Origin: Planctomycetota bacterium
Lineage (GTDB): Bacteria; Planctomycetota; Phycisphaerae; Phycisphaerales; SM1A02
Length of the DNA: 55,241 bases
Assembly: GCA_016872835.1 (NCBI GenBank)
Contig: VGYX01000015.1
Location: forward strand, 1 to 55,241
Direction: 5' to 3'
The notes under the pieces were generated by a model that searched no databases, was not told the origin of the DNA, and saw only the letters and a list, made by a program, of their open reading frames with translations. Both the position numbers and the translations under genes were made by a program. How positions within the stretch are numbered: position 1 is the first letter of the stretch; each line of letters starts with the position of its first letter. This document shows positions 1 to 55,241 of this stretch, in pieces.

Positions 1-283
1 CGAGCCCCCCCCCTCCCCCGCGCCCGCGCCCGCCCCCGACCCCGCCCCCGCCCCCGCGCCCGCGCCCGCTCCCGAGCCCGCGCCTGCGCCCGAGCCCGCG
101 CCTGCACCCGAGCCCGCGCCGACACCGCCGCCGTTCGAGCCACCGCCGGAACCCTCGCGCGCGCCTGAACCCACGACCGAACCAGCTCCCGTACCGGCGA
201 AGAAGCCCGCTTCCGAGCCGCCGTTCGAGCCTCCACCGGAGCCGGATCAGCCCAAGGGAAGCCCCTCCGACGCGCGGGTCTGA
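1..283 (+). CDS. C-terminal end of a proline-rich protein (partial)
   Basis: The reading frame that starts at base 2 is open to a TGA at 281-283 and gives about 93 residues. The first half is a low-complexity run of Pro-Ala and Glu-Pro dipeptides. The second half holds two copies of a PPFEPPPEP-like block separated by a linker with two lysines. The start lies outside the window, so the fold and function of the main domain cannot be told. Pro/Ala/Glu tails of this kind occur on secreted, envelope-spanning or ribosome-associated proteins, and nothing here chooses between them. The strictly maintained frame in the non-repetitive end supports real coding. Confidence 0.6.
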
Positions 284-296
284 CGCGGGGCGGGGT

Positions 297-302
297 TACA
301 CT
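297..302 (+). promoter_or_regulatory. Probable -10 element (TACACT) of icd
   Basis: TACACT lies 48 bases before the icd ATG at 351, in the short gap after the upstream stop codon. It matches the TANNNT boxes found before many genes of this window. The implied leader carries the Shine-Dalgarno AAGGAG at 336-341. No convincing -35 box is visible. Confidence 0.4.
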
Positions 303-350
303 TGCCCCTCCAATTCCACTCGCTTGAAAGCAGAAGAAGGAGATCGATCC

Positions 351-1745
351 ATGGCATCTCGCATCACCATGTCCAAGTCCGGCCTGCAGGTCCCCGACGA
401 GCCCATCGTTCCGTTCATCGAGGGTGACGGCACCGGCCCCGACATCTGGAATGCCAGCGTGCGCGTGCTCGATGGCGCGGTCGAGAAGGCCTATGGCGGC
501 AAGCGCCGCATCCACTGGCACGAGGTGCTCGCCGGCGAAAAGGCGTTCAACAAGACCGGCAACTGGCTGCCCGAGGAGACGCTGCAGGCCTTCCGCGACA
601 TGCTGGTCGGCATCAAGGGCCCGCTCACCACGCCGGTGGGCGGCGGCATCCGCTCGCTCAACGTGGCGCTGCGCCAGATCCTGGACCTCTACGTCTGCCT
701 GCGTCCCGTGCGCTGGTTCAACGGCGTGCCCAGCCCGGTGAAGAAGCCTGGCGACTGCAACATGGTGATCTTCCGCGAGAACTGCGAGGACATCTACGCG
801 GGCATCGAGTTCAAGGAAGGCTCGCCCGAGGCGAAGAAGTTCATGGACCTCTTCAAGGAGGCCTTCCCGAAGGAGTTCGGCAAGATCCGCTTCCCGGCGA
901 CCAGCGGCATCGGCCTGAAGCCCGTCTCGAAGGAAGGCAGCGAGCGCCTCATCCGCGCCGCCATCGCCTACGCGTTGCGCGAGGGCCGCAAGAGCCTCAC
1001 GCTGGTGCACAAGGGCAACATCATGAAGTTCACGGAAGGCGCATTCAAGGACTGGGGCTACGCCCTCGCCGCGCGCGAGTTCCGCGCCGACACCGTGAGC
1101 GAGCGCGAGACCTGGATCTTGGGCAACAAGGAGGCCAACAAGGACCTCGCCGCCGAGGCCAACGCGCGCATGATCGATCCGGGCTTCGACATGATGACGC
1201 CCGAGCAGCGGACGAAGATCGTGTCCGAGGTCGAGACCGCGCTGAAGCTGTGGCCAAGCCACGGCGAAGGCAAGTGGAAGGGCAAACTGCTCATCAAGGA
1301 TTCCATCGCCGACATCACGCTGCAGCAGGTGATGACGCGAGCGAAGGACTTTGACGTGATCGCCACCATGAACCTGAACGGCGACTACCTCAGCGACGCG
1401 CTGGCGGCGCAGGTGGGTGGCATCGGCATCGCGCCGGGCGCGAACATCAACTACGACACCGGTCACGCCATCTTCGAGGCCACGCACGGCACCGCGCCGA
1501 AGTACGCGAACCTCGACCAGGTGAACCCCGGCAGCGTGATCCTGAGCGGCGAGATGATGCTGCGCTACATGGGCTGGAATGAGGCGGCCGACCTGATCAT
1601 CGCCGGCATGGACGGCGCGATCGGCGCCAAGACCGTCACCTACGACTTCCACCGCCTGATGGAGGGTGCGAAGAAGGTGAAGTGCAGCGAGTTCGCCACC
1701 GAGATCCTGCGGCACATGGACGCGCGCGTGCCGGTGCCGGCCTGA
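351..1745 (+). CDS. icd: Isocitrate dehydrogenase, NADP-dependent
   Basis: This enzyme oxidatively decarboxylates isocitrate to 2-oxoglutarate in the TCA cycle, making NADPH. The 464-residue product has the N-terminal [13 protein letters not shown] motif, the substrate loop [13 protein letters not shown] with the serine (about Ser102) that is phosphorylated by AceK in enteric bacteria, and HGTAPKYAN near residues 381-389. The Lys-Tyr pair there (384/385) is the NADP-type specificity signature of the E. coli family. The ATG at 351 was chosen because AAGGAG at 336-341 sits ten bases upstream; an in-frame TTG at 324 has no such support. A membrane protein gene follows after four bases, so the two are probably co-transcribed. 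Confidence 0.96.
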
Positions 1746-1749
1746 TCCG

Positions 1750-2523
1750 TTGTCATCGCCGCAGGAATCGCAGGGCGGCGCCCACGCGCCCCAGATGAAG
1801 CCGCCGCCCGGCGTCTATGGCGCGGGCGTGCTGCTTGCGCTGTGGGTGTTGCTGCCCCCGTTCGCGGGCTTCTACCTGCTCAGCCAGATCGCGCCGCTCA
1901 CCGACTGGTTCCGAGCGGACGGATTCAAGGGCCCGGCGATCTTCGCGCTGGGCTACGCGCTCTGCTGCGGCGCGGGATTGCTGCCCACCTACGCGCCCAG
2001 CATCGCGGCGGGTTGGATCTTCGGACCGTTCGTCGGCTTTCCTGTCTGCGTGGCCGGCTACCTCGGCGGCAGCACGCTCGGCTTCGCGCTCAGCCGGCTC
2101 GCCGGCCGCGGCGGTCAGGTGCAGGCGTGGATCGACCACTGGCCCAAGGCCGCGGTGATCCGCCACGCGCTTGTGGAGGAGAAGCCCGCCCGCACGGCGC
2201 TGATCGTGGGCCTGCTGCGACTCTCGCCAAGCTGCCCCTTCAGCATCAGCAATCTGGCGATGGCGGGCGCGGGTGTGCGGTTCCCCATCTTCCTGATCGG
2301 CACGGTGCTTGGCATGGCGCCGCGCACGCTCGCCGCCGTGATCGTGAGCCATCTTGCGGCCACGCAGGGTGCGAAGGATCTGGTGGAACTTGCCACGCAG
2401 CAGGGATTCGTGGCGGTCGCCATCGGCGTGGTCCTGCTGGTCGGATCGCTCATGCTGATCGGGCACATCGCGCGGGTCGCCCTCGCCAGCGCGCTGGCGG
2501 CACGAAACCGGCCGCCGAAGTAG
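1750..2523 (+). CDS. TVP38/TMEM64 (DedA-like, VTT-domain) membrane protein
   Basis: A 257-residue integral membrane protein with about five or six hydrophobic segments. Its centre carries the features of the SNARE-associated/VTT family: a Gly-rich segment around CVAGYLGGSTLGFALSR, then RLSPSCPFSISNLAMAG and a downstream segment with GTVLGMAPRT. Family members are thought to act as lipid scramblases or undecaprenyl-phosphate flippases, but the substrate cannot be read here. The TTG at 1750 gives the longest frame, four bases after icd. An in-frame ATG at 1795 is a good alternative and would remove only a polar N-terminal tail. Neither start has a clear Shine-Dalgarno. Confidence 0.85.
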   Translation: MSSPQESQGGAHAPQMKPPPGVYGAGVLLALWVLLPPFAGFYLLSQIAPLTDWFRADGFKGPAIFALGYALCCGAGLLPTYAPSIAAGWIFGPFVGFPVCVAGYLGGSTLGFALSRLAGRGGQVQAWIDHWPKAAVIRHALVEEKPARTALIVGLLRLSPSCPFSISNLAMAGAGVRFPIFLIGTVLGMAPRTLAAVIVSHLAATQGAKDLVELATQQGFVAVAIGVVLLVGSLMLIGHIARVALASALAARNRPPK

Positions 2524-2526
2524 ATT
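2521..2526 (+). promoter_or_regulatory. Possible -10 element (TAGATT) before the methyltransferase gene
   Basis: TAGATT overlaps the stop codon of the membrane protein gene and ends 11 bases before the ATG at 2538. No Shine-Dalgarno lies between them, so a very short leader is implied. Confidence 0.3.
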
Positions 2527-2537
2527 TCTCGACCCCC

Positions 2538-3383
2538 ATGGCCACTGCAAAACCTGCAAAGCGACGCGGCACCAAGTCCGCGAAGGGCTGGCGCACCGCC
2601 GCGACCAGCGATCGGCACGAACTCTACGAGTCGAGCGTCCAGAGTCCGGACGAGGAGAGCGCGTTCATCGACCGTGTCTTCCGGTCGATCCGTGGGCGCA
2701 CCCCCGTGACCCTGCGCGAGGACTTCTGCGGCACGCACTTCCTCAGCGGCACTTGGGTGAAGCGTCGCGCCGCCAATCGGGCGATCGGCTTCGACCTGCA
2801 CCGGCCCACCGTGGCATGGGGCCAGTCGCGCCGCGCCACCGAGCTCACCGCCGCGCAGCGCAAGCGCCTCGACATCCGCATCGGTGACGTGTGCACCGCG
2901 CGCAGCCAGCCGGTCGACGTGATCGCCGCCTTCAACTTCAGCTACTTCCTGTTCAAGAAGCGGGAGCAGCTTGTCGCCTACTTCAAGCACGCGCGCAGCC
3001 AGCTCAAGCGCGATGGCGTGATGTTCCTCGACTGCTACGGCGGCCACGGGAGTTTCAGCGAGCAGACCGAGGAGCGCGACTTCGACGGATTCACCTACCA
3101 GTGGCACACGGAGCGCTACGACCCGGTCTCCGGCGACGTGCTGAACCACATCCACTTCGTGTTTCCGGACGGCACGAAGGTCCGCAAGGCCTTCACCTAC
3201 GACTGGCGGCTGTGGACCATCCCAGAAATCCGGGAATGCCTGGATGAGGCGGGTTTCCGCCGCACCCACGTCTACTGGGAGGGCACCGACCACGCCTCCG
3301 GCGAGGGTGACGGTATCTTCCGACGCACCACGGTGGGCGAGGCCTGCGCCGGCTGGATCGCCTACATCGCCGCCGAGAAATGA
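2538..3383 (+). CDS. SAM-dependent class I methyltransferase
   Basis: A 281-residue protein with a basic N-terminus followed by a Rossmann-type methyltransferase core. LREDFCGTHFLSGTWV resembles the SAM-binding motif I region, and AIGFDLHRPTVAWG carries the acidic residue expected after strand 2. IRIGDV and VIAAFNFSYFLF follow as motifs II and III. The second half (LDCYGGHGSF, QWHTERYDP, LNHIHFVFPDG) looks like the C-terminal part of small-molecule methyltransferases. The substrate is not recognisable. The ATG at 2538 follows the upstream stop by 14 bases. A longer in-frame opening reaches back to 1842, but that part is the wrong frame of the membrane protein gene. Confidence 0.85.
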   Translation: MATAKPAKRRGTKSAKGWRTAATSDRHELYESSVQSPDEESAFIDRVFRSIRGRTPVTLREDFCGTHFLSGTWVKRRAANRAIGFDLHRPTVAWGQSRRATELTAAQRKRLDIRIGDVCTARSQPVDVIAAFNFSYFLFKKREQLVAYFKHARSQLKRDGVMFLDCYGGHGSFSEQTEERDFDGFTYQWHTERYDPVSGDVLNHIHFVFPDGTKVRKAFTYDWRLWTIPEIRECLDEAGFRRTHVYWEGTDHASGEGDGIFRRTTVGEACAGWIAYIAAEK

Positions 3384-3397
3384 TCCGGGAGCCCCGC

Positions 3398-3403
3398 TAG
3401 AGT
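3398..3403 (+). promoter_or_regulatory. -10 element (TAGAGT), leaderless type, of the polyprenyl synthase gene
   Basis: TAGAGT ends exactly six bases before the ATG at 3410, and no Shine-Dalgarno fits in between. A start point at or next to the A of the ATG is implied. Confidence 0.5.
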
Positions 3404-3409
3404 CGCTCC

Positions 3410-4417
3410 ATGGTCCCCCCCTCGATTTTGGCCCCCGTGACCCGAGATCCCGCGCTGGCCGCTGCCATCATGGGTGGACTCCGTGACGTCGAGGCGACCT
3501 TCGCGCAGCAGCTGCGCAGCGATGTGCCCGCCGTGAACGAGCTGGCGCAGCATGTCGAGCGCTACCGCGGAAAGATGCTGCGTCCCACGCTGCTGCTGTT
3601 GAGTGGGATGGCGGCGGTGGGGGCCCGCGACGGCGCGCCCTTGAAGAAGGCGCATCGCATCAGCGCCGCCGTGGCCGAGATGATCCACATGGCCACGCTG
3701 GTGCACGACGACGTGCTGGACGAGGCTGACACCCGTCGCCGCGGCCGCACGGTCAACAGCCTGCGCGGCAACGAGACAGCGGTCATGCTAGGTGACTGGC
3801 TCATCTCGAACTCGTTCCATCTCTGCTCTCTGGTCGGCGATCCGGCGATCAACGTGCTGTTCGGCGAGACCACCAACATACTCTGCGAGGGCGAGTTGCT
3901 GCAGCTCAGCCGCCGCGAGGATCCGACGCTCGACGAGAAGACCTACATGGAGATCGTGCGCCGCAAGACGGCCGCGCTGGTGGCGACCTGCTGCTCGCTT
4001 GGCGCGCGGCTCTCGGGCGCCGCGGACGAGGTGCAGGCGGCGCTCAGCCTCTACGGTGAGCGCACCGGCTGCGCCTTCCAGATTCAGGACGATGTGCTGG
4101 ATCTGGCGGGCGAGGAGGCCGTGGTCGGCAAGACGCTTGGCCGCGATCTCGAGAAGGGCAAGGCCACGCTTCCCGTGATCCTGCTGCTGCGCGGCGCCAG
4201 CCCATGGGAGCGCAGCGAGGTCCTGCAGATCATTCATCGTCGCGACGGAACAGCACTGCTTGAGCGCCTGCGCCGCAGTGGTTGCCTGGACGAGGCGAAG
4301 GCCACCGCACAGTCGCTCGTGGATGCCGCGAAGGTTGCACTCGACGCGGTGCCTGCTGGTCCCGCGCGCGATCTGCTCCGCGATCTGGCCGAAGAAGTCG
4401 TGCGGCGGCAAGCCTGA
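3410..4417 (+). CDS. Polyprenyl diphosphate synthase (trans-isoprenyl chain elongation)
   Basis: A 335-residue prenyltransferase that condenses isopentenyl diphosphate with allylic diphosphates, probably to make the quinone side chain. The first Asp-rich motif is HDDVLDEAD (D100, D101, D104) and is followed by the two arginines of DTRRRGR. The second is FQIQDDVLDL (D227, D228), followed by GKTLGRDLEKGKATLP. The motif near RYRGKMLRPTLLLLS is also typical. Length and motifs fit the IspB/HepT octaprenyl or heptaprenyl group, but product length cannot be read reliably. The gene ends nine bases from the convergent thioredoxin-fold gene. Confidence 0.93.
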   Translation: MVPPSILAPVTRDPALAAAIMGGLRDVEATFAQQLRSDVPAVNELAQHVERYRGKMLRPTLLLLSGMAAVGARDGAPLKKAHRISAAVAEMIHMATLVHDDVLDEADTRRRGRTVNSLRGNETAVMLGDWLISNSFHLCSLVGDPAINVLFGETTNILCEGELLQLSRREDPTLDEKTYMEIVRRKTAALVATCCSLGARLSGAADEVQAALSLYGERTGCAFQIQDDVLDLAGEEAVVGKTLGRDLEKGKATLPVILLLRGASPWERSEVLQIIHRRDGTALLERLRRSGCLDEAKATAQSLVDAAKVALDAVPAGPARDLLRDLAEEVVRRQA

Positions 4418-4426
4418 CGGCTGCGC

Positions 4427-5524
4427 TCAGTACTTTCGGGGCGTGCCGCCGGGCTTCGCCTCCGGAGCCGTGGGCTTCGAGGCGTTCAGTGTGCGCTGCG
4501 CATCGGCGTACTGCCGGAAGGTGCTTTCGTCGAGCTGGCTTGGCATGCCCTGCCAGCGCACGATGCCGTCACTCGAGATGATCACGCAGTGGGGAATGCC
4601 CTGAATGGCGAAGTAGTTCGACATGGCGCGTGATGGCGCGAGCGCGAGCGAGTACCTGAAGTCCTTCGACGTCTTCTTGATCTTCGTCAGCCCCTTTGCG
4701 AAGGCGTCGCTCGGCTCATCGCTCACGCCGACGAACAAGGCGATGTCGTCGAACTTGGTGGCAAGCTGGTTCATGTGCGGAATGCTCGCCACGCAGGGCC
4801 CGCACCATGTGGCCCAGAAGTCGAGCACCAGCAGCTTGTCCTTGGGCGCTTCGGGGCGCTTGGTGATCCATTCCTCGACGGTGAGTTCGGGCATCTTCTG
4901 GCCGCGTCGGTCCATCGCGTACTGCACGGGGCCGGAGGGAACGGGGAAAGGGGTGTTCACGACGGGAGGTGGCACCGGGCTGGGAACGGCCGTGCCGGCG
5001 TCCGACGGCAACTCGGGTTGCTCCGTCGCCATCGCCACCGCCTGCTTCAGCGACTCCGTGCGCAGGCAGACGAACCGGATCTTGCCGGCCGTGTCCACCA
5101 CGACGTTCGTCGGAGCTTCTGGCAGGTCCAACGCGGCGGCCCACAAGCCATCCGAGTCGATCGCGACCGGGCATGGTCGCTTCTGCGCAAAGTCCTTCTC
5201 CACTCGGTCCGCTTTCTTCGAACTGTGTACGGCGACCAGCAGCACGTTCTCCGGCAGCGACTTGCGGATCTTCTCCAGCAGCGCCTTGCCGCCGGTCGCG
5301 CCGATCGACTGGATCACCACGACCTTTCCAGGCCCAAGTGCAGGCTGCTCCTCACCGAGCCACTTCAGGCCCGCAGGCGGTTGCGGCACGGTCTGCCCGA
5401 TCAACGTCGTCATGCGCTCCCGAACCTTCGCTGGAATGCGCGTGTCCAGCCACTTGGACTCGGGCTTTCCATCGCCGGCACCAAGAAGGCAGGCGACAAG
5501 GACGACGATGGTGGCTCGCAGCAT
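4427..5524 (-). CDS. TlpA-like protein with two thioredoxin folds
   Basis: A 365-residue exported protein. A hydrophobic N-terminus (MLRATIVVLVACLLGAGDG) looks like a signal peptide. Residues about 60-175 form a thioredoxin-like domain (KVVVIQSIGATGG, then an IDSDGLWAAALDLPEAPTNVVVD-type half) in which the CxxC is missing. After a Pro-rich linker, residues about 215-345 form a TlpA/ResA-type domain with DFWATWCGPC (C241, C244) and the cis-proline region QGIPHCVII. The second domain is probably a periplasmic thiol-disulfide oxidoreductase; the first may be structural. A Shine-Dalgarno AGGAG at 5534-5538 and TATCCT at 5572-5577 precede the ATG. Confidence 0.85.
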   Translation of the reverse strand: MLRATIVVLVACLLGAGDGKPESKWLDTRIPAKVRERMTTLIGQTVPQPPAGLKWLGEEQPALGPGKVVVIQSIGATGGKALLEKIRKSLPENVLLVAVHSSKKADRVEKDFAQKRPCPVAIDSDGLWAAALDLPEAPTNVVVDTAGKIRFVCLRTESLKQAVAMATEQPELPSDAGTAVPSPVPPPVVNTPFPVPSGPVQYAMDRRGQKMPELTVEEWITKRPEAPKDKLLVLDFWATWCGPCVASIPHMNQLATKFDDIALFVGVSDEPSDAFAKGLTKIKKTSKDFRYSLALAPSRAMSNYFAIQGIPHCVIISSDGIVRWQGMPSQLDESTFRQYADAQRTLNASKPTAPEAKPGGTPRKY

Positions 5525-5571
5525 GGCGGAAGACTCCTGGGTCGATTCAAGTCCCGGAATGCGGATTCTGC

Positions 5572-5577
5572 AGGATA
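5572..5577 (-). promoter_or_regulatory. Probable -10 element (TATCCT) of the TlpA-like gene
   Basis: On the minus strand TATCCT lies 47 bases before the ATG at 5524. The leader contains AGGAG at 5534-5538, nine bases before the start. It sits in the 69-base gap after panC. Confidence 0.4.
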
Positions 5578-5593
5578 CCCGCAGTCTCGCGGA

Positions 5594-6442
5594 TCACCGC
5601 CAGACCGGCATCGCCATGTTGTCGATCAGGCGGACCTCAGGCAGGCGGGCGGCCACAAGCGCGCGGCAGGGGGTCTCCAGGCCAGTGACGGGCATCAGCG
5701 TGTGCGCGTCACGCACCACGGCGTAGTCCACCTCGAAGCCATGCTGCTCCAGCGTCTCGTGCATCAGCGCCTCCGCGGTGGCGGGCCGCTGCGCGCTCAT
5801 CGCCATCTGCAGCGCGCGATAGACCCCCAGCGCGGTGTCGCGTCGCTCGGCCGAGAGATAGCGGTTGCGGCTGCTCATGGCGAGGCCGTCGGGTTCTCGC
5901 ACGGTGGGATCGGCCGAAATGCGAAGCGACCCCCAGCGACCGCCGCCGCAGCGCACCATCTCTGTGATCACGCGGAGTTGCTGGTAATCCTTCTGTCCGA
6001 AGTGAGCCGTGGCCGGCTTGCAGAGCTCGAACAGGCGCGCCACGACCTGACACACGCCACCGAAATGCCCCGGTCTTGCGGCATCCTCGAGGCGCGGCTC
6101 AGTGGCGATCGCGGGCAGCGTCCATGCATCGGCCTCGCGACGCGCGGTGTCGAGGCCCCCCGGGTAGATCGTGGCGACGTCGGGCAGGAACACGGCGTCC
6201 GCTCCGGCGGCCTCGGCCAGTCGCAGGTCCGCCTCCAGCGTGCGCGGGTACTTCGCGAAGTCCTCGCGCGGTCCGAACTGCGTGGGGTTCACGAAGATCG
6301 TCGCCACGGTCGGCCTGCCATCCGGAACCGCGGCTGCGCGGCGAATCAGTGACGCATGACCCTCGTGCAGCGCGCCCATCGTCGGCACCAAGGCACAGCC
6401 ATGGAAGGACGTCAGTGCATCGCTGCGCTCCACAAGCCTCAT
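5594..6442 (-). CDS. panC: Pantothenate synthetase
   Basis: This enzyme joins pantoate and beta-alanine with ATP to make pantothenate, the precursor of coenzyme A. The 282-residue product shows the HIGH-like nucleotide motif in VPTMGALHEGHASLIR, then TIFVNPTQFGPREDFAKYPRT, the substrate motif FGQKDYQQLRVI and the KMSKS-like loop GLAMSSRNRYLS. All are in the order and spacing of the family. The start is the ATG at 6442, nine bases after a TAGCCT box. The gene stands alone; no panB or panD is nearby. Confidence 0.95.
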   Translation of the reverse strand: MRLVERSDALTSFHGCALVPTMGALHEGHASLIRRAAAVPDGRPTVATIFVNPTQFGPREDFAKYPRTLEADLRLAEAAGADAVFLPDVATIYPGGLDTARREADAWTLPAIATEPRLEDAARPGHFGGVCQVVARLFELCKPATAHFGQKDYQQLRVITEMVRCGGGRWGSLRISADPTVREPDGLAMSSRNRYLSAERRDTALGVYRALQMAMSAQRPATAEALMHETLEQHGFEVDYAVVRDAHTLMPVTGLETPCRALVAARLPEVRLIDNMAMPVWR

Positions 6443-6451
6443 GGCCGGGAG

Positions 6452-6457
6452 AGGCTA
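6452..6457 (-). promoter_or_regulatory. Probable -10 element (TAGCCT) of panC
   Basis: On the minus strand TAGCCT ends nine bases before the ATG of panC, with no Shine-Dalgarno between. It fits the short-leader class seen throughout this window. Confidence 0.4.
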
Positions 6458-6687
6458 GCGAGGTCGGCCGCTGAGGAACCTGGTGGCTCGACATGTGGAG
6501 AGACCGCGGCTTGATCGACGCCTGCGCGAATGCCTGCGTCGATGACGCGCAGTGCTCGCGCGCGATCCGGACGCCCTGAAGCGCCTCGTTCGACCCTGAA
6601 AACCGGTGCGCGATCGCGTACGGACACCCTCACGGACCGTGACTTCCGAAATCGCGGACAACGCCTCCTTGGCAGGAAATTCCCGCC

Positions 6688-6693
6688 TATACT
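6688..6693 (+). promoter_or_regulatory. Probable -10 element (TATACT) of the isc operon
   Basis: TATACT is the closest match to a consensus -10 box in the 291-base divergent gap between panC and iscS, and lies 40 bases before the iscS ATG. The leader carries AAAGGA at 6723-6728. TTGGCA at 6669-6674 is only 13 bases upstream, which is too close for a normal -35 box. I see no clear IscR-type operator. Confidence 0.45.
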
Positions 6694-6733
6694 CGCCGAA
6701 CTGTCCGCTCCTTTCTTGCCCCAAAGGAACCGC

Positions 6734-7972
6734 ATGGCTGCCACGACTCCCGTTTACATGGACAACGCCGCCACCACGCGCTGCGACCCGCGCGTGGTCG
6801 AAGCGATGCTGCCCTTCTTCACAGAGAACTATGGCAACAGCTCGAGCCGCAACCACTCGTTCGGCTGGGTCGCGGAGGAGGGCGTGGAGCACGCCCGCGA
6901 GCAGGCCGCCGCGCTGATCGGCGCCACCGCGAAGGAGATCATCTGGACGAGCGGCGCCACCGAGGGCAACAACCTGGCCATCAAGGGTGCCGCGCACATG
7001 TACGCGAAGGCGCCGGAAGGCCAGCCGAACCGCGGCCACATCATCACGGCGGTGCACGAGCACAAGGCCGTGCTCGATCCGTGCAAGCGTCTGCAGCGCG
7101 AAGGCTTCGAGGTCACCTTCCTTGAGCCGAAGGCTGATGGCGTGATCACCGCCGCGCAGGTGAAGGCCGCGATGCGTCCGGACACCATCCTGGTCAGCAT
7201 CATGTGGGCCAACAACGAGATCGGCACCATCAACGAGGTGCCCGAGATCGGCAAGCTCTGCCATGAGCGCGACGTGATCTTCCACACCGACGCCACGCAG
7301 TGGGTGGGCAAGATGCCGACCGATGTCGAGCGCGACCACATCGACCTGCTCAGCTGGAGCGGCCACAAGATCTACGGCCCCAAGGGCGTGGGAGCGCTCT
7401 ACGTGAGGCGCCGCAAGCCGCGCGTGCGGCTCGAGGCGACGATCGACGGCGGCGGCCACGAGCGCGGCATGCGCAGTGGCACGCTGAACGTGACCGGCAT
7501 CGTGGGCTTCGGCAAGGCGTGCGAGCTGTGCAAGACCGAGATGGACCGCGACGGCGAGCGCCTGCTCAAGCTGCGGCGCAAGCTCGAGGGCGAGCTGTCG
7601 AAGCGCATCGAGGTCACGCAGGTGAACGGGCACGCCGAGAAGCGTCTGCCGCACATCTGCAACATCAGCTTCGGCTTCGTGGAGGGCGAGAGCCTGCTCA
7701 TGGGCATCAAGGACATCGCCTGCTCGAGCGGCAGCGCCTGCACCAGCGCCAGCCTGGAGCCCAGCTACGTGCTCAAGAGCCTGGGCGTGGGCGACGAGCT
7801 TGCGCACAGCAGCCTGCGCCTGTCGCTGGGCCGCTGGACCACCGAGGAGGAAGTGGACTACGTGATCGAGAAGATCGCGAAGGCCGTGGAGCACCTGCGC
7901 ACCATGAGCCCGCTCTACGACCTTCACAAGGAAGGCATCGACATCAGCAAGATCCAGTGGCAGACCCACTGA
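6734..7972 (+). CDS. iscS: Cysteine desulfurase, IscS/NifS type
   Basis: A 412-residue PLP enzyme that takes sulfur from cysteine and passes it to the scaffold encoded by the next gene. It starts [19 protein letters not shown], typical of the family. It has [14 protein letters not shown], the PLP-contacting HTDATQ, and [12 protein letters not shown] with the Schiff-base lysine (K212). The mobile loop [17 protein letters not shown] carries the catalytic cysteine (C336). That group-I-type loop marks it as IscS rather than SufS. The ATG at 6734 follows AAAGGA at 6723-6728. iscU follows after 25 bases. Confidence 0.96.
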
Positions 7973-7997
7973 TTCCCGAGAACCCAAGGACGAACAC

Positions 7998-8435
7998 ATG
8001 GCTTACAGCGACAAGGTCATCGACCACTACCAGAATCCCCGCAACGTCGGCAGCTTCGGCACCAGCAAGGACGTGCAGACGCGCACCGACGTGGGCGTCG
8101 GCATCGTCGGCGCGCCTGAGTGCGGCGACGTGATGCAGTTGCAGATCAAGGTGAGCGCCAACGGCGTCATCGAGGACGCCAAGTTCAAGTGCTTTGGCTG
8201 CGGCAGCGCCATCGCCAGCAGCAGCCTGGCCACCGAGTGGATCAAGGGCAAGACCGTGGACGAGGCCCTGACCATCAAGAACACGCAGATCGTCGAGGAG
8301 CTCAGCCTGCCGCCGGTGAAGATCCACTGCAGCGTGCTGGCCGAGGACTCGATCCGCACCGCGATCGACGATTGGAAGAAGAAGAACGGCGTCGCCACCA
8401 ACGCCGCGACCGGCGCCGCCGCCAACGCCCACTGA
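7998..8435 (+). CDS. iscU: Fe-S cluster scaffold protein IscU
   Basis: A 145-residue scaffold on which [2Fe-2S] and [4Fe-4S] clusters are built from IscS-derived sulfur. It opens YSDKVIDHYQNPRNVGSF as in IscU. The three cluster-ligand cysteines are present: C42 in PECGD, C68 in FGCGSAIASSS and C111 in KIHCSVLAED. The last 15 residues form an Ala/Asn-rich tail without counterpart in short IscU proteins. The LPPVKxHC motif next to the third cysteine, used by HscA in proteobacteria, is kept here as LPPVKIHC, yet no hscA or hscB gene lies alongside. Confidence 0.96.
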   Translation: MAYSDKVIDHYQNPRNVGSFGTSKDVQTRTDVGVGIVGAPECGDVMQLQIKVSANGVIEDAKFKCFGCGSAIASSSLATEWIKGKTVDEALTIKNTQIVEELSLPPVKIHCSVLAEDSIRTAIDDWKKKNGVATNAATGAAANAH

Positions 8436-8454
8436 TTCAAGAGGGAGACCCATC

Positions 8455-8868
8455 ATGCCCGTGAACGTCACCGAGACCGCCGCCCGTGAGATCGACGCCA
8501 TCATCCGCCAGCAGGGCCTGGACGCCGCGAAGGTGCGTCTGCGCGTGGGCGTGAAGGGTGGAGGCTGCAGCGGCTTCAGCTACCTGCTCGACCTGACCGA
8601 GGTGCAGAAGGAGACCGACGAGGTCTGGAGCTTCACCTACGCCCGCCGGGCCGACCCGAAGGCCGCGCAGGCCACCGGTGAGCAAGGCGGCGTGGCCACA
8701 GCCCATGCCGAGACCTTCACCGTGCAGGTGATCTGCGATCCGAAGAGCTACCTGTACCTGAATGGCACAACGATCGACTTCAAGGACGAGATCATGGGCC
8801 GCGGCTTCGTGTTCAACAACCCGAACGCGACCACCACCTGCGGCTGCGGCAGCAGCTTCAGCGCCTGA
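8455..8868 (+). CDS. A-type Fe-S carrier (IscA/ErpA-like) with an internal insertion
   Basis: A 137-residue HesB/YadR/YfhF-family protein that would receive Fe-S clusters from IscU and hand them to apoenzymes. It begins VNVTETAAREIDAIIRQQ, has GGGCSGFSY with the first ligand cysteine (C38) and ends NPNATTTCGCGSSFS with C129 and C131. Between about residues 62 and 86 it carries an extra Ala/Gly/Glu-rich stretch (starting ARRADPKAAQ) in the place where ordinary members have a short turn before the FTVQVICDPKSYLYLNG part. The frame is intact, so this looks like a real insertion. It is the last gene before a strong terminator. Confidence 0.92.
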   Translation: MPVNVTETAAREIDAIIRQQGLDAAKVRLRVGVKGGGCSGFSYLLDLTEVQKETDEVWSFTYARRADPKAAQATGEQGGVATAHAETFTVQVICDPKSYLYLNGTTIDFKDEIMGRGFVFNNPNATTTCGCGSSFSA

Positions 8869-8887
8869 TCGCGGACGACATCGTGAA

Positions 8888-9096
8888 TCACACGCGGGCC
8901 GCTCCGAACGGGGCGGCCCGCTTCGTCTTTTGCGTCGCTGATCCGGCGATTTCGCGCTCGCGGCTCGCGCAGGACGCGATTCGCGCCTCGACGAGTTCCG
9001 TAGGGTCGACCGTCGAGGCCATCGGCCCCCCGAACAGGTGGCCCTGAAAGAAGCGGCAGCCATCGTCGATCAGGCGCCATCTCACAACGCGCGGGC
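8888..9096 (-). pseudogene. Remnant of an EAL-domain protein (C-terminal end)
   Basis: In the 190 bases between the isc terminator and the peptidase gene, one minus-strand frame reads VRWRLIDDGCRFFQGHLFGG followed by PM. This matches the end of EAL (c-di-GMP phosphodiesterase) domains, whose usual form is L-x-x-x-G-C-D-x-x-Q-G-Y-L-F-G-R-P. The rest of the domain, which should lie at higher coordinates, is absent because the peptidase gene starts at 9121 on the other strand. The frame closes at 8888, inside the terminator region, so its present end is probably not original. No start codon or promoter is evident. The match is strong; the history (deletion after insertion or rearrangement) is inference. 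Confidence 0.6.
8894..8931 (+). terminator. Rho-independent terminator of the isc operon
   Basis: A 12-base-pair GC-rich stem (8894-8905 with 8910-8921, one G-U pair) closes a four-base loop GAAC. It is followed by a T-rich run TTCGTCTTTT ending at 8931. It begins 25 bases after the iscA-like stop codon. Confidence 0.85.
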
Positions 9097-9103
9097 ACCC
9101 GGA

Positions 9104-9109
9104 TAGCCT
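9104..9109 (+). promoter_or_regulatory. Possible -10 element (TAGCCT) before the oligopeptidase gene
   Basis: TAGCCT ends 11 bases before the ATG at 9121 with no Shine-Dalgarno between. It lies upstream of the gene and downstream of the isc terminator, so the gene needs its own promoter here. Confidence 0.35.
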
Positions 9110-9120
9110 CCCTCGGCCTC

Positions 9121-11316
9121 ATGCGAACCCATCGAAACTTGTTCTGGATCGTCCTCATGGCCTGCCTGAACGCTGGATGCGTCGCCGGATCCGGTACTGC
9201 CTCCGACACGCTGCCGCCGGTGCAACGCGACGCGCAGGGCAATCCCACGCCTCCGGTGGCGCGCCAGGAAGTTTTCGTGGTCAAGAGTCCCCATGGGGAG
9301 CGGATGGACGAGTACTACTGGCTTCGCGACGATCACCCGAAGGCGAAGCGCGCCGAGGTGATGAACCACCTGCGTGCGGAGCAGGCCTACACCGAGGCGA
9401 TGCTTGCGCGCCTGCAGCCGCTGCAGGACGCGCTGGTGAAGGAGATCCGCGCGCGCATCCAGGAGGATGACAGCACGGCGCCGCAGCACGACCGCGGTTG
9501 GTGGTACTGGGTCACCTACCGCACGGGACAGGAGCATCCGGTGTACATGCGCAGGCAGGGGGGCGCGTCGGGTCCCGAGCGCGCCGCGCCCGAACGCGTG
9601 ATGATCGACGCGAACGAGCTCGCGAAGGGCCACGACTACTTCCGCGTGAGTGCGGTTGTGGTGAGTCCCGACGGAAACCTGGTGGCGTGGACGCAGGACA
9701 CGCAAGGGCGCCGGACGCACGAACTGCTGGTGAGGGATCTTCGCAGTGGCGAGATCGTGGATCGCGTGCCCGGCGCGCTGGAGTCGGTCGTGTGGGCCAA
9801 CGACGGACGCACGCTGTTCTATCTGCGGCAGGATCCGCAGCTGCTTCAGAGTGGCCCAGTTTGTCGGCACGAACTCGGCACGCCGGTCTCGCAGGACACG
9901 ATCGTCTTCGACGAACCCGATAAGACGCTCACCACGCGCATCGACGCGACCGCCTCGCGCGCGTGGCTCACGATCCAGACCGAGGGCTACAACGAGAACG
10001 AGCTGCGCCTGGTGCCGCTGGCGGATCCGTCGGCGAAGCCCGTGATCGCCTTGCCCAAGGTGGCAGGCGTGCGCAACTACGCCGATCACCTGGATGGAAA
10101 GTGGGTGATCCGGACCAACCAGCAGGCCCGCAATTTCCGGCTGGCGCTCGTTCCCGAGGAGGCCTTCTCGAACGTGGCCGCCTGGAAGGACGTGGTGGCG
10201 CATCGCACCGACGCGGCCGTGGACGGATTCGCGCTGTTCAAGCAGGGCATCGCCGTGTCCGAACGCGCCGACGCCAACCCGCGCGTGCGCGTGATTCCGT
10301 GGAGCGGTGGACTCGGGCGCGTGGTGCCGGTGCAGGAGAGCGCGTACAGCATGGCGCTGGGAGACAACCCCGATCCGTCGAATCCATTCGTGCGCGTGGG
10401 TTTCACCAGCATGATCACGCCGCGCACGGTGATCGACGTGAATCTGGCCAGCGGCGAGCAGACGGTGCGCAAGGTGCAGCCCGTGCTGGGCTACGACCGC
10501 AACCAGTACGAGACCATCCGTCAGTGGGCGCCCAGCCGTGACGGGAAGCGCATTCCGGTCTCGATCAGCTGGCGCAAGGACGCCTGGAAGCGGGACGGCA
10601 GTCGCCCGATCCTGATCGAGGGATACGGCTCGTATGGCTACCCGAGTGACGCGGCCTTCGACCTTGCGGGCGTCTCGCTCATGGACCGCGGTTTCGCCCT
10701 GGCGACGGCGCATGTGCGCGGTGGTGCCGATCTGGGGCAGGACTGGTACGAGGACGGACGCCTCCTGAACAAGAGGAACACCTTCAACGACTTCGTGGAT
10801 GCGACGGACTTCCTGGTGCGCGAGAAGTGGGCCGACCCGAAGCGCGTCTTCGCGTCCGGAGGCTCGGCGGGCGGTCTGCTCATGGGTGCCGTGGCCAACA
10901 TGGCGGGCGATCGTTACAGGGGCCTGGGTGTGCACGTGCCATTCGTGGACGCGCTGACCACCATGCTCGACGCCTCGATTCCGTTGACCACGAACGAGTG
11001 GACGCAGTGGGGCAACCCGATCGAGTCGAAGGAGGCCTACGCCTACATCCTGTCGTACTCGCCCTACGACAATCTGCAGGCGAAGGCCTATCCGGCGATG
11101 CTGGTCACCACCGGCGTGTGGGATTCGCAGGTGGGCTATTTCGAGCCCGCGAAGTACGTGGCGCGACTGCGCCGGCTGAAGACCGACTCGAATCCGCTGC
11201 TGCTCCACGTGAACATGGCGGCGGGGCACGGCGGCAAGAGCGGTCGCTTCGAGCGGCTCGCCCAGGTCGCACGCGAGCAGGCCTTCTTCCTGGATCTGGC
11301 CGGGATCGATCGCTGA
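9121..11316 (+). CDS. Oligopeptidase B-like S9 family serine peptidase, predicted lipoprotein
   Basis: A 731-residue peptidase that should cut short peptides, probably after basic residues. The N-terminus ends in a lipobox-like CLNAGC (Cys20), so export and lipid anchoring are predicted. Residues about 45-440 form the beta-propeller (VVVSPDGNLVAWTQD, VVWANDGRTLFYLRQDP). The alpha/beta-hydrolase domain follows with the nucleophile motif ASGGSAGG (S582), D668 in TTGVWDSQV and H703 in AAGHGGKSGR. The motif YGSYGYPSDAAFDL and the ARVRGGADLG-like AHVRGGADLGQDWY are typical of the oligopeptidase B (PtrB) subgroup. The stop codon directly abuts that of the convergent EAL gene. Confidence 0.92.
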   Translation: MRTHRNLFWIVLMACLNAGCVAGSGTASDTLPPVQRDAQGNPTPPVARQEVFVVKSPHGERMDEYYWLRDDHPKAKRAEVMNHLRAEQAYTEAMLARLQPLQDALVKEIRARIQEDDSTAPQHDRGWWYWVTYRTGQEHPVYMRRQGGASGPERAAPERVMIDANELAKGHDYFRVSAVVVSPDGNLVAWTQDTQGRRTHELLVRDLRSGEIVDRVPGALESVVWANDGRTLFYLRQDPQLLQSGPVCRHELGTPVSQDTIVFDEPDKTLTTRIDATASRAWLTIQTEGYNENELRLVPLADPSAKPVIALPKVAGVRNYADHLDGKWVIRTNQQARNFRLALVPEEAFSNVAAWKDVVAHRTDAAVDGFALFKQGIAVSERADANPRVRVIPWSGGLGRVVPVQESAYSMALGDNPDPSNPFVRVGFTSMITPRTVIDVNLASGEQTVRKVQPVLGYDRNQYETIRQWAPSRDGKRIPVSISWRKDAWKRDGSRPILIEGYGSYGYPSDAAFDLAGVSLMDRGFALATAHVRGGADLGQDWYEDGRLLNKRNTFNDFVDATDFLVREKWADPKRVFASGGSAGGLLMGAVANMAGDRYRGLGVHVPFVDALTTMLDASIPLTTNEWTQWGNPIESKEAYAYILSYSPYDNLQAKAYPAMLVTTGVWDSQVGYFEPAKYVARLRRLKTDSNPLLLHVNMAAGHGGKSGRFERLAQVAREQAFFLDLAGIDR

Positions 11317-12975
11317 TCAGGCGGTCGCCGCGTCGACGGCGAACTGGCCGCGCGCGCGCCGCAAGGCGCCGATCGCGCCCGGGAGTTCCGCTCCCTCCAC
11401 CGGCTTGCCGATCAGCCAGCCCTGCGCGGCGTCGCAGCCCTGTTCCTTCAACCACGCCCACTGCGCCGCGTTCTCCACGCCCACGGCCAGCGTGCGAAGC
11501 TGCATCTGCTGCGCCAGCCGCAGGATCGTCTCCACCGCGAGACGGTCCTCGGGCAGGCCGGGCAAGGGTCGCACGAAGCTGCGGTCGATCTTGATCTCGC
11601 TGATCGGAAGGCCGCGAAGGCCGGCCAGCGTGGCCAGACCCGCACCGAAGTCGTCGACCGCCACCTGTACGCCGAGCGATCGGATCGTCTCCAGCGATCG
11701 TGAGAGCGTCTTGGCGCCACGCAGCACGGCGGCCTCGGTCAGTTCCAGCAGCAGCCGGTCGCCCGCGAATCCGCTCTCGGCAAGCGCCTGACGCACCGTC
11801 TCGGCGAAGCGCGGTTGCATCGCCTGACGCGGCGCGATGTTCACGGCCACGCGGAGGCTCAGACCCTGTTCCCCCCACGCGACAGCCGTGCGGCACGCTT
11901 CACGCAGGCTCCACGCGCCGATGTCCTCGATCAGGCCGCTCTCCTCGGCGAGCGCCACGAACTGGTTCGGGGGCACGCTCACGCCACCCGGCAGGTTCCA
12001 GCGGATCAGCGCCTCGACGCCGAAGGGTTCCGCGCGATCCATGCGCACCTGCGGCTGGAACACCAGCCGGAAATCGGCCTGTTCCACGGCTTGGCGCATT
12101 GCACTGGCGAGTTCCACGTCGCCCAGCAGCCGGGCGCCGAGTTCGTCGCACCAGGCGTGCGGAGCAGACAGGCCCTGATGACGAGCCTCGCGGGCTGCCG
12201 CCTCGGCGCGGCGCAGTGCGGTGGGCGCGTCGAGCACGGCCGAGTCCTTGCACTCGATGTAGCCCGCATGCACGCGCAGCCGCAGTTCGCGACCATTTGC
12301 GCGCAGTGCCTGCCGCGCCTCGCGTAGCAGGCTCTCCGCCATGTCCGGAATGGACGCGGTCGCGGAGTCCAACGCCGCGATCGCGCCTTCGTCGATCATG
12401 GTGAGCTCGCTGCCGCGCGGCAGCAGCGGCGCGAGTCGTTCCCGCAGCTGTCCGCGAAGCATGAGCGCGCCGTCGTTGCCCAGCGCGGCGGCTAGTTCCG
12501 GCATCCGTTCCACGCGCAGCGCGATCACGCCTCGAAGCGAGCCGCGACCGGCGATCGCCTCGACCATGCTGTCGGCGGAGCGACGGCGCGCGTCGGCGGC
12601 GCCGACATCGAGCAGCTGGTCCCGTCGTTGCAGTCGGCCGAGGACGGCCTCGGCCACCTCGTCGGCGGTGGTGCCCGAACCCATCGCGTGATCCGCGCCC
12701 GCACGCATCAGTGCCGCGTGCCGGTCGCGCAGTGCCACGGTCACGATCATGCAGGCATGCAGCGCGGTGTCGTGACGGAGTGTTTGCGTGATCACAAGCG
12801 CGTCGCAGCCGGGTGCATCGAGCAGCACCAGCGCGTCCGCATGCAGGGAACGCGCCAGATGCGCGGCGTCTTCGGCGTGACCGGAAAGCGTGACCTGCAT
12901 GGCGGCCGCCACCAGCGAGGCCTGCACGGCGTCGCGTCGCTCACCAGGATCGCAGGCCAGAATCACGCGGGGCAT
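11317..12975 (-). CDS. Pseudo-receiver / degenerate GGDEF / EAL-domain protein
   Basis: A 552-residue cytoplasmic protein. Residues 1-115 look like a receiver (VILACDPGERRD, ALVLLDAPG) but lack the usual lysine at the end. Residues about 135-285 have the spacing of a GGDEF domain, with the active loop replaced by MIDEGAIAAL. Residues about 290-545 are an EAL domain: FGVEALIRW (E321), VNIAP, LELTEAAV, AVDDFGAG, EIKIDRSFV, GVENAAQ and GCDAAQGWLIGKP. The Glu usually found in AEGVE is Val498 here (AVGVE), which should weaken or abolish phosphodiesterase activity, so a c-di-GMP sensor role is plausible. htpX lies 41 bases upstream on the same strand. Confidence 0.88.
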   Translation of the reverse strand: MPRVILACDPGERRDAVQASLVAAAMQVTLSGHAEDAAHLARSLHADALVLLDAPGCDALVITQTLRHDTALHACMIVTVALRDRHAALMRAGADHAMGSGTTADEVAEAVLGRLQRRDQLLDVGAADARRRSADSMVEAIAGRGSLRGVIALRVERMPELAAALGNDGALMLRGQLRERLAPLLPRGSELTMIDEGAIAALDSATASIPDMAESLLREARQALRANGRELRLRVHAGYIECKDSAVLDAPTALRRAEAAAREARHQGLSAPHAWCDELGARLLGDVELASAMRQAVEQADFRLVFQPQVRMDRAEPFGVEALIRWNLPGGVSVPPNQFVALAEESGLIEDIGAWSLREACRTAVAWGEQGLSLRVAVNIAPRQAMQPRFAETVRQALAESGFAGDRLLLELTEAAVLRGAKTLSRSLETIRSLGVQVAVDDFGAGLATLAGLRGLPISEIKIDRSFVRPLPGLPEDRLAVETILRLAQQMQLRTLAVGVENAAQWAWLKEQGCDAAQGWLIGKPVEGAELPGAIGALRRARGQFAVDAATA

Positions 12976-12981
12976 CCCGCG

Positions 12982-12987
12982 AGTCTA
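12982..12987 (-). promoter_or_regulatory. -10 element (TAGACT), leaderless type, of the EAL gene
   Basis: On the minus strand TAGACT ends exactly six bases before the ATG at 12975 with no Shine-Dalgarno. It lies in the 41-base gap after htpX. Confidence 0.5.
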
Positions 12988-13016
12988 CTTGTACCAACGA
13001 CGCATTCCGCGGTGTG

Positions 13017-13871
13017 TCAGGCCACGGCACCGGTTTGCAGCGCGCGCACACGCGCTTCGGTGGGCGGGTGGCTGGCGAACATTCGCGTCAGGGTCTCGCC
13101 CACGAAGGGTTCCACGATGAACATGTTGTTCATGTTGGGGTGCGGATTGTGCATCGGGATGCGCGCCGCGGCCGCATCGAGGCGTTGCAGGGCGCTGATG
13201 AGGCCGTCAGGCGAGCCCGCGATCGCGGCGCCGTCCGCGTCGGCCACGAATTCGCGACTTCGGCTGATCATGGCCTTCAGCAGGGCGGCCGCGATCGCCG
13301 AGAGCAGGATGACCAGCAGGCCTGCAAGCGGATGACCACCCTCGCGATCACGCGAGCCGCCGAACAGGAAGGCCCACTGTGCGACGGTGCTGAAAACGCC
13401 GGCGATCGTGGCGGCCACCGAACTGATCAGCGTGTCGCGGTTGCGTACATGCGCGAGTTCGTGGGCCATCACGCCGCGCAGTTCTCGCTCGTCCAGCAGG
13501 CGCAGCGCGCCCTGCGTGACGGCCACCGCGGCATGCCGGGGGCTTCGGCCAGTGGCGAAGGCGTTCGGCGCGTCATGCGGGCAGATGAACACACGTGGCA
13601 TCGGCAACTGGGCGCACTCGGCGAGGTCTCGCACCATGCGCACAAGTTGCGGCGCCGTGGATTCGTCGACCGCTTGGCCCTGCATGGCGGCGATCGCGAT
13701 CCGATCGCTGAACCACCACGCGCCCAGATTGGTGAGGACGCCAAGGATCGCGGCAAAGACCATGCCGTCGCGGCCCCAAAGCGAGCCAACGGCCACAAAG
13801 AGAGCGAAGAGGCCACCGAGAAGCAGGGCAGTCTTCAGGTTGTTCCAGGAGGCGATGAAGCTGTGTCGCAT
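13017..13871 (-). CDS. htpX: Membrane zinc metalloprotease HtpX (M48)
   Basis: A 284-residue inner-membrane protease of the M48 family, involved in quality control of misfolded membrane proteins. Two hydrophobic segments (about residues 15-30 and 36-53) precede the zinc motif HELAH (H137, E138, H141) in GVMAHELAHVRNRDTL. Two further membrane segments follow (about 150-190), then SREFVADADGA with the third zinc ligand Glu. NAFATGRSPRHAAVAVT is typical of HtpX. A longer minus-strand opening reaches 14837 but covers comM in the wrong frame; the start at 13871 gives the normal family length. Confidence 0.94.
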   Translation of the reverse strand: MRHSFIASWNNLKTALLLGGLFALFVAVGSLWGRDGMVFAAILGVLTNLGAWWFSDRIAIAAMQGQAVDESTAPQLVRMVRDLAECAQLPMPRVFICPHDAPNAFATGRSPRHAAVAVTQGALRLLDERELRGVMAHELAHVRNRDTLISSVAATIAGVFSTVAQWAFLFGGSRDREGGHPLAGLLVILLSAIAAALLKAMISRSREFVADADGAAIAGSPDGLISALQRLDAAAARIPMHNPHPNMNNMFIVEPFVGETLTRMFASHPPTEARVRALQTGAVA

Positions 13872-13881
13872 GTTGCGCAGA

Positions 13882-13887
13882 ACGATA
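13882..13887 (-). promoter_or_regulatory. Possible -10 element (TATCGT) of htpX
   Basis: On the minus strand TATCGT ends ten bases before the htpX ATG at 13871, without a Shine-Dalgarno between. It is in the 199-base divergent gap shared with comM, where nothing else stands out. Confidence 0.35.
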
Positions 13888-14070
13888 GGAGGGGGACCGG
13901 GTTGGGCAAGGCTTGGCATGCTGTCGGGAGCGATCCAGATGCAGGTCCCTGGATTCGCGCAAGTCCACGCGGCCGCATGTCTTGCCGCAAGCCGCGCATG
14001 TGCTGCCGAATCGGCAGGAAAAAAGGCATCGATCGCGATCGACGGTCTCGGCCGTATGCAGGATGTCCGC

Positions 14071-15633
14071 ATGAGCGTTCGCGTGCATGGATTCGCGTTG
14101 CGTGGCATCGAGGCAGTGCCGTGCGAGGTCGAGGTCGATCTCAGCGGGCAGGGACTTCCGCGCACCACGCTGGTTGGGTTACCGGATGTCGCGGTGCGCG
14201 AGGCCATCGATCGCGTGCAGACCGCGGTGGCCAACGCCGGATTCGCGTGGCCGGGTGGACGCATCACGATCAATCTCGCCCCCGCGGACCTGCGGAAGGA
14301 GGGGCCCGCGTTCGACCTGCCCATGGCGCTGTCGGTGCTCGTGGCTGGTGGCGCGCTCCGACGCGGTCGGGGCAGCGCGGATGGACTGGATCGGTGGTTG
14401 ATCGCGGGCGAACTGGCTCTGGATGGTCGCGTGCGACCGGTGCGGGGCGCAATCTGTCTTGCCATCCTGGCACGCGAGGCTGGATTCCAGCGCGTGATGG
14501 TCGCGCGGGAGAATCTGGCTGAAGCCGGCGCGGTCGAGGGCGTGCAGGCGGTCGGTGTGGAGTCGCTGCAGCAGGCGCTCGGGGTTCTCGGGGGCACCGA
14601 CGCGGGTGTCACGGCGGGTGCCCTTGCGGCGACCATCGCCGATCCCGAGCCCGACGTCGACTTCGAGCGCGTTCGTGGCCAGATGGGGGCACGACGGGCG
14701 ATGTGCGTGGCCGCTGCGGGCATGCACAACCTGCTGATGATCGGTCCCGCGGGCAGTGGCAAAACCCTCATGGCGCGCGCACTGCCTGGCCTCCTGCCTC
14801 CCATGAGCCTGACCGAGCGGATGGAAGCCACTCGCATCCACTCCTGCGCCGGATCGCTGCCGCCGGGCGGGGGGCTGCTTGTGCGCCGGCCCGTGCGATG
14901 TCCGCATCACACTGCGAGCGCCGCCGCGATGGTCGGTGGTGGAAGCGTGCCGAGGCCGGGCGAAGTGAGCCTGGCGCATGGCGGCGTGCTGTTTCTCGAT
15001 GAGGTGGCCGAGTTTCCGCGCAGCGTGCTCGAGGCGCTGCGTGAGCCGCTCGAGGACGGCTTCGTGACGGTCAGTCGGGCGCGTGGGGCGGCGAAGTTTC
15101 CCGCACGTGCGCTGCTGGTGGCGGCGATGAATCCGACGGCGCGCGGTGATCTGCGCGTGGGTGGATCCAGCGCGATGGACCGCTATCTCGAGCGTCTCAG
15201 CGGCCCGGTGATCGATCGCATCGATCTGCATGTCGAGGTGGCCGCGGTTCCATTCGATGCGCTGGTGGCACGCAAGCCCGTCGAGACCACCGCGTCGCTT
15301 CGGTCGCGGGTGCTCGAGGCACGCGAGCGCAGTCGCCGGCGGCAGGGGGAGATCTCGAATGCGGCGCTGTCGGGTGCTGCGCTCGATGCGGCGGCTCCGC
15401 TGGATGCGGCATCACGCGACCTCCTGCGACAGGCGATGGCGGAACTCGGTCTCAGCGCTCGGGCATTCGACAAGGTGCGCCGAGTCGCGCGGACGGTGGC
15501 GGATCTGGAGGGCAGCGGCGGCATCCGCCCGGAGCACGTGGCTGAGGCGATCGGCTACCGGCTGCTCGACCGCTTTCGCGGCGCGTGCGGATCACTCGCT
15601 GCAGCGGGCGCCGGAGCGGCGGCGGTGCGCTGA
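14071..15633 (+). CDS. comM: ComM/YifB-type Mg-chelatase-like AAA+ helicase
   Basis: A 520-residue AAA+ protein of the ComM family, which drives branch migration during natural transformation. The N-terminal lobe (VRVHGFALRGIEAVPCEVEV, TTLVGLPDVAVREAIDRV, INLAPADLRKEGPAFDLPMA) is diagnostic. The ATPase core has Walker A GPAGSGKT, RPVRCPHHTAS, Walker B GVLFLDEVAEF and LSGPVIDRIDLHVEV. The C-terminal helical bundle ends with IRPEHVAEAIGYRLLDR. AGGA at 14060-14063 precedes the ATG at 14071. Upstream in-frame codons back to 13387 are the wrong frame of htpX. No other competence genes are near. Confidence 0.93.
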   Translation: MSVRVHGFALRGIEAVPCEVEVDLSGQGLPRTTLVGLPDVAVREAIDRVQTAVANAGFAWPGGRITINLAPADLRKEGPAFDLPMALSVLVAGGALRRGRGSADGLDRWLIAGELALDGRVRPVRGAICLAILAREAGFQRVMVARENLAEAGAVEGVQAVGVESLQQALGVLGGTDAGVTAGALAATIADPEPDVDFERVRGQMGARRAMCVAAAGMHNLLMIGPAGSGKTLMARALPGLLPPMSLTERMEATRIHSCAGSLPPGGGLLVRRPVRCPHHTASAAAMVGGGSVPRPGEVSLAHGGVLFLDEVAEFPRSVLEALREPLEDGFVTVSRARGAAKFPARALLVAAMNPTARGDLRVGGSSAMDRYLERLSGPVIDRIDLHVEVAAVPFDALVARKPVETTASLRSRVLEARERSRRRQGEISNAALSGAALDAAAPLDAASRDLLRQAMAELGLSARAFDKVRRVARTVADLEGSGGIRPEHVAEAIGYRLLDRFRGACGSLAAAGAGAAAVR

Positions 15634-15660
15634 GCGATCGGCGCGCACTGCGCCGTATGG

Positions 15661-18636
15661 TCACTCGAGCCCAGGCGCGAAGCCACGGCGCATGGTGTTC
15701 TCGCACAGCGCGCGAGGCACCACGAAGTGCTCGAGATACCCGGCACCGCCCGCCTTGCTTCCAAGGCCGCTCATGCCGAAGCCACCGAAGGGCTGTCGGC
15801 CCACCAGTGCGCCCGTGATGCCGCGGTTGAGATACAGGTTGCCCACACGGAACTCGCGCTTGGCGCGTTCAAGATGCGCCGGCTTGCGGCTGAAGATGCC
15901 GCCGGTGAGCTTGTAGGCGGTGCCGTTGGCCACAGCCAGCGCCTCATCGAAGTCCTTCACCTTGATCACCGCAAGCACCGGGCCGAAGATCTCGTCATTG
16001 GCCAGGCGATGTTCGGCGCGGATGCCGCTGATGATGGTGGGGCCCACGTACGGCTTGCCGACCCTGGCCTCAAGGCCTTCCGGCACCGGCAGCTGCAGTT
16101 CGAGCTTGCCCTCCTTCGCGCCGATCTCGATGAAGCTGCGGATGCGCGCGGCGGCCTCGGCGTCGATCACCGGGCCGATGTCGGTGCCGGGAAGCGTGGG
16201 GTCGCCCACGGTCAGGCAGCGCGTGGCTTCCACGATGCGGTGCAGGAACTGGTCGTGCGCGCTCTCCACCACGATCACGCGGCTGCATGCGGAGCACTTC
16301 TGGCCGCTGAAGCCAAAGGCGCTCTGGCGAACCGCCAGCACCGCCTCGTCCAGATCGGCGCTTGCGTCGATGATGACGGCGTTCTTGCCGCCCATCTCGC
16401 ACACGACATGCTTCACGAAGTGCTGGCCGTCGGCCACCTCGGCGCAGGCCTTCACGATGTCGAGGCCCACGGCCTTGCTGCCGGTGAAGGCCACCAGCGC
16501 CACGCGTGGATCTCGCACCAGCGCCGCGCCCACGGTTTCGCCCTGACCCGGCAGGAAGGCGAGCGCGTCACGCGGAGCGCCCGCCGCCCACAGGATCTCG
16601 CACAGCATCTTCGCGATCGCGGGGGTCTGTTCCGCAGGTTTCACCAGCACGGTGTTGCCGGTCACGAGCGCCGCGACGGTCATGCCGCAGCAGATCGCCA
16701 GCGGGAAGTTCCACGGGCTGATCACCACGCACACGCCGCGCGGCTCGTGCATGACCTCGTCGAGCTCGCCCACGAAGCGGCCCAGTCGACGGCGCTCGAA
16801 CAGCGGCGCGGCCTCGCGTGCGTAGTACTCGCAGAAGTCGATCGCCTCGCACACGTCGCCGTCGGCCTCGCGCCAGGTCTTGCCGCTCTCTCGGATGATC
16901 ACGGCGCTCAGCTCGTCGCGGCGCGCACGCATGGCGGCGGCGGCCTTCACGAGCACGAGGGCGCGTTCGGTCACGGGCACCTCGCGCCAGCTTGCGAAGC
17001 TCTTCGAGAGCAGCGTGACGGCGTCGCGCGCCTGGTGCACGGTGCCGTCGTTCGACACGGTCGGCATGCGCGCGGCAGCGACGGCCTTCGCATAGGTCTC
17101 GCGCGTGGGCGACTTGGAGAAGTCACGCATCGGCTCGGTGAAGAACGGCTTGCCGTCACCCACCTCGGGGTGTGCCACGCTCAGTCGGTGGCGCTCGGCG
17201 ACGCCGGCCGCGTCGCTCGGAGTGGTCGCCATGTGCGGGCTCGCGAGCAGCGCCGACGCGTCGGCGTTGTCCATGAAGCCTGCCTTCAGCCAGCTCTCGT
17301 TGCTCGTGTTCTCGAGCAGGCGGCGCACCAGGTACGCCATGCCAGGAATCATCTCGCCCACCGGCACGTACTCGCGCACGCGCAGGCCCAGTTCGGCCGC
17401 CGCGCCCTTGAGCTGGTCGGCCATGCCGTGCAGCATCTGCAGCTCGACCGCGCTCGGCGGCAGGCCCAGTCGCTCGGCGGTGGCCAGCGTGGCCGCGATG
17501 CTTCGCGCGTTGTGACTGCCGAGCGCCAGCTTCACGCCGCCCTCACCGGCGCGTTTCGGCGTGCTCTCCAGGAAGATGCGCTGCATGCGCTCGAAGCACG
17601 CGTCGGTGAGCGCCTTCTTCGGCCACACGGGGCAGGGCCAGCCCTGCTGCTCGGCGTGGATGGTCTCGTAGTCCCAGTAGGCGCCCTTCACGAGTCGCAC
17701 GGTCACCACACGGCCGGTGCGCCTGCTCCACTCCACGATGCGGCGCGCGTCGTCGTCGCCGCTCTTCAGATAGGCCTGCATGGCCAGACCCGCAATGAAG
17801 GGGATCTCCTCGCAGCAGCGCATGAAGAGCTCGAGGGTGAGGTCCTTCAGCGCGAACTGCTCCATGTCGAAGTTGATCAGCACGCCGCGCTCGTGCGCCG
17901 CGCGAAGGATGGGCCGCAGGCCGTTCATGAGCCCGCGGATCGAGCCTTCGGTGTCGATCGGATCGGTGCGCGCGTGCAGCGAGCTGATCTTGATGCTCAC
18001 GTTCACGCGCGGGATGGCGCCGAGATGGTCGCTCTCCAGGCGCGCGTTCGCGGGCCAGCTGGCAACCTGCGACGGCAGGTTCTGGATCAGGTCGAGGTAC
18101 TTCTTCTGGTACGCCGCGGCTTCCTCGTCGCTCACGCAGGCCTCGCCGAGCAGGTCCACGCTGAAGGCGAGACCTTCGTCCCACATCTTGCGAAGCATGG
18201 GCAGCGCGCTCGCGGCGTCGGTGCCGGCGATGAACTTGCCCGCCATGCCGGTGATCTGGCCGCTCACCGTCTTCGTCATCAGGCCCTTCGCCAGGCCGCC
18301 CGCCTTCAGGCCGAGATCGAGTCCCGGTGGCGCCTTCACGCCCGGCTGCGTCAGGTAGTCGACCAGATGCTCGTGCACGGCGTCGGGCGTCTTCAGCATG
18401 GGGAAGGCGTCCACGAAGCGGAAGAGTTGCACCTTGAAGGCCTCGTCCTTCATGCTCCACTCCATGAGCTTGTCGGACCAGAACGCCGCGCTCAGCATGC
18501 CCTTGGCGTTGTTGCGCGCACGGTTGAGCAGGTCGAGGCCCTTCGCGTGGATCAGCGCCTCCAGCGACGGGTCGACGGAAGTGGTCGGGGCTGCCGCGGT
18601 CGCGACGCCGTTCTTGCGCTTGGAGAAGAAGCCCAT
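15661..18636 (-). CDS. putA: Bifunctional proline dehydrogenase / glutamate semialdehyde dehydrogenase
   Basis: A 991-residue enzyme that oxidises proline to glutamate in two steps, using FAD and then NAD. Residues about 30-460 are the proline dehydrogenase barrel (NVSIKISSLHARTDP, VTVRLVKGAYWDYE, LGSHNARSIA, ELQMLHGMADQLK, YVPVGEMIPGMAYLVRRLLE). Residues about 520-980 are the aldehyde dehydrogenase: VISPWNFPLAICCGM, VLVKPAEQTP, FTGSKAVG, CEMGGKNAVI with the general-base Glu, and FSGQKCSACSRV with nucleophile C781. No DNA-binding domain is present, so it cannot be an autoregulator of the E. coli type. The start at 18636 lies ten bases after TAGAAT. The reading frame upstream belongs to the next gene. 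Confidence 0.94.
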   Translation of the reverse strand: MGFFSKRKNGVATAAAPTTSVDPSLEALIHAKGLDLLNRARNNAKGMLSAAFWSDKLMEWSMKDEAFKVQLFRFVDAFPMLKTPDAVHEHLVDYLTQPGVKAPPGLDLGLKAGGLAKGLMTKTVSGQITGMAGKFIAGTDAASALPMLRKMWDEGLAFSVDLLGEACVSDEEAAAYQKKYLDLIQNLPSQVASWPANARLESDHLGAIPRVNVSIKISSLHARTDPIDTEGSIRGLMNGLRPILRAAHERGVLINFDMEQFALKDLTLELFMRCCEEIPFIAGLAMQAYLKSGDDDARRIVEWSRRTGRVVTVRLVKGAYWDYETIHAEQQGWPCPVWPKKALTDACFERMQRIFLESTPKRAGEGGVKLALGSHNARSIAATLATAERLGLPPSAVELQMLHGMADQLKGAAAELGLRVREYVPVGEMIPGMAYLVRRLLENTSNESWLKAGFMDNADASALLASPHMATTPSDAAGVAERHRLSVAHPEVGDGKPFFTEPMRDFSKSPTRETYAKAVAAARMPTVSNDGTVHQARDAVTLLSKSFASWREVPVTERALVLVKAAAAMRARRDELSAVIIRESGKTWREADGDVCEAIDFCEYYAREAAPLFERRRLGRFVGELDEVMHEPRGVCVVISPWNFPLAICCGMTVAALVTGNTVLVKPAEQTPAIAKMLCEILWAAGAPRDALAFLPGQGETVGAALVRDPRVALVAFTGSKAVGLDIVKACAEVADGQHFVKHVVCEMGGKNAVIIDASADLDEAVLAVRQSAFGFSGQKCSACSRVIVVESAHDQFLHRIVEATRCLTVGDPTLPGTDIGPVIDAEAAARIRSFIEIGAKEGKLELQLPVPEGLEARVGKPYVGPTIISGIRAEHRLANDEIFGPVLAVIKVKDFDEALAVANGTAYKLTGGIFSRKPAHLERAKREFRVGNLYLNRGITGALVGRQPFGGFGMSGLGSKAGGAGYLEHFVVPRALCENTMRRGFAPGLE

Positions 18637-18646
18637 GGGACAGGCG

Positions 18647-18652
18647 ATTCTA
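18647..18652 (-). promoter_or_regulatory. Probable -10 element (TAGAAT) of putA
   Basis: On the minus strand TAGAAT ends ten bases before the ATG at 18636, with no Shine-Dalgarno in between. It lies in the 89-base gap after the glycosyltransferase gene. Confidence 0.45.
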
Positions 18653-18725
18653 GTGTGGTGTCCCCCGCGGTTCCTCATCGGGGCACCATGCAGCGAGCCC
18701 TTGGAATCAACCCTCCCCGCGCGTC

Positions 18726-20192
18726 CTAGCGCCGATTCACTGCCGCCATCGCGCGGTCGTAGACCGACTCGACCTTCGCCGCGGCGCCATCCCACGTGAT
18801 GCCGCGCACCTCGAAGTAGCCGCTGTCGCGCAGCGTGCGCTGCAGCGGGGGGTGGCGCAGCACGGCCACGATCTTGTTGGCCATGTCGTCGACATCCCAG
18901 AAGTCGCACTTCAGCACGTTGGTCAGGATCTCGCCCACGCCGCTCTGACGGCTGATGATCACCGGCACCTTGTGTCCCATCGCCTCCAGTGGCGCGATGC
19001 CGAAGGGCTCGCTCACGCTGGGCATCACGTACAGGTCGGCGATGCCGAACACCTTCTGGATGTCCTTGCCGCGCAGGAAGCCGGTGAACAGCACCTTGTT
19101 GCCGATGCCCATCGCCGCGGCCATCTCGATCATGCGCTGCGCCTGGTCGCCGTTGCCGGCCACCACGAACTTCACGCCGTCCATCACGTCGAGCACGCGC
19201 TTGGCCGCCGCGATGAAGTACTCCGGGCCCTTCTGCATGGTGATGCGGCCAAAGTAGAGCACCACCTTCTCGCTCTGCTTGATCGGCTCTATGCCCGCGG
19301 CCCTTGGGTCCAGATCGACGCCGTTGTAGACCACGTCGATCTTGTCGGGGTTCACGCCGTAGCGGTTCACGCACAGGTTGCGCGTGAGCATGCTCACCGT
19401 GATCACGCGCACGGCGCCATGCATCCCACGGCGTTCGATGTTGTAGAGCGGCTGGTTCACGTGCTCGCCGCTGCGGTCGAACTCGGTGCTGTGTACGTGC
19501 ACCACCAGCGGCTTGCCGCTCATGCGCGCCAATGCCAGACCGGCCGGATAGGTCAGCCAGTCATGCGCGTGGATCACGTCGAACTGCAGGTCGCGAGCCG
19601 CCGCCACGCAGAAGCGCGCATAGCGTTCGCTCTCGGCGATCAGGTCTCCACCATAGTCGCTGGTGCGTGCGTGGAACATTTCCGCGCCCCGGCCCGCGGA
19701 CTCGGGCACCGCCTCCTGCACGGCGATCTCGATGAGCAACTGGGTTCGAAGCTCGGCTGGAATGTGATCGGGAAGCCTCAGCACGCGGCGCACGGTGGCG
19801 CTCTCGAGCGCCAGACGCACCAGCGTGTGCGGCAATGAGCTGCTATAGGGCGCTGGCGCCGTCATGGGAAGGCCGAGCGTGGTCACGCGGTGCAGGTTGC
19901 GCTGGATCATTTCCAGGACCTCCGCGGCGCGCGGCAAAGGCCCGGTGAGGTACGCTTCGCGGACCTTGCACACGGCCTCGGGAGGTGGAAGTGATGGATG
20001 TGCCAGAGTGGACGCGGGGCTGACCAGGTTCACGTGACTCGCGAATCCCGAGTCGACATGCTTGGGCAGCACGAAGGTCACGTCGCACTCGCGGCGATCG
20101 AGCGCCCTCGTCAGGCCAAAGCACGCCGTGCCAAGTCCTCCCGAGATGAACGGGGGGAATTCCCAGCCCAGCATGAGGACCTTGCGCGGCAC
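18726..20192 (-). CDS. Glycosyltransferase family 4 (glycogen-synthase-like)
   Basis: A 488-residue GT-B glycosyltransferase. The N-terminus KVLMLGWEFPPFISGGLGTA has the glycine loop of the starch/glycogen-synthase-like branch. FDVIHAHDWLTYPAGLALA is the N-domain active-site segment, and TEFDRSGEHVN follows. The C-domain has VLYFGRITMQKGPEYFI, GNGDQAQRM, FTGFLRGKDI and the E-x7-E motif SEPFGIAPLEAMGHKVPVI. Between about residues 60 and 190 there is a longer variable region than in short GT4 enzymes. Donor and acceptor cannot be told. The GTG start at 20192 comes one base after the stop of the small upstream gene, so the two are co-transcribed. Confidence 0.9.
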   Translation of the reverse strand: MPRKVLMLGWEFPPFISGGLGTACFGLTRALDRRECDVTFVLPKHVDSGFASHVNLVSPASTLAHPSLPPPEAVCKVREAYLTGPLPRAAEVLEMIQRNLHRVTTLGLPMTAPAPYSSSLPHTLVRLALESATVRRVLRLPDHIPAELRTQLLIEIAVQEAVPESAGRGAEMFHARTSDYGGDLIAESERYARFCVAAARDLQFDVIHAHDWLTYPAGLALARMSGKPLVVHVHSTEFDRSGEHVNQPLYNIERRGMHGAVRVITVSMLTRNLCVNRYGVNPDKIDVVYNGVDLDPRAAGIEPIKQSEKVVLYFGRITMQKGPEYFIAAAKRVLDVMDGVKFVVAGNGDQAQRMIEMAAAMGIGNKVLFTGFLRGKDIQKVFGIADLYVMPSVSEPFGIAPLEAMGHKVPVIISRQSGVGEILTNVLKCDFWDVDDMANKIVAVLRHPPLQRTLRDSGYFEVRGITWDGAAAKVESVYDRAMAAVNRR

Positions 20193-20193
20193 G

Positions 20194-20652
20194 CTATTCC
20201 TCGTCGGCTCCGCTCATGTCGCCCAGATTGCGGAAGGCGGCCTCGTACGCCAGCAGCCACTTGCCGACCAGTCCCGCGACGTGATTCGCGTCGCCGTCGG
20301 CGTCGGGCACGCGGCTCACGAACACGTAGCTGCGATCGTCGGCGCGGAAGTGCTTCGGCGGGGGCACCGAACCGTGGCCCCCCAGCTCGACGAGTTCCTC
20401 CTCGATGAGTTCCTCGATCGGGTCACCGAAGTGCAGGAGATCGGTCTCGATGCTCTCGCTGAGCCAGCGATCCGCGGTCGAGAGGCTCACGCACCAGCCA
20501 CCCGCCTCGTGCTGCACCGAGTACCACGCCTCGGCGGCGGCCGCTTTGGCGGCGCACCGGAGTGCGGCTCCACGAAGATCGACGTCGCCGAAACATCCGC
20601 TGTTTCGAGCCACGCCTGCGACACGATCAAGGATGGAGAGCACTTCGGACAT
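20194..20652 (-). CDS. Hypothetical protein, co-transcribed with the glycosyltransferase
   Basis: I do not recognise this 152-residue, acidic, soluble protein. It has no signal peptide or membrane segment. Visible features are an Ala-rich helix near residues 28-45, several Trp residues (AWYSVQHEAGGWCVSL, DRWLSESIETDLLHFG), a Glu-rich helix PIEELIEEELVELGG and a C-terminal helix ending in acidic residues. Real coding is supported by AGGAGG at 20665-20670 upstream of its ATG, a TATCAT box farther upstream, and one-base spacing to the glycosyltransferase. A role linked to that enzyme is inference from position only. Confidence 0.7.
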   Translation of the reverse strand: MSEVLSILDRVAGVARNSGCFGDVDLRGAALRCAAKAAAAEAWYSVQHEAGGWCVSLSTADRWLSESIETDLLHFGDPIEELIEEELVELGGHGSVPPPKHFRADDRSYVFVSRVPDADGDANHVAGLVGKWLLAYEAAFRNLGDMSGADEE

Positions 20653-20681
20653 CGGTTTTCAGGTCCTCCTTCGGGGCGGCG

Positions 20682-20687
20682 ATGATA
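20682..20687 (-). promoter_or_regulatory. Probable -10 element (TATCAT) of the small gene/glycosyltransferase operon
   Basis: On the minus strand TATCAT lies 29 bases before the ATG at 20652. The leader includes AGGAGG at 20665-20670. It shares a 113-base divergent gap with prmC. Confidence 0.4.
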
Positions 20688-20753
20688 GCCGTTTTGCGCA
20701 TGCGGACGGGTGCGGAAACCGTTGTCCATGCGAAGCCTCGCGTGGACTGAACC

Positions 20754-20759
20754 TAGACT
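20754..20759 (+). promoter_or_regulatory. -10 element (TAGACT), leaderless type, of prmC
   Basis: TAGACT ends exactly six bases before the ATG at 20766, with no Shine-Dalgarno. It is the same hexamer at the same distance as in the EAL gene at 12975. Confidence 0.5.
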
Positions 20760-20765
20760 GAACGC

Positions 20766-21704
20766 ATGCCAAGAGCGGACGCCGCGAGGACAGAAGGCCC
20801 CTGGACCACGCGTCGTCTGCTGCCATGGATCACCGGTTTCCTGACGGAGCGTTCGGTGGACGCTCCGCGCGTCTGTGCGGAACTGCTGCTTGGTCATGTG
20901 CTGGGTTGCGAACGCACGCGTCTCTACATGGAGGTGGATCGTCCGGCGTCGCTCACGGAACTGGCCCGGCTTCGCGAACTGGTGAAGCGCGCAGGGCAGC
21001 AGGAGCCGGTGCAGTACCTGGTGGGGGAGACATGGTTCCATGCCCGCCCGTTCTTCGTGGATCGAAGCACCTTGATTCCACGGCCCGCGACCGAGACGCT
21101 GGTCGAGCTCGCCGTGGCGTGGGCGCGCGCGCAGGCGGGTGCGGTGCGCGCGCTGGACCTGTGCACCGGTTCAGGCTGCGTGGCCGTCAGCGTGGTCGCC
21201 GCGCTCGTCACGCCGCGTCGCGGCACGATGGAGCCGCCCGTGACACCGGTGGATGCACGCGTGGTCGCCACCGATCTGGTGCCCGCTGCGGTGGATCTCG
21301 CCGTTCGAAACGCCGAGCGGCATGGCGTGCGTGATCGAATCGAATTTCGGGTCGGTGATCTGCATGCGCCGCTGCACGCGGACGAGGCAGGCACCTTCGA
21401 TCTGCTGCTGGCGAATCCGCCCTACATCTCCGACGCGGAGTTCGCGGCCTGCGCCCCCAATGTGCGCGACCATGAACCGCCCACGGCCCTGCGCGGCGGC
21501 CCCGACGGACTGCGCGTGGTGGAACCGCTCGTTCGCGGCGCGGCACGATGGCTGCGCTCAGGTGGGCGCCTGCTGGTGGAGATCGCGGCGTCGCAGGGTG
21601 CGAGTGCGCGTCGTCTGGTCGAGTCGTGCGAGGGGTTGCGCTTCGTGTCGGTCGATCGGGATCACGAAGGCCTCGATCGCGTGCTCGTCGCGGACCGCGC
21701 CTGA
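20766..21704 (+). CDS. prmC: Release factor glutamine methyltransferase
   Basis: A 312-residue methyltransferase that modifies the GGQ glutamine of peptide release factors. The N-terminal helical domain (SVDAPRVCAELLLGHVLG, PVQYLVGETWFHARPFFVD) is followed by STLIPRPATETLVELA, the SAM-binding ALDLCTGSGCVAVSV, and the substrate-binding NPPY in LLLANPPYISDAEF. DGLRVVEPLVRGA and GGRLLVEIAASQG complete the family pattern. A short insertion (around RRGTMEPPVTPVDA) follows motif I. No prfA gene is next to it. Confidence 0.93.
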   Translation: MPRADAARTEGPWTTRRLLPWITGFLTERSVDAPRVCAELLLGHVLGCERTRLYMEVDRPASLTELARLRELVKRAGQQEPVQYLVGETWFHARPFFVDRSTLIPRPATETLVELAVAWARAQAGAVRALDLCTGSGCVAVSVVAALVTPRRGTMEPPVTPVDARVVATDLVPAAVDLAVRNAERHGVRDRIEFRVGDLHAPLHADEAGTFDLLLANPPYISDAEFAACAPNVRDHEPPTALRGGPDGLRVVEPLVRGAARWLRSGGRLLVEIAASQGASARRLVESCEGLRFVSVDRDHEGLDRVLVADRA

Positions 21705-21710
21705 GGCGCG

Positions 21711-23207
21711 TCACGCGGCGGGTGTCGGCGGCGGCTCCGTGAGCGCCTTGCGCACCTCGTCCAGCAGTTGCTGCGCCTGAAAGGGCTTGAAGAGGAAGCA
21801 GTGCAGGCCCTCCTGGCTGGATCGCACGATGCTGTGGTGCGGGTCGTAGCCGAAGCCCGTCATCAGGATCACCGGCATGTCGGGATCGCAGTCCTTCGCG
21901 GCGCGGAAGATCTCGTATCCGTTGCGATCGGGCATGCGCACGTCGGACAGCACCATTTCGAAGGGTTCACCCTTCGCCTTCGCGTCGGCAAGCGCCTGCA
22001 GCGCCTCGCCTCCCGTGGCGAAGATCGAGACCTTCGCGCCATGCTGGCCCAGGATCGTCAGGATCGCCTCGCGGATGCCCGCCTCGTCGTCGGCCACCAG
22101 CACGCGTCGGCCCACGAGCAGTCCCGCTTCGCCCGAGCCCCTCTCCACGCGGTCCACGCCAAGCACGCCACGGAAGCCTTCGGACGCCGCCTGGATCCTG
22201 GATTCCAGCGTGCCGAGGTGCGTGTCCAGCCGCTTCAGCGTCTCCGTCGCGGGGCTGTCGGCCACGAGCGCCTTGAGCGCGTCGACCGATTCGCGCACGT
22301 TGCGCACGGGGACCGCGATCTCCTCGCGCACGCTGCCACTCACGCGCTGGTTCGTGGTGTAGCGCTCCACGATCAGCATGTCGAGGATGTTGAGCGCCAT
22401 CGCGATGTAGCGACCGTAGAGCTCGAGCAGGAGGCGATCCTCCTCCTCGAAGGCGCGTGGATCGCCGCTCTCCAGATTCGCGGTGCCGACCACTCGGTCA
22501 TGCAGCAGCAGCGGCGCGGTGAGAGCGCTGCGGCATCCCGGCAGGCCGGGCATGTAACGCGTGTCATGCTGCGGATCGCGGCAGAGCACGCTCTCGCCGG
22601 TCGTCGCGACCCATCCCGTGATGCCGTGGCCTTCCGGCTCCGCCTTCATCTGCTTCCCGATGGGCAGCGGCTCGATGCCGCGATGAATCACGAGTTCCAG
22701 CACGCGGCTCTTGCGATCGAGCAGTCGGACCTCGAAGTTCGCAGCGCCGAAGAGGTCGCGGAATCCATGCTCGATGCGACCCTCGATCAGCTTCAGGCGT
22801 TCCGCCACGTTCAGCGGGTTCACGATCACGGCGTCCAGGTCAAGCAGCGACGCACCGGCCGCGTCGATTGCCTCCACGCGATCCAGCAGCCGCTGGCGAT
22901 TCGACACGTTCACGAGGATCGCCAGCGCGCGTTCGGGCGAGGGGCCCATGGCCGACACCGTGACCTCGAAGCTGCGGCCTTGCGCGCGGAAGCGCTTCAA
23001 CTGCGTGCGTCGTCCGTTCGAAGGCTCGCGAAGGCTCTCGCGCGCGGCGTCGGCGAACTTGCGCAGCGTCTCGGGATCCTGCGTGACCAGGCGTCCGCTC
23101 ATCCACAGGATCTCACCCGACGCGTCCACCACCCCGATGCCGTCGGCGATTTCCTGCAGCAGGGTCGCTGCGTCGAAGGTGCCGGGTTCGCGGGTGTCTT
23201 GTGCCAT
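21711..23207 (-). CDS. PAS-GAF-receiver signalling protein without a kinase domain
   Basis: A 498-residue cytoplasmic protein. Residues about 15-110 look like a PAS domain (ADGIGVVDASGEILWMSG). Residues about 125-275 are a GAF domain (FEVRLLDRKSRVLELVIHRG, GHGITGWVATTGESVLC, SALTAPLLLHDRVVGTANLE). A helical stretch at about 276-350 replaces a histidine-kinase dimerisation domain but lacks a phospho-accepting His motif. Residues about 372-490 are a receiver with ADDE, the phospho-Asp in MVLSDVRMP, LMTG and FLFKPF. No kinase, DNA-binding or enzymatic output domain is seen. The ATG at 23207 was preferred to 23273, which would overlap the divergent ABC gene. Confidence 0.85.
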   Translation of the reverse strand: MAQDTREPGTFDAATLLQEIADGIGVVDASGEILWMSGRLVTQDPETLRKFADAARESLREPSNGRRTQLKRFRAQGRSFEVTVSAMGPSPERALAILVNVSNRQRLLDRVEAIDAAGASLLDLDAVIVNPLNVAERLKLIEGRIEHGFRDLFGAANFEVRLLDRKSRVLELVIHRGIEPLPIGKQMKAEPEGHGITGWVATTGESVLCRDPQHDTRYMPGLPGCRSALTAPLLLHDRVVGTANLESGDPRAFEEEDRLLLELYGRYIAMALNILDMLIVERYTTNQRVSGSVREEIAVPVRNVRESVDALKALVADSPATETLKRLDTHLGTLESRIQAASEGFRGVLGVDRVERGSGEAGLLVGRRVLVADDEAGIREAILTILGQHGAKVSIFATGGEALQALADAKAKGEPFEMVLSDVRMPDRNGYEIFRAAKDCDPDMPVILMTGFGYDPHHSIVRSSQEGLHCFLFKPFQAQQLLDEVRKALTEPPPTPAA

Positions 23208-23215
23208 GCTCGGGG

Positions 23216-23221
23216 AGTCTA
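23216..23221 (-). promoter_or_regulatory. -10 element (TAGACT) of the PAS-GAF-receiver gene
   Basis: On the minus strand TAGACT ends eight bases before the ATG at 23207 with no Shine-Dalgarno. It supports that start over the one at 23273. Confidence 0.45.
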
Positions 23222-23245
23222 GGGGTGCGGCGGTCGATTGTTCCG

Positions 23246-23251
23246 TACACT
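23246..23251 (+). promoter_or_regulatory. Possible -10 element (TACACT) of the Gld-like ABC operon
   Basis: TACACT lies 20 bases before the ATG at 23272, in the 64-base divergent gap. The implied leader is short and has only a weak GAGAG sequence as a ribosome site. Confidence 0.35.
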
Positions 23252-23271
23252 CATCGGCCTCCGAGAGACCC

Positions 23272-24198
23272 ATGCTTCAAGCCGAAGGCCTGGTCAAGCG
23301 ATTCGGCTCCCGAAATGCCGTGAATGGCGTGGATCTGGATGTCGCCACGGGCTCCATCTGCGGTTTTCTCGGTCCCAACGGCGCTGGCAAGAGCACCACG
23401 TTGCGCATGGTCGTCGGGGTGCTTCCTCCGGATGCGGGCCGCGTCCGGGTGAACGGCCTTGACGTGTGGCGCGAGGCCGGGCGTCAGGGCATCGGCTGGC
23501 TCCCGGAGCGGGCGCCCCTGCATCCGGACGCCACGGTGGAGCAGTTCGTCGCCTGGAGCGCCGGCATGCACGGCTGGTCGGGTGCGCCGTTGAAGCGATC
23601 GGTCGATGAGGCGATTGCGCTATGTGATCTGGGCGAGGTGCGTCATCGCGCCTGCGGCGCCCTGAGCCGAGGCTTCCGTCAGCGCGTGGGGCTGGCTTCG
23701 GCCTTGGCGCACGATCCGCTGCTGCTCGTGCTCGACGAGCCGACCGCGGGCCTCGATCCCGCGCAGGTGCTCGCATTCCGAGGCCTGCTGCAATCACTGA
23801 AGGGGCGCGTGACGGTCCTGCTGAGCACGCATGTCCTGGCGGAGGTCGAGGCCTTGTGCGACCGTCTTGTGGTGCTGGATCGCGGGCGCGTCATCTCCAC
23901 GGGCACGCCCGGCGAGGTGCGGCACGCGCTTGGCGTGAGCGCACGACTGGAACTCGAGGTGGACGATCCGGTGCGGGCCGAGAGCGCGCTGCTGGAGTGT
24001 GGACTTCGGATCTCGCGTCGTGTCGCGTGTCCGGACGCTCCGTGGACAGCCATCGTGGCCGAGGGCTCGGTCACGCCCGAGGTGCGCGGCCGCGTGGCGC
24101 AGGGCTTGGCGCGTGATGGTGTGGCCATCCGTCGGCTGGATCTCGAGCATGGCCCGCTGGAGGAGGCCTTCCGGCGCCTTGGCGAGGAGCCCGCATGA
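23272..24198 (+). CDS. ABC transporter ATP-binding protein, GldA-like
   Basis: A 308-residue ATPase. Walker A is FLGPNGAGKSTT, the Q-loop region is GWLPERAPL, Walker B is LLLVLDEPTAGLDP and the H-loop is LLSTHVL. The signature motif is diverged to ALSRGFRQRVGLA instead of LSGGQ; the same LSKGxRQR-type form is common in GldA and other ABC-2 ATPases. A C-terminal extension of about 85 residues (LELEVDDPVRAESAL) follows the ATPase core. The stop overlaps the start of the permease gene as ATGA, so coupled translation is expected. Confidence 0.92.
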   Translation: MLQAEGLVKRFGSRNAVNGVDLDVATGSICGFLGPNGAGKSTTLRMVVGVLPPDAGRVRVNGLDVWREAGRQGIGWLPERAPLHPDATVEQFVAWSAGMHGWSGAPLKRSVDEAIALCDLGEVRHRACGALSRGFRQRVGLASALAHDPLLLVLDEPTAGLDPAQVLAFRGLLQSLKGRVTVLLSTHVLAEVEALCDRLVVLDRGRVISTGTPGEVRHALGVSARLELEVDDPVRAESALLECGLRISRRVACPDAPWTAIVAEGSVTPEVRGRVAQGLARDGVAIRRLDLEHGPLEEAFRRLGEEPA

Positions 24199-26825
24199 GC
24201 GCGACGCGAGCCACGCTCGTTCGTGAAGTGCGCCGCTCGCTGCAAGGCGTTCGGGCGTGGTCCATCGGTGCGGCGATCGCGCTGCTGAGCGGTGTGCCGC
24301 TGGTGGTGTCGAGCGGAAGCGTCGCCGCGCAGGCCGATCTCGGGCCATCGATCTCGATCGCGGCATGGTGTGTGCTGGTGGCCTGCGCCCTGATCGGTGC
24401 GGCGAGTGTCGCGAGCGAGCGGCGACACGGCACGTGGGATCTCATCCTTGCGGCGCCGGATCGGCCCGCCGGCGTGCTGTGGGCGAAGGGTGTCGCGATG
24501 ATCGTGGTCGCGACCATTCTCTCGGTGGGACTTCCGCTGCAGGCGCTCGCGGAGGCGATGGCAGGCTCGGTGGACGCGGCCGCGACACTCTCTGGCGTGA
24601 TTGGCCTGATCCTTGTGGGCGCGTCGGGCGGTGCGGTGGGCCTTCTTGCGGGCGTGATCACCCGGTCCGGTCTTGCGGCGACCGCGGTCGCGATGCTGCT
24701 GGTGGGACTCTGGACGCTCGCGGCCCGTTCGCTGCAGGTGATCGGGGATCCTTGGATCGCCGCGGCCGGCTTCGCGATGGATCCCATCCGCCGCGCGCAG
24801 TCGGCGATCGATGGCTTGGTGGATCTGGGCGGCGGTCTGGCGCTCGCCGGTGCGTGGGCCGGATTCGTGTGGATTGCGGCCCGGTGGGCCGACACCGCGC
24901 GCGATTCCGAACGCGCCGCCGCGTGGCGTCAGCGCTGTCTTGCGCTGGTGCTTGGCATCTCGAGCGTCGTGATCTGCGCGATCGCGTTGCGAGGTCCGGG
25001 GGCGCAGCCCTCGCGTCTTGATCTACATGGACTGTTTCGACAGCCTGCGAGTGAAACGCTCGCGCAGGCGATGCGCGCGGCGAAGGGACCGGTTCGGTTC
25101 ACGCTGATGCACCCCGGTGGATTGGGAGAATCCGCGCTTGCGGCGGCTCGACAGACCGTGCGGCGCGCGGCGGCGATCGATCCGGCCACGACATGGGAGG
25201 AGATCGACGTGCTGGATCCGCAGCAGTCGGGCTCCGCGGCGCGCGCGCTTGAGGTGATCGCCGCATCCGAGCACGAGCCGTCCGAGGCGTGGCGCCGTGC
25301 GTTCCAGGATGGGGTGGGTGCGCTCGAGCGCGTGTGCGCTTCCTCGGAACTCGCGGGGGCGTGCCAGCAGGCCGCGGCGCGGCGCGCCGCCGGGGATCTG
25401 GCCGCCAACAATCTGGGCGCGCTGGCCGCCGCGCTTCAGCGGGCAGGTGCGGAGGGCGCGTCCTGGATCCAGGCGTTCCAGACCGCCGCGGCCGCGTCGC
25501 CCGAGCGTCCGATCGGCGATGTCGAGGGTGCGGGTCGAGCGCTGGCCGGTGAACTCGGCGTGTGGGCGAAACTGCTGCGGCAGGGAGCTGACGCGGTCGG
25601 GGGTCCGGGCAGCACACGCGAACTTCGCGATGCGGCCCGTCGCATGGGCGCGCTCTCCGATGCGTGCCGGACTTCGCAGGACCAGATCGATCGCCTTCCT
25701 CCACTGCGGCTGACCGAGGTCGCGGCCGCGCTCCGAGCACCTCCGGTGGTGGTGGTCACGACCGCACACGGATGCGCCGCGGTCCCCGCATGGCGTCTGG
25801 TCGAGGGAACGCTTGCGGCCGACGAGGCGCTGGCTTCCACGCTGGCCGCGGCGCAGGGCGCCCCGCGCGCCGCTGCGGTGTTCGTGCACGCGGGACAGCG
25901 TTCGCCGCTCGAGGCGACGTCGGGTGGCGGCGACTTCGCGCTTGTGGCCGATGCGTTGCGCGGTGCCCGCATGCGCGTGGAGGCGTGGAATCCCGCACAG
26001 GCTCCGCGTCCGTCCGTGCGTGACGCGCGCACGCGCGTGTGGATCGTGGTGCCGCCGATGGAACGTCGTTCGGTCGAACCCGATGCGCCTGAGAAGGCGC
26101 TGCTCGAGGCGGCGCAGCGACTGCTTCGTGACGGCGAGCCCGTCCTCGTGCTGGCCGCGCCAAGCGTGGCGGCCGCGATGGGCTTGCAGGATCCTTGGGC
26201 GGATGTGCTGCGAGCCCAGGGCCTGCAGGCGCGAACCGGCGCGATGGTGGTGGAACTCGCGGCGCGATCCGAGAGCGATCGTCAGCTCCGCACCACGATG
26301 GATCGCGTCGTACGCGGCGATCATCCGGTGTCACGCGCCTTGCGTGGAAGGGTCTCGTGGCCGCTGCCCATGCCGCTGGAGGTGCGCTCGGCCGGCGCAT
26401 GGCAGGCGGAGACCGTGGCATGCATCGAGCCGGGCTCCGCGACGTGGATCGAGGAGGATCCTCGCGTGATCTCCAAGGGGACGGATCGCGTGCCCGATGG
26501 AAGGGGACTGCGTGCCGAGCAGTGTGTGCCGGTGCTGGCGCTTGCCGCGGGCGAGGATCGACGCGTCGCGCTCGCGGGCGGCGTCGCGTGGGCACTCAGT
26601 TCCAGCGCGGGGGTGGCGGATGCGCGTGGCGCGCTGTCGCATCCCGGCAATCGCGACCTGTTTGTCGCGGTGGTGCGCTGGCTGGCGGGCGATGCATCCT
26701 CCGCTGCAGGTGTGCAGGAGAGCGGCGCGGGCCTTGCGCGTCGCGCCCTCGTCGTCGCGTGGCTGCCGGCGCTCGTCATGCTGCTCGCGCCATGGGGCCT
26801 GCGTGCACTTGGGAGGCGAGCATGA
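24195..26825 (+). CDS. ABC-2 permease fused to a GldG-like extracytoplasmic domain
   Basis: An 876-residue membrane protein that appears to combine GldF and GldG. Residues about 20-270 hold six or seven hydrophobic segments of an ABC-2 permease (SIAAWCVLVACALIGAASVA, ATLSGVIGLILVGASGG, TAVAMLLVGLWTLAARSL, ALVLGISSVVICAIAL). A large soluble region of about 560 residues follows (PVRFTLMHPGG, IVVPPMERRSVEPDAPEKAL, VLVLAAPSVAAAMG, DHPVSRALRG). A last hydrophobic segment (ALVVAWLPALVMLLAPWGL) ends it. This matches the plan of the GldG/ABC_transp_aux family. The transported substrate is unknown. It overlaps both neighbours by four bases (ATGA). Confidence 0.82.
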   Translation: MSATRATLVREVRRSLQGVRAWSIGAAIALLSGVPLVVSSGSVAAQADLGPSISIAAWCVLVACALIGAASVASERRHGTWDLILAAPDRPAGVLWAKGVAMIVVATILSVGLPLQALAEAMAGSVDAAATLSGVIGLILVGASGGAVGLLAGVITRSGLAATAVAMLLVGLWTLAARSLQVIGDPWIAAAGFAMDPIRRAQSAIDGLVDLGGGLALAGAWAGFVWIAARWADTARDSERAAAWRQRCLALVLGISSVVICAIALRGPGAQPSRLDLHGLFRQPASETLAQAMRAAKGPVRFTLMHPGGLGESALAAARQTVRRAAAIDPATTWEEIDVLDPQQSGSAARALEVIAASEHEPSEAWRRAFQDGVGALERVCASSELAGACQQAAARRAAGDLAANNLGALAAALQRAGAEGASWIQAFQTAAAASPERPIGDVEGAGRALAGELGVWAKLLRQGADAVGGPGSTRELRDAARRMGALSDACRTSQDQIDRLPPLRLTEVAAALRAPPVVVVTTAHGCAAVPAWRLVEGTLAADEALASTLAAAQGAPRAAAVFVHAGQRSPLEATSGGGDFALVADALRGARMRVEAWNPAQAPRPSVRDARTRVWIVVPPMERRSVEPDAPEKALLEAAQRLLRDGEPVLVLAAPSVAAAMGLQDPWADVLRAQGLQARTGAMVVELAARSESDRQLRTTMDRVVRGDHPVSRALRGRVSWPLPMPLEVRSAGAWQAETVACIEPGSATWIEEDPRVISKGTDRVPDGRGLRAEQCVPVLALAAGEDRRVALAGGVAWALSSSAGVADARGALSHPGNRDLFVAVVRWLAGDASSAAGVQESGAGLARRALVVAWLPALVMLLAPWGLRALGRRA

Positions 26826-28150
26826 AGTCGTGGCGTCGATGGTCGCTGCCGATCCTCATGATCATGGCCAGTCTCGCGCTTGGCGCATGGTGGCGCGCCT
26901 CACAGGAGCGTGCGTTTCGCGAGCCGTTCCAGAGGCTCTCCCCGGATCGGATCGACATGATCGCGCTGGTGTCGCCGCGCGGAACGCTTCGATACGAGCG
27001 TCGCGGCGATCTCTGGCGGCAGGTCGAACCCTACGAGCATCCATCCGATCCCGCGGCCATCCGCATGCTGCTTGCCACGGCGAGTGATGTGGCGCCCGCC
27101 TATCGCATGGCCCTCCAGCAGGCGCCCGCGAACGCAGGGCTGGCCGAATCCGAACTCGCGCTGGAACTTGGCTCCGGCAAGGAAAGGCTGGCGCGCTTCC
27201 GGATCGGTCTGGATCATCCAGCCGGTCTCGCGTGGATCGGCGAGGAGCGATCGGGAGTCGCTGGACCCTGTCCGCCCGAACTTCGTCGACAGGCCCTGGC
27301 CGCTGCGGTCGGATCGCTGCGCGACGACCGTCTCTTCGAACTCGCCGGTGCGGACAGCGATCGCATCCGCATCGTGACGCCAGGCCCGCAGGGGGGAACG
27401 ATGGTGATCGAGCGTGGGGCCGGCGGCTGGCGCATGACTGAGCCGTTCGCGTGCCGAGCCGACGAGGCCGCGATCGCCACCTTCCTGCAGTCCGCGGCGC
27501 GTCTGCGCCACGCCGGCCAGGTGCAGGCCGACGCGGGTGACGGCGCGGTGCATGGTCTTGCCGCGCCGTCGGCCGAGGTGGCGATCCGCACCATGGATCC
27601 GGCGCGCGGCCAGGCGCGCGAGGAGAGCGTGCAGTTCGGCGCCGACTCCGGCGTGGGCGCGATCTTCGCACGGCAGGTGGGCCGGCCGCCGGTGGTGTCG
27701 GTCGAGGCTCGCCAGCTCGCGGGCGTCCTGCTTCCCGCCGGAGCGTTCATCGATCCGCGCGTGAGTGAAGTGCCCGCCGAGGACATCGTGGCGCTCCGCA
27801 TGCTCGACACCGAGGGACGGCAACGACTTCATCTCCGTCGCGATCTCGGCGTCTGGTCACGCGTTCCCGAGCAGGGCGCTCCTGAACCGATCGACGATCG
27901 ATCCGTGCGCGAACTCCTGCGATCGCTCTGCGAGGTGCGCGCCAACGCCATCGCGGGTGACCTGCCCCGCGACGAATGGCGGGTCGGCAGCATGCAGGTC
28001 TCTCGCACCGATGGCTCACAGCGACAGGTCACGCTCTGGCGGCTTCCCGATGGAGGCTGGGCGCTCCGCGAGGGTGACAGCCCCGCTCGCGTGTTCCCCT
28101 CAAGTCTTTCGATGCCTATCGAGCCCGGCGATCACGCGCCGAAGCGGTAG
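26822..28150 (+). CDS. DUF4340-type membrane-anchored protein of the Gld-like ABC operon
   Basis: A 442-residue protein with one N-terminal membrane anchor (LPILMIMASLALGAWW) and a large extracytoplasmic part. The part contains repeated modules of the form FQRLSPDRIDMIALVSPRGT then LWRQVEPYEHPSDPAAI, and GGWRMTEPFACRADEAAIAT. Such strand-plus-W-x-x-x-x-P modules fit the DUF4340 family, which commonly follows GldG-like genes. It would sit next to the extracytoplasmic domain of the previous product. Its ATG overlaps the upstream stop as ATGA. Its last 19 bases overlap the convergent ribD end. Confidence 0.78.
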   Translation: MKSWRRWSLPILMIMASLALGAWWRASQERAFREPFQRLSPDRIDMIALVSPRGTLRYERRGDLWRQVEPYEHPSDPAAIRMLLATASDVAPAYRMALQQAPANAGLAESELALELGSGKERLARFRIGLDHPAGLAWIGEERSGVAGPCPPELRRQALAAAVGSLRDDRLFELAGADSDRIRIVTPGPQGGTMVIERGAGGWRMTEPFACRADEAAIATFLQSAARLRHAGQVQADAGDGAVHGLAAPSAEVAIRTMDPARGQAREESVQFGADSGVGAIFARQVGRPPVVSVEARQLAGVLLPAGAFIDPRVSEVPAEDIVALRMLDTEGRQRLHLRRDLGVWSRVPEQGAPEPIDDRSVRELLRSLCEVRANAIAGDLPRDEWRVGSMQVSRTDGSQRQVTLWRLPDGGWALREGDSPARVFPSSLSMPIEPGDHAPKR

Positions 28151-29238
28151 TGCAGCAGCGCGTCGGGTCCGCGCCGGCGCGCCGAGAGCAACCGCATCGC
28201 GTGGCCATCCACGATGCGCGCGGTGGTGAAGCCGCGCGCCGGGCCGAAGGCTTCCTCGTCGGCAAGCAGGCGCGGGCCCACGAACACCCACGCCTCGTCG
28301 ATCAGTCCCTCGCGCAGCAGCGCGCCCGTGAGGCCGCCTCCCGCCTCCACCAGCACGTTGCTCACGTCGAACTCGCGGCGCAGCGACTCGAGCAATCCCT
28401 TGAAGTCGCTGTGCTGCTTCATGCAGCCCACGCCCAGATCGCCGAGCGCGCGACGGTGCTCGCTCTTCTCGCCGAAAGCCTTCGGAAGCGTGGTCACGAC
28501 GGTGCGATGCTCGCGCGCTGTCCGTACCACCTGGCGATCGAGCGGCAGGGAGAGCTCGGGGTCCACGATCACGCGCACGGCGTTGCGGCGCGGTCGGCCG
28601 CTGCGGCAAGTCAGGAGGGGGTCATCACGCATCACGGTGCCGATGCCGGTCAGGATGGCGTCCACGCGGCCGCGCTCGCGGTGCACCATGGCGCGGCTTC
28701 GCTCGCAACTGATCCACTTGCTGTCATGGCTGCGCGTGGCGATGCGGCCGTCGACGGTCTGTGCCCACTTGGCGATCACCCACGGCAGCGCGGTGGTGAC
28801 GCGCTTCACGAAGGGCGCGTTGAGTTCGCGCGTCTCGGGCAGCGAGAGCTGCTCGCACGCGATGCCCGCGCCGCGCAGCCACGCCTCGCCGCCCTGTGCC
28901 TGCGGGTGCGGATCGCGCTCGCCGAACACCACGCGCGCCACACCCGACGTGCGCAGCGCCTCCACGCACGGCGGCGTGCGGCCGTGGTGCGTGCAGGGCT
29001 CCAGCGTCACGATCGCCGTGCCGCCGCGCGCCTTGGCGCCCGCGCGCTTCAGCGCCTCCACCTCGGCGTGCGCGCCGCCGATCTTCCGGTGATACCCCCA
29101 GCCCACGAACGTGCCGTCACGGTCCAGCACCACGCACCCGACCATGGGGTTCGGTTCCACATGTCCGTGGCCGCGCACGGCCAGGCGCGCGGCGAGGCGC
29201 ATGAAGCGCTCGAGGTCATGGGCGGCGATCGCGGACAT
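28132..29238 (-). CDS. ribD: Bifunctional riboflavin biosynthesis deaminase/reductase
   Basis: A 368-residue enzyme for the second and third steps from GTP toward riboflavin. The N-terminal deaminase domain has GHVEPNPMVGCVV, the zinc/catalytic HAE (H57, E59) and LEPCTHHGRTPPC (C82, C91). The reductase domain (about residues 150-365) has KWAQTVDGRIATRSHDSKWIS, ILTGIGTVMRDDPLLT and LVEAGGGLTGALLREGLIDE. The ATG at 29238 is preferred because a TACCCT box ends seven bases before it. An alternative ATG at 29259 would add seven residues but begins within the T-tract of the fusA terminator. No other rib genes are near. Confidence 0.93.
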   Translation of the reverse strand: MSAIAAHDLERFMRLAARLAVRGHGHVEPNPMVGCVVLDRDGTFVGWGYHRKIGGAHAEVEALKRAGAKARGGTAIVTLEPCTHHGRTPPCVEALRTSGVARVVFGERDPHPQAQGGEAWLRGAGIACEQLSLPETRELNAPFVKRVTTALPWVIAKWAQTVDGRIATRSHDSKWISCERSRAMVHRERGRVDAILTGIGTVMRDDPLLTCRSGRPRRNAVRVIVDPELSLPLDRQVVRTAREHRTVVTTLPKAFGEKSEHRRALGDLGVGCMKQHSDFKGLLESLRREFDVSNVLVEAGGGLTGALLREGLIDEAWVFVGPRLLADEEAFGPARGFTTARIVDGHAMRLLSARRRGPDALLHYRFGA

Positions 29239-29245
29239 CGGTGCG

Positions 29246-29251
29246 AGGGTA
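29246..29251 (-). promoter_or_regulatory. -10 element (TACCCT) of ribD
   Basis: On the minus strand TACCCT ends seven bases before the ribD ATG at 29238. It lies just downstream of the fusA terminator, so ribD has its own leaderless-type promoter. No FMN riboswitch is recognisable. Confidence 0.4.
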
Positions 29252-29260
29252 TGCGCCATC

Positions 29261-29293
29261 AAAGGAAAGGGCCCGTCCATTCGGACGGGCCCT
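29261..29293 (-). terminator. Rho-independent terminator of fusA
   Basis: An 11-base-pair stem (29268-29278 with 29283-29293) closes a four-base loop. On the minus strand it is followed by TTCCTTT. It begins 31 bases after the fusA stop codon. Confidence 0.8.
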
Positions 29294-29324
29294 GCGGTTT
29301 CAATCGATCCTGACTCTCGAAGCC

Positions 29325-31439
<2,115 letters not shown>

Positions 31440-31546
31440 GGCGTGCTCGCGGTGCCCCGAGGCGGGGCCTTTTCCTTGCGGTTGCAGGGTTCAATCCCGG
31501 CCGGCGATGAAGCCATCGCGCCAAAAGCCGAGAATCGAGGAGGTTA
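31440..31546 (-). promoter_or_regulatory. fusA leader with two hairpins and a possible -10 element
   Basis: On the minus strand a TAACCT box (31541-31546) is followed by a leader of about 95 bases. It contains a six-pair hairpin GCGATG-GCTT-CATCGC (31504-31519) and a second GC hairpin GCCCCG-CCT-CGGGGC (31454-31468) close to the start. A purine run AAGGAAAAGG precedes the second hairpin. This could be a regulatory leader of an abundant translation factor; that is inference. Confidence 0.3.
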
Positions 31547-31568
31547 GGGAAAGGAAGGGGGGGCGGTC

Positions 31569-31586
31569 AAGGCTTTCGAAAGCCTT
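31569..31586 (-). terminator. Perfect 18-base palindrome after the RNase HII-like gene
   Basis: AAGGCTTTCGAAAGCCTT reads the same on both strands and starts ten bases after the stop codon of the RNase HII-like gene. As RNA it folds into a seven-pair stem with loop UCGA. There is no T-tract, only a C-rich run, so termination strength is uncertain. Confidence 0.35.
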
Positions 31587-31595
31587 CGCTTGGGC

Positions 31596-32585
31596 CTAAA
31601 CCGCGCGAACCAGCGTCTGTCGCGCCACGCCAACCTGGGCCAGCAGCGGCTCGATTTCCGCCAGAAACCGCTTCCCGTCTTGCACATAGCCCGCCGTGGG
31701 GGCCAAGCCCGGCCTGTACTTCGCGAAGAACGCGTTCAGGCGCGCCATGCGAAGTTCGCGCAGGTACTTGGCCGTCATGCTCGACAGCGCCACCGGAAGG
31801 TGCCGCGCGTCGGCCTCCACCTCGAAGTGCACGCGCAGCGTGCCGCGGCCTTCGCGCAGTTCGTAATGGCTGGCCTCTTCGGTCTCCTGCATCACGCGCA
31901 CCAAGGCGTCAGGGAAGGCGCGCGCCAGCTCCTCGCGGTAGCGCGTGCGGCCGCCGTGACGATCGCACGCAAGATCGATGTCGGCGTCGGGGTGCGCCGC
32001 GCGCAACATGCACGCAAGACGCATGGCGGCCCAGCCATTCACGGCGCCCTTGCTGCCCGCCGCGCCCGCGATGCGGTTCAGGTCTTCGGGTTCCACCAGC
32101 ACCGCGCGCGCAAGCAGCGGGCGAATGCCGGCGTGCGCCAGCGCCAGCCGCAGACGGTTCGCAGCCAGCGCGAGTTCGTCGCGCGTGTGACTGACAGGAA
32201 GCGCGGCGCAGGGCGTGGCCGCGTACCACGGCAGCGGCGGTGCGGCATCCAGACTCAGCGCCTGCAGCAAGGCATCTTCGCTGGCGTGAATCGGCACGCC
32301 TGAGTCGCCTGCGCCCAACGCCCCCAGCGCGCACAGCACGCCGCGCTCAAGGTGCCGCAGCGGGTGGCCCGCGGCGTCCTTCGCGCCCTTCAGGGTCTTT
32401 GAGTCGTCGATCGCGATGCGGCCCTTCTTGTCGTTGGGGCGGCGGCAGACGGCGGTGGCCAGGCGCCTCCACAGGTCGCTGGCATCACTGGCTGGGTCGG
32501 CCACCTCGAAGGCCCAACAGCAGACGACCAGCGGCCCAAGGAGGGGGCCGTAACCGGCTTCATCCATGCCCGCCACGATGCGCAT
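31596..32585 (-). CDS. RNase HII-like ribonuclease H-fold protein
   Basis: A 329-residue protein. The start RIVAGMDEAGYGPLLGPLVV matches the RNase HII motif (D-E-A-G-R-G-P-L-x-G-P-V), giving the first two catalytic acids. IDDSKTLKGAKD matches the D-S-K-x-L motif. DLACDRHGGRTRYREEL supplies a further Asp, and SSMTAKYLRELRM plus GYVQDGKRFL resemble the S-x-x-A-K-x-x-R-D and GYGT parts of RNase HII. The family is normally about 200-220 residues; the extra length lies mainly between the second and third motifs (about residues 75-170). The ATG at 32585 follows TACCTT by six bases. It may be a diverged RNase HII or a related nuclease of other use. Confidence 0.75.
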   Translation of the reverse strand: MRIVAGMDEAGYGPLLGPLVVCCWAFEVADPASDASDLWRRLATAVCRRPNDKKGRIAIDDSKTLKGAKDAAGHPLRHLERGVLCALGALGAGDSGVPIHASEDALLQALSLDAAPPLPWYAATPCAALPVSHTRDELALAANRLRLALAHAGIRPLLARAVLVEPEDLNRIAGAAGSKGAVNGWAAMRLACMLRAAHPDADIDLACDRHGGRTRYREELARAFPDALVRVMQETEEASHYELREGRGTLRVHFEVEADARHLPVALSSMTAKYLRELRMARLNAFFAKYRPGLAPTAGYVQDGKRFLAEIEPLLAQVGVARQTLVRAV

Positions 32586-32591
32586 GGCCGG

Positions 32592-32597
32592 AAGGTA
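32592..32597 (-). promoter_or_regulatory. -10 element (TACCTT), leaderless type, of the RNase HII-like gene
   Basis: On the minus strand TACCTT ends exactly six bases before the ATG at 32585, with no Shine-Dalgarno. It supports this start over the upstream in-frame codon at 32663. Confidence 0.45.
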
Positions 32598-32917
32598 GTG
32601 CGGGGTTGGATGTGGGGTGGCGGCCGCAGTCGCACGAAACAGTCTGGACAGGTCCGAAATCAACCCACGAATGCCATAGTTGCGAGACCCTGGAAAGCCA
32701 CAAAATTTGGGATTGAGTGAAGGGGGGGAATTTCGTTGTCACATGTGGAGCTCGATTTGGCGAGCCAAGCCGGGAGCCTGACCCGCATCGCGAAGTCAAA
32801 TCGGTTCGCCATCGTTCGGCGATCCACGGGACAAGGCCGCTGACCTGCGGTTCAGGTTGTCACTCGCCCACATGGGATGTGGGCCCTCTATCGGGGCTTG
32901 GCCCCAAGGATTCGAGG
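32598..32917. other. Intergenic stretch between divergent genes
   Basis: About 320 bases that are more AT-rich than their surroundings, without a convincing gene on either strand. It holds the RNase HII-like promoter at its left edge. At its right edge are a small hairpin GGGGC-TTG-GCCCC (32893-32905) and the Shine-Dalgarno AAGGA (32906-32910) of the secreted-protein gene. I could not pick a clear -10 box for that gene. Confidence 0.5.
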
Positions 32918-33584
32918 ATGCGAAACAATGCAATGAAGAAGTGCGCCGTGGGCGCGATGATGCGAAGCAGTCTCTTTGTCTTGTGCAGTGCCGTGGCCGC
33001 CGTTTCCGCGTCGGGTTCAGCAGGCGCCGTGGTTCTCGCCGCCTGGGACTTCCAGACCACGACCTACGGAGGCATCAGAGCCGACAGCGTCCTCGCTGTC
33101 GGCACCTACACCACTCCGCTGCCCAGGCCGTTCGTCGCCAACTTCGGGTCCGACACGCTCTTCCCCGATGGCACCAACGGATCGAGTGACTTCTACATGC
33201 GGACCACCGGTATCTACGGAGGGCCAGCAGCGACGGCCCGGGGCGAAGATGGCCGATACACCGAGCACAATGTCACTCGTGGCACCGCGATCAACGCCGA
33301 CACCTCGATCGGCATGAGCACGGACGGGGTGAATTTGGGGAAGCATCGGTCAGTGGACAAGCTCCTCGAGCACGACCTGGGGTGCCGCGACGTTCAGCGG
33401 CATCTCGGAGCTCAACGGCGCGGCATCGGCGTACATTCGAATCTCGTTCGATGGCTCCACGGGCCAGACCGGCAGCAACGGCCTGGACAACACCATCATC
33501 TCGGGCTCGGTGATTCCCGCCCCCGGCGCCGCCGCCTTGATCGGCTTTGCCGCCCTGGTCGCTAGCTGTCGCCGCAAGGCCTGA
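32918..33584 (+). pseudogene. Secreted protein with a PEP-CTERM-like sorting tail, interrupted by a frameshift
   Basis: The first frame from the ATG at 32918 gives a signal peptide (SLFVLCSAVAAVSASGSAGA), then VVLAAWDFQTTTYGG and about 140 residues ending TSIGMSTDGVNLG near 33340. The sense then continues in another frame: SIGQWTSSSSTTWGAATFSG, ISELNGAASAYIRISFDGS and finally SGSVIPAPGAAALIGFAALV followed by ASCRRKA at a TGA (33582-33584). That tail is a proline, hydrophobic segment and Arg-rich end typical of PEP-CTERM/exosortase-like signals. Removing one base in TTTGGGGAAGC (33333-33343) restores a single protein of about 221 residues. AAGGA at 32906-32910 precedes the start. A true mutation, a sequencing error or recoding cannot be told apart here. 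Confidence 0.75.
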
Positions 33585-33607
33585 GTCACTTCAACATGTC
33601 GCATCTT

Positions 33608-33629
33608 CCTGCCGCGGATGCGCGGCAGG
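33608..33629 (+). repeat. Perfect hairpin after the secreted-protein gene
   Basis: CCTGCCGCG (33608-33616) pairs with CGCGGCAGG (33621-33629) around a GATG loop. It lies just before the stronger terminator hairpin and may act with it. Confidence 0.5.
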
Positions 33630-33638
33630 CCTCCTCCC

Positions 33639-33676
33639 AAGCCCCTCGGCGCACCCACGCCGGGGGGCTTTACTTG
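33639..33676 (+). terminator. Terminator-like hairpin upstream of mnmA
   Basis: A 13-pair stem (33639-33651 with 33658-33670, one G-U pair) closes the loop CACCCA and is followed by TACTTG. The AAGCCCC/GGGGCTT arms make it work on either strand in principle, but only plus-strand genes flank it. It separates the secreted-protein gene from mnmA. Confidence 0.7.
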
Positions 33677-33686
33677 TGACCGCACC

Positions 33687-33692
33687 TACCAT
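33687..33692 (+). promoter_or_regulatory. -10 element (TACCAT), leaderless type, of mnmA
   Basis: TACCAT ends exactly six bases before the ATG at 33699 with no Shine-Dalgarno, directly after the terminator hairpin. Confidence 0.5.
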
Positions 33693-33698
33693 CTCCCC

Positions 33699-34838
33699 AT
33701 GCCCGCAAAGCCCAAGGTGCTGGTCGCCATGAGCGGCGGCGTCGACAGCTCGGTGGCCGCCGCGCTGCTGCAGCGCGAAGGTCACGAGGTGGTGGGCGTG
33801 TTCATGCGCCTCGGTTCGCCGGGTGAATCGCTCGACGAGGCGCTGCCCGCCGAGCAGGCCTGCGCCATGCCGCGCGGTGGCCTGAAGATCGGGCATCAGG
33901 GCTGCTGCAGTCTGGAAGATGCCGGCGACGCGCGCGCCGTGGCCGCGCGCCTGGGCAGCACGCTGTACGTGGTGAACTTCAAGAAGGACTTCGGCCGCAT
34001 CATCGACTACTTCGCGCAGGCCTATCACGCCGGGCACACGCCGAACCCCTGCGTGCGTTGCAACGACTGGCTGAAGTTCGGGCGCCTGTTTGATCACGCC
34101 GCGCAACTGGGCTGCGAACTGGTGGCCACCGGCCACTACGCGCGCTGCGAGCCTCGCGATGGGGCGTGGAGCCTCTGCCGCGGCCTCGATGCCGCGAAGG
34201 ACCAGAGCGCGGTGCTGTTCGGCATCAAGCGCGATCGACTGGCGCAGGTGCGCTTCCCGGTGGGCGCGCTTCCCAAGGCCGAGACGCGTCGCATGGCGAA
34301 GGACCTCGGCCTTCCCACCTTCGACAAGCCCGATTCGCAGGAGATCTGCTTCGTGCCCGATCAGGACTATGCGGGCCTGCTCGAGCGGCGTGAGCCGGGT
34401 TCGCTGCGGCCGGGAGCGATCCTCGATCTCTCCGGGCGCATTCTCGGCGAGCACGGCGGGCATCAGCGCTTCACCATCGGTCAGCGCAAGGGCGTCGGGG
34501 TGGCGGTGGGGGAACCGCTCTACGTGATCGGGAAGGACGCGGCCGCGAACACCGTCACGCTGGGCCCGCGCGAGGCGCTTGCCGTGCACGGCCTGATCGC
34601 CACGGACGCGAACTGGCTCATCGACGCGCCCGCTTCGCCGCGCGCCTGCACCGTGCAGTGGCGCGTGCACGGCACGCCCGAACCTGCTCTCGTGACCGCA
34701 CTGGAAGGCGACCGCGTGCAGGTGCACTTCGACGTACCGGTCACCGCCGTGGCCCCGGGCCAGGCCGCCGTCTTCTATGACGGCGATCGCGTGCTCGGTG
34801 GCGCGTGGATCGAGCGTACGTTGCGCGCGGGCGGCTGA
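33699..34838 (+). CDS. mnmA: tRNA-specific 2-thiouridylase
   Basis: A 379-residue ATP pyrophosphatase that thiolates uridine 34 of tRNAs for Lys, Glu and Gln. It has the PP-loop [16 protein letters not shown], the conserved [14 protein letters not shown], and [16 protein letters not shown] with the first catalytic cysteine. GHYAR and [14 protein letters not shown], with the second catalytic cysteine, complete the pair. [19 protein letters not shown] leads into the C-terminal beta domain. It should take sulfur from a cysteine desulfurase such as the iscS product earlier in the window. An in-frame start at 33618 is possible but falls inside the terminator hairpins. Confidence 0.95.
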
Positions 34839-34851
34839 ACGCGGCCTGCCG

Positions 34852-34857
34852 TACCAT
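34852..34857 (+). promoter_or_regulatory. Possible -10 element (TACCAT) of the aldolase gene
   Basis: TACCAT lies 55 bases before the ATG at 34913, in the 74-base gap after mnmA. The leader carries GGAG at 34898-34901. Confidence 0.35.
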
Positions 34858-34912
34858 CGTCGCGCGCCGCGCCTGCGGCATGCACGCACCGCTTCCCGGA
34901 GAACAGACTTCC

Positions 34913-35982
<1,070 letters not shown>

Positions 35983-35986
<4 letters not shown>

Positions 35987-36480
35987 ATCTGGCTCGACCG
36001 CTGTGCGCGATCACGCTCGTTGCGCTGGTGTCGTGCGCTTCACAGCCCGCGTCGACGCCGGCCCCGCAGGCCGACGGTTCGCGCGCCGTCCCCGTGGCAC
36101 CTGCGCGACCATTCGAACTTCGACTGGCCGACAACAAGTTGCGTGATGGCTGGAGCGAGATGCCGGTGCGTGGCGGGGGTTCGCTCATCGTGGCGCCGGA
36201 GGCCGTGCTGGTTCCGGCGCAGGTCGAGAACGCGGCGATCGGCCGAAACGGCGATTCGCTGCTGCTGAATGTGCGCGTGGGGGACCGCCAGACCCTGCAG
36301 GCTGTGACCGAGAATCACATGTACAAGCCGGTGGTGTTCCTGCTGGAAGGCAAGCCCGTCTACATGGCGGTGCTCGGCATGCCGCTCAATAGGCAACTCT
36401 CGATCCGCATCGGCCCCGATGGCATCACCGAAGCCGAGGCGAAGCGATGCCTTGAGGTCGTTCGCGAGCAGCGCCGCTGA
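35983..36480 (+). CDS. Small predicted lipoprotein, possibly SecDF-P1-like
   Basis: A 165-residue exported protein. The N-terminus [12 protein letters not shown] is a lipobox-like signal with Cys18, followed by a Pro/Ala linker. The mature part includes [20 protein letters not shown] and [20 protein letters not shown], ending [20 protein letters not shown]. The last part resembles the P1 head of SecD (a F-L-L-D-G-K strand followed by T-E-E-E-A helix), but similarity is short. Its ATG overlaps the aldolase stop, so the two are translationally coupled although their jobs appear unrelated. It ends ten bases before the convergent ATPase gene. Confidence 0.7.
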
Positions 36481-36489
36481 GCGCGTCGT

Positions 36490-38538
36490 TCAACTCTTCG
36501 GTCCGGCCAGCGCGGCCTGACGCACCGGCTTCACCGGGCGGCTCGCTTCGCTCTGGCGCCGGAACTCCTCAGCGTCCATCACATCCTCGCCGAAGCGGAC
36601 CAGTCGCAGCGAATTCGCGATCACGAAGATGTACGCGGCGGCCTGATAGAAGGGCGTGATCCAGATCTGGATGCGGCCCGTGGCCGCCAGCGCCAGGCCC
36701 ACGATCGCCAGCAGCAGCGCCGCCGCGATGTTCAGGCCGATCACGCCGCGCGCACGGCGCGCCAGTTCAAGCAGGAAGGGCACGTTGCGAAGGTCGTCGT
36801 TCATCAGCGCCACGCCGGCGCTGTTGGTCGCGATGTCGCTGCCTGAAAGGCCCATGGCCACGCCCACCTCGGCGCTGGCCAGGATGGGGCCGTCGTTGAT
36901 GCCGTCGCCCACCACCAGCGTGCGATGTCCCTTCTTGATCAGGTACTTCAGCTCCTCGTGCTTCTCCTCGGGCAGGCACTCGGCCTCGATCGAATCCACG
37001 CCCACGGCCTGGCCCACGCGCGTGGCCACGCCGAGCCGGTCGCCCGTGAAGATGCAGACCTTGCGTACGCCGAGCTGGCGAAGGCGCGAGATCACGTCGG
37101 CCGCGTTGCGGCGCAACTTGTCCTCCAGACCCACGGCGCCCAGATAGCGGTCGCCCACCATCACGTGCACGCCGCTCATGCCCTCGATGCGCGTGCTGGC
37201 CTGCTCCACCTGCCCGGCGATGCCCGGCTGCAGTTCCACGAGCCACTGCGCGCGGCCCGCGCGCACCACGCCATCGGGGGAGCGCGCCGAGACGCCGCGA
37301 CCATGGATTTCCTGATACTCGCCGATCGCGCGCGGCTGGATCCGCGCCTTCTCGGCCGTCTCCAGAATGCTGCGGGCCAGCGGGTGGTTGCTGCTCTGCT
37401 CGGCGTCGGTGGCGGCCTGCAGCAGCGCGGCAGGATCCACACCGTCGGCCGGGGCCAGACGACTCACGCTGAACTTGCCGGTGGTGAGCGTGCCGGTCTT
37501 GTCCAGCACCACGGTGTCCACGTTCGAGGCGCTCTCAAGCGTGCGCGTGTTCTTCACCATGATGCCCAGTCGCGCGGCCGCGGCGAAGGCGGCCACCATC
37601 GCGGTGGGATACGCGATCAGCAGGGCGCCCGGGCACGTGACCACCAGCACGGTGATCGCACGCTCGGCGGCCTGGTCGCGGATCGCCGCCGACTCGCTCT
37701 TGCTGGTGAAGAACCACACGAGCGATGCCACCATCAGCACCACCGGCACATAGGCGCCGGCGAGCCGTTCGATGAGTTCCTGTCGCTGGGTACGCGCGCT
37801 CTCCGCCTCGCGGATCAGCTTCTCCACCTTGCCGATGGTGCTCTCGCTCGCCACCGCGGAGACTTCCACCTCGATCTGTCCGGTCAGATTGCTGGTGCCT
37901 GCGTAGACGGGCGTTCCAGGCGCGGCTTCCACCGGCACGGCCTCACCGGTCAGGCTGGCCTGATTGATGCTGGTCTGTCCGCGCACCACCTTGCCGTCGA
38001 CCGGCAGGTTCTCGCCGGGGCGCACGCGCACCACCTGGCCCACGCGGATCGACTCCAGCCCGACCTCGCGCTCGCTTCCATCGGCCTCGATCACGCGCGC
38101 GATGTCCGGCGTCAGCTCGATCAGATCGCGGATCGCGCGCTGGGCGCCCCAGGCCGTTCGGCTGAGCACCAGCTCGCTCAGCCACAGGAAGAACGCCAGA
38201 AAACCCGCCGCCAGATAAAGGTTGTTCGCCAGCGCCGCCAGCACGGCCAGGCTCGCGAGCGAGTCGCTGCTGGGACGGCCATGGCGGATCTCCTGCAGGG
38301 CGCCGAAGGCGAGCGGCGTGACCAGGATGATTGCGCCGATCGCGGCGGGGATCTGCGCGACCTGAGGCTGCAGTCCCAGCCATCCACCCAGCCAGCTCGT
38401 GAGCAGCAGGGTGCCACCGGCGAGGGCCACGAACAGGCGACGCTCCAGGCGTTCACCACCACTCGCGTGCTCGCGGCGTTCGTTGCGTCGGGCCGACGGG
38501 GCATTGGCTGAAAGGCTGCTCATGTCGTTGATTCTCAC
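36490..38538 (-). CDS. Heavy-metal P1B-type ATPase with a CPG membrane motif
   Basis: A 682-residue ion-pumping ATPase. It has LTGEAVPVEAAPGTPVYAGT (actuator), the phosphorylation site DKTGTLTTG, the SNHPLA motif of P1B pumps, GDRLGVA and the hinge GDGINDGPILA. The transmembrane metal motif is TCPGALLIAYPTA, where most copper or zinc pumps have CPC. No N-terminal metal-binding (HMA) domain or Cys/His-rich tail is present. The metal cannot be assigned. The GTG at 38538 was chosen because a TAGCCT box ends ten bases before it; an ATG at 38523 is the alternative. No metal-responsive regulator is adjacent. Confidence 0.9.
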   Translation of the reverse strand: MRINDMSSLSANAPSARRNERREHASGGERLERRLFVALAGGTLLLTSWLGGWLGLQPQVAQIPAAIGAIILVTPLAFGALQEIRHGRPSSDSLASLAVLAALANNLYLAAGFLAFFLWLSELVLSRTAWGAQRAIRDLIELTPDIARVIEADGSEREVGLESIRVGQVVRVRPGENLPVDGKVVRGQTSINQASLTGEAVPVEAAPGTPVYAGTSNLTGQIEVEVSAVASESTIGKVEKLIREAESARTQRQELIERLAGAYVPVVLMVASLVWFFTSKSESAAIRDQAAERAITVLVVTCPGALLIAYPTAMVAAFAAAARLGIMVKNTRTLESASNVDTVVLDKTGTLTTGKFSVSRLAPADGVDPAALLQAATDAEQSSNHPLARSILETAEKARIQPRAIGEYQEIHGRGVSARSPDGVVRAGRAQWLVELQPGIAGQVEQASTRIEGMSGVHVMVGDRYLGAVGLEDKLRRNAADVISRLRQLGVRKVCIFTGDRLGVATRVGQAVGVDSIEAECLPEEKHEELKYLIKKGHRTLVVGDGINDGPILASAEVGVAMGLSGSDIATNSAGVALMNDDLRNVPFLLELARRARGVIGLNIAAALLLAIVGLALAATGRIQIWITPFYQAAAYIFVIANSLRLVRFGEDVMDAEEFRRQSEASRPVKPVRQAALAGPKS

Positions 38539-38548
38539 GGGAGTCTGA

Positions 38549-38554
38549 AGGCTA
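38549..38554 (-). promoter_or_regulatory. Possible -10 element (TAGCCT) of the P1B ATPase gene
   Basis: On the minus strand TAGCCT ends ten bases before the GTG at 38538 and 25 bases before the ATG at 38523. It is in the 66-base gap after gpsA. Confidence 0.35.
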
Positions 38555-38604
38555 GCAGGGCTGTGGGGCGCCCGGCTACGGTGCGGACGTCGCCCGGTTC
38601 GGGC

Positions 38605-39603
38605 TCAACCCACGCGCTCGGCGCCCGCCACGCGGCCCATCAGTTCGCGTACGGCGTCGCCCGGAGGCATGCCTTCGAAGAGCACGCGACACACGGCGTC
38701 AATGATCGGCGTCGGCGCGCCCGTGCGAGCCCCGAGTGCCCGCAGCGCCTTCGCCGTCTCGACGCCCTCAACCACGCTTCGCGTGGCGCCGAGCGCGTCG
38801 GTCAGGCTTGAGCCGCGCCCGATCATCTCGCCAAGCGTGCGGTTCCGGCCCTCTGGGCTGAAGCAGGTGGTCGCCAGGTCGCCCACGCCCGCCACGCCGA
38901 AGAAGGTCTCGGCGCGCGCGCCCGAAGCGGTGCCAAGTCGCACGATCTCGGCAAGGCCGCGCGCCAGCAGGGCGCTCTTGGCGTTGAAGCCAAGCGCAAG
39001 ACCGTCCACCATGCCTGCGGCCAGCGCGATCACGTTCTTCGCCGCGCCGGCCAGTTCCACGCCCAGCGGGTCGTCGCTCGTGTAGATGCGCAGCCACGGT
39101 CTTGAGAAGACGCCCTGCACGCGTTGGGCAAACGCGGCGTCCTCGCTGCCGGCCACCATCACGGCCGGCTTTTGCAGCGCGAGCTCATGCGCGATGGTGG
39201 GGCCGCTCAGCACCGCCATGGGCCGCTGCGGGAGCGCATCGCGCAGTACCTCGGTCGGCCTTCGCATCGATCCCACCTCGACACCCTTGGTCACGGTCAC
39301 CACGCCCACGCCGCGCGGCACATGCGCCGCGATCCGGGACCAGGTGGGGCCCGCGAACTGCGCGGGAATCGCGCTCACGATCAGCGTGGCGCCGTCCAGG
39401 GCGATGCGCGCGTCCTCCGTCACGGTCACCGCCGTCGGCAGCGTGAAGTCCGCAAGTCTGGCGCAGGTGCGTGAAGCCTGCAGCGGCGCCGCGGCGCCGG
39501 GCAGCGGGCACCAGATGCGCGCCTCATGGCCCGAAGCATGCGCCACAGCTGCGAGCACCAGGCCCATCTGTCCGTCACCCGCGATGATCACGCGCTCAGT
39601 CAC
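38605..39603 (-). CDS. gpsA: Glycerol-3-phosphate dehydrogenase [NAD(P)+]
   Basis: A 332-residue enzyme that reduces dihydroxyacetone phosphate to sn-glycerol 3-phosphate for phospholipid synthesis. The Rossmann motif is IIAGDGQMGLVLA. VTKGVEVGSMRRPTEVL, VLSGPTIAHELALQKPA and ELAGAAKNVIALAAG (with the catalytic Lys) are canonical, as are GVGDLATTCFSPEGRNR and EGVETAKAL. The first glycine-rich motif reads GDGQMG rather than the usual GxGAMG. The GTG start at 39603 abuts the ptsH stop with no gap. It is the last gene of the hpf-ptsN-ptsH-gpsA operon. Confidence 0.94.
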   Translation of the reverse strand: MTERVIIAGDGQMGLVLAAVAHASGHEARIWCPLPGAAAPLQASRTCARLADFTLPTAVTVTEDARIALDGATLIVSAIPAQFAGPTWSRIAAHVPRGVGVVTVTKGVEVGSMRRPTEVLRDALPQRPMAVLSGPTIAHELALQKPAVMVAGSEDAAFAQRVQGVFSRPWLRIYTSDDPLGVELAGAAKNVIALAAGMVDGLALGFNAKSALLARGLAEIVRLGTASGARAETFFGVAGVGDLATTCFSPEGRNRTLGEMIGRGSSLTDALGATRSVVEGVETAKALRALGARTGAPTPIIDAVCRVLFEGMPPGDAVRELMGRVAGAERVG

Positions 39604-39876
39604 TCATTCCTCCTCGAACCTGCTCTCAATCAGCTTCATGAGCGCGTCCATCGCCTCGCGCTCGTCGGGGCCTTCGCACTCGATCTCGATCTCGGTGCCG
39701 TGGGTGCACGCCAGCATAAGCATCTGCATCACGCTCTTGCCATCCACGCGCTCGGCGTCGTCGCCGCGCCGCACGCGCACGTCGCAGCGGAAGCCTCCGG
39801 CCGTGCTGGCGAACGTCATGGCAGGACGGGCGTGCAGGCCGAGCCTGTTGCGGATGGCCGTGCGACGCTGTTCCAC
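39604..39876 (-). CDS. ptsH: Phosphocarrier protein HPr
   Basis: A 90-residue phosphocarrier. RLGLHARPA carries the phosphorylated His15, and VDGKSVMQMLML carries a serine (S48) at the position that HPr kinase modifies in Firmicutes and many other phyla. The GTG at 39876 was chosen because it gives the normal HPr length and lies four bases after the ptsN stop. An in-frame TTG at 39915 would add an Arg/Pro-rich tail unlike HPr. No enzyme I, HPr kinase or sugar permease is in the window. Confidence 0.9.
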   Translation of the reverse strand: MEQRRTAIRNRLGLHARPAMTFASTAGGFRCDVRVRRGDDAERVDGKSVMQMLMLACTHGTEIEIECEGPDEREAMDALMKLIESRFEEE

Positions 39877-39880
39877 GCGG

Positions 39881-40357
39881 TCACCGGGCGGGCGGGTTCG
39901 CGTCGGCCTCCTCAAGCAGGGTGACCACGTCGGCCACCGTGCGGGCCTGCTTCAGGAACTTGCGGAAGGCCTCCTGGCTCAGCGTGCCGAAGAGGCTCTC
40001 CATCGCGTCCAGGTGCGCCTCGGGCTGCTCCTCGGGCGAGAGCAGCAGGAAGACCGCGTGCACCGGCTGACGATCCAGCGCATTGAAGTCGATGCCAGCG
40101 ACGTGCAGCCCGACCGCCGCCACGCAGCGCGCGACCTCGGTGGTCTTCACGTGGGGCACGGCCACGCCATGCCCGAAGCCTGTGCTTCCCTTCTTTTCGC
40201 GCTTCACCACCGCCTTCAGGAACTCGGACTTGAGCGCCGGCTTGAACGCCCCGGCCTTGGCCAGCGCGTCCAGCAGTTCCGAGATGCAGTCATCACGCTT
40301 CGCACCCTTCAGGGTGGGCACGATGGCCTTCTCGACGATCAGTTCCTTCAGCTTCAT
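39881..40357 (-). CDS. ptsN: PTS IIA-type regulatory protein (PtsN/fructose IIA family)
   Basis: A 158-residue IIA domain of the fructose/mannitol-nitrogen family. The active histidine is H69 in GFGHGVAVPHVK. VAAVGLHVAGIDFNALDRQP and VFLLLSPEEQPEAHLDAMESL match the central strands, and a helical C-terminus follows. Located between hpf and ptsH it fits the nitrogen-PTS role, which regulates rather than transports sugars. It likely receives phosphate from HPr encoded four bases downstream. Confidence 0.9.
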   Translation of the reverse strand: MKLKELIVEKAIVPTLKGAKRDDCISELLDALAKAGAFKPALKSEFLKAVVKREKKGSTGFGHGVAVPHVKTTEVARCVAAVGLHVAGIDFNALDRQPVHAVFLLLSPEEQPEAHLDAMESLFGTLSQEAFRKFLKQARTVADVVTLLEEADANPPAR

Positions 40358-40389
40358 GGGGGCGGTTTCGGATTCCTCGGTGCTTGGAC

Positions 40390-40719
40390 TCAGCCCGGCG
40401 ACTCGGTGCCGGAGTGCTTTCGATTGCGCAACTGATCCTTCAGATCGGTCAACTGGCGCACGCCCCTGTCAAGAACGGCGTCGATCGCCGCGTACAGGTC
40501 GTCATGCTTGGCATTGGAGATCAGGTCCTCGTGGTGCTCGATGTCGAGGATCAGTTCCGCATGGAAGCCCGCGTGGTGGTTCACGCGGATCTTTTCCAGC
40601 ACGAAGTCGGCCTGCAGCACCCGGTCGAAATGTCTTTCGAGTCGACCGTACTTGCTGCGGATGTACTGCTCGATGGCGGGCGTGATCTCAAGATGCTTGC
40701 CGGTGATGTTGACCTGCAT
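40390..40719 (-). CDS. hpf: Ribosome hibernation promoting factor, short form
   Basis: A 109-residue HPF/YfiA-family protein that binds the small ribosomal subunit decoding centre in slow growth. MQVNITGKHLEITPAIEQYI is the typical start. KYGRLERHFDRV, HAELILDIEHHEDLISN and DDLYAAIDAVLDRGVRQL follow the beta-alpha-beta-beta-beta-alpha plan. It lacks the C-terminal dimerisation domain of long HPF. A perfect Shine-Dalgarno AGAGGAGG (40727-40734) precedes it. It heads the operon with ptsN, ptsH and gpsA. Confidence 0.94.
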   Translation of the reverse strand: MQVNITGKHLEITPAIEQYIRSKYGRLERHFDRVLQADFVLEKIRVNHHAGFHAELILDIEHHEDLISNAKHDDLYAAIDAVLDRGVRQLTDLKDQLRNRKHSGTESPG

Positions 40720-40756
40720 GGAAGGGCCTCCTCTGGAGCGTCGTGCGTCTGCCCGC

Positions 40757-40762
40757 AGGCTA
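40757..40762 (-). promoter_or_regulatory. Probable -10 element (TAGCCT) of the hpf operon
   Basis: On the minus strand TAGCCT lies 37 bases before the hpf ATG at 40719, giving a leader of about 30 bases with AGAGGAGG. An inverted repeat TTCAC-AAGGAA-GTGAA (40779-40794) lies just upstream and could be an operator. Confidence 0.4.
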
Positions 40763-40847
40763 CGGTTCGCGGAGAAGGTTCACAAGGAAGTGAATCGCGA
40801 CACGGCAAAACGCGTGGTCCGCGAAGTCTCGTAAAGATTGAAACGCG

Positions 40848-41453
40848 TCAGCTGGTGGTCGGGGTAGGGCTTGCGGCGCGCGTCGCGATCCGCAGGATCG
40901 CCTCGGGAAGCGCCTCCAATTCCTCGGCGAAGACCCGCGCAGCGAGCGAATCCGGCGTGTCGTCGGGCAGCACAGGGCATCGGCGCTGCAGGATCGTCTG
41001 GCCGTGGTCGTACTGCCCGTCGACCCAGTGCACGGTGCATCCGCTCTCGCGGTCGCCCGCCGCCAGCACCGCCTCGTGCACATGATGTCCCCAGAGTCCC
41101 TTGCCACCATGATGCGGCAGGAGGGCCGGATGGATGTTGATGCAGCGATCCCTCCACGCACCGACCCGGAACAGTCGCAGGTAGCCAGCCAGCACCACCA
41201 GATCGGCACCCGAGGCCTGCAGCGCAGCGTCCACGCGGTCGTCGAGCGTCTCTCGGGGCGCGGGCGGAATCTCCACCACGGGCAAGCCTCGTGCCCGCGC
41301 CCGCCCGATTCCTGCGACGTCAGGCCGCGTGGACAGCACCGCCACGATCGACGCAGGCAGGGCCCCGCGCTCGATCCGATCCTGCAGGTTCATCACGCTG
41401 CGCCCGCCACCCGACACCAGGCACGCCAGGCGCAGGGGGCGCAAGCCGCTCAC
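40848..41453 (-). CDS. purN: Phosphoribosylglycinamide formyltransferase
   Basis: A 201-residue enzyme that transfers a formyl group from 10-formyltetrahydrofolate to GAR in purine synthesis. LRLACLVSGGGRSVMNLQ is the phosphate-binding loop. LVVLAGYLRLF precedes the catalytic INIHPALLP (Asn, His). GCTVHWVDGQYDHGQTILQR carries the catalytic Asp, in a diverged form of the usual D-x-G-P-I-I. The GTG at 41453 overlaps the stop of the thioesterase gene as GTGA. A later ATG would remove the essential glycine loop. Confidence 0.9.
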   Translation of the reverse strand: MSGLRPLRLACLVSGGGRSVMNLQDRIERGALPASIVAVLSTRPDVAGIGRARARGLPVVEIPPAPRETLDDRVDAALQASGADLVVLAGYLRLFRVGAWRDRCINIHPALLPHHGGKGLWGHHVHEAVLAAGDRESGCTVHWVDGQYDHGQTILQRRCPVLPDDTPDSLAARVFAEELEALPEAILRIATRAASPTPTTS

Positions 41454-41848
41454 GCCGTCTCCACCACCGTGGGAGCGCTCCGGAAGTCGATCGCCTTGCC
41501 GTGGCGATCGACCGCCACCATCTTCACGGTGGCCGCGGTCACTTCGGCGCTCGCGCCACCGAGCCATCGCTCCGCGACCACGCGCACCTCGACCGTGACG
41601 CTGCTGCGTCCGAAATGCACAGGCTTCGTGTACAGGCTCACCACGTCGCCGACGTGCACCGGTGCCTTGAACTCCACGCGCTCGATGCTCACGGTGACCC
41701 AGCGGTGCACGCCATGCTTGCGCACTTCCACATAGGCCGCTTCGTCGATCGCACCCAGGATGAAGCCGCCGAAGATGGTGCCCTGATGATTCGCGTCGCC
41801 GGGATTCGTCACGCGACGCAGGGCGGGCACGCTGGCGGCTTCCTTCAT
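41450..41848 (-). CDS. Acyl-CoA thioesterase, hotdog fold (YciA-like)
   Basis: A 132-residue single hotdog domain. NPGDANHQGTIFGGFILGAIDEAAYV matches in spacing the P-x-D-x-N-x-x-G-x-x-F-G-G-W signature of acyl-CoA hydrolases, with the catalytic Asp in AIDEAA. VEFKAPVHVGDVVSLYTKP and VEVRVVAERW follow. Substrate length cannot be told. It is translationally coupled to purN by a four-base overlap, without an obvious metabolic link. Confidence 0.88.
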   Translation of the reverse strand: MKEAASVPALRRVTNPGDANHQGTIFGGFILGAIDEAAYVEVRKHGVHRWVTVSIERVEFKAPVHVGDVVSLYTKPVHFGRSSVTVEVRVVAERWLGGASAEVTAATVKMVAVDRHGKAIDFRSAPTVVETA

Positions 41849-41855
41849 GGCCGCG

Positions 41856-41861
41856 AGTGTA
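41856..41861 (-). promoter_or_regulatory. -10 element (TACACT) of the thioesterase-purN operon
   Basis: On the minus strand TACACT ends seven bases before the ATG at 41848, with no Shine-Dalgarno. It lies in the 24-base gap after uvrA. Confidence 0.5.
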
Positions 41862-41872
41862 TTCGCGTGGAT

Positions 41873-44806
41873 TCAGGCCTTCGCGGCCGAGCGGCGCCGC
41901 TTCGGCGCGGCGACGGGTGCTGGGCGCAGCATGCGGGCGAGGTAGCGTCCCGTGTGGCTTGCGGCCACTCGGGCGACCGCTTCCGGCGTGCCGCTTGCAA
42001 GCAGCGTGCCGCCACGATCGCCACCCTCTGGACCGAGATCCACGATCCAGTCGGCGCACTTGATCACGTCCAGATTGTGCTCGATCACGATGAGCGTGTG
42101 ACCGGCGTCGGCCAGACGCTGGAGCACCTCGAGCAGCTTGCGCACGTCGTCGAAGTGCAGGCCGGTGGTTGGCTCGTCAAGCACGTACAGCGCCGTGCCA
42201 CCCGAACGGCTGCCGAGCTCGGTCGCCAGCTTCACGCGCTGCGCCTCGCCGCCCGACAGCGTGGTGCTGGCCTGACCCAGCTGCATGTATCCAAGCCCCA
42301 CGTCACGCACGCACGCCAGCATGTCGCGGATGCGCGGGTGCGCGTCGAAGAAGCCCACCGCGTCCTCCACGGTCATGTCCAGGGCCTCGGCGATGTTCTT
42401 CCCCTTGAAGCGCACGTCGAGTGTCTCTTTCGCGTAGCGCGTGCCCTTGCACGACTCGCACGCCACGAACACGTCGGGCAGGAAGTGCATCTCGATCTTC
42501 TTCACGCCCTGACCCTGGCATACCTCGCAACGACCGCCCTTCACGTTGAAGCTGAAGCGGCCGGGCTCGTAGCCGCGCGCCTTGCTCTCGGGCACTGCGG
42601 CGTAGAGCTTGCGGATGTCGTCGAACACGCCCGTGTAGGTGGCAGGATTCGATCGGGGGGTGCGACCGATCGGGCTCTGGTCCACCTCGACCACACGGTC
42701 GATGCCCTTGAGTCCGTTCACGCGGTCGTGCGCCGCAGGGATCGCCTTCGATCCGCTCACGGTGCGCTGCGCGGCCTTCAGCAGGATCTCGTTCACCAGC
42801 GTGCTCTTGCCGCTGCCCGAGACGCCGGTCACGCACACCAGCCCACCCAGCGGGAACGCCACGTCGATGCCCTTCAGGTTGTTCGCGCGCGCACCCTTCA
42901 CGGTGATCGCGCGGTCCTCCGTCATCGGGCGGCGCTTCGCCGGCGTCTCGATGCTGCGCTCACCGCGCAGGTACATGCCGGTCAGGCTCTGCGGGAATGC
43001 CGCGACCTCGGAAGGTGAACCCTGCGTCACGATCGTGCCGCCGTGTCGGCCGGGGCCCGGGCCCACGTCCACCACGTGATCCGCGGCGCGAATCGTGTCC
43101 TCGTCGTGTTCCACCACGATCACGGTGTTGCCGATGTCGGTCAGGTGCCGCAGCGTGGCCACCAGACGATCGTTGTCACGCTGGTGCAGGCCGATCGTGG
43201 GCTCGTCCAGCACATAGCACACGCCCACCAGACCGCTGCCCACCTGCGTGGCCAGACGGATGCGCTGCGCCTCGCCGCCTGAGAGCGTGCCGCTCGCACG
43301 GTCGAGCGTGAGGTACTCCAGACCCACACTCTGCAGGAATCCAAGCCGGGCACCGATCTCCTTCAGGATCGGTTCCGCGATCTTTGACTGCGATTTCGTG
43401 AGCTTGAGCGAGCCGAACCAGGCGGCCGCGCGCTCCACGTTCATGCCAGTCGTGTCGGCCACGCTGCATGCACGATCTCCACCGCGCACCTTCACCGCCA
43501 GCGCCGCGGGCTTCAGCCGCTTGCCCGCACACGCGTGGCACGGCGCGCTGCTCATGTAGGCGAGCAGTCGTTCTTTCACGAATTCGCTCTCGGTCTCCTC
43601 GTAGCGACGCTTCAGGTTGGGCATCACGCCCTCGAAGCTCACGCCGAATTCGGCCTCCTCGGCCTCGGGAATGCCTTCCATGAGGTAGCGACGGATGCGC
43701 GGATTCAACTTGCTGAAGGGCGTCTCCGGTGAAACCTTGAAGAACTTGCAGAAGCCTCGCAGCAGCCGGCTGTAGTAGATGTTCATGCGCCGGCCGTTGC
43801 GGCGCCATGGCTCGACCGCGCCCTCGGCCACGCCGAGATCCGGATCGTTCACCACCAGATCGGGGTCGAACTCCTGCACCTGCCCCAGACCCGCGCACGA
43901 CGGGCACGCGCCTTGCGGCGAGTTGAAGCTGAACAGGCGCGGCTCCAGCTCTTCCAGTGCGCACTCCGGGTGATCCGGACATGCGAAGCGTTCGCTGAAG
44001 CGGTGCTCGATCCAGTCCGAGCCGTCCTCCACCAGCGCCACGCAGTTGCCTTCGCCGAGCTTCAGCGCCGTCTCCACGCTTTCAGCCAGACGCTGTCGAT
44101 CGTCACGGCTCGGCACGATGCGATCGATCACCGCCTCGATCGTGTGCACCTCGTATCGGCCGAGGCCGAGCGGATTCTCGCCGCCGGCCTTCAGCGCCTC
44201 GCGCAGATCGACCACCTTGCCGTCCACGCGCGCTCGCACGAGTCCCTGCCGCTGCAGCGCCTCGGCGACCTCCTTGTGGAAGCCCTTGCGCGCGCGCACC
44301 ACCGGCGCGCACAGCATGAGCCGCTTGCCTGCGAACTGCTCCAGCAGCGTGTCGGTGATCTGCGACGCGCTGCTCGCCTCGATCACCTTGCCGCAGGTGC
44401 GGCCCTTCTCGTCCACATGCCAGCAGGTGGGCGTGCCGCAGCGCGCCCAGAGCAATCGCATGTAGTCGTAGATCTCGGTGGTGGTGGCCACGGTGCTGCG
44501 GGGCGTGTGACCGCCTCCGCGCTGCTCGATGGCGATGGTGGGGGGCAGGCCGTCGATGCGCTCGACATCGGGCTTGCGCATCTGGTTCAGGAACTGTCGC
44601 GCGTACGCGGAGAGGCTCTCCATGTACTTGCGCTGACCTTCGGCAAAGATGGTGTCAAAGGCGAGGCTGCTCTTGCCGCTCCCGGAAACCCCGGTGAACA
44701 CCACCAATTGATCCCGCGGGATGGTGAGGGCGATCCCCTTCAAGTTGTGCTCGCGGGCACCTTCGATGCGGATCTGGCGTTCGGTGCTGGATGCGGCGGG
44801 GGGCAA
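41873..44806 (-). CDS. uvrA: Excinuclease ABC subunit A
   Basis: A 977-residue DNA-damage sensor of nucleotide excision repair with two ABC ATPase modules. Walker A sites are FTGVSGSGKSSLAFDT (near residue 40) and [16 protein letters not shown]. Signature sites are TLSGGEAQRIRLA and TLSGGEAQRVKLA, with Walker B forms YVLDEPTIGLHQRD and YVLDEPTTGLHFDD. Zinc modules are CPDHPECALEELEPR with GACPSC, CHACAGKR, and CEVCQGQG with CESCKG. The first has a longer spacing in its first Cys pair than CxxC. The only possible start is the TTG at 44806, since an in-frame stop lies 18 bases upstream. No Shine-Dalgarno is present. Confidence 0.95.
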   Translation of the reverse strand: MPPAASSTERQIRIEGAREHNLKGIALTIPRDQLVVFTGVSGSGKSSLAFDTIFAEGQRKYMESLSAYARQFLNQMRKPDVERIDGLPPTIAIEQRGGGHTPRSTVATTTEIYDYMRLLWARCGTPTCWHVDEKGRTCGKVIEASSASQITDTLLEQFAGKRLMLCAPVVRARKGFHKEVAEALQRQGLVRARVDGKVVDLREALKAGGENPLGLGRYEVHTIEAVIDRIVPSRDDRQRLAESVETALKLGEGNCVALVEDGSDWIEHRFSERFACPDHPECALEELEPRLFSFNSPQGACPSCAGLGQVQEFDPDLVVNDPDLGVAEGAVEPWRRNGRRMNIYYSRLLRGFCKFFKVSPETPFSKLNPRIRRYLMEGIPEAEEAEFGVSFEGVMPNLKRRYEETESEFVKERLLAYMSSAPCHACAGKRLKPAALAVKVRGGDRACSVADTTGMNVERAAAWFGSLKLTKSQSKIAEPILKEIGARLGFLQSVGLEYLTLDRASGTLSGGEAQRIRLATQVGSGLVGVCYVLDEPTIGLHQRDNDRLVATLRHLTDIGNTVIVVEHDEDTIRAADHVVDVGPGPGRHGGTIVTQGSPSEVAAFPQSLTGMYLRGERSIETPAKRRPMTEDRAITVKGARANNLKGIDVAFPLGGLVCVTGVSGSGKSTLVNEILLKAAQRTVSGSKAIPAAHDRVNGLKGIDRVVEVDQSPIGRTPRSNPATYTGVFDDIRKLYAAVPESKARGYEPGRFSFNVKGGRCEVCQGQGVKKIEMHFLPDVFVACESCKGTRYAKETLDVRFKGKNIAEALDMTVEDAVGFFDAHPRIRDMLACVRDVGLGYMQLGQASTTLSGGEAQRVKLATELGSRSGGTALYVLDEPTTGLHFDDVRKLLEVLQRLADAGHTLIVIEHNLDVIKCADWIVDLGPEGGDRGGTLLASGTPEAVARVAASHTGRYLARMLRPAPVAAPKRRRSAAKA

Positions 44807-44815
44807 GGAACCCGA

Positions 44816-44821
44816 TTTATA
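44816..44821 (-). promoter_or_regulatory. Probable -10 element (TATAAA) of uvrA
   Basis: On the minus strand TATAAA ends nine bases before the TTG start at 44806. It is the most AT-rich spot of the 204-base gap. I see no LexA-type palindrome around it. Confidence 0.35.
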
Positions 44822-44993
44822 GGATCATCGACCGCATCCGGGGGTGGTTTCAGGCCGAAACTGGGTCCGGGAAGACCGTGGACCCGGTCAATTCCAACGA
44901 TTCTGTTGGCCGAAATCCACCGACGGTGCACACTTCGTGAGAATCCATCCGAAACGGGTGTCGGGAACGCGTGCTTCCCGACGATGGATGGAC

Positions 44994-44999
44994 TACGGT
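44994..44999 (+). promoter_or_regulatory. Possible -10 element (TACGGT) of the small gene
   Basis: TACGGT ends 11 bases before the ATG at 45011 with no Shine-Dalgarno between, as in other short-leader genes of this window. Confidence 0.3.
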
Positions 45000-45010
45000 T
45001 GGCGCAATAC

Positions 45011-45190
45011 ATGAACACCACGACCAACAACACTGCGATCGCCGAGCCGCCCGTGCGGCCCGCCACGACGCAGCGCGAGCGCGCCAACGAGCGCGAGTCG
45101 GCGCATGCGTCGGAGCTCGCGATGCTGCGCGAGCGCGTGTGTCGCATGCGCATGCCCCGCGGCGAGTTCATGCCGCACCTCTCGCGCTGA
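45011..45190 (+). CDS. Small protein (59 residues) between uvrA and uvrB
   Basis: A short plus-strand frame starting MNTTTNNTAIAEPPVRP. It continues with an Arg/Glu-rich helix (TTQRERANERESAHASELAM, then LRERVCRM) and ends RMPRGEFMPHLSR. I do not recognise it. It has no signal or membrane segment; the first third is Thr/Asn/Pro-rich and probably disordered. Support for real expression is a TACGGT box 11 bases upstream and a strong plus-strand terminator 18 bases after the stop, which no other plus-strand gene could use. An in-frame ATG at 44983 would add nine residues. Confidence 0.55.
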   Translation: MNTTTNNTAIAEPPVRPATTQRERANERESAHASELAMLRERVCRMRMPRGEFMPHLSR

Positions 45191-45208
45191 ACGCGCAACA
45201 CACCAGCC

Positions 45209-45240
45209 GGCCCCGCCTTCCGCGGGGCCTTGTCGTTTTT
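45209..45240 (+). terminator. Rho-independent terminator after the small gene
   Basis: GGCCCCGC (45209-45216) pairs with GCGGGGCC (45222-45229) around a five-base loop and is followed by TTGTCGTTTTT. The T-tract exists only on the plus strand. The uvrB stop codon lies at 45245 on the other strand, so the hairpin might also help uvrB, but weakly. Confidence 0.85.
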
Positions 45241-45244
45241 GGAG

Positions 45245-47371
45245 TCAGGGTGTGCCGGAGCGGGGCGGGCGAGGCTTGCCCTTGCGCTTGCCGCGCGTCC
45301 CAGGCATGCCGGCTCGGCTTGGGCCACCCCGCTCGTCACGCGGATCCGACGCCAGCTGCACCAACCCATCACTCTCCGGCATCGCCTTCACCTTCTGCAG
45401 CCGATCACGCAGCGTGGCTGCGCGCTCGAACTCCAGATTGCCGGCGGCCGCGAGCATCTCGCGTTCGAGTTCCGTGATCAGCTCGGCGCGATCCCAGGAC
45501 TTCTCGTTGCGCACACCCCCGGCTTCGCGCACCAGTCGGCTCGCCGCGACTTCCTGCTCGATGCCGCGACGGATCGCCTTCTGAATGGTCTCGGGCGTGA
45601 TGCCGTGCGTGGCGTTGTAGGCCAGCTGCTTCGCGCGACGACGCTCCACCTCGTCGATCGCGGCCTGCATCTCGGGCGTGACCTTGTCGGCGTAGAGCAC
45701 GGCCATGCTGTTGGCGTTGCGTGCCGCGCGGCCCATGGTCTGGATCAGGCTCGAGGTGCTGCGCAGGAATCCCTGCTTGTCCGCGTCCAGGATGCACACC
45801 AGACTCACTTCCGGCAGATCCAGCCCCTCGCGAAGCAGGTTCACGCCCACAAGCACGTCGAACACGCCCTCGCGGAGGTCGCGCAGCAGTTCCAGCCGAT
45901 CCAGCGTCTCGATCTCGCTGTGCAGGTAGCGCACGCGCAGGCCCTTCTTGTCCAGATGCGTGGTCAGGTCCTCGCACAGACGCTTGGTGAGCGCGGTCAC
46001 CAGCGTTCGTTCGCCCAGCGCCGCGCGCTGTCGTGCGCGCTCGGTCAGGTCGGGCACCTGATCGCGCGCCGGCTGCAGCAGGATCGGCGGATCCACCAGT
46101 CCGGTCGGGCGGATGACCTGTTCGGCCACCACGCCTTCGCAGCGCTCAAGCTCGTAGGGTCCGGGCGTGGCGCTCACGAAGATGCACTGCGGCACGATCG
46201 ACTCGAACTCCTCGAACTTCAGCGGGCGGTTGTCAAGCGCCGCGGGCAGCCGGAACCCGTGATCGACCAGCGTCTCCTTGCGCTTTCGGTCCCCGAAGTA
46301 CATGCCGCGGATCTGCGGCAGAGTCACGTGGCTCTCGTCGATCACCACCAGCCAGTCACGCTCGCCGCGCTCCGGCACGTGACGGAAGTAGTCGAGCAGG
46401 CAGAAGGCGCGCTCGCCGGGCGCCCGGCCGTCGAAGTAGCGGCTGTAGTTCTCGATGCCGCTGCAAAATCCCGTCTCCTCGATCATCTCAAGGTCGTACT
46501 TCACGCGACCAAGCAGTCGCTGGGCCTCGAGCAACTTGCCCTGGTTTCGCAGTTCCAGCACGCGCGCGTCAAGATCGTCGCGGATCTGCTGCGTCGCCTT
46601 CAGTCGCTGCTCCTCGGGCATCACGTAGTGCACGGCCGGGAAGATGAGCGCCTTCGACTCCTCGCTCAGCAGCTCGCCGCTGGTCGCGTCGATCACCTCG
46701 ATGCGCTCCACCTCGTCGCCGAAGAGCCCGATGCGCAGCGCCGTCTGCTCGTAGGCGGGGAAGATCTCGATGCTGTCGCCGCGCACGCGGAAGTTGCCGC
46801 GCTGCGGCGCCGCCTCGTTGCGCTGGTACTGCATCGCCGTCAGGTCGCCGAAGAACGCGCGGCGGTCAAGGCGCTGTCCGACGTGCAGGTGAATGACGCG
46901 GTTGCGGTATTCGGTGGGACTGCCGAGGCCGTAGAGGCAGCTCACGCTGGTCACCACGATCGTGTCGGGTCGCGACAGCAGGGCGCTGGTGGCGGCCAGT
47001 CGAAGCCGATCCAGATCGTCGTTGCGGCTTGCGTCCTTCTCGATATAGATGTCCCGCTGCGGGATGTAGGCCTCGGGTTGGTAGTAGTCGTAGTAGCTGA
47101 CGAAGTAGTTGACCGAATTGCGGGGAAAGAGCTCCCGCATCTCCTCGTAGAGCTGGGCGGCAAGCGTCTTGTTGTGGCTCACCACCAGCGCAGGTCGGCC
47201 CGTGCGCTCGATCACGTTCGCGATGGTGAAGGTCTTGCCGGTGCCAGTGGCGCCCAGCAGGGTCTGCCAGGTCTTGCCGGTCTCGACGCCCCGGACCAGT
47301 TGCTCGATCGCCTGAGGCTGGTCGCCCATGGGCCGGAAGGGGCTGCGGAGTTCGAAACGGTCCGGCGTCAC
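45245..47371 (-). CDS. uvrB: Excinuclease ABC subunit B
   Basis: A 708-residue helicase-like damage-verification protein of nucleotide excision repair. Walker A is LLGATGTGKTFTIANVIE. The beta-hairpin region SYYDYYQPEAYIPQRDIYIEKD is diagnostic. VIDESH is the DEAD-like box; FVSATPGPYELE, LTKRLCEDLT, YLHSEIETLDRLELLRDLR and QTMGRAARN are further helicase motifs. The UvrC-binding UVR domain is at about residues 640-675 (ELITELEREMLAAAGNLEFE). The GTG at 47371 follows TAGAGT by six bases. A basic tail (RGKRKGKPRPPR) ends it. Confidence 0.96.
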   Translation of the reverse strand: MTPDRFELRSPFRPMGDQPQAIEQLVRGVETGKTWQTLLGATGTGKTFTIANVIERTGRPALVVSHNKTLAAQLYEEMRELFPRNSVNYFVSYYDYYQPEAYIPQRDIYIEKDASRNDDLDRLRLAATSALLSRPDTIVVTSVSCLYGLGSPTEYRNRVIHLHVGQRLDRRAFFGDLTAMQYQRNEAAPQRGNFRVRGDSIEIFPAYEQTALRIGLFGDEVERIEVIDATSGELLSEESKALIFPAVHYVMPEEQRLKATQQIRDDLDARVLELRNQGKLLEAQRLLGRVKYDLEMIEETGFCSGIENYSRYFDGRAPGERAFCLLDYFRHVPERGERDWLVVIDESHVTLPQIRGMYFGDRKRKETLVDHGFRLPAALDNRPLKFEEFESIVPQCIFVSATPGPYELERCEGVVAEQVIRPTGLVDPPILLQPARDQVPDLTERARQRAALGERTLVTALTKRLCEDLTTHLDKKGLRVRYLHSEIETLDRLELLRDLREGVFDVLVGVNLLREGLDLPEVSLVCILDADKQGFLRSTSSLIQTMGRAARNANSMAVLYADKVTPEMQAAIDEVERRRAKQLAYNATHGITPETIQKAIRRGIEQEVAASRLVREAGGVRNEKSWDRAELITELEREMLAAAGNLEFERAATLRDRLQKVKAMPESDGLVQLASDPRDERGGPSRAGMPGTRGKRKGKPRPPRSGTP

Positions 47372-47377
47372 GACGCC

Positions 47378-47383
47378 ACTCTA
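47378..47383 (-). promoter_or_regulatory. -10 element (TAGAGT), leaderless type, of uvrB
   Basis: On the minus strand TAGAGT ends exactly six bases before the GTG start at 47371, with no Shine-Dalgarno. It is identical in sequence and distance to the box before the polyprenyl synthase gene. Confidence 0.5.
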
Positions 47384-48416
47384 TTGGCCCTGAGCCGTCC
47401 CGCGCTGCGGAACGCGCCCTCCGGAGAGGGGGTGGGGCCAAGAATTCCGACCCCCGGGGCACGCTTTTGAAAATTTCTCCGGAGGTCGCCTTGCGAAGGT
47501 CCGAAATCGTGGCTTCGAGCCCCGGGGTCCGGCTTCCCTCCGGTCACTTCCCATTCACTCTTGTTCGTTCCCAGTTCACTCCCAACGACCTGATCTCAGG
47601 GTGTCGTGGTCGAAGTCGCTCTGCTTGAGGCGTTGCGCAGCCTCGCAGCCCGGCGCGTCAGGTTGCAGCCTGGTGGTCAGCGTGGTGCCGGCGTCAAGCG
47701 CCGCGGCGCTGATCGGCCTGGCAAGCTTGGTCACGACCCGTCGCCGTCGCGCCTGAGAGGCGCTCGCGCAAACCAAATCCGTGTTGTCTGGACAGCGGCC
47801 TCGAAAGGGATGCCGCTGTTCGTTTGCGGACCCTGCGCGCGTGAGAATGTCTCGAAGCGGTCCTGAAAAACTTGCCATTGCGACCGGGAAGGCGCACCTT
47901 CTCGTTCGCGGACTCCGTAGGTGGGTCCGGGAGAAAACAGTCGTGTCGAAGCACCAAAAGCACAAGTTGTTTCAGCAGTTTCTCGTCGCGGCCTCGAGCC
48001 TTTGCGTGGGCATGATCCTTGCCCGCGCGATGGGCTTCTGAGCTTCGGGCGCTGACCTTGAGTCGTCGATCTGTGGGATCGCCCTTCCTGCTCCGCATGA
48101 AAGGCGACCCCCAGAAAGTTGATTTCTCGGGGTCACTTGGAGTGTCCGTCAACCCGCTCGAAAGGGAACGAGCGACGGTTTGTGCCTGCGTTGAGCCCGA
48201 ATCCCGTTCCAACCTGAAGAAAGAGAATCGCCGCTGTCGTCCCTCACCGAATTGAGGGCCTTTGCAGGCCACTTCCGAAGCACGCAACAGCCAATACCTA
48301 CGACCCCAGGGCGTAGCCATGGCCGAATTCAGACCTCCCCACGCTTGGAACACGCAAAACGGGCGCGCAGCCCTTCGTGGAGTTCTCTGGATTTCCAACG
48401 AAACCAAGTTTGGGTT
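47384..48416. other. 1-kb stretch without a convincing gene, with several hairpins
   Basis: The only long gene-free region of the window, and more AT-rich than the genes around it. Open frames exist (for example 237 codons at 47694-48407 minus and 86 codons at 47781-48041 plus), but none starts with a ribosome site or box of the local type or resembles a known protein. Inverted repeats are dense: an outer pair 47767-47773/47822-47828 encloses an eight-pair stem 47792-47799/47812-47819. Others are 47909-47915/47923-47929, 48106-48117/48123-48134 (one mismatch) and 48155-48160/48169-48174. It could be a structured RNA, a decayed gene or a mobile-element remnant. Confidence 0.5.
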
Positions 48417-51017
48417 TCAGGCTCGACCCGTCAGCAGGGCGCGAGGACTCTCGGAGAGCAACTTCCGTGCGGCAGGAAGGGCCGAGGCCAAGGCGAGCGC
48501 GATCACAAGAGCGGATCCGATCGCCCAGGCCAGCAGAGGGAACACGGCGTCAAGTCGGAGGCCGGCCAGTGACTCGAACAGCAGCCGGCCCGCCCACGCC
48601 AGTTCCCAACCCAAGCCCGTGCCCGCAATGATCGCGGTGACTCCAAGCAGCAGTGCCTCGCCCAGCACCAGCCCGAGAAGGGGTCGCAGGCCTGCGCCGG
48701 TGGCGCGAAGCACGCCGAGTTCCTGACGGCGTCCCTGCACCTGTGCGGCGATCACGCTGCCCACGCCCAGGCACGCCACCAGCAGTGCCGAGAAGGCCAC
48801 GCCACCGGTCACGCCCCGGACCAGTCGGCCCACATCGTCGATGGCACCTCGGATCGTTCGGCCGCTCGCGAACACCGCACCCGGCACCATTTCGCTGATG
48901 CGCGCAGCAAGCGCCTCATCATCGTCCGAGCCGCCTTCGGGGCCAAGATCGAGTTGCATCAGCACGGCGTCGCGTACGCCGAAGGTGCGCGCGACGGTGT
49001 CCAGATTCAGGAACACGCAGCTCATGGCGTGCTCCATGTAGACGCTGCGGATGCCAAAGACCTGCGTGGCCACGTCGAGACCCGCGCTGGACACCACGCC
49101 CACGATCTCGAAGGAGGCCTTCGACTTCGGTGCCTGCAGCTCGATCGTGTCGCCGACCTCCAGCCCGCGCGCGGTCAGAAACTGCTCGGCCACCAGCGCG
49201 CCGGTGCCCGCGCGAAGTTTCGGCAGCGCGGTCTCGGGCGTGCCCTGAATCCATTCCAGGCGATTCATCTTCAAGAAGCCATCAGGCTCAAAGCCCACGC
49301 AGATCACGTTGGGTGGAGCCAGCGCGTGCACGCCAAGGCCCGCCCCACCTGCCACGCGCAGCGGCAGGTAGCCGACGGCGGCGCCCGTGCGAACACCGGG
49401 CAGGCTCCGCAGTCGCGATTGGTCCGAAGGTGTCAGGCCGCTTGGGCGCATCACGAAGGCGTCACCGAAGCGCACGCGTTCGCGCACCTGGCGCAGCATG
49501 CCCTCGCTGTGGCTCCATGTCGTCACCAGCACGCTGAGTCCCATCATGAGCGCGCCCGCGGTGAGCCCCAGTCGATACGGAGTTCGCGCCACGCTGCCGC
49601 GCAGCAGTCCAGGCGGCAGGCGCAGCGCACGCGTCAGCGGTGAAGCAAGCAGCGCGGTGACCCACTGCATCAACGGCACGCACAGCAGGAACCATCCCGC
49701 GTGCGCGGCCGCCAAGCCTCCAATCGCATGCATCCAGAAGCGTCGCTGCGGATCCTGCACCAGCGTCACGATGCCGGCCTCAAGGCTTGCAAGGCCGATG
49801 CCGAGCGCCAGACAGACCCATGGGCCCCACGCCCTCGGTGCACGTCCGCGCCGCCGAAGCGCCTGCAGCGGGCTGGTCTGCGAGGCGTTCCACGCGGGCA
49901 GTGCCGAACCAAGCACGCCGCTGCCGATCGACGAGCCCACCGCAAGCGCGACACCCTCCCAGCTTGGCACGAGTCCAAGCGGCAGGCTTGCGCGGAACCA
50001 GAGCGACACGCCCCACGCACCAAGCAATCCCAGTGGCACGCCCAGTACCGAGGACGCGGCGCTGAGTCCCGCACCCGCAAGCAGGGGGCCCGCGAAGAGT
50101 TGTCCACGTGAGGCGCCCAGGCATCGCAGCGTGGCGAGTTCGCGATCGAGTTCCGCCACCGAGGTCGTCATGCCCACACCCACGATGAACGCGCCCGCGA
50201 GCATGGCGATGGTGCATCCAAGCACGAAGCCGAAGCGGCCCGCCTGCACCTGTCGGTCCATGCCGCTGGTAGCCATCTCGGCCGGTTCAATCAGCATGCC
50301 CTCCGGCACGCGCGAGGCCTGCATCTCGCACCACGCGGTGGCGTTGGTGTCCGGCGCCAGCACGATCGCGACCTGCGTGGCCTCGTTGCCACGGCCGCTC
50401 GCCTCCGCGAGCGTGCGTCGATCGAGTTCCACCATCGGCCGCTGCAGCGCGCCCAGCAGCGGGCGATCCATCACGCCGCTCACGGTCAGGTCGATCGGCT
50501 TGCCAAGCCGCACCACGCGCACGCGCGTTCCCGGGCGCGCGTCGAGCGACTTGGCGGTCATCGGATCGAGCGCGATTTCCGCAGGTCCCTGCGCCCGGCG
50601 CCCTTCGCGCATCGGCAGCCCCTCGAACCGCGTGTCGGTGGCAGGATCCACGCCGCGCGCCTGCGCGGTGGCGCGTCGTACGCGACCCTGCTCGTCGCGG
50701 TCGCCATCGGCGCGGGTCAGCGTGATCGAGCCCGTCAGTCGCGCCTGCACGCCGCTCACACCCGGCCAACGCGTCGCCTGTTCCGCGATCGAGGCCTCGA
50801 ACGGTGCGCCAGCCTGCTGCACCAGTCGCACGTCGACCGCGCCCATGAGTCGCGTGAGACGCGTCTCTAGGTTCGTCTGCGCCGTCTGCAGTCCGGTGCT
50901 GACCGCCGTCACCAGCGAGGTGGCGAGCGCGATGGACGTGGCCAGCAGCGCGGTTCTAGCGGGACGCGCGGAGAGTGTCCGCCACGCGAACCGCCAACTG
51001 GGAAGGATCCATTGCAT
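48417..51017 (-). CDS. ABC transporter permease, FtsX/LolC-E (MacB) family
   Basis: An 866-residue permease with a first membrane helix (TALLATSIALATSLV), a soluble periplasmic domain, and a membrane block around residues 265-420 (GFVLGCTIAMLAGAFIVGVG, then ELATLRCLGASRGQL). A second periplasmic domain follows, then a last block (FSALLVACLGVGSVIAAQ, RRQELGVLRATGAGLRPLLG). The duplicated R-x-x-E-L-x-x-L-R-x-x-G-A motif is diagnostic of FtsX permeases that work as mechanotransmitters. It would act with the ATPase encoded just upstream, perhaps in lipoprotein or lipid extraction. Its ATG at 51017 lies inside that gene, giving a 62-base overlap. Confidence 0.88.
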   Translation of the reverse strand: MQWILPSWRFAWRTLSARPARTALLATSIALATSLVTAVSTGLQTAQTNLETRLTRLMGAVDVRLVQQAGAPFEASIAEQATRWPGVSGVQARLTGSITLTRADGDRDEQGRVRRATAQARGVDPATDTRFEGLPMREGRRAQGPAEIALDPMTAKSLDARPGTRVRVVRLGKPIDLTVSGVMDRPLLGALQRPMVELDRRTLAEASGRGNEATQVAIVLAPDTNATAWCEMQASRVPEGMLIEPAEMATSGMDRQVQAGRFGFVLGCTIAMLAGAFIVGVGMTTSVAELDRELATLRCLGASRGQLFAGPLLAGAGLSAASSVLGVPLGLLGAWGVSLWFRASLPLGLVPSWEGVALAVGSSIGSGVLGSALPAWNASQTSPLQALRRRGRAPRAWGPWVCLALGIGLASLEAGIVTLVQDPQRRFWMHAIGGLAAAHAGWFLLCVPLMQWVTALLASPLTRALRLPPGLLRGSVARTPYRLGLTAGALMMGLSVLVTTWSHSEGMLRQVRERVRFGDAFVMRPSGLTPSDQSRLRSLPGVRTGAAVGYLPLRVAGGAGLGVHALAPPNVICVGFEPDGFLKMNRLEWIQGTPETALPKLRAGTGALVAEQFLTARGLEVGDTIELQAPKSKASFEIVGVVSSAGLDVATQVFGIRSVYMEHAMSCVFLNLDTVARTFGVRDAVLMQLDLGPEGGSDDDEALAARISEMVPGAVFASGRTIRGAIDDVGRLVRGVTGGVAFSALLVACLGVGSVIAAQVQGRRQELGVLRATGAGLRPLLGLVLGEALLLGVTAIIAGTGLGWELAWAGRLLFESLAGLRLDAVFPLLAWAIGSALVIALALASALPAARKLLSESPRALLTGRA

Positions 51018-51729
51018 CGACGGAGAGACTCCCGGCCACGCGGCCGTCCTGCAGCACATGCACCTGACTGCAGTGCACCGCGGCTTGAGGTTCATGTGTG
51101 ATCATCAGCACCAGCATGTTGCGTTGACCCGCGATCTCGGCGAGCAGTCGCCAGAGGCGGTCGCTCGTCTGGCTGTCCAGGTTGCCGGTGGGCTCGTCGG
51201 CCAGCAGGACGGGTGGCTCCTGCAGCAGTGCGCGTGCGATCGCCACGCGCTGCTGCTCTCCACCCGAGAGCGCGTCGGGCCGGTGATCCATGCGGTCGCC
51301 CAGCCCAAGTTCCCGCAGCAATTCCTCGGCGCGGGGTGCTGCATCCGCGTGCGCCTTTCCATCCAGTGTGGCGGGAAGCGTCACGTTCTCCAGCGCGTTG
51401 AGTGTGGGCAGCAGATTGAAGCCCTGGAACACCACGCCGGAGCGGCGGCGGCGATGCAGCGTGAGCTCGTGCTCGCTCAGCCCCGCCAGTGACGCGCCGC
51501 CCACCTCGATCTCACCCCGATCGGCTGCGTCCAGGCCCGCAAGCAGGTGCAGCAGCGTGCTCTTGCCACTTCCTGAGGGCCCCATGATCGCGTGGAAGCC
51601 CGGGCCCTCGATGTCGAGGTCCACCCCGCGCAGGGCGTGCACATCGCGGGCCCCCATGCGGTAGGCCTTGTGCACCCCACGCACGCGCACCCTGCAGGCG
51701 CGCGACGCGGCGGGATCAATGGACGGCAT
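50956..51729 (-). CDS. ABC transporter ATP-binding protein, LolD/MacB type
   Basis: A 257-residue ATPase. [20 protein letters not shown] is the A-loop region, and Walker A is [16 protein letters not shown]. The Q-loop is [19 protein letters not shown], the signature [17 protein letters not shown], Walker [12 protein letters not shown] and the H-loop LMITHEP. These match the LolD/MacB/YtrE group that pairs with FtsX permeases. The ATG at 51729 overlaps the gcvH end by 14 bases; an in-frame ATG at 51753 is an alternative. Confidence 0.9.
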
Positions 51730-52099
51730 GCTTGCTGTCGTAGGTGGCCGCATCCATCAACTTCGCAAGCGGCGAGGCGTCGGCCACCTGCAGCTTCACC
51801 AGCCAGCCCTTGCCGAACGGATCGCTGTTGAGCAGCGACGGATCCTTCACGGCAGCGTCGTTGACAGCGGCGATCGTTCCGGCGACCGCGGCGTAGATCT
51901 CGCTGGTGGTCTTCACGCTCTCCACTTCGCCGACGGTCTCGCCGGCCTTCACGGCGGTGCCCACCGGCTTCAGCTGGACATAGGTGACGTCGGTGAGCTC
52001 GTTCGCGGCGAACTGGGTGATGCCCAGTGTGACTTCCTGGCCTTGGGCAAGGAACCACTCATGCGAATCGGAAAAGCGGCAGGTGCTGGGACTGGACAT
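51716..52099 (-). CDS. gcvH: Glycine cleavage system H protein
   Basis: A 127-residue lipoyl carrier protein of the glycine cleavage system. FSDSHEWFLAQGQEVTLGIT is the typical start. VGEVESVKTTSEIYAAVAG carries the lipoylated lysine (K63). DPFGKGWLVKLQVAD is the conserved end. The partners gcvT and gcvP are not in the window. The ATG at 52099 has GGAGG at 52105-52109. The downstream ABC genes overlap it and may be co-transcribed. Confidence 0.95.
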   Translation of the reverse strand: MSSPSTCRFSDSHEWFLAQGQEVTLGITQFAANELTDVTYVQLKPVGTAVKAGETVGEVESVKTTSEIYAAVAGTIAAVNDAAVKDPSLLNSDPFGKGWLVKLQVADASPLAKLMDAATYDSKHAVH

Positions 52100-52120
52100 G
52101 GGGGCCTCCGTGGAGCGGGG

Positions 52121-52126
52121 ATGATA
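52121..52126 (-). promoter_or_regulatory. Probable -10 element (TATCAT) of gcvH
   Basis: On the minus strand TATCAT lies 21 bases before the ATG at 52099, and GGAGG (52105-52109) lies in the leader. No glycine riboswitch fits in the 64-base gap. Confidence 0.4.
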
Positions 52127-52146
52127 GGGGCCAATCGGCACCGTGC

Positions 52147-52152
52147 TATCTT
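52147..52152 (+). promoter_or_regulatory. Possible -10 element (TATCTT) of the TIM-barrel operon
   Basis: TATCTT ends 11 bases before the ATG at 52164 without a Shine-Dalgarno. Confidence 0.35.
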
Positions 52153-52163
52153 CGAGTCAACCC

Positions 52164-52991
52164 ATGCAGGCCCAAATGCTTCTTGCTTTGTCGGCCGGAT
52201 CGCTGCGGGGTGCGCTCACGCGAGCGAAGTCCCCGCTGGCGCTGCATGACCTTCCAGCTTTTGTACGTGAGGAACTGGACCTTCGGGGACTGAACCTGCC
52301 TACCGACCTGCTGGCCGGCCGACCGCCGGCGGATCTGGACAAGATCCGTGATCGCGCGGACCGGGTGGGTTGCCCGTGTCTGATGCTGATGGAAACGGAA
52401 CCGCTCGACCTCGTTGGCGCCGACGCCAAGCAGTCCGCCGCGATGGAGCGCTTGCGTCGGTTGGGCACCGCGGCCCACCGACTGGGGTGCGCCTTTCTGG
52501 GTCTGAAGCTGAAGGACATCTCGTCGTCCGCGCAGATGGACCGCGTGGCCACGGGCCTGCGTGCCGCACTGCCCGAGATGGATCGCTGGGAGGTGAACCT
52601 CCTCCTGGAGCCGCACGGCGGCGTGCTGGAGAAGGGCGAACCGCTGGTGGAACTCGTCAAGAAGGTCGGCGGGTTCCGAATCGGCGCGCTTCCATCGTTC
52701 CTGCATGCCCATCAGTCCGGCCAGATGTGCGACATGCTTCGTCGTCTGGCGCCGTACGCGCAGGCGATGATCGCCGAGATCCGCGGGTTCGACGCCAAGG
52801 GCGAGCACGCCGACTGGTCGCTGGAAACCTGCATCGAGACGCTGCGTGCCGTGGGCTTCAACAACATGCTCAGCCTGGAGTGGTCGGGCAAGACCGATGG
52901 CGTGAAGCACCTGATCCGCGCGCGCGAGGTCCTGACCGAGGCGCTGCGTGCCACCGAGGCCGCGCAGCCCGAGGAGGAGGAGGCCGCATGA
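52164..52991 (+). CDS. Sugar phosphate isomerase/AP endonuclease-like TIM barrel protein
   Basis: A 275-residue protein of the xylose-isomerase-like barrel superfamily. The pattern LDLRGLNLPTDLLAG, then HRLGCAFLGLKLKD, VNLLLEPHGGVLEKGEPLVE, FRIGALPSFLHAH, AMIAEIRGFDAKGEH and NNMLSLEWSGK follows the eight strands with acidic and His residues at strand ends. The exact activity cannot be told, and not all metal ligands of active enzymes are obvious. A Glu-rich tail ends it. It overlaps cmk as ATGA, heading a cmk-plsC-cca run. Confidence 0.75.
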   Translation: MQAQMLLALSAGSLRGALTRAKSPLALHDLPAFVREELDLRGLNLPTDLLAGRPPADLDKIRDRADRVGCPCLMLMETEPLDLVGADAKQSAAMERLRRLGTAAHRLGCAFLGLKLKDISSSAQMDRVATGLRAALPEMDRWEVNLLLEPHGGVLEKGEPLVELVKKVGGFRIGALPSFLHAHQSGQMCDMLRRLAPYAQAMIAEIRGFDAKGEHADWSLETCIETLRAVGFNNMLSLEWSGKTDGVKHLIRAREVLTEALRATEAAQPEEEEAA

Positions 52992-53704
52992 GCGGTCCCG
53001 GACTGGTCATCACGATCGATGGTCCGGCAGGAACGGGAAAGAGCTCCGTCGCGCACCGCCTGGCGCAGCGGCTGGGCCTGGAGTTTCTGGACACCGGCGC
53101 CATGTACCGCGCCGCCGCGCTGCTGGCGCTTGAACAGGAACTTTCGCCGGACGGCGGTCCGGTGTTGGCGGCCGCGGTCGAGCGAACGCCTCCGCGATTC
53201 GACTGGTGCAGTAGTCCGCCGCGCATGATGCTTGGAGGCCGCGACGTGAGCGAGCGCATCCGCGAGGCCGATGTGACGGGTATCGTCTCGCGCGTGGCCG
53301 CATGTCTCGAGGTACGGCGCCAGATGGTCGTGTCGCAGCGTGCCGCCGCCGCCGCGCATCCGCGGCTGGTGACCGAGGGCCGTGATCAGGGCAGCGTGGT
53401 GTTCCCCGATGCGCCGCTTCGCATCTACTTGGATGCCGCGCCGCATGTGCGCGCGCGCCGGCGGGCGGAGCAGTTGCGCGCGTCAGGGCGACCGGCCAGC
53501 GAACGCGAGATCCTGCAGGGCATCCTGGAGCGCGACCGGATCGACTCCGGCCGCAGCGAGGGTCCGCTGCGCGTGCCCGTCGGGGCCGAGTGCGTGGACA
53601 CGAGTGAACTCGATCTGGATGGGGTGGTGGAGCGGCTGGAGGCGCTGGCGCGCGCGCGACTGGGCGAACGCCTGGCGGTGCCTGCCGCGGCGAGCCGCCC
53701 GTGA
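52988..53704 (+). CDS. cmk: Cytidylate kinase
   Basis: A 238-residue kinase that phosphorylates CMP and dCMP. The P-loop is ITIDGPAGTGKSSVAHRLA (residues about 8-26). LEFLDTGAMYRAAAL, the CMP-binding RDVSERIREADVTGIVSRVA, LVTEGRDQGSVVFPDAPLRIYLDA and the lid region RDRIDSGRSEGPLRVP are all typical. The family usually has EGRDIGT where this protein has EGRDQGS. It overlaps both neighbours by four bases. Confidence 0.94.
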   Translation: MSGPGLVITIDGPAGTGKSSVAHRLAQRLGLEFLDTGAMYRAAALLALEQELSPDGGPVLAAAVERTPPRFDWCSSPPRMMLGGRDVSERIREADVTGIVSRVAACLEVRRQMVVSQRAAAAAHPRLVTEGRDQGSVVFPDAPLRIYLDAAPHVRARRRAEQLRASGRPASEREILQGILERDRIDSGRSEGPLRVPVGAECVDTSELDLDGVVERLEALARARLGERLAVPAAASRP

Positions 53705-54375
53705 CCGGTGGCGACCTGGCCCGGCGTGCGCCCGGCAAGACGCGGATGCAGGGCTTCTGGTGGGATGTCGCGGAGCGCACCGCCGAACTGATCGTCCGAA
53801 CGCTCTGGACGGTCCGCGTGGACGGCGTGCACCTTGTGCCGCGCACCGGTCCGTTCATCGTGGTGAGCAATCACGAGAGCTATCTGGATCCGGTGCTCAA
53901 CGGCATCGCCGCGCGCGATCGGCAGGTGGGTTATCTGGCCAAGAGCGAACTCTTCTCGTTCGGCCCCTTCGGCCGGCTCATCGCCTCGTTCGGCGCGATT
54001 CCGCTGAAGGAGCGCTCCGACATGGCGGCCATGCGCGTGGCCATCGCCGAACTGCAGGCGGGCCGATGCATCGTGATCTATCCCGAGGGTGGTCGCTGCA
54101 GCGCCGGCGAGATCGAGACCTTCCAGCGCGGTGTGGCGCTGATCGTGCGGCGCACGAAGGTGCCGGTGGTGCCGATGGCGATCGAGGGCGCGCACCAGGT
54201 GTGGCCGCCCACGCGCAAGTTGCCCAAGCCGCTGGGCGGGATGTCCGTGCTGGTGGGCGCGCCGATCGCCGCCGAGGCCTTGCTTGCCGAGCCCGACGAC
54301 GGCATGGGACGTCTGGAGTCCGAGGTGCGTCGGTTGCAGTCCGTGCTGCGCGAGCGGGAGCGTGCGCGTGGCTGA
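53701..54375 (+). CDS. 1-acyl-sn-glycerol-3-phosphate acyltransferase (PlsC family)
   Basis: A 224-residue acyltransferase, probably making phosphatidic acid from lysophosphatidic acid. The catalytic H-x4-D motif is NHESYLDP (H58, D63). AKSELFSFGPFGRLIASFGA, the glycerol-phosphate-binding YPEGGRCSAG and VPVVPMAIEGAH follow in family order. A single N-terminal amphipathic or membrane-touching helix (TAELIVRTLWTVRV) is present. The GTG at 53701 overlaps the cmk stop as GTGA. The cmk-plsC pairing is common in bacteria. Confidence 0.9.
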   Translation: MTGGDLARRAPGKTRMQGFWWDVAERTAELIVRTLWTVRVDGVHLVPRTGPFIVVSNHESYLDPVLNGIAARDRQVGYLAKSELFSFGPFGRLIASFGAIPLKERSDMAAMRVAIAELQAGRCIVIYPEGGRCSAGEIETFQRGVALIVRRTKVPVVPMAIEGAHQVWPPTRKLPKPLGGMSVLVGAPIAAEALLAEPDDGMGRLESEVRRLQSVLRERERARG

Positions 54376-55241
54376 GCATGCACGCGAGAGGCAGAGTCCA
54401 CGCGAGGCTGCGGCCGCGGTGGCGGCCCGACTGGAGTCCGCGGGGTTCACCGCCTATTTCGCGGGCGGGTGTGTGCGCGACGAGCTGATGGGACATGCGC
54501 CCGCCGATTACGACGTGGCCACCAACGCCACGCCCGACCAGATCCGCGGCCTCTATGCCGGCGCGCGCGGCGTGGGCGAGCACTTCGGCGTGATGCTGGT
54601 TCGGCAGGGCGGTCGCACGATCGAGGTGGCCACGTTCCGGGGCGAGGGCGCGTACGCCGACGGCCGGCGGCCCGGGCACGTGGAGTTCAGTGACGAGCGC
54701 ACCGACGCGTTGCGCCGCGACTTCACGATCAACGGTCTCTTCATGAGGCCCGCGACCGGCGAGGTGATCGACCATGTCGGAGGGCGGACGGATCTCGCCT
54801 CGCGCACGTTGCGCGCGATCGGCGACGCCGATGCGCGCCTGGAGGAGGATCGTCTGCGCCTGCTGCGCGCGGTGCGTTTCGCGGCGCGTTTCGGATTCGA
54901 GCTGGAACCTGCCACGCGCGAGGCGGTGCGCCGTCACGCGCCCGAACTTCGCGGCGTGAGCCGCGAGCGCGTGGGCCACGAGGTTCGCCGCATGCTTGCG
55001 CATGAATCGCGCGCGGCGGCGATCGGACGCATCGAGACGCTCGGGCTCGCGCCGGCCACGCTGCTCGAGGAGGGTGCCTGCGATCTTGCGCGCGTGGGTG
55101 CGCTGTCAGCCGAGGCGTCGGTGCACGCGGTGCTGGCCGCATGGATGCTCGATCGAACCAGCGCACTGCCGTGGCCCGAGCGTCTGTCGCGATGGACCGC
55201 GGCACTCATCCTCTCGAACGCCGAGGTGGACGCCGTGGCGG
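54368..55241 (+). CDS. tRNA nucleotidyltransferase/poly(A) polymerase family (partial, runs off the end)
   Basis: The frame from the GTG at 54368 is open to the last base, about 291 residues. It is a class II nucleotidyltransferase. FAGGCVRDELMG binds the triphosphate, DYDVATNA carries the catalytic Asp pair, and IEVATFRGEGAYADGRRPGH and RRDFTINGLF are the next motifs. DARLEEDRLRLLRAVRFAAR begins the neck. The sequence then diverges into a helical body that continues outside the window. Whether it adds CCA or poly(A) cannot be decided from this part. It overlaps the plsC end by eight bases. Confidence 0.9.
   Translation, partial: MAEHARERQSPREAAAAVAARLESAGFTAYFAGGCVRDELMGHAPADYDVATNATPDQIRGLYAGARGVGEHFGVMLVRQGGRTIEVATFRGEGAYADGRRPGHVEFSDERTDALRRDFTINGLFMRPATGEVIDHVGGRTDLASRTLRAIGDADARLEEDRLRLLRAVRFAARFGFELEPATREAVRRHAPELRGVSRERVGHEVRRMLAHESRAAAIGRIETLGLAPATLLEEGACDLARVGALSAEASVHAVLAAWMLDRTSALPWPERLSRWTAALILSNAEVDAVA

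Follow-up and report, generated by a model that had tools for sequence, protein, structure and literature searches.

A conserved 32-codon gene for a putative membrane microprotein beside the remnant of a PEP-CTERM-like gene in a planctomycete

The interval between uvrB and an FtsX/MacB-type permease gene on this planctomycete contig is best explained as a small-gene locus beside the wreck of a neighbouring gene, a reading to which we give a probability of about 0.72. The interval was supposedly empty, yet sequence comparison indicates that it almost certainly holds a real gene overlooked owing to its size. The encoded microprotein is best read as a member of a new family, a single-helix membrane peptide that would probably pack onto a larger membrane protein through a stripe of small residues. 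An apparent ‘gene desert’ in a packed genome would thus hide a gene below the size that ordinary gene callers detect. Throughout, the window is the whole 55,241-nucleotide stretch analysed, which is contig 15 of a genome of 2.39 Mb (98.9% complete); features are collected in Table 1.

Table 1. Positions of the features in and around the uvrB–permease interval, in window coordinates
Feature	Position	Strand	Evidence
uvrB	45245..47371	-	Pfam UvrB_inter, UvrB, UVR
Remnant of PEP-CTERM-like gene, 3′ end, ...SLVVSVVPASSAAALIGLASLVTTRRRRA-stop	47637..47756	+	63% identity to G004 protein
Stem-loop, 8-pair stem, probable terminator of lost gene	47792..47819	+	Counterparts in sisters; z -2.71
Promoter-like CTTGCC, spacer, CACCTT	47871..47900	+	Pattern shared with relatives
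GGGAG, Shine-Dalgarno-like, 9 nt before GTG	47929..47933	+	Sequence, relatives
Microprotein gene, 32 codons + TGA, GTG start, MSKHQKHKLFQQFLVAASSLCVGMILARAMGF	47943..48041	+	Conservation, pN/pS, AlphaFold2 model
Stem-loop 3′ of microprotein gene (12-nt arms, 92%), probable terminator	48106..48134		Fold, arm changes
Dyad CCGTC-AACC-CGCTCG-AAAGGGAA-CGAGCG-ACGG	48146..48178		Arm changes versus G004, G010
FtsX/MacB-type permease	48417..51095	-	Pfam FtsX 8e-22, MacB_PCD 1.2e-17

The uvrB–permease interval

An earlier note on this DNA had described about 1 kb without a convincing gene. This holds for long ORFs, none of which is convincing across the 1,045 bp, but not for the conserved 32-codon gene; the latter, on the plus strand, bears out the note's suggestion of an orphan gene on either strand. 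The interval is also more AT-rich, as the note had it (G+C 61.6% versus 68.1% for the window). Genes elsewhere were said to be packed within tens of bases. Other gaps in the window measure 1,292, 819, 623, 620, 474, 438, and 411 bp, contrary to that description; these sizes are upper bounds because they come from a crude GC-frame caller that misses genes (e.g., an ABC-ATPase ORF partly fills the 620-bp gap).

None of six longer ORFs (237, 129, 78, 86, 51, and 154 aa) in the interval matched a Pfam family above cut-off, and PHROGs gave nothing convincing for three of them (237, 129, and 78 aa). Across the whole window, Rfam gave no match at gathering score, a tRNA and tmRNA scan found none, and consensus scans for sigma-70 promoters and for terminators (the latter with a 5-T rule) likewise found none. 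DNA comparison of the interval with 60 relatives revealed similarity in two patches: 47651-47760, which marks the 3′ end of the PEP-CTERM-like gene, and 47973-48194, which starts inside the 32-codon ORF. Separately, two of the stretches that the GC-frame caller leaves empty, 52992-54283 (1,292 bp) and 19375-20193 (819 bp), may hold missed genes.

Conservation of the microprotein gene

A 30-sequence profile detects full-length relatives of the microprotein, at E 9.6e-7 or lower, in 45 of the 181 family genomes. Altogether 47 genomes pass E 0.01; G128 and G136 were dropped as their matches cover part of the model only. The members belong to six genera, g1 (12 of 16 genomes), g18, g43, g59, g6, and g60, with one strong match per genome. 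Four of them, G012, G001, G004, and G010 (75%, 66%, 53%, and 50% identity, respectively), carry the gene in the same uvrB-adjacent place. When the window was compared with G012 by blastn, the ORF was the sole alignable part of 1,033 bp.

The stop codon falls one residue past the same conserved glycine in all 45 members, and the stop-to-stop frame is at most 35 aa in seven of them, so a longer protein at this locus is ruled out. Counting from the C-terminal end, A-17, G-10, A-6, R-5, and G-2 are invariant among the 38 distinct sequences (43 members) and the last residue is F or L, which gives the C-terminus A-x6-G-x3-A-R-x2-G-[F/L]. Two members lacking a start at 30–33 codons (G020 and G181) were left out of the pN/pS, residue, and upstream-pattern comparisons, and G225 was additionally left out of the residue and upstream-pattern comparison.

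The gene differs from that of its nearest relative, G012, by 20 synonymous and 10 non-synonymous changes (pN/pS 0.16), and its pN/pS against G001 is 0.28. All 100 pairs of members with equal length and 70–95% identity had pN/pS below 1 (median 0.21). Values of 0.69–0.92 were obtained for the window gene against g18 members, where synonymous sites are saturated. Judged by these substitution patterns, the ORF is under protein-level purifying selection, in the lineage of the window too. It is scarcely credible that the whole kilobase is a decayed spacer with nothing functional in it: a PEP-CTERM-like gene is demonstrably broken in the interval and its inverted repeats are at chance level, but this selection on the 32-codon gene, the shared stop position, and the distribution over 45 of 181 genomes all contradict it.

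Sequence searches of Pfam, NCBIfam, and the PDB gave no match to the microprotein, nor did 50,697 phage records. PHROGs returned nothing for the window peptide; for one relative there was a sub-threshold holin match (E 0.076). Samples of 400 genomes from the order and 392 from the phylum yielded no full-length homologue beyond the family. Partial matches appeared in 13 non-family genomes of the order sample (best E 0.0029) and nine of the phylum sample (E 1.1e-4 to 0.0088). Five of the latter nine were inspected and rejected, being helices within other frames that lack the ARxxG end; a further one, L177, shows X. As far as these searches extend, the microprotein matches no family in the libraries and appears only in one planctomycete family. 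The titles and abstracts listed by literature searches revealed no paper on the 32-residue peptide, a result that does not prove the peptide unpublished. The 45 members form a precise set for testing the role of such peptides in a poorly known bacterial group. The gene is also carried by a record labelled Singulisphaera (L150), a label that looks doubtful.

Start signals

The microprotein gene combines protein-level selection on a short ORF with start signals of its own. A Shine-Dalgarno (SD) tetramer lies within 16 nt upstream of the start in 29 of 31 members across g1 (12/12), g18 (8/8), g43 (8/10), and g60 (1/1), versus none of 12 in g59. The window gene starts with GTG; nearly all relatives use ATG. 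Further upstream, the pattern CTTG[AC]N-15..18-NANNNT is found in 30 of 42 members versus 1.9 expected from shuffles, a comparison in which the pattern was framed after inspecting the upstream sequences and the relatives are not independent. The pattern is absent from seven g1 members whose microprotein gene is located elsewhere. A sigma-70 scan returned no site at the promoter-like sequence of the window.

The g59 loci (L153-L161 and L163-L165) have no SD, and in eight of the 12 the CTTG element lies 38–39 nt before the ATG. At this distance the transcript would start at the ATG itself, suggesting that the g59 orthologues are probably expressed from leaderless mRNAs. With an SD start in the three larger genera and a leaderless start in g59, orthologues would have switched their mode of translation start. 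Such a switch, if real, would make the family a natural experiment in translation-start evolution within one gene.

A PEP-CTERM-like gene lost in this species

In G010, G004, and G001, a protein of 211–217 residues ending in VPxP, a hydrophobic stretch, and RRRR is encoded between uvrB and the microprotein gene, whose strand it shares. The window retains the last ∼38 codons of this gene and lacks the first ∼80%. The remnant corresponds to residues 178–215 of the 216-aa G004 protein (E 2.1e-7), and its DNA reaches a local-alignment score of 77 versus a shuffle maximum of 28; the rest of the gene is not alignable in the window. The rest of the window genome yielded no full-length copy, only ten other short matches that are mostly tails of the same type. 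As the alignments show, the gene was deleted or has decayed in this species and is full-length in the three sisters.

The earlier note had considered a decayed insertion. The decay was correctly suspected and affects the 3′ end of the PEP-CTERM-like gene; no insertion sequence is present. A mobile repeat was also rejected on DNA comparison, in which the genomic matches (C8 and C13) turned out to be further tails of the PEP-CTERM-like kind and not copies of an element.

The remnant and the sister genes resemble PEP-CTERM surface proteins, as these are characterized in excerpts of PMC1569441, in their VPxP or VPAS motif, hydrophobic stretch, RRRR end, and genomic exosortase, which the window genome encodes (PF09721, E 1.3e-47). 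They differ in that all their scores fall under the curated cut-offs: the G010 protein reaches 11.9 of 20.7 bits for PF07589 and 13.0 of 16 for TIGR02595, and the G004 protein has no PEP-CTERM Pfam match. At this locus, G004 and G010 have a further PEP-CTERM-like gene that belongs to the same family and is convergent (L021 1798-2433 and L022 6141-6779, both on the minus strand). The window shows no trace of it at 48201-48416 (scores 22 and 21 versus shuffle maxima 27 and 28).

Stem-loops and putative terminators

The interval had been called hairpin-rich, a description that the counts do not sustain. Perfect inverted repeats (loop 3–60) with stems of at least 6, 7, and 8 pairs number 17, 6, and 3, versus shuffle means of 16.6, 4.9, and 1.1, and 50, 38, and 11 of 100 shuffles reach these counts. 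A nested pair of stems does lie where the earlier note placed it, with outer arms 47767-47776/47819-47828 (90%) and inner arms 47792-47802/47809-47819 (91%). As a unit, the pair has z -1.49 on the plus and -1.13 on the minus strand (folds as good arise in 16 and 31 of 200 shuffles). When the stretch was compared with its sisters, 26, 24, 91, and 133 of 200 shuffles were as good for G004, G010, G012, and G001, respectively. We rejected the outer stem as unsupported; only the inner stem has counterparts, in all three sisters that keep the PEP-CTERM-like gene.

Taken by itself, the inner stem is equalled by 4 of 200 shuffles, and a stem of its length arises in 11 of 300 shuffles of the 186-bp stretch. 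It lies 35 nt past the remnant's stop and 123 nt ahead of the microprotein gene. In G004, G010, and G001, respectively, the hairpin has a stem of 11, 11, and 10 pairs; its distance from the stop of the PEP-CTERM-like gene is 48, 55, and 28 nt, and the microprotein gene follows 126, 124, and 118 nt further on. The tails that follow are T-rich in G004 (GTTGTTTTT) and G010 (GTTGCTTTT) and weaker in G001 and the window (TCGTTTG). This placement suggests that the inner stem is probably the terminator of the lost PEP-CTERM-like gene, in which case the tail and terminator of a gene have outlasted the rest of it at this locus.

A second stem-loop begins ∼64–65 nt past the microprotein stop (z -2.97 on the plus and -3.66 on the minus strand), with no T run after it. 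Both stem-loops are G+C-rich stems shortly past a stop codon. The inner arm of the second, AGAAA/TTTCT, is CGAGG/CCTCG in G004 and G010, with three of five pairs changed on both sides and none broken. The dyad beyond it has an identical loop in G004 and G010, with two of six inner pairs changed on both sides and none broken. Both arm comparisons involve three genomes, two of them nearly identical, and a covariation test would need more than these two lineages. The dyad pattern is exact in three of 41 genomes (window, G004, and G010); G021 gives a fourth match with three mismatches. By itself the dyad folds no better than shuffles (78 of 200 as good on the plus strand, 31 on the minus). The simplest reading of the second stem-loop is that it is probably the terminator of the microprotein gene; the dyad may have an RNA or protein-binding role.

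As to the structured RNA suggested in the earlier note, there is no Rfam match in the window, the two stem-loops behave like post-gene terminators, and the outer stem falls away. We consider it quite unlikely that the conserved entity is a non-coding RNA in which the small ORF is incidental. The compensating arm changes within 48106-48178 are what such an RNA would show, but in G012 only the ORF aligns, its changes there are mostly synonymous, and the 3′ element is found in 3 of 41 genomes versus 45 of 181 for the ORF.

Neighbourhood of the microprotein gene

In 17 of the 45 members (seven from g1 and all ten from g43), a gene for a 79-aa two-helix protein lies 116–167 nt downstream on the same strand, an arrangement that would suit a regulatory leader peptide encoded by the small ORF. 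We find this role very improbable: the 79-aa gene is not so placed in the other 28 (it is convergent in two g6 members), the window genome has its homologue on contig 14 (L136), and the conserved feature of the ORF is a membrane helix, not a codon run. In g18, one flank of the microprotein gene is a metallophosphoesterase gene (Pfam) and the other presumably an acetyltransferase-like gene. No neighbour is constant across the 45 members, which indicates that the microprotein gene moves among contexts, outside any single operon, and context does not point out a partner. The 79-aa family (MKGFEIVKGWARELVDIM...; e.g., L090 1367-1606 and L096 4466-4705) has homologues in 23 of 61 relatives and no Pfam or PHROG match; NCBIfam gave a sub-threshold match only (AmaP, E 0.055).

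Predicted structure and proposed role

AlphaFold2 models the microprotein as one helix spanning residues 3–30 (mean pLDDT 82.5, pTM 0.35). A 17-residue stretch has a mean hydropathy of 1.87–2.59 across the 38 distinct sequences; by hydropathy and predicted helix, the hydrophobic segment is long enough for a membrane span. The invariant or near-invariant small residues A-17, S/A-14, G-10, A-6, and G-2 are spaced 3–4 apart on one face of the helix. A helix face of small residues suits tight packing against another helix, and small-residue stripes are common in single helices.

We infer that the peptide sits in the cytoplasmic membrane as one predicted helix, with its K/R/H/Q-rich N-terminus probably inside and Arg-5 placed at the membrane edge. 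The stripe would pack against a larger membrane protein, of which the peptide would be a small subunit or modulator; the spacing of the small residues makes such packing the most likely role. The partner gene need not adjoin the microprotein gene, because neighbours differ between genera.

Type I toxin peptides (e.g., Hok, TisB, and Ldr) are likewise short and hydrophobic with a positive N-terminus. That the microprotein is such a membrane toxin, silenced by antisense or structured RNA, is nonetheless unlikely. Stable stem-loops lie nearby and one relative has the sub-threshold holin match, but no stem-loop element is conserved past three genomes or matches Rfam, and no antisense partner was found. 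Each genome has one strong match, the amino-acid sequence is strictly conserved over six genera down to its last residues, and neither the phage records nor the toxin families in Pfam and NCBIfam gave a match.

Docking on a larger membrane protein is in keeping with known peptides of this size, which mostly act by joining such proteins according to excerpts of PMC11539335; this precedent also makes a docking subunit or modulator the most likely role. We regard the docking mechanism for this putative single-helix membrane peptide as reasonably probable. More specifically, these freshwater planctomycetes could have a membrane complex of their own in which the microprotein is a standing small subunit, with orthologues that have switched their translation-start mode; we consider this somewhat unlikely. 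The same excerpts name KdpF, AcrZ, MgrB, MgtS, MntS, and SafA as small bacterial membrane proteins with a modulating role in larger complexes (PMC11539335). As described there, these are like the microprotein in having ∼30–50 residues, one predicted helix, a small gene of their own, and no catalytic domain. The microprotein is unlike them in matching no solved chain and no Pfam or NCBIfam model, in its strict C-terminal pattern, and in having been seen in one planctomycete family only. The GMSC smORF catalogue, in its excerpted description (PMC11364881), lists conserved, unannotated small genes of exactly this sort.
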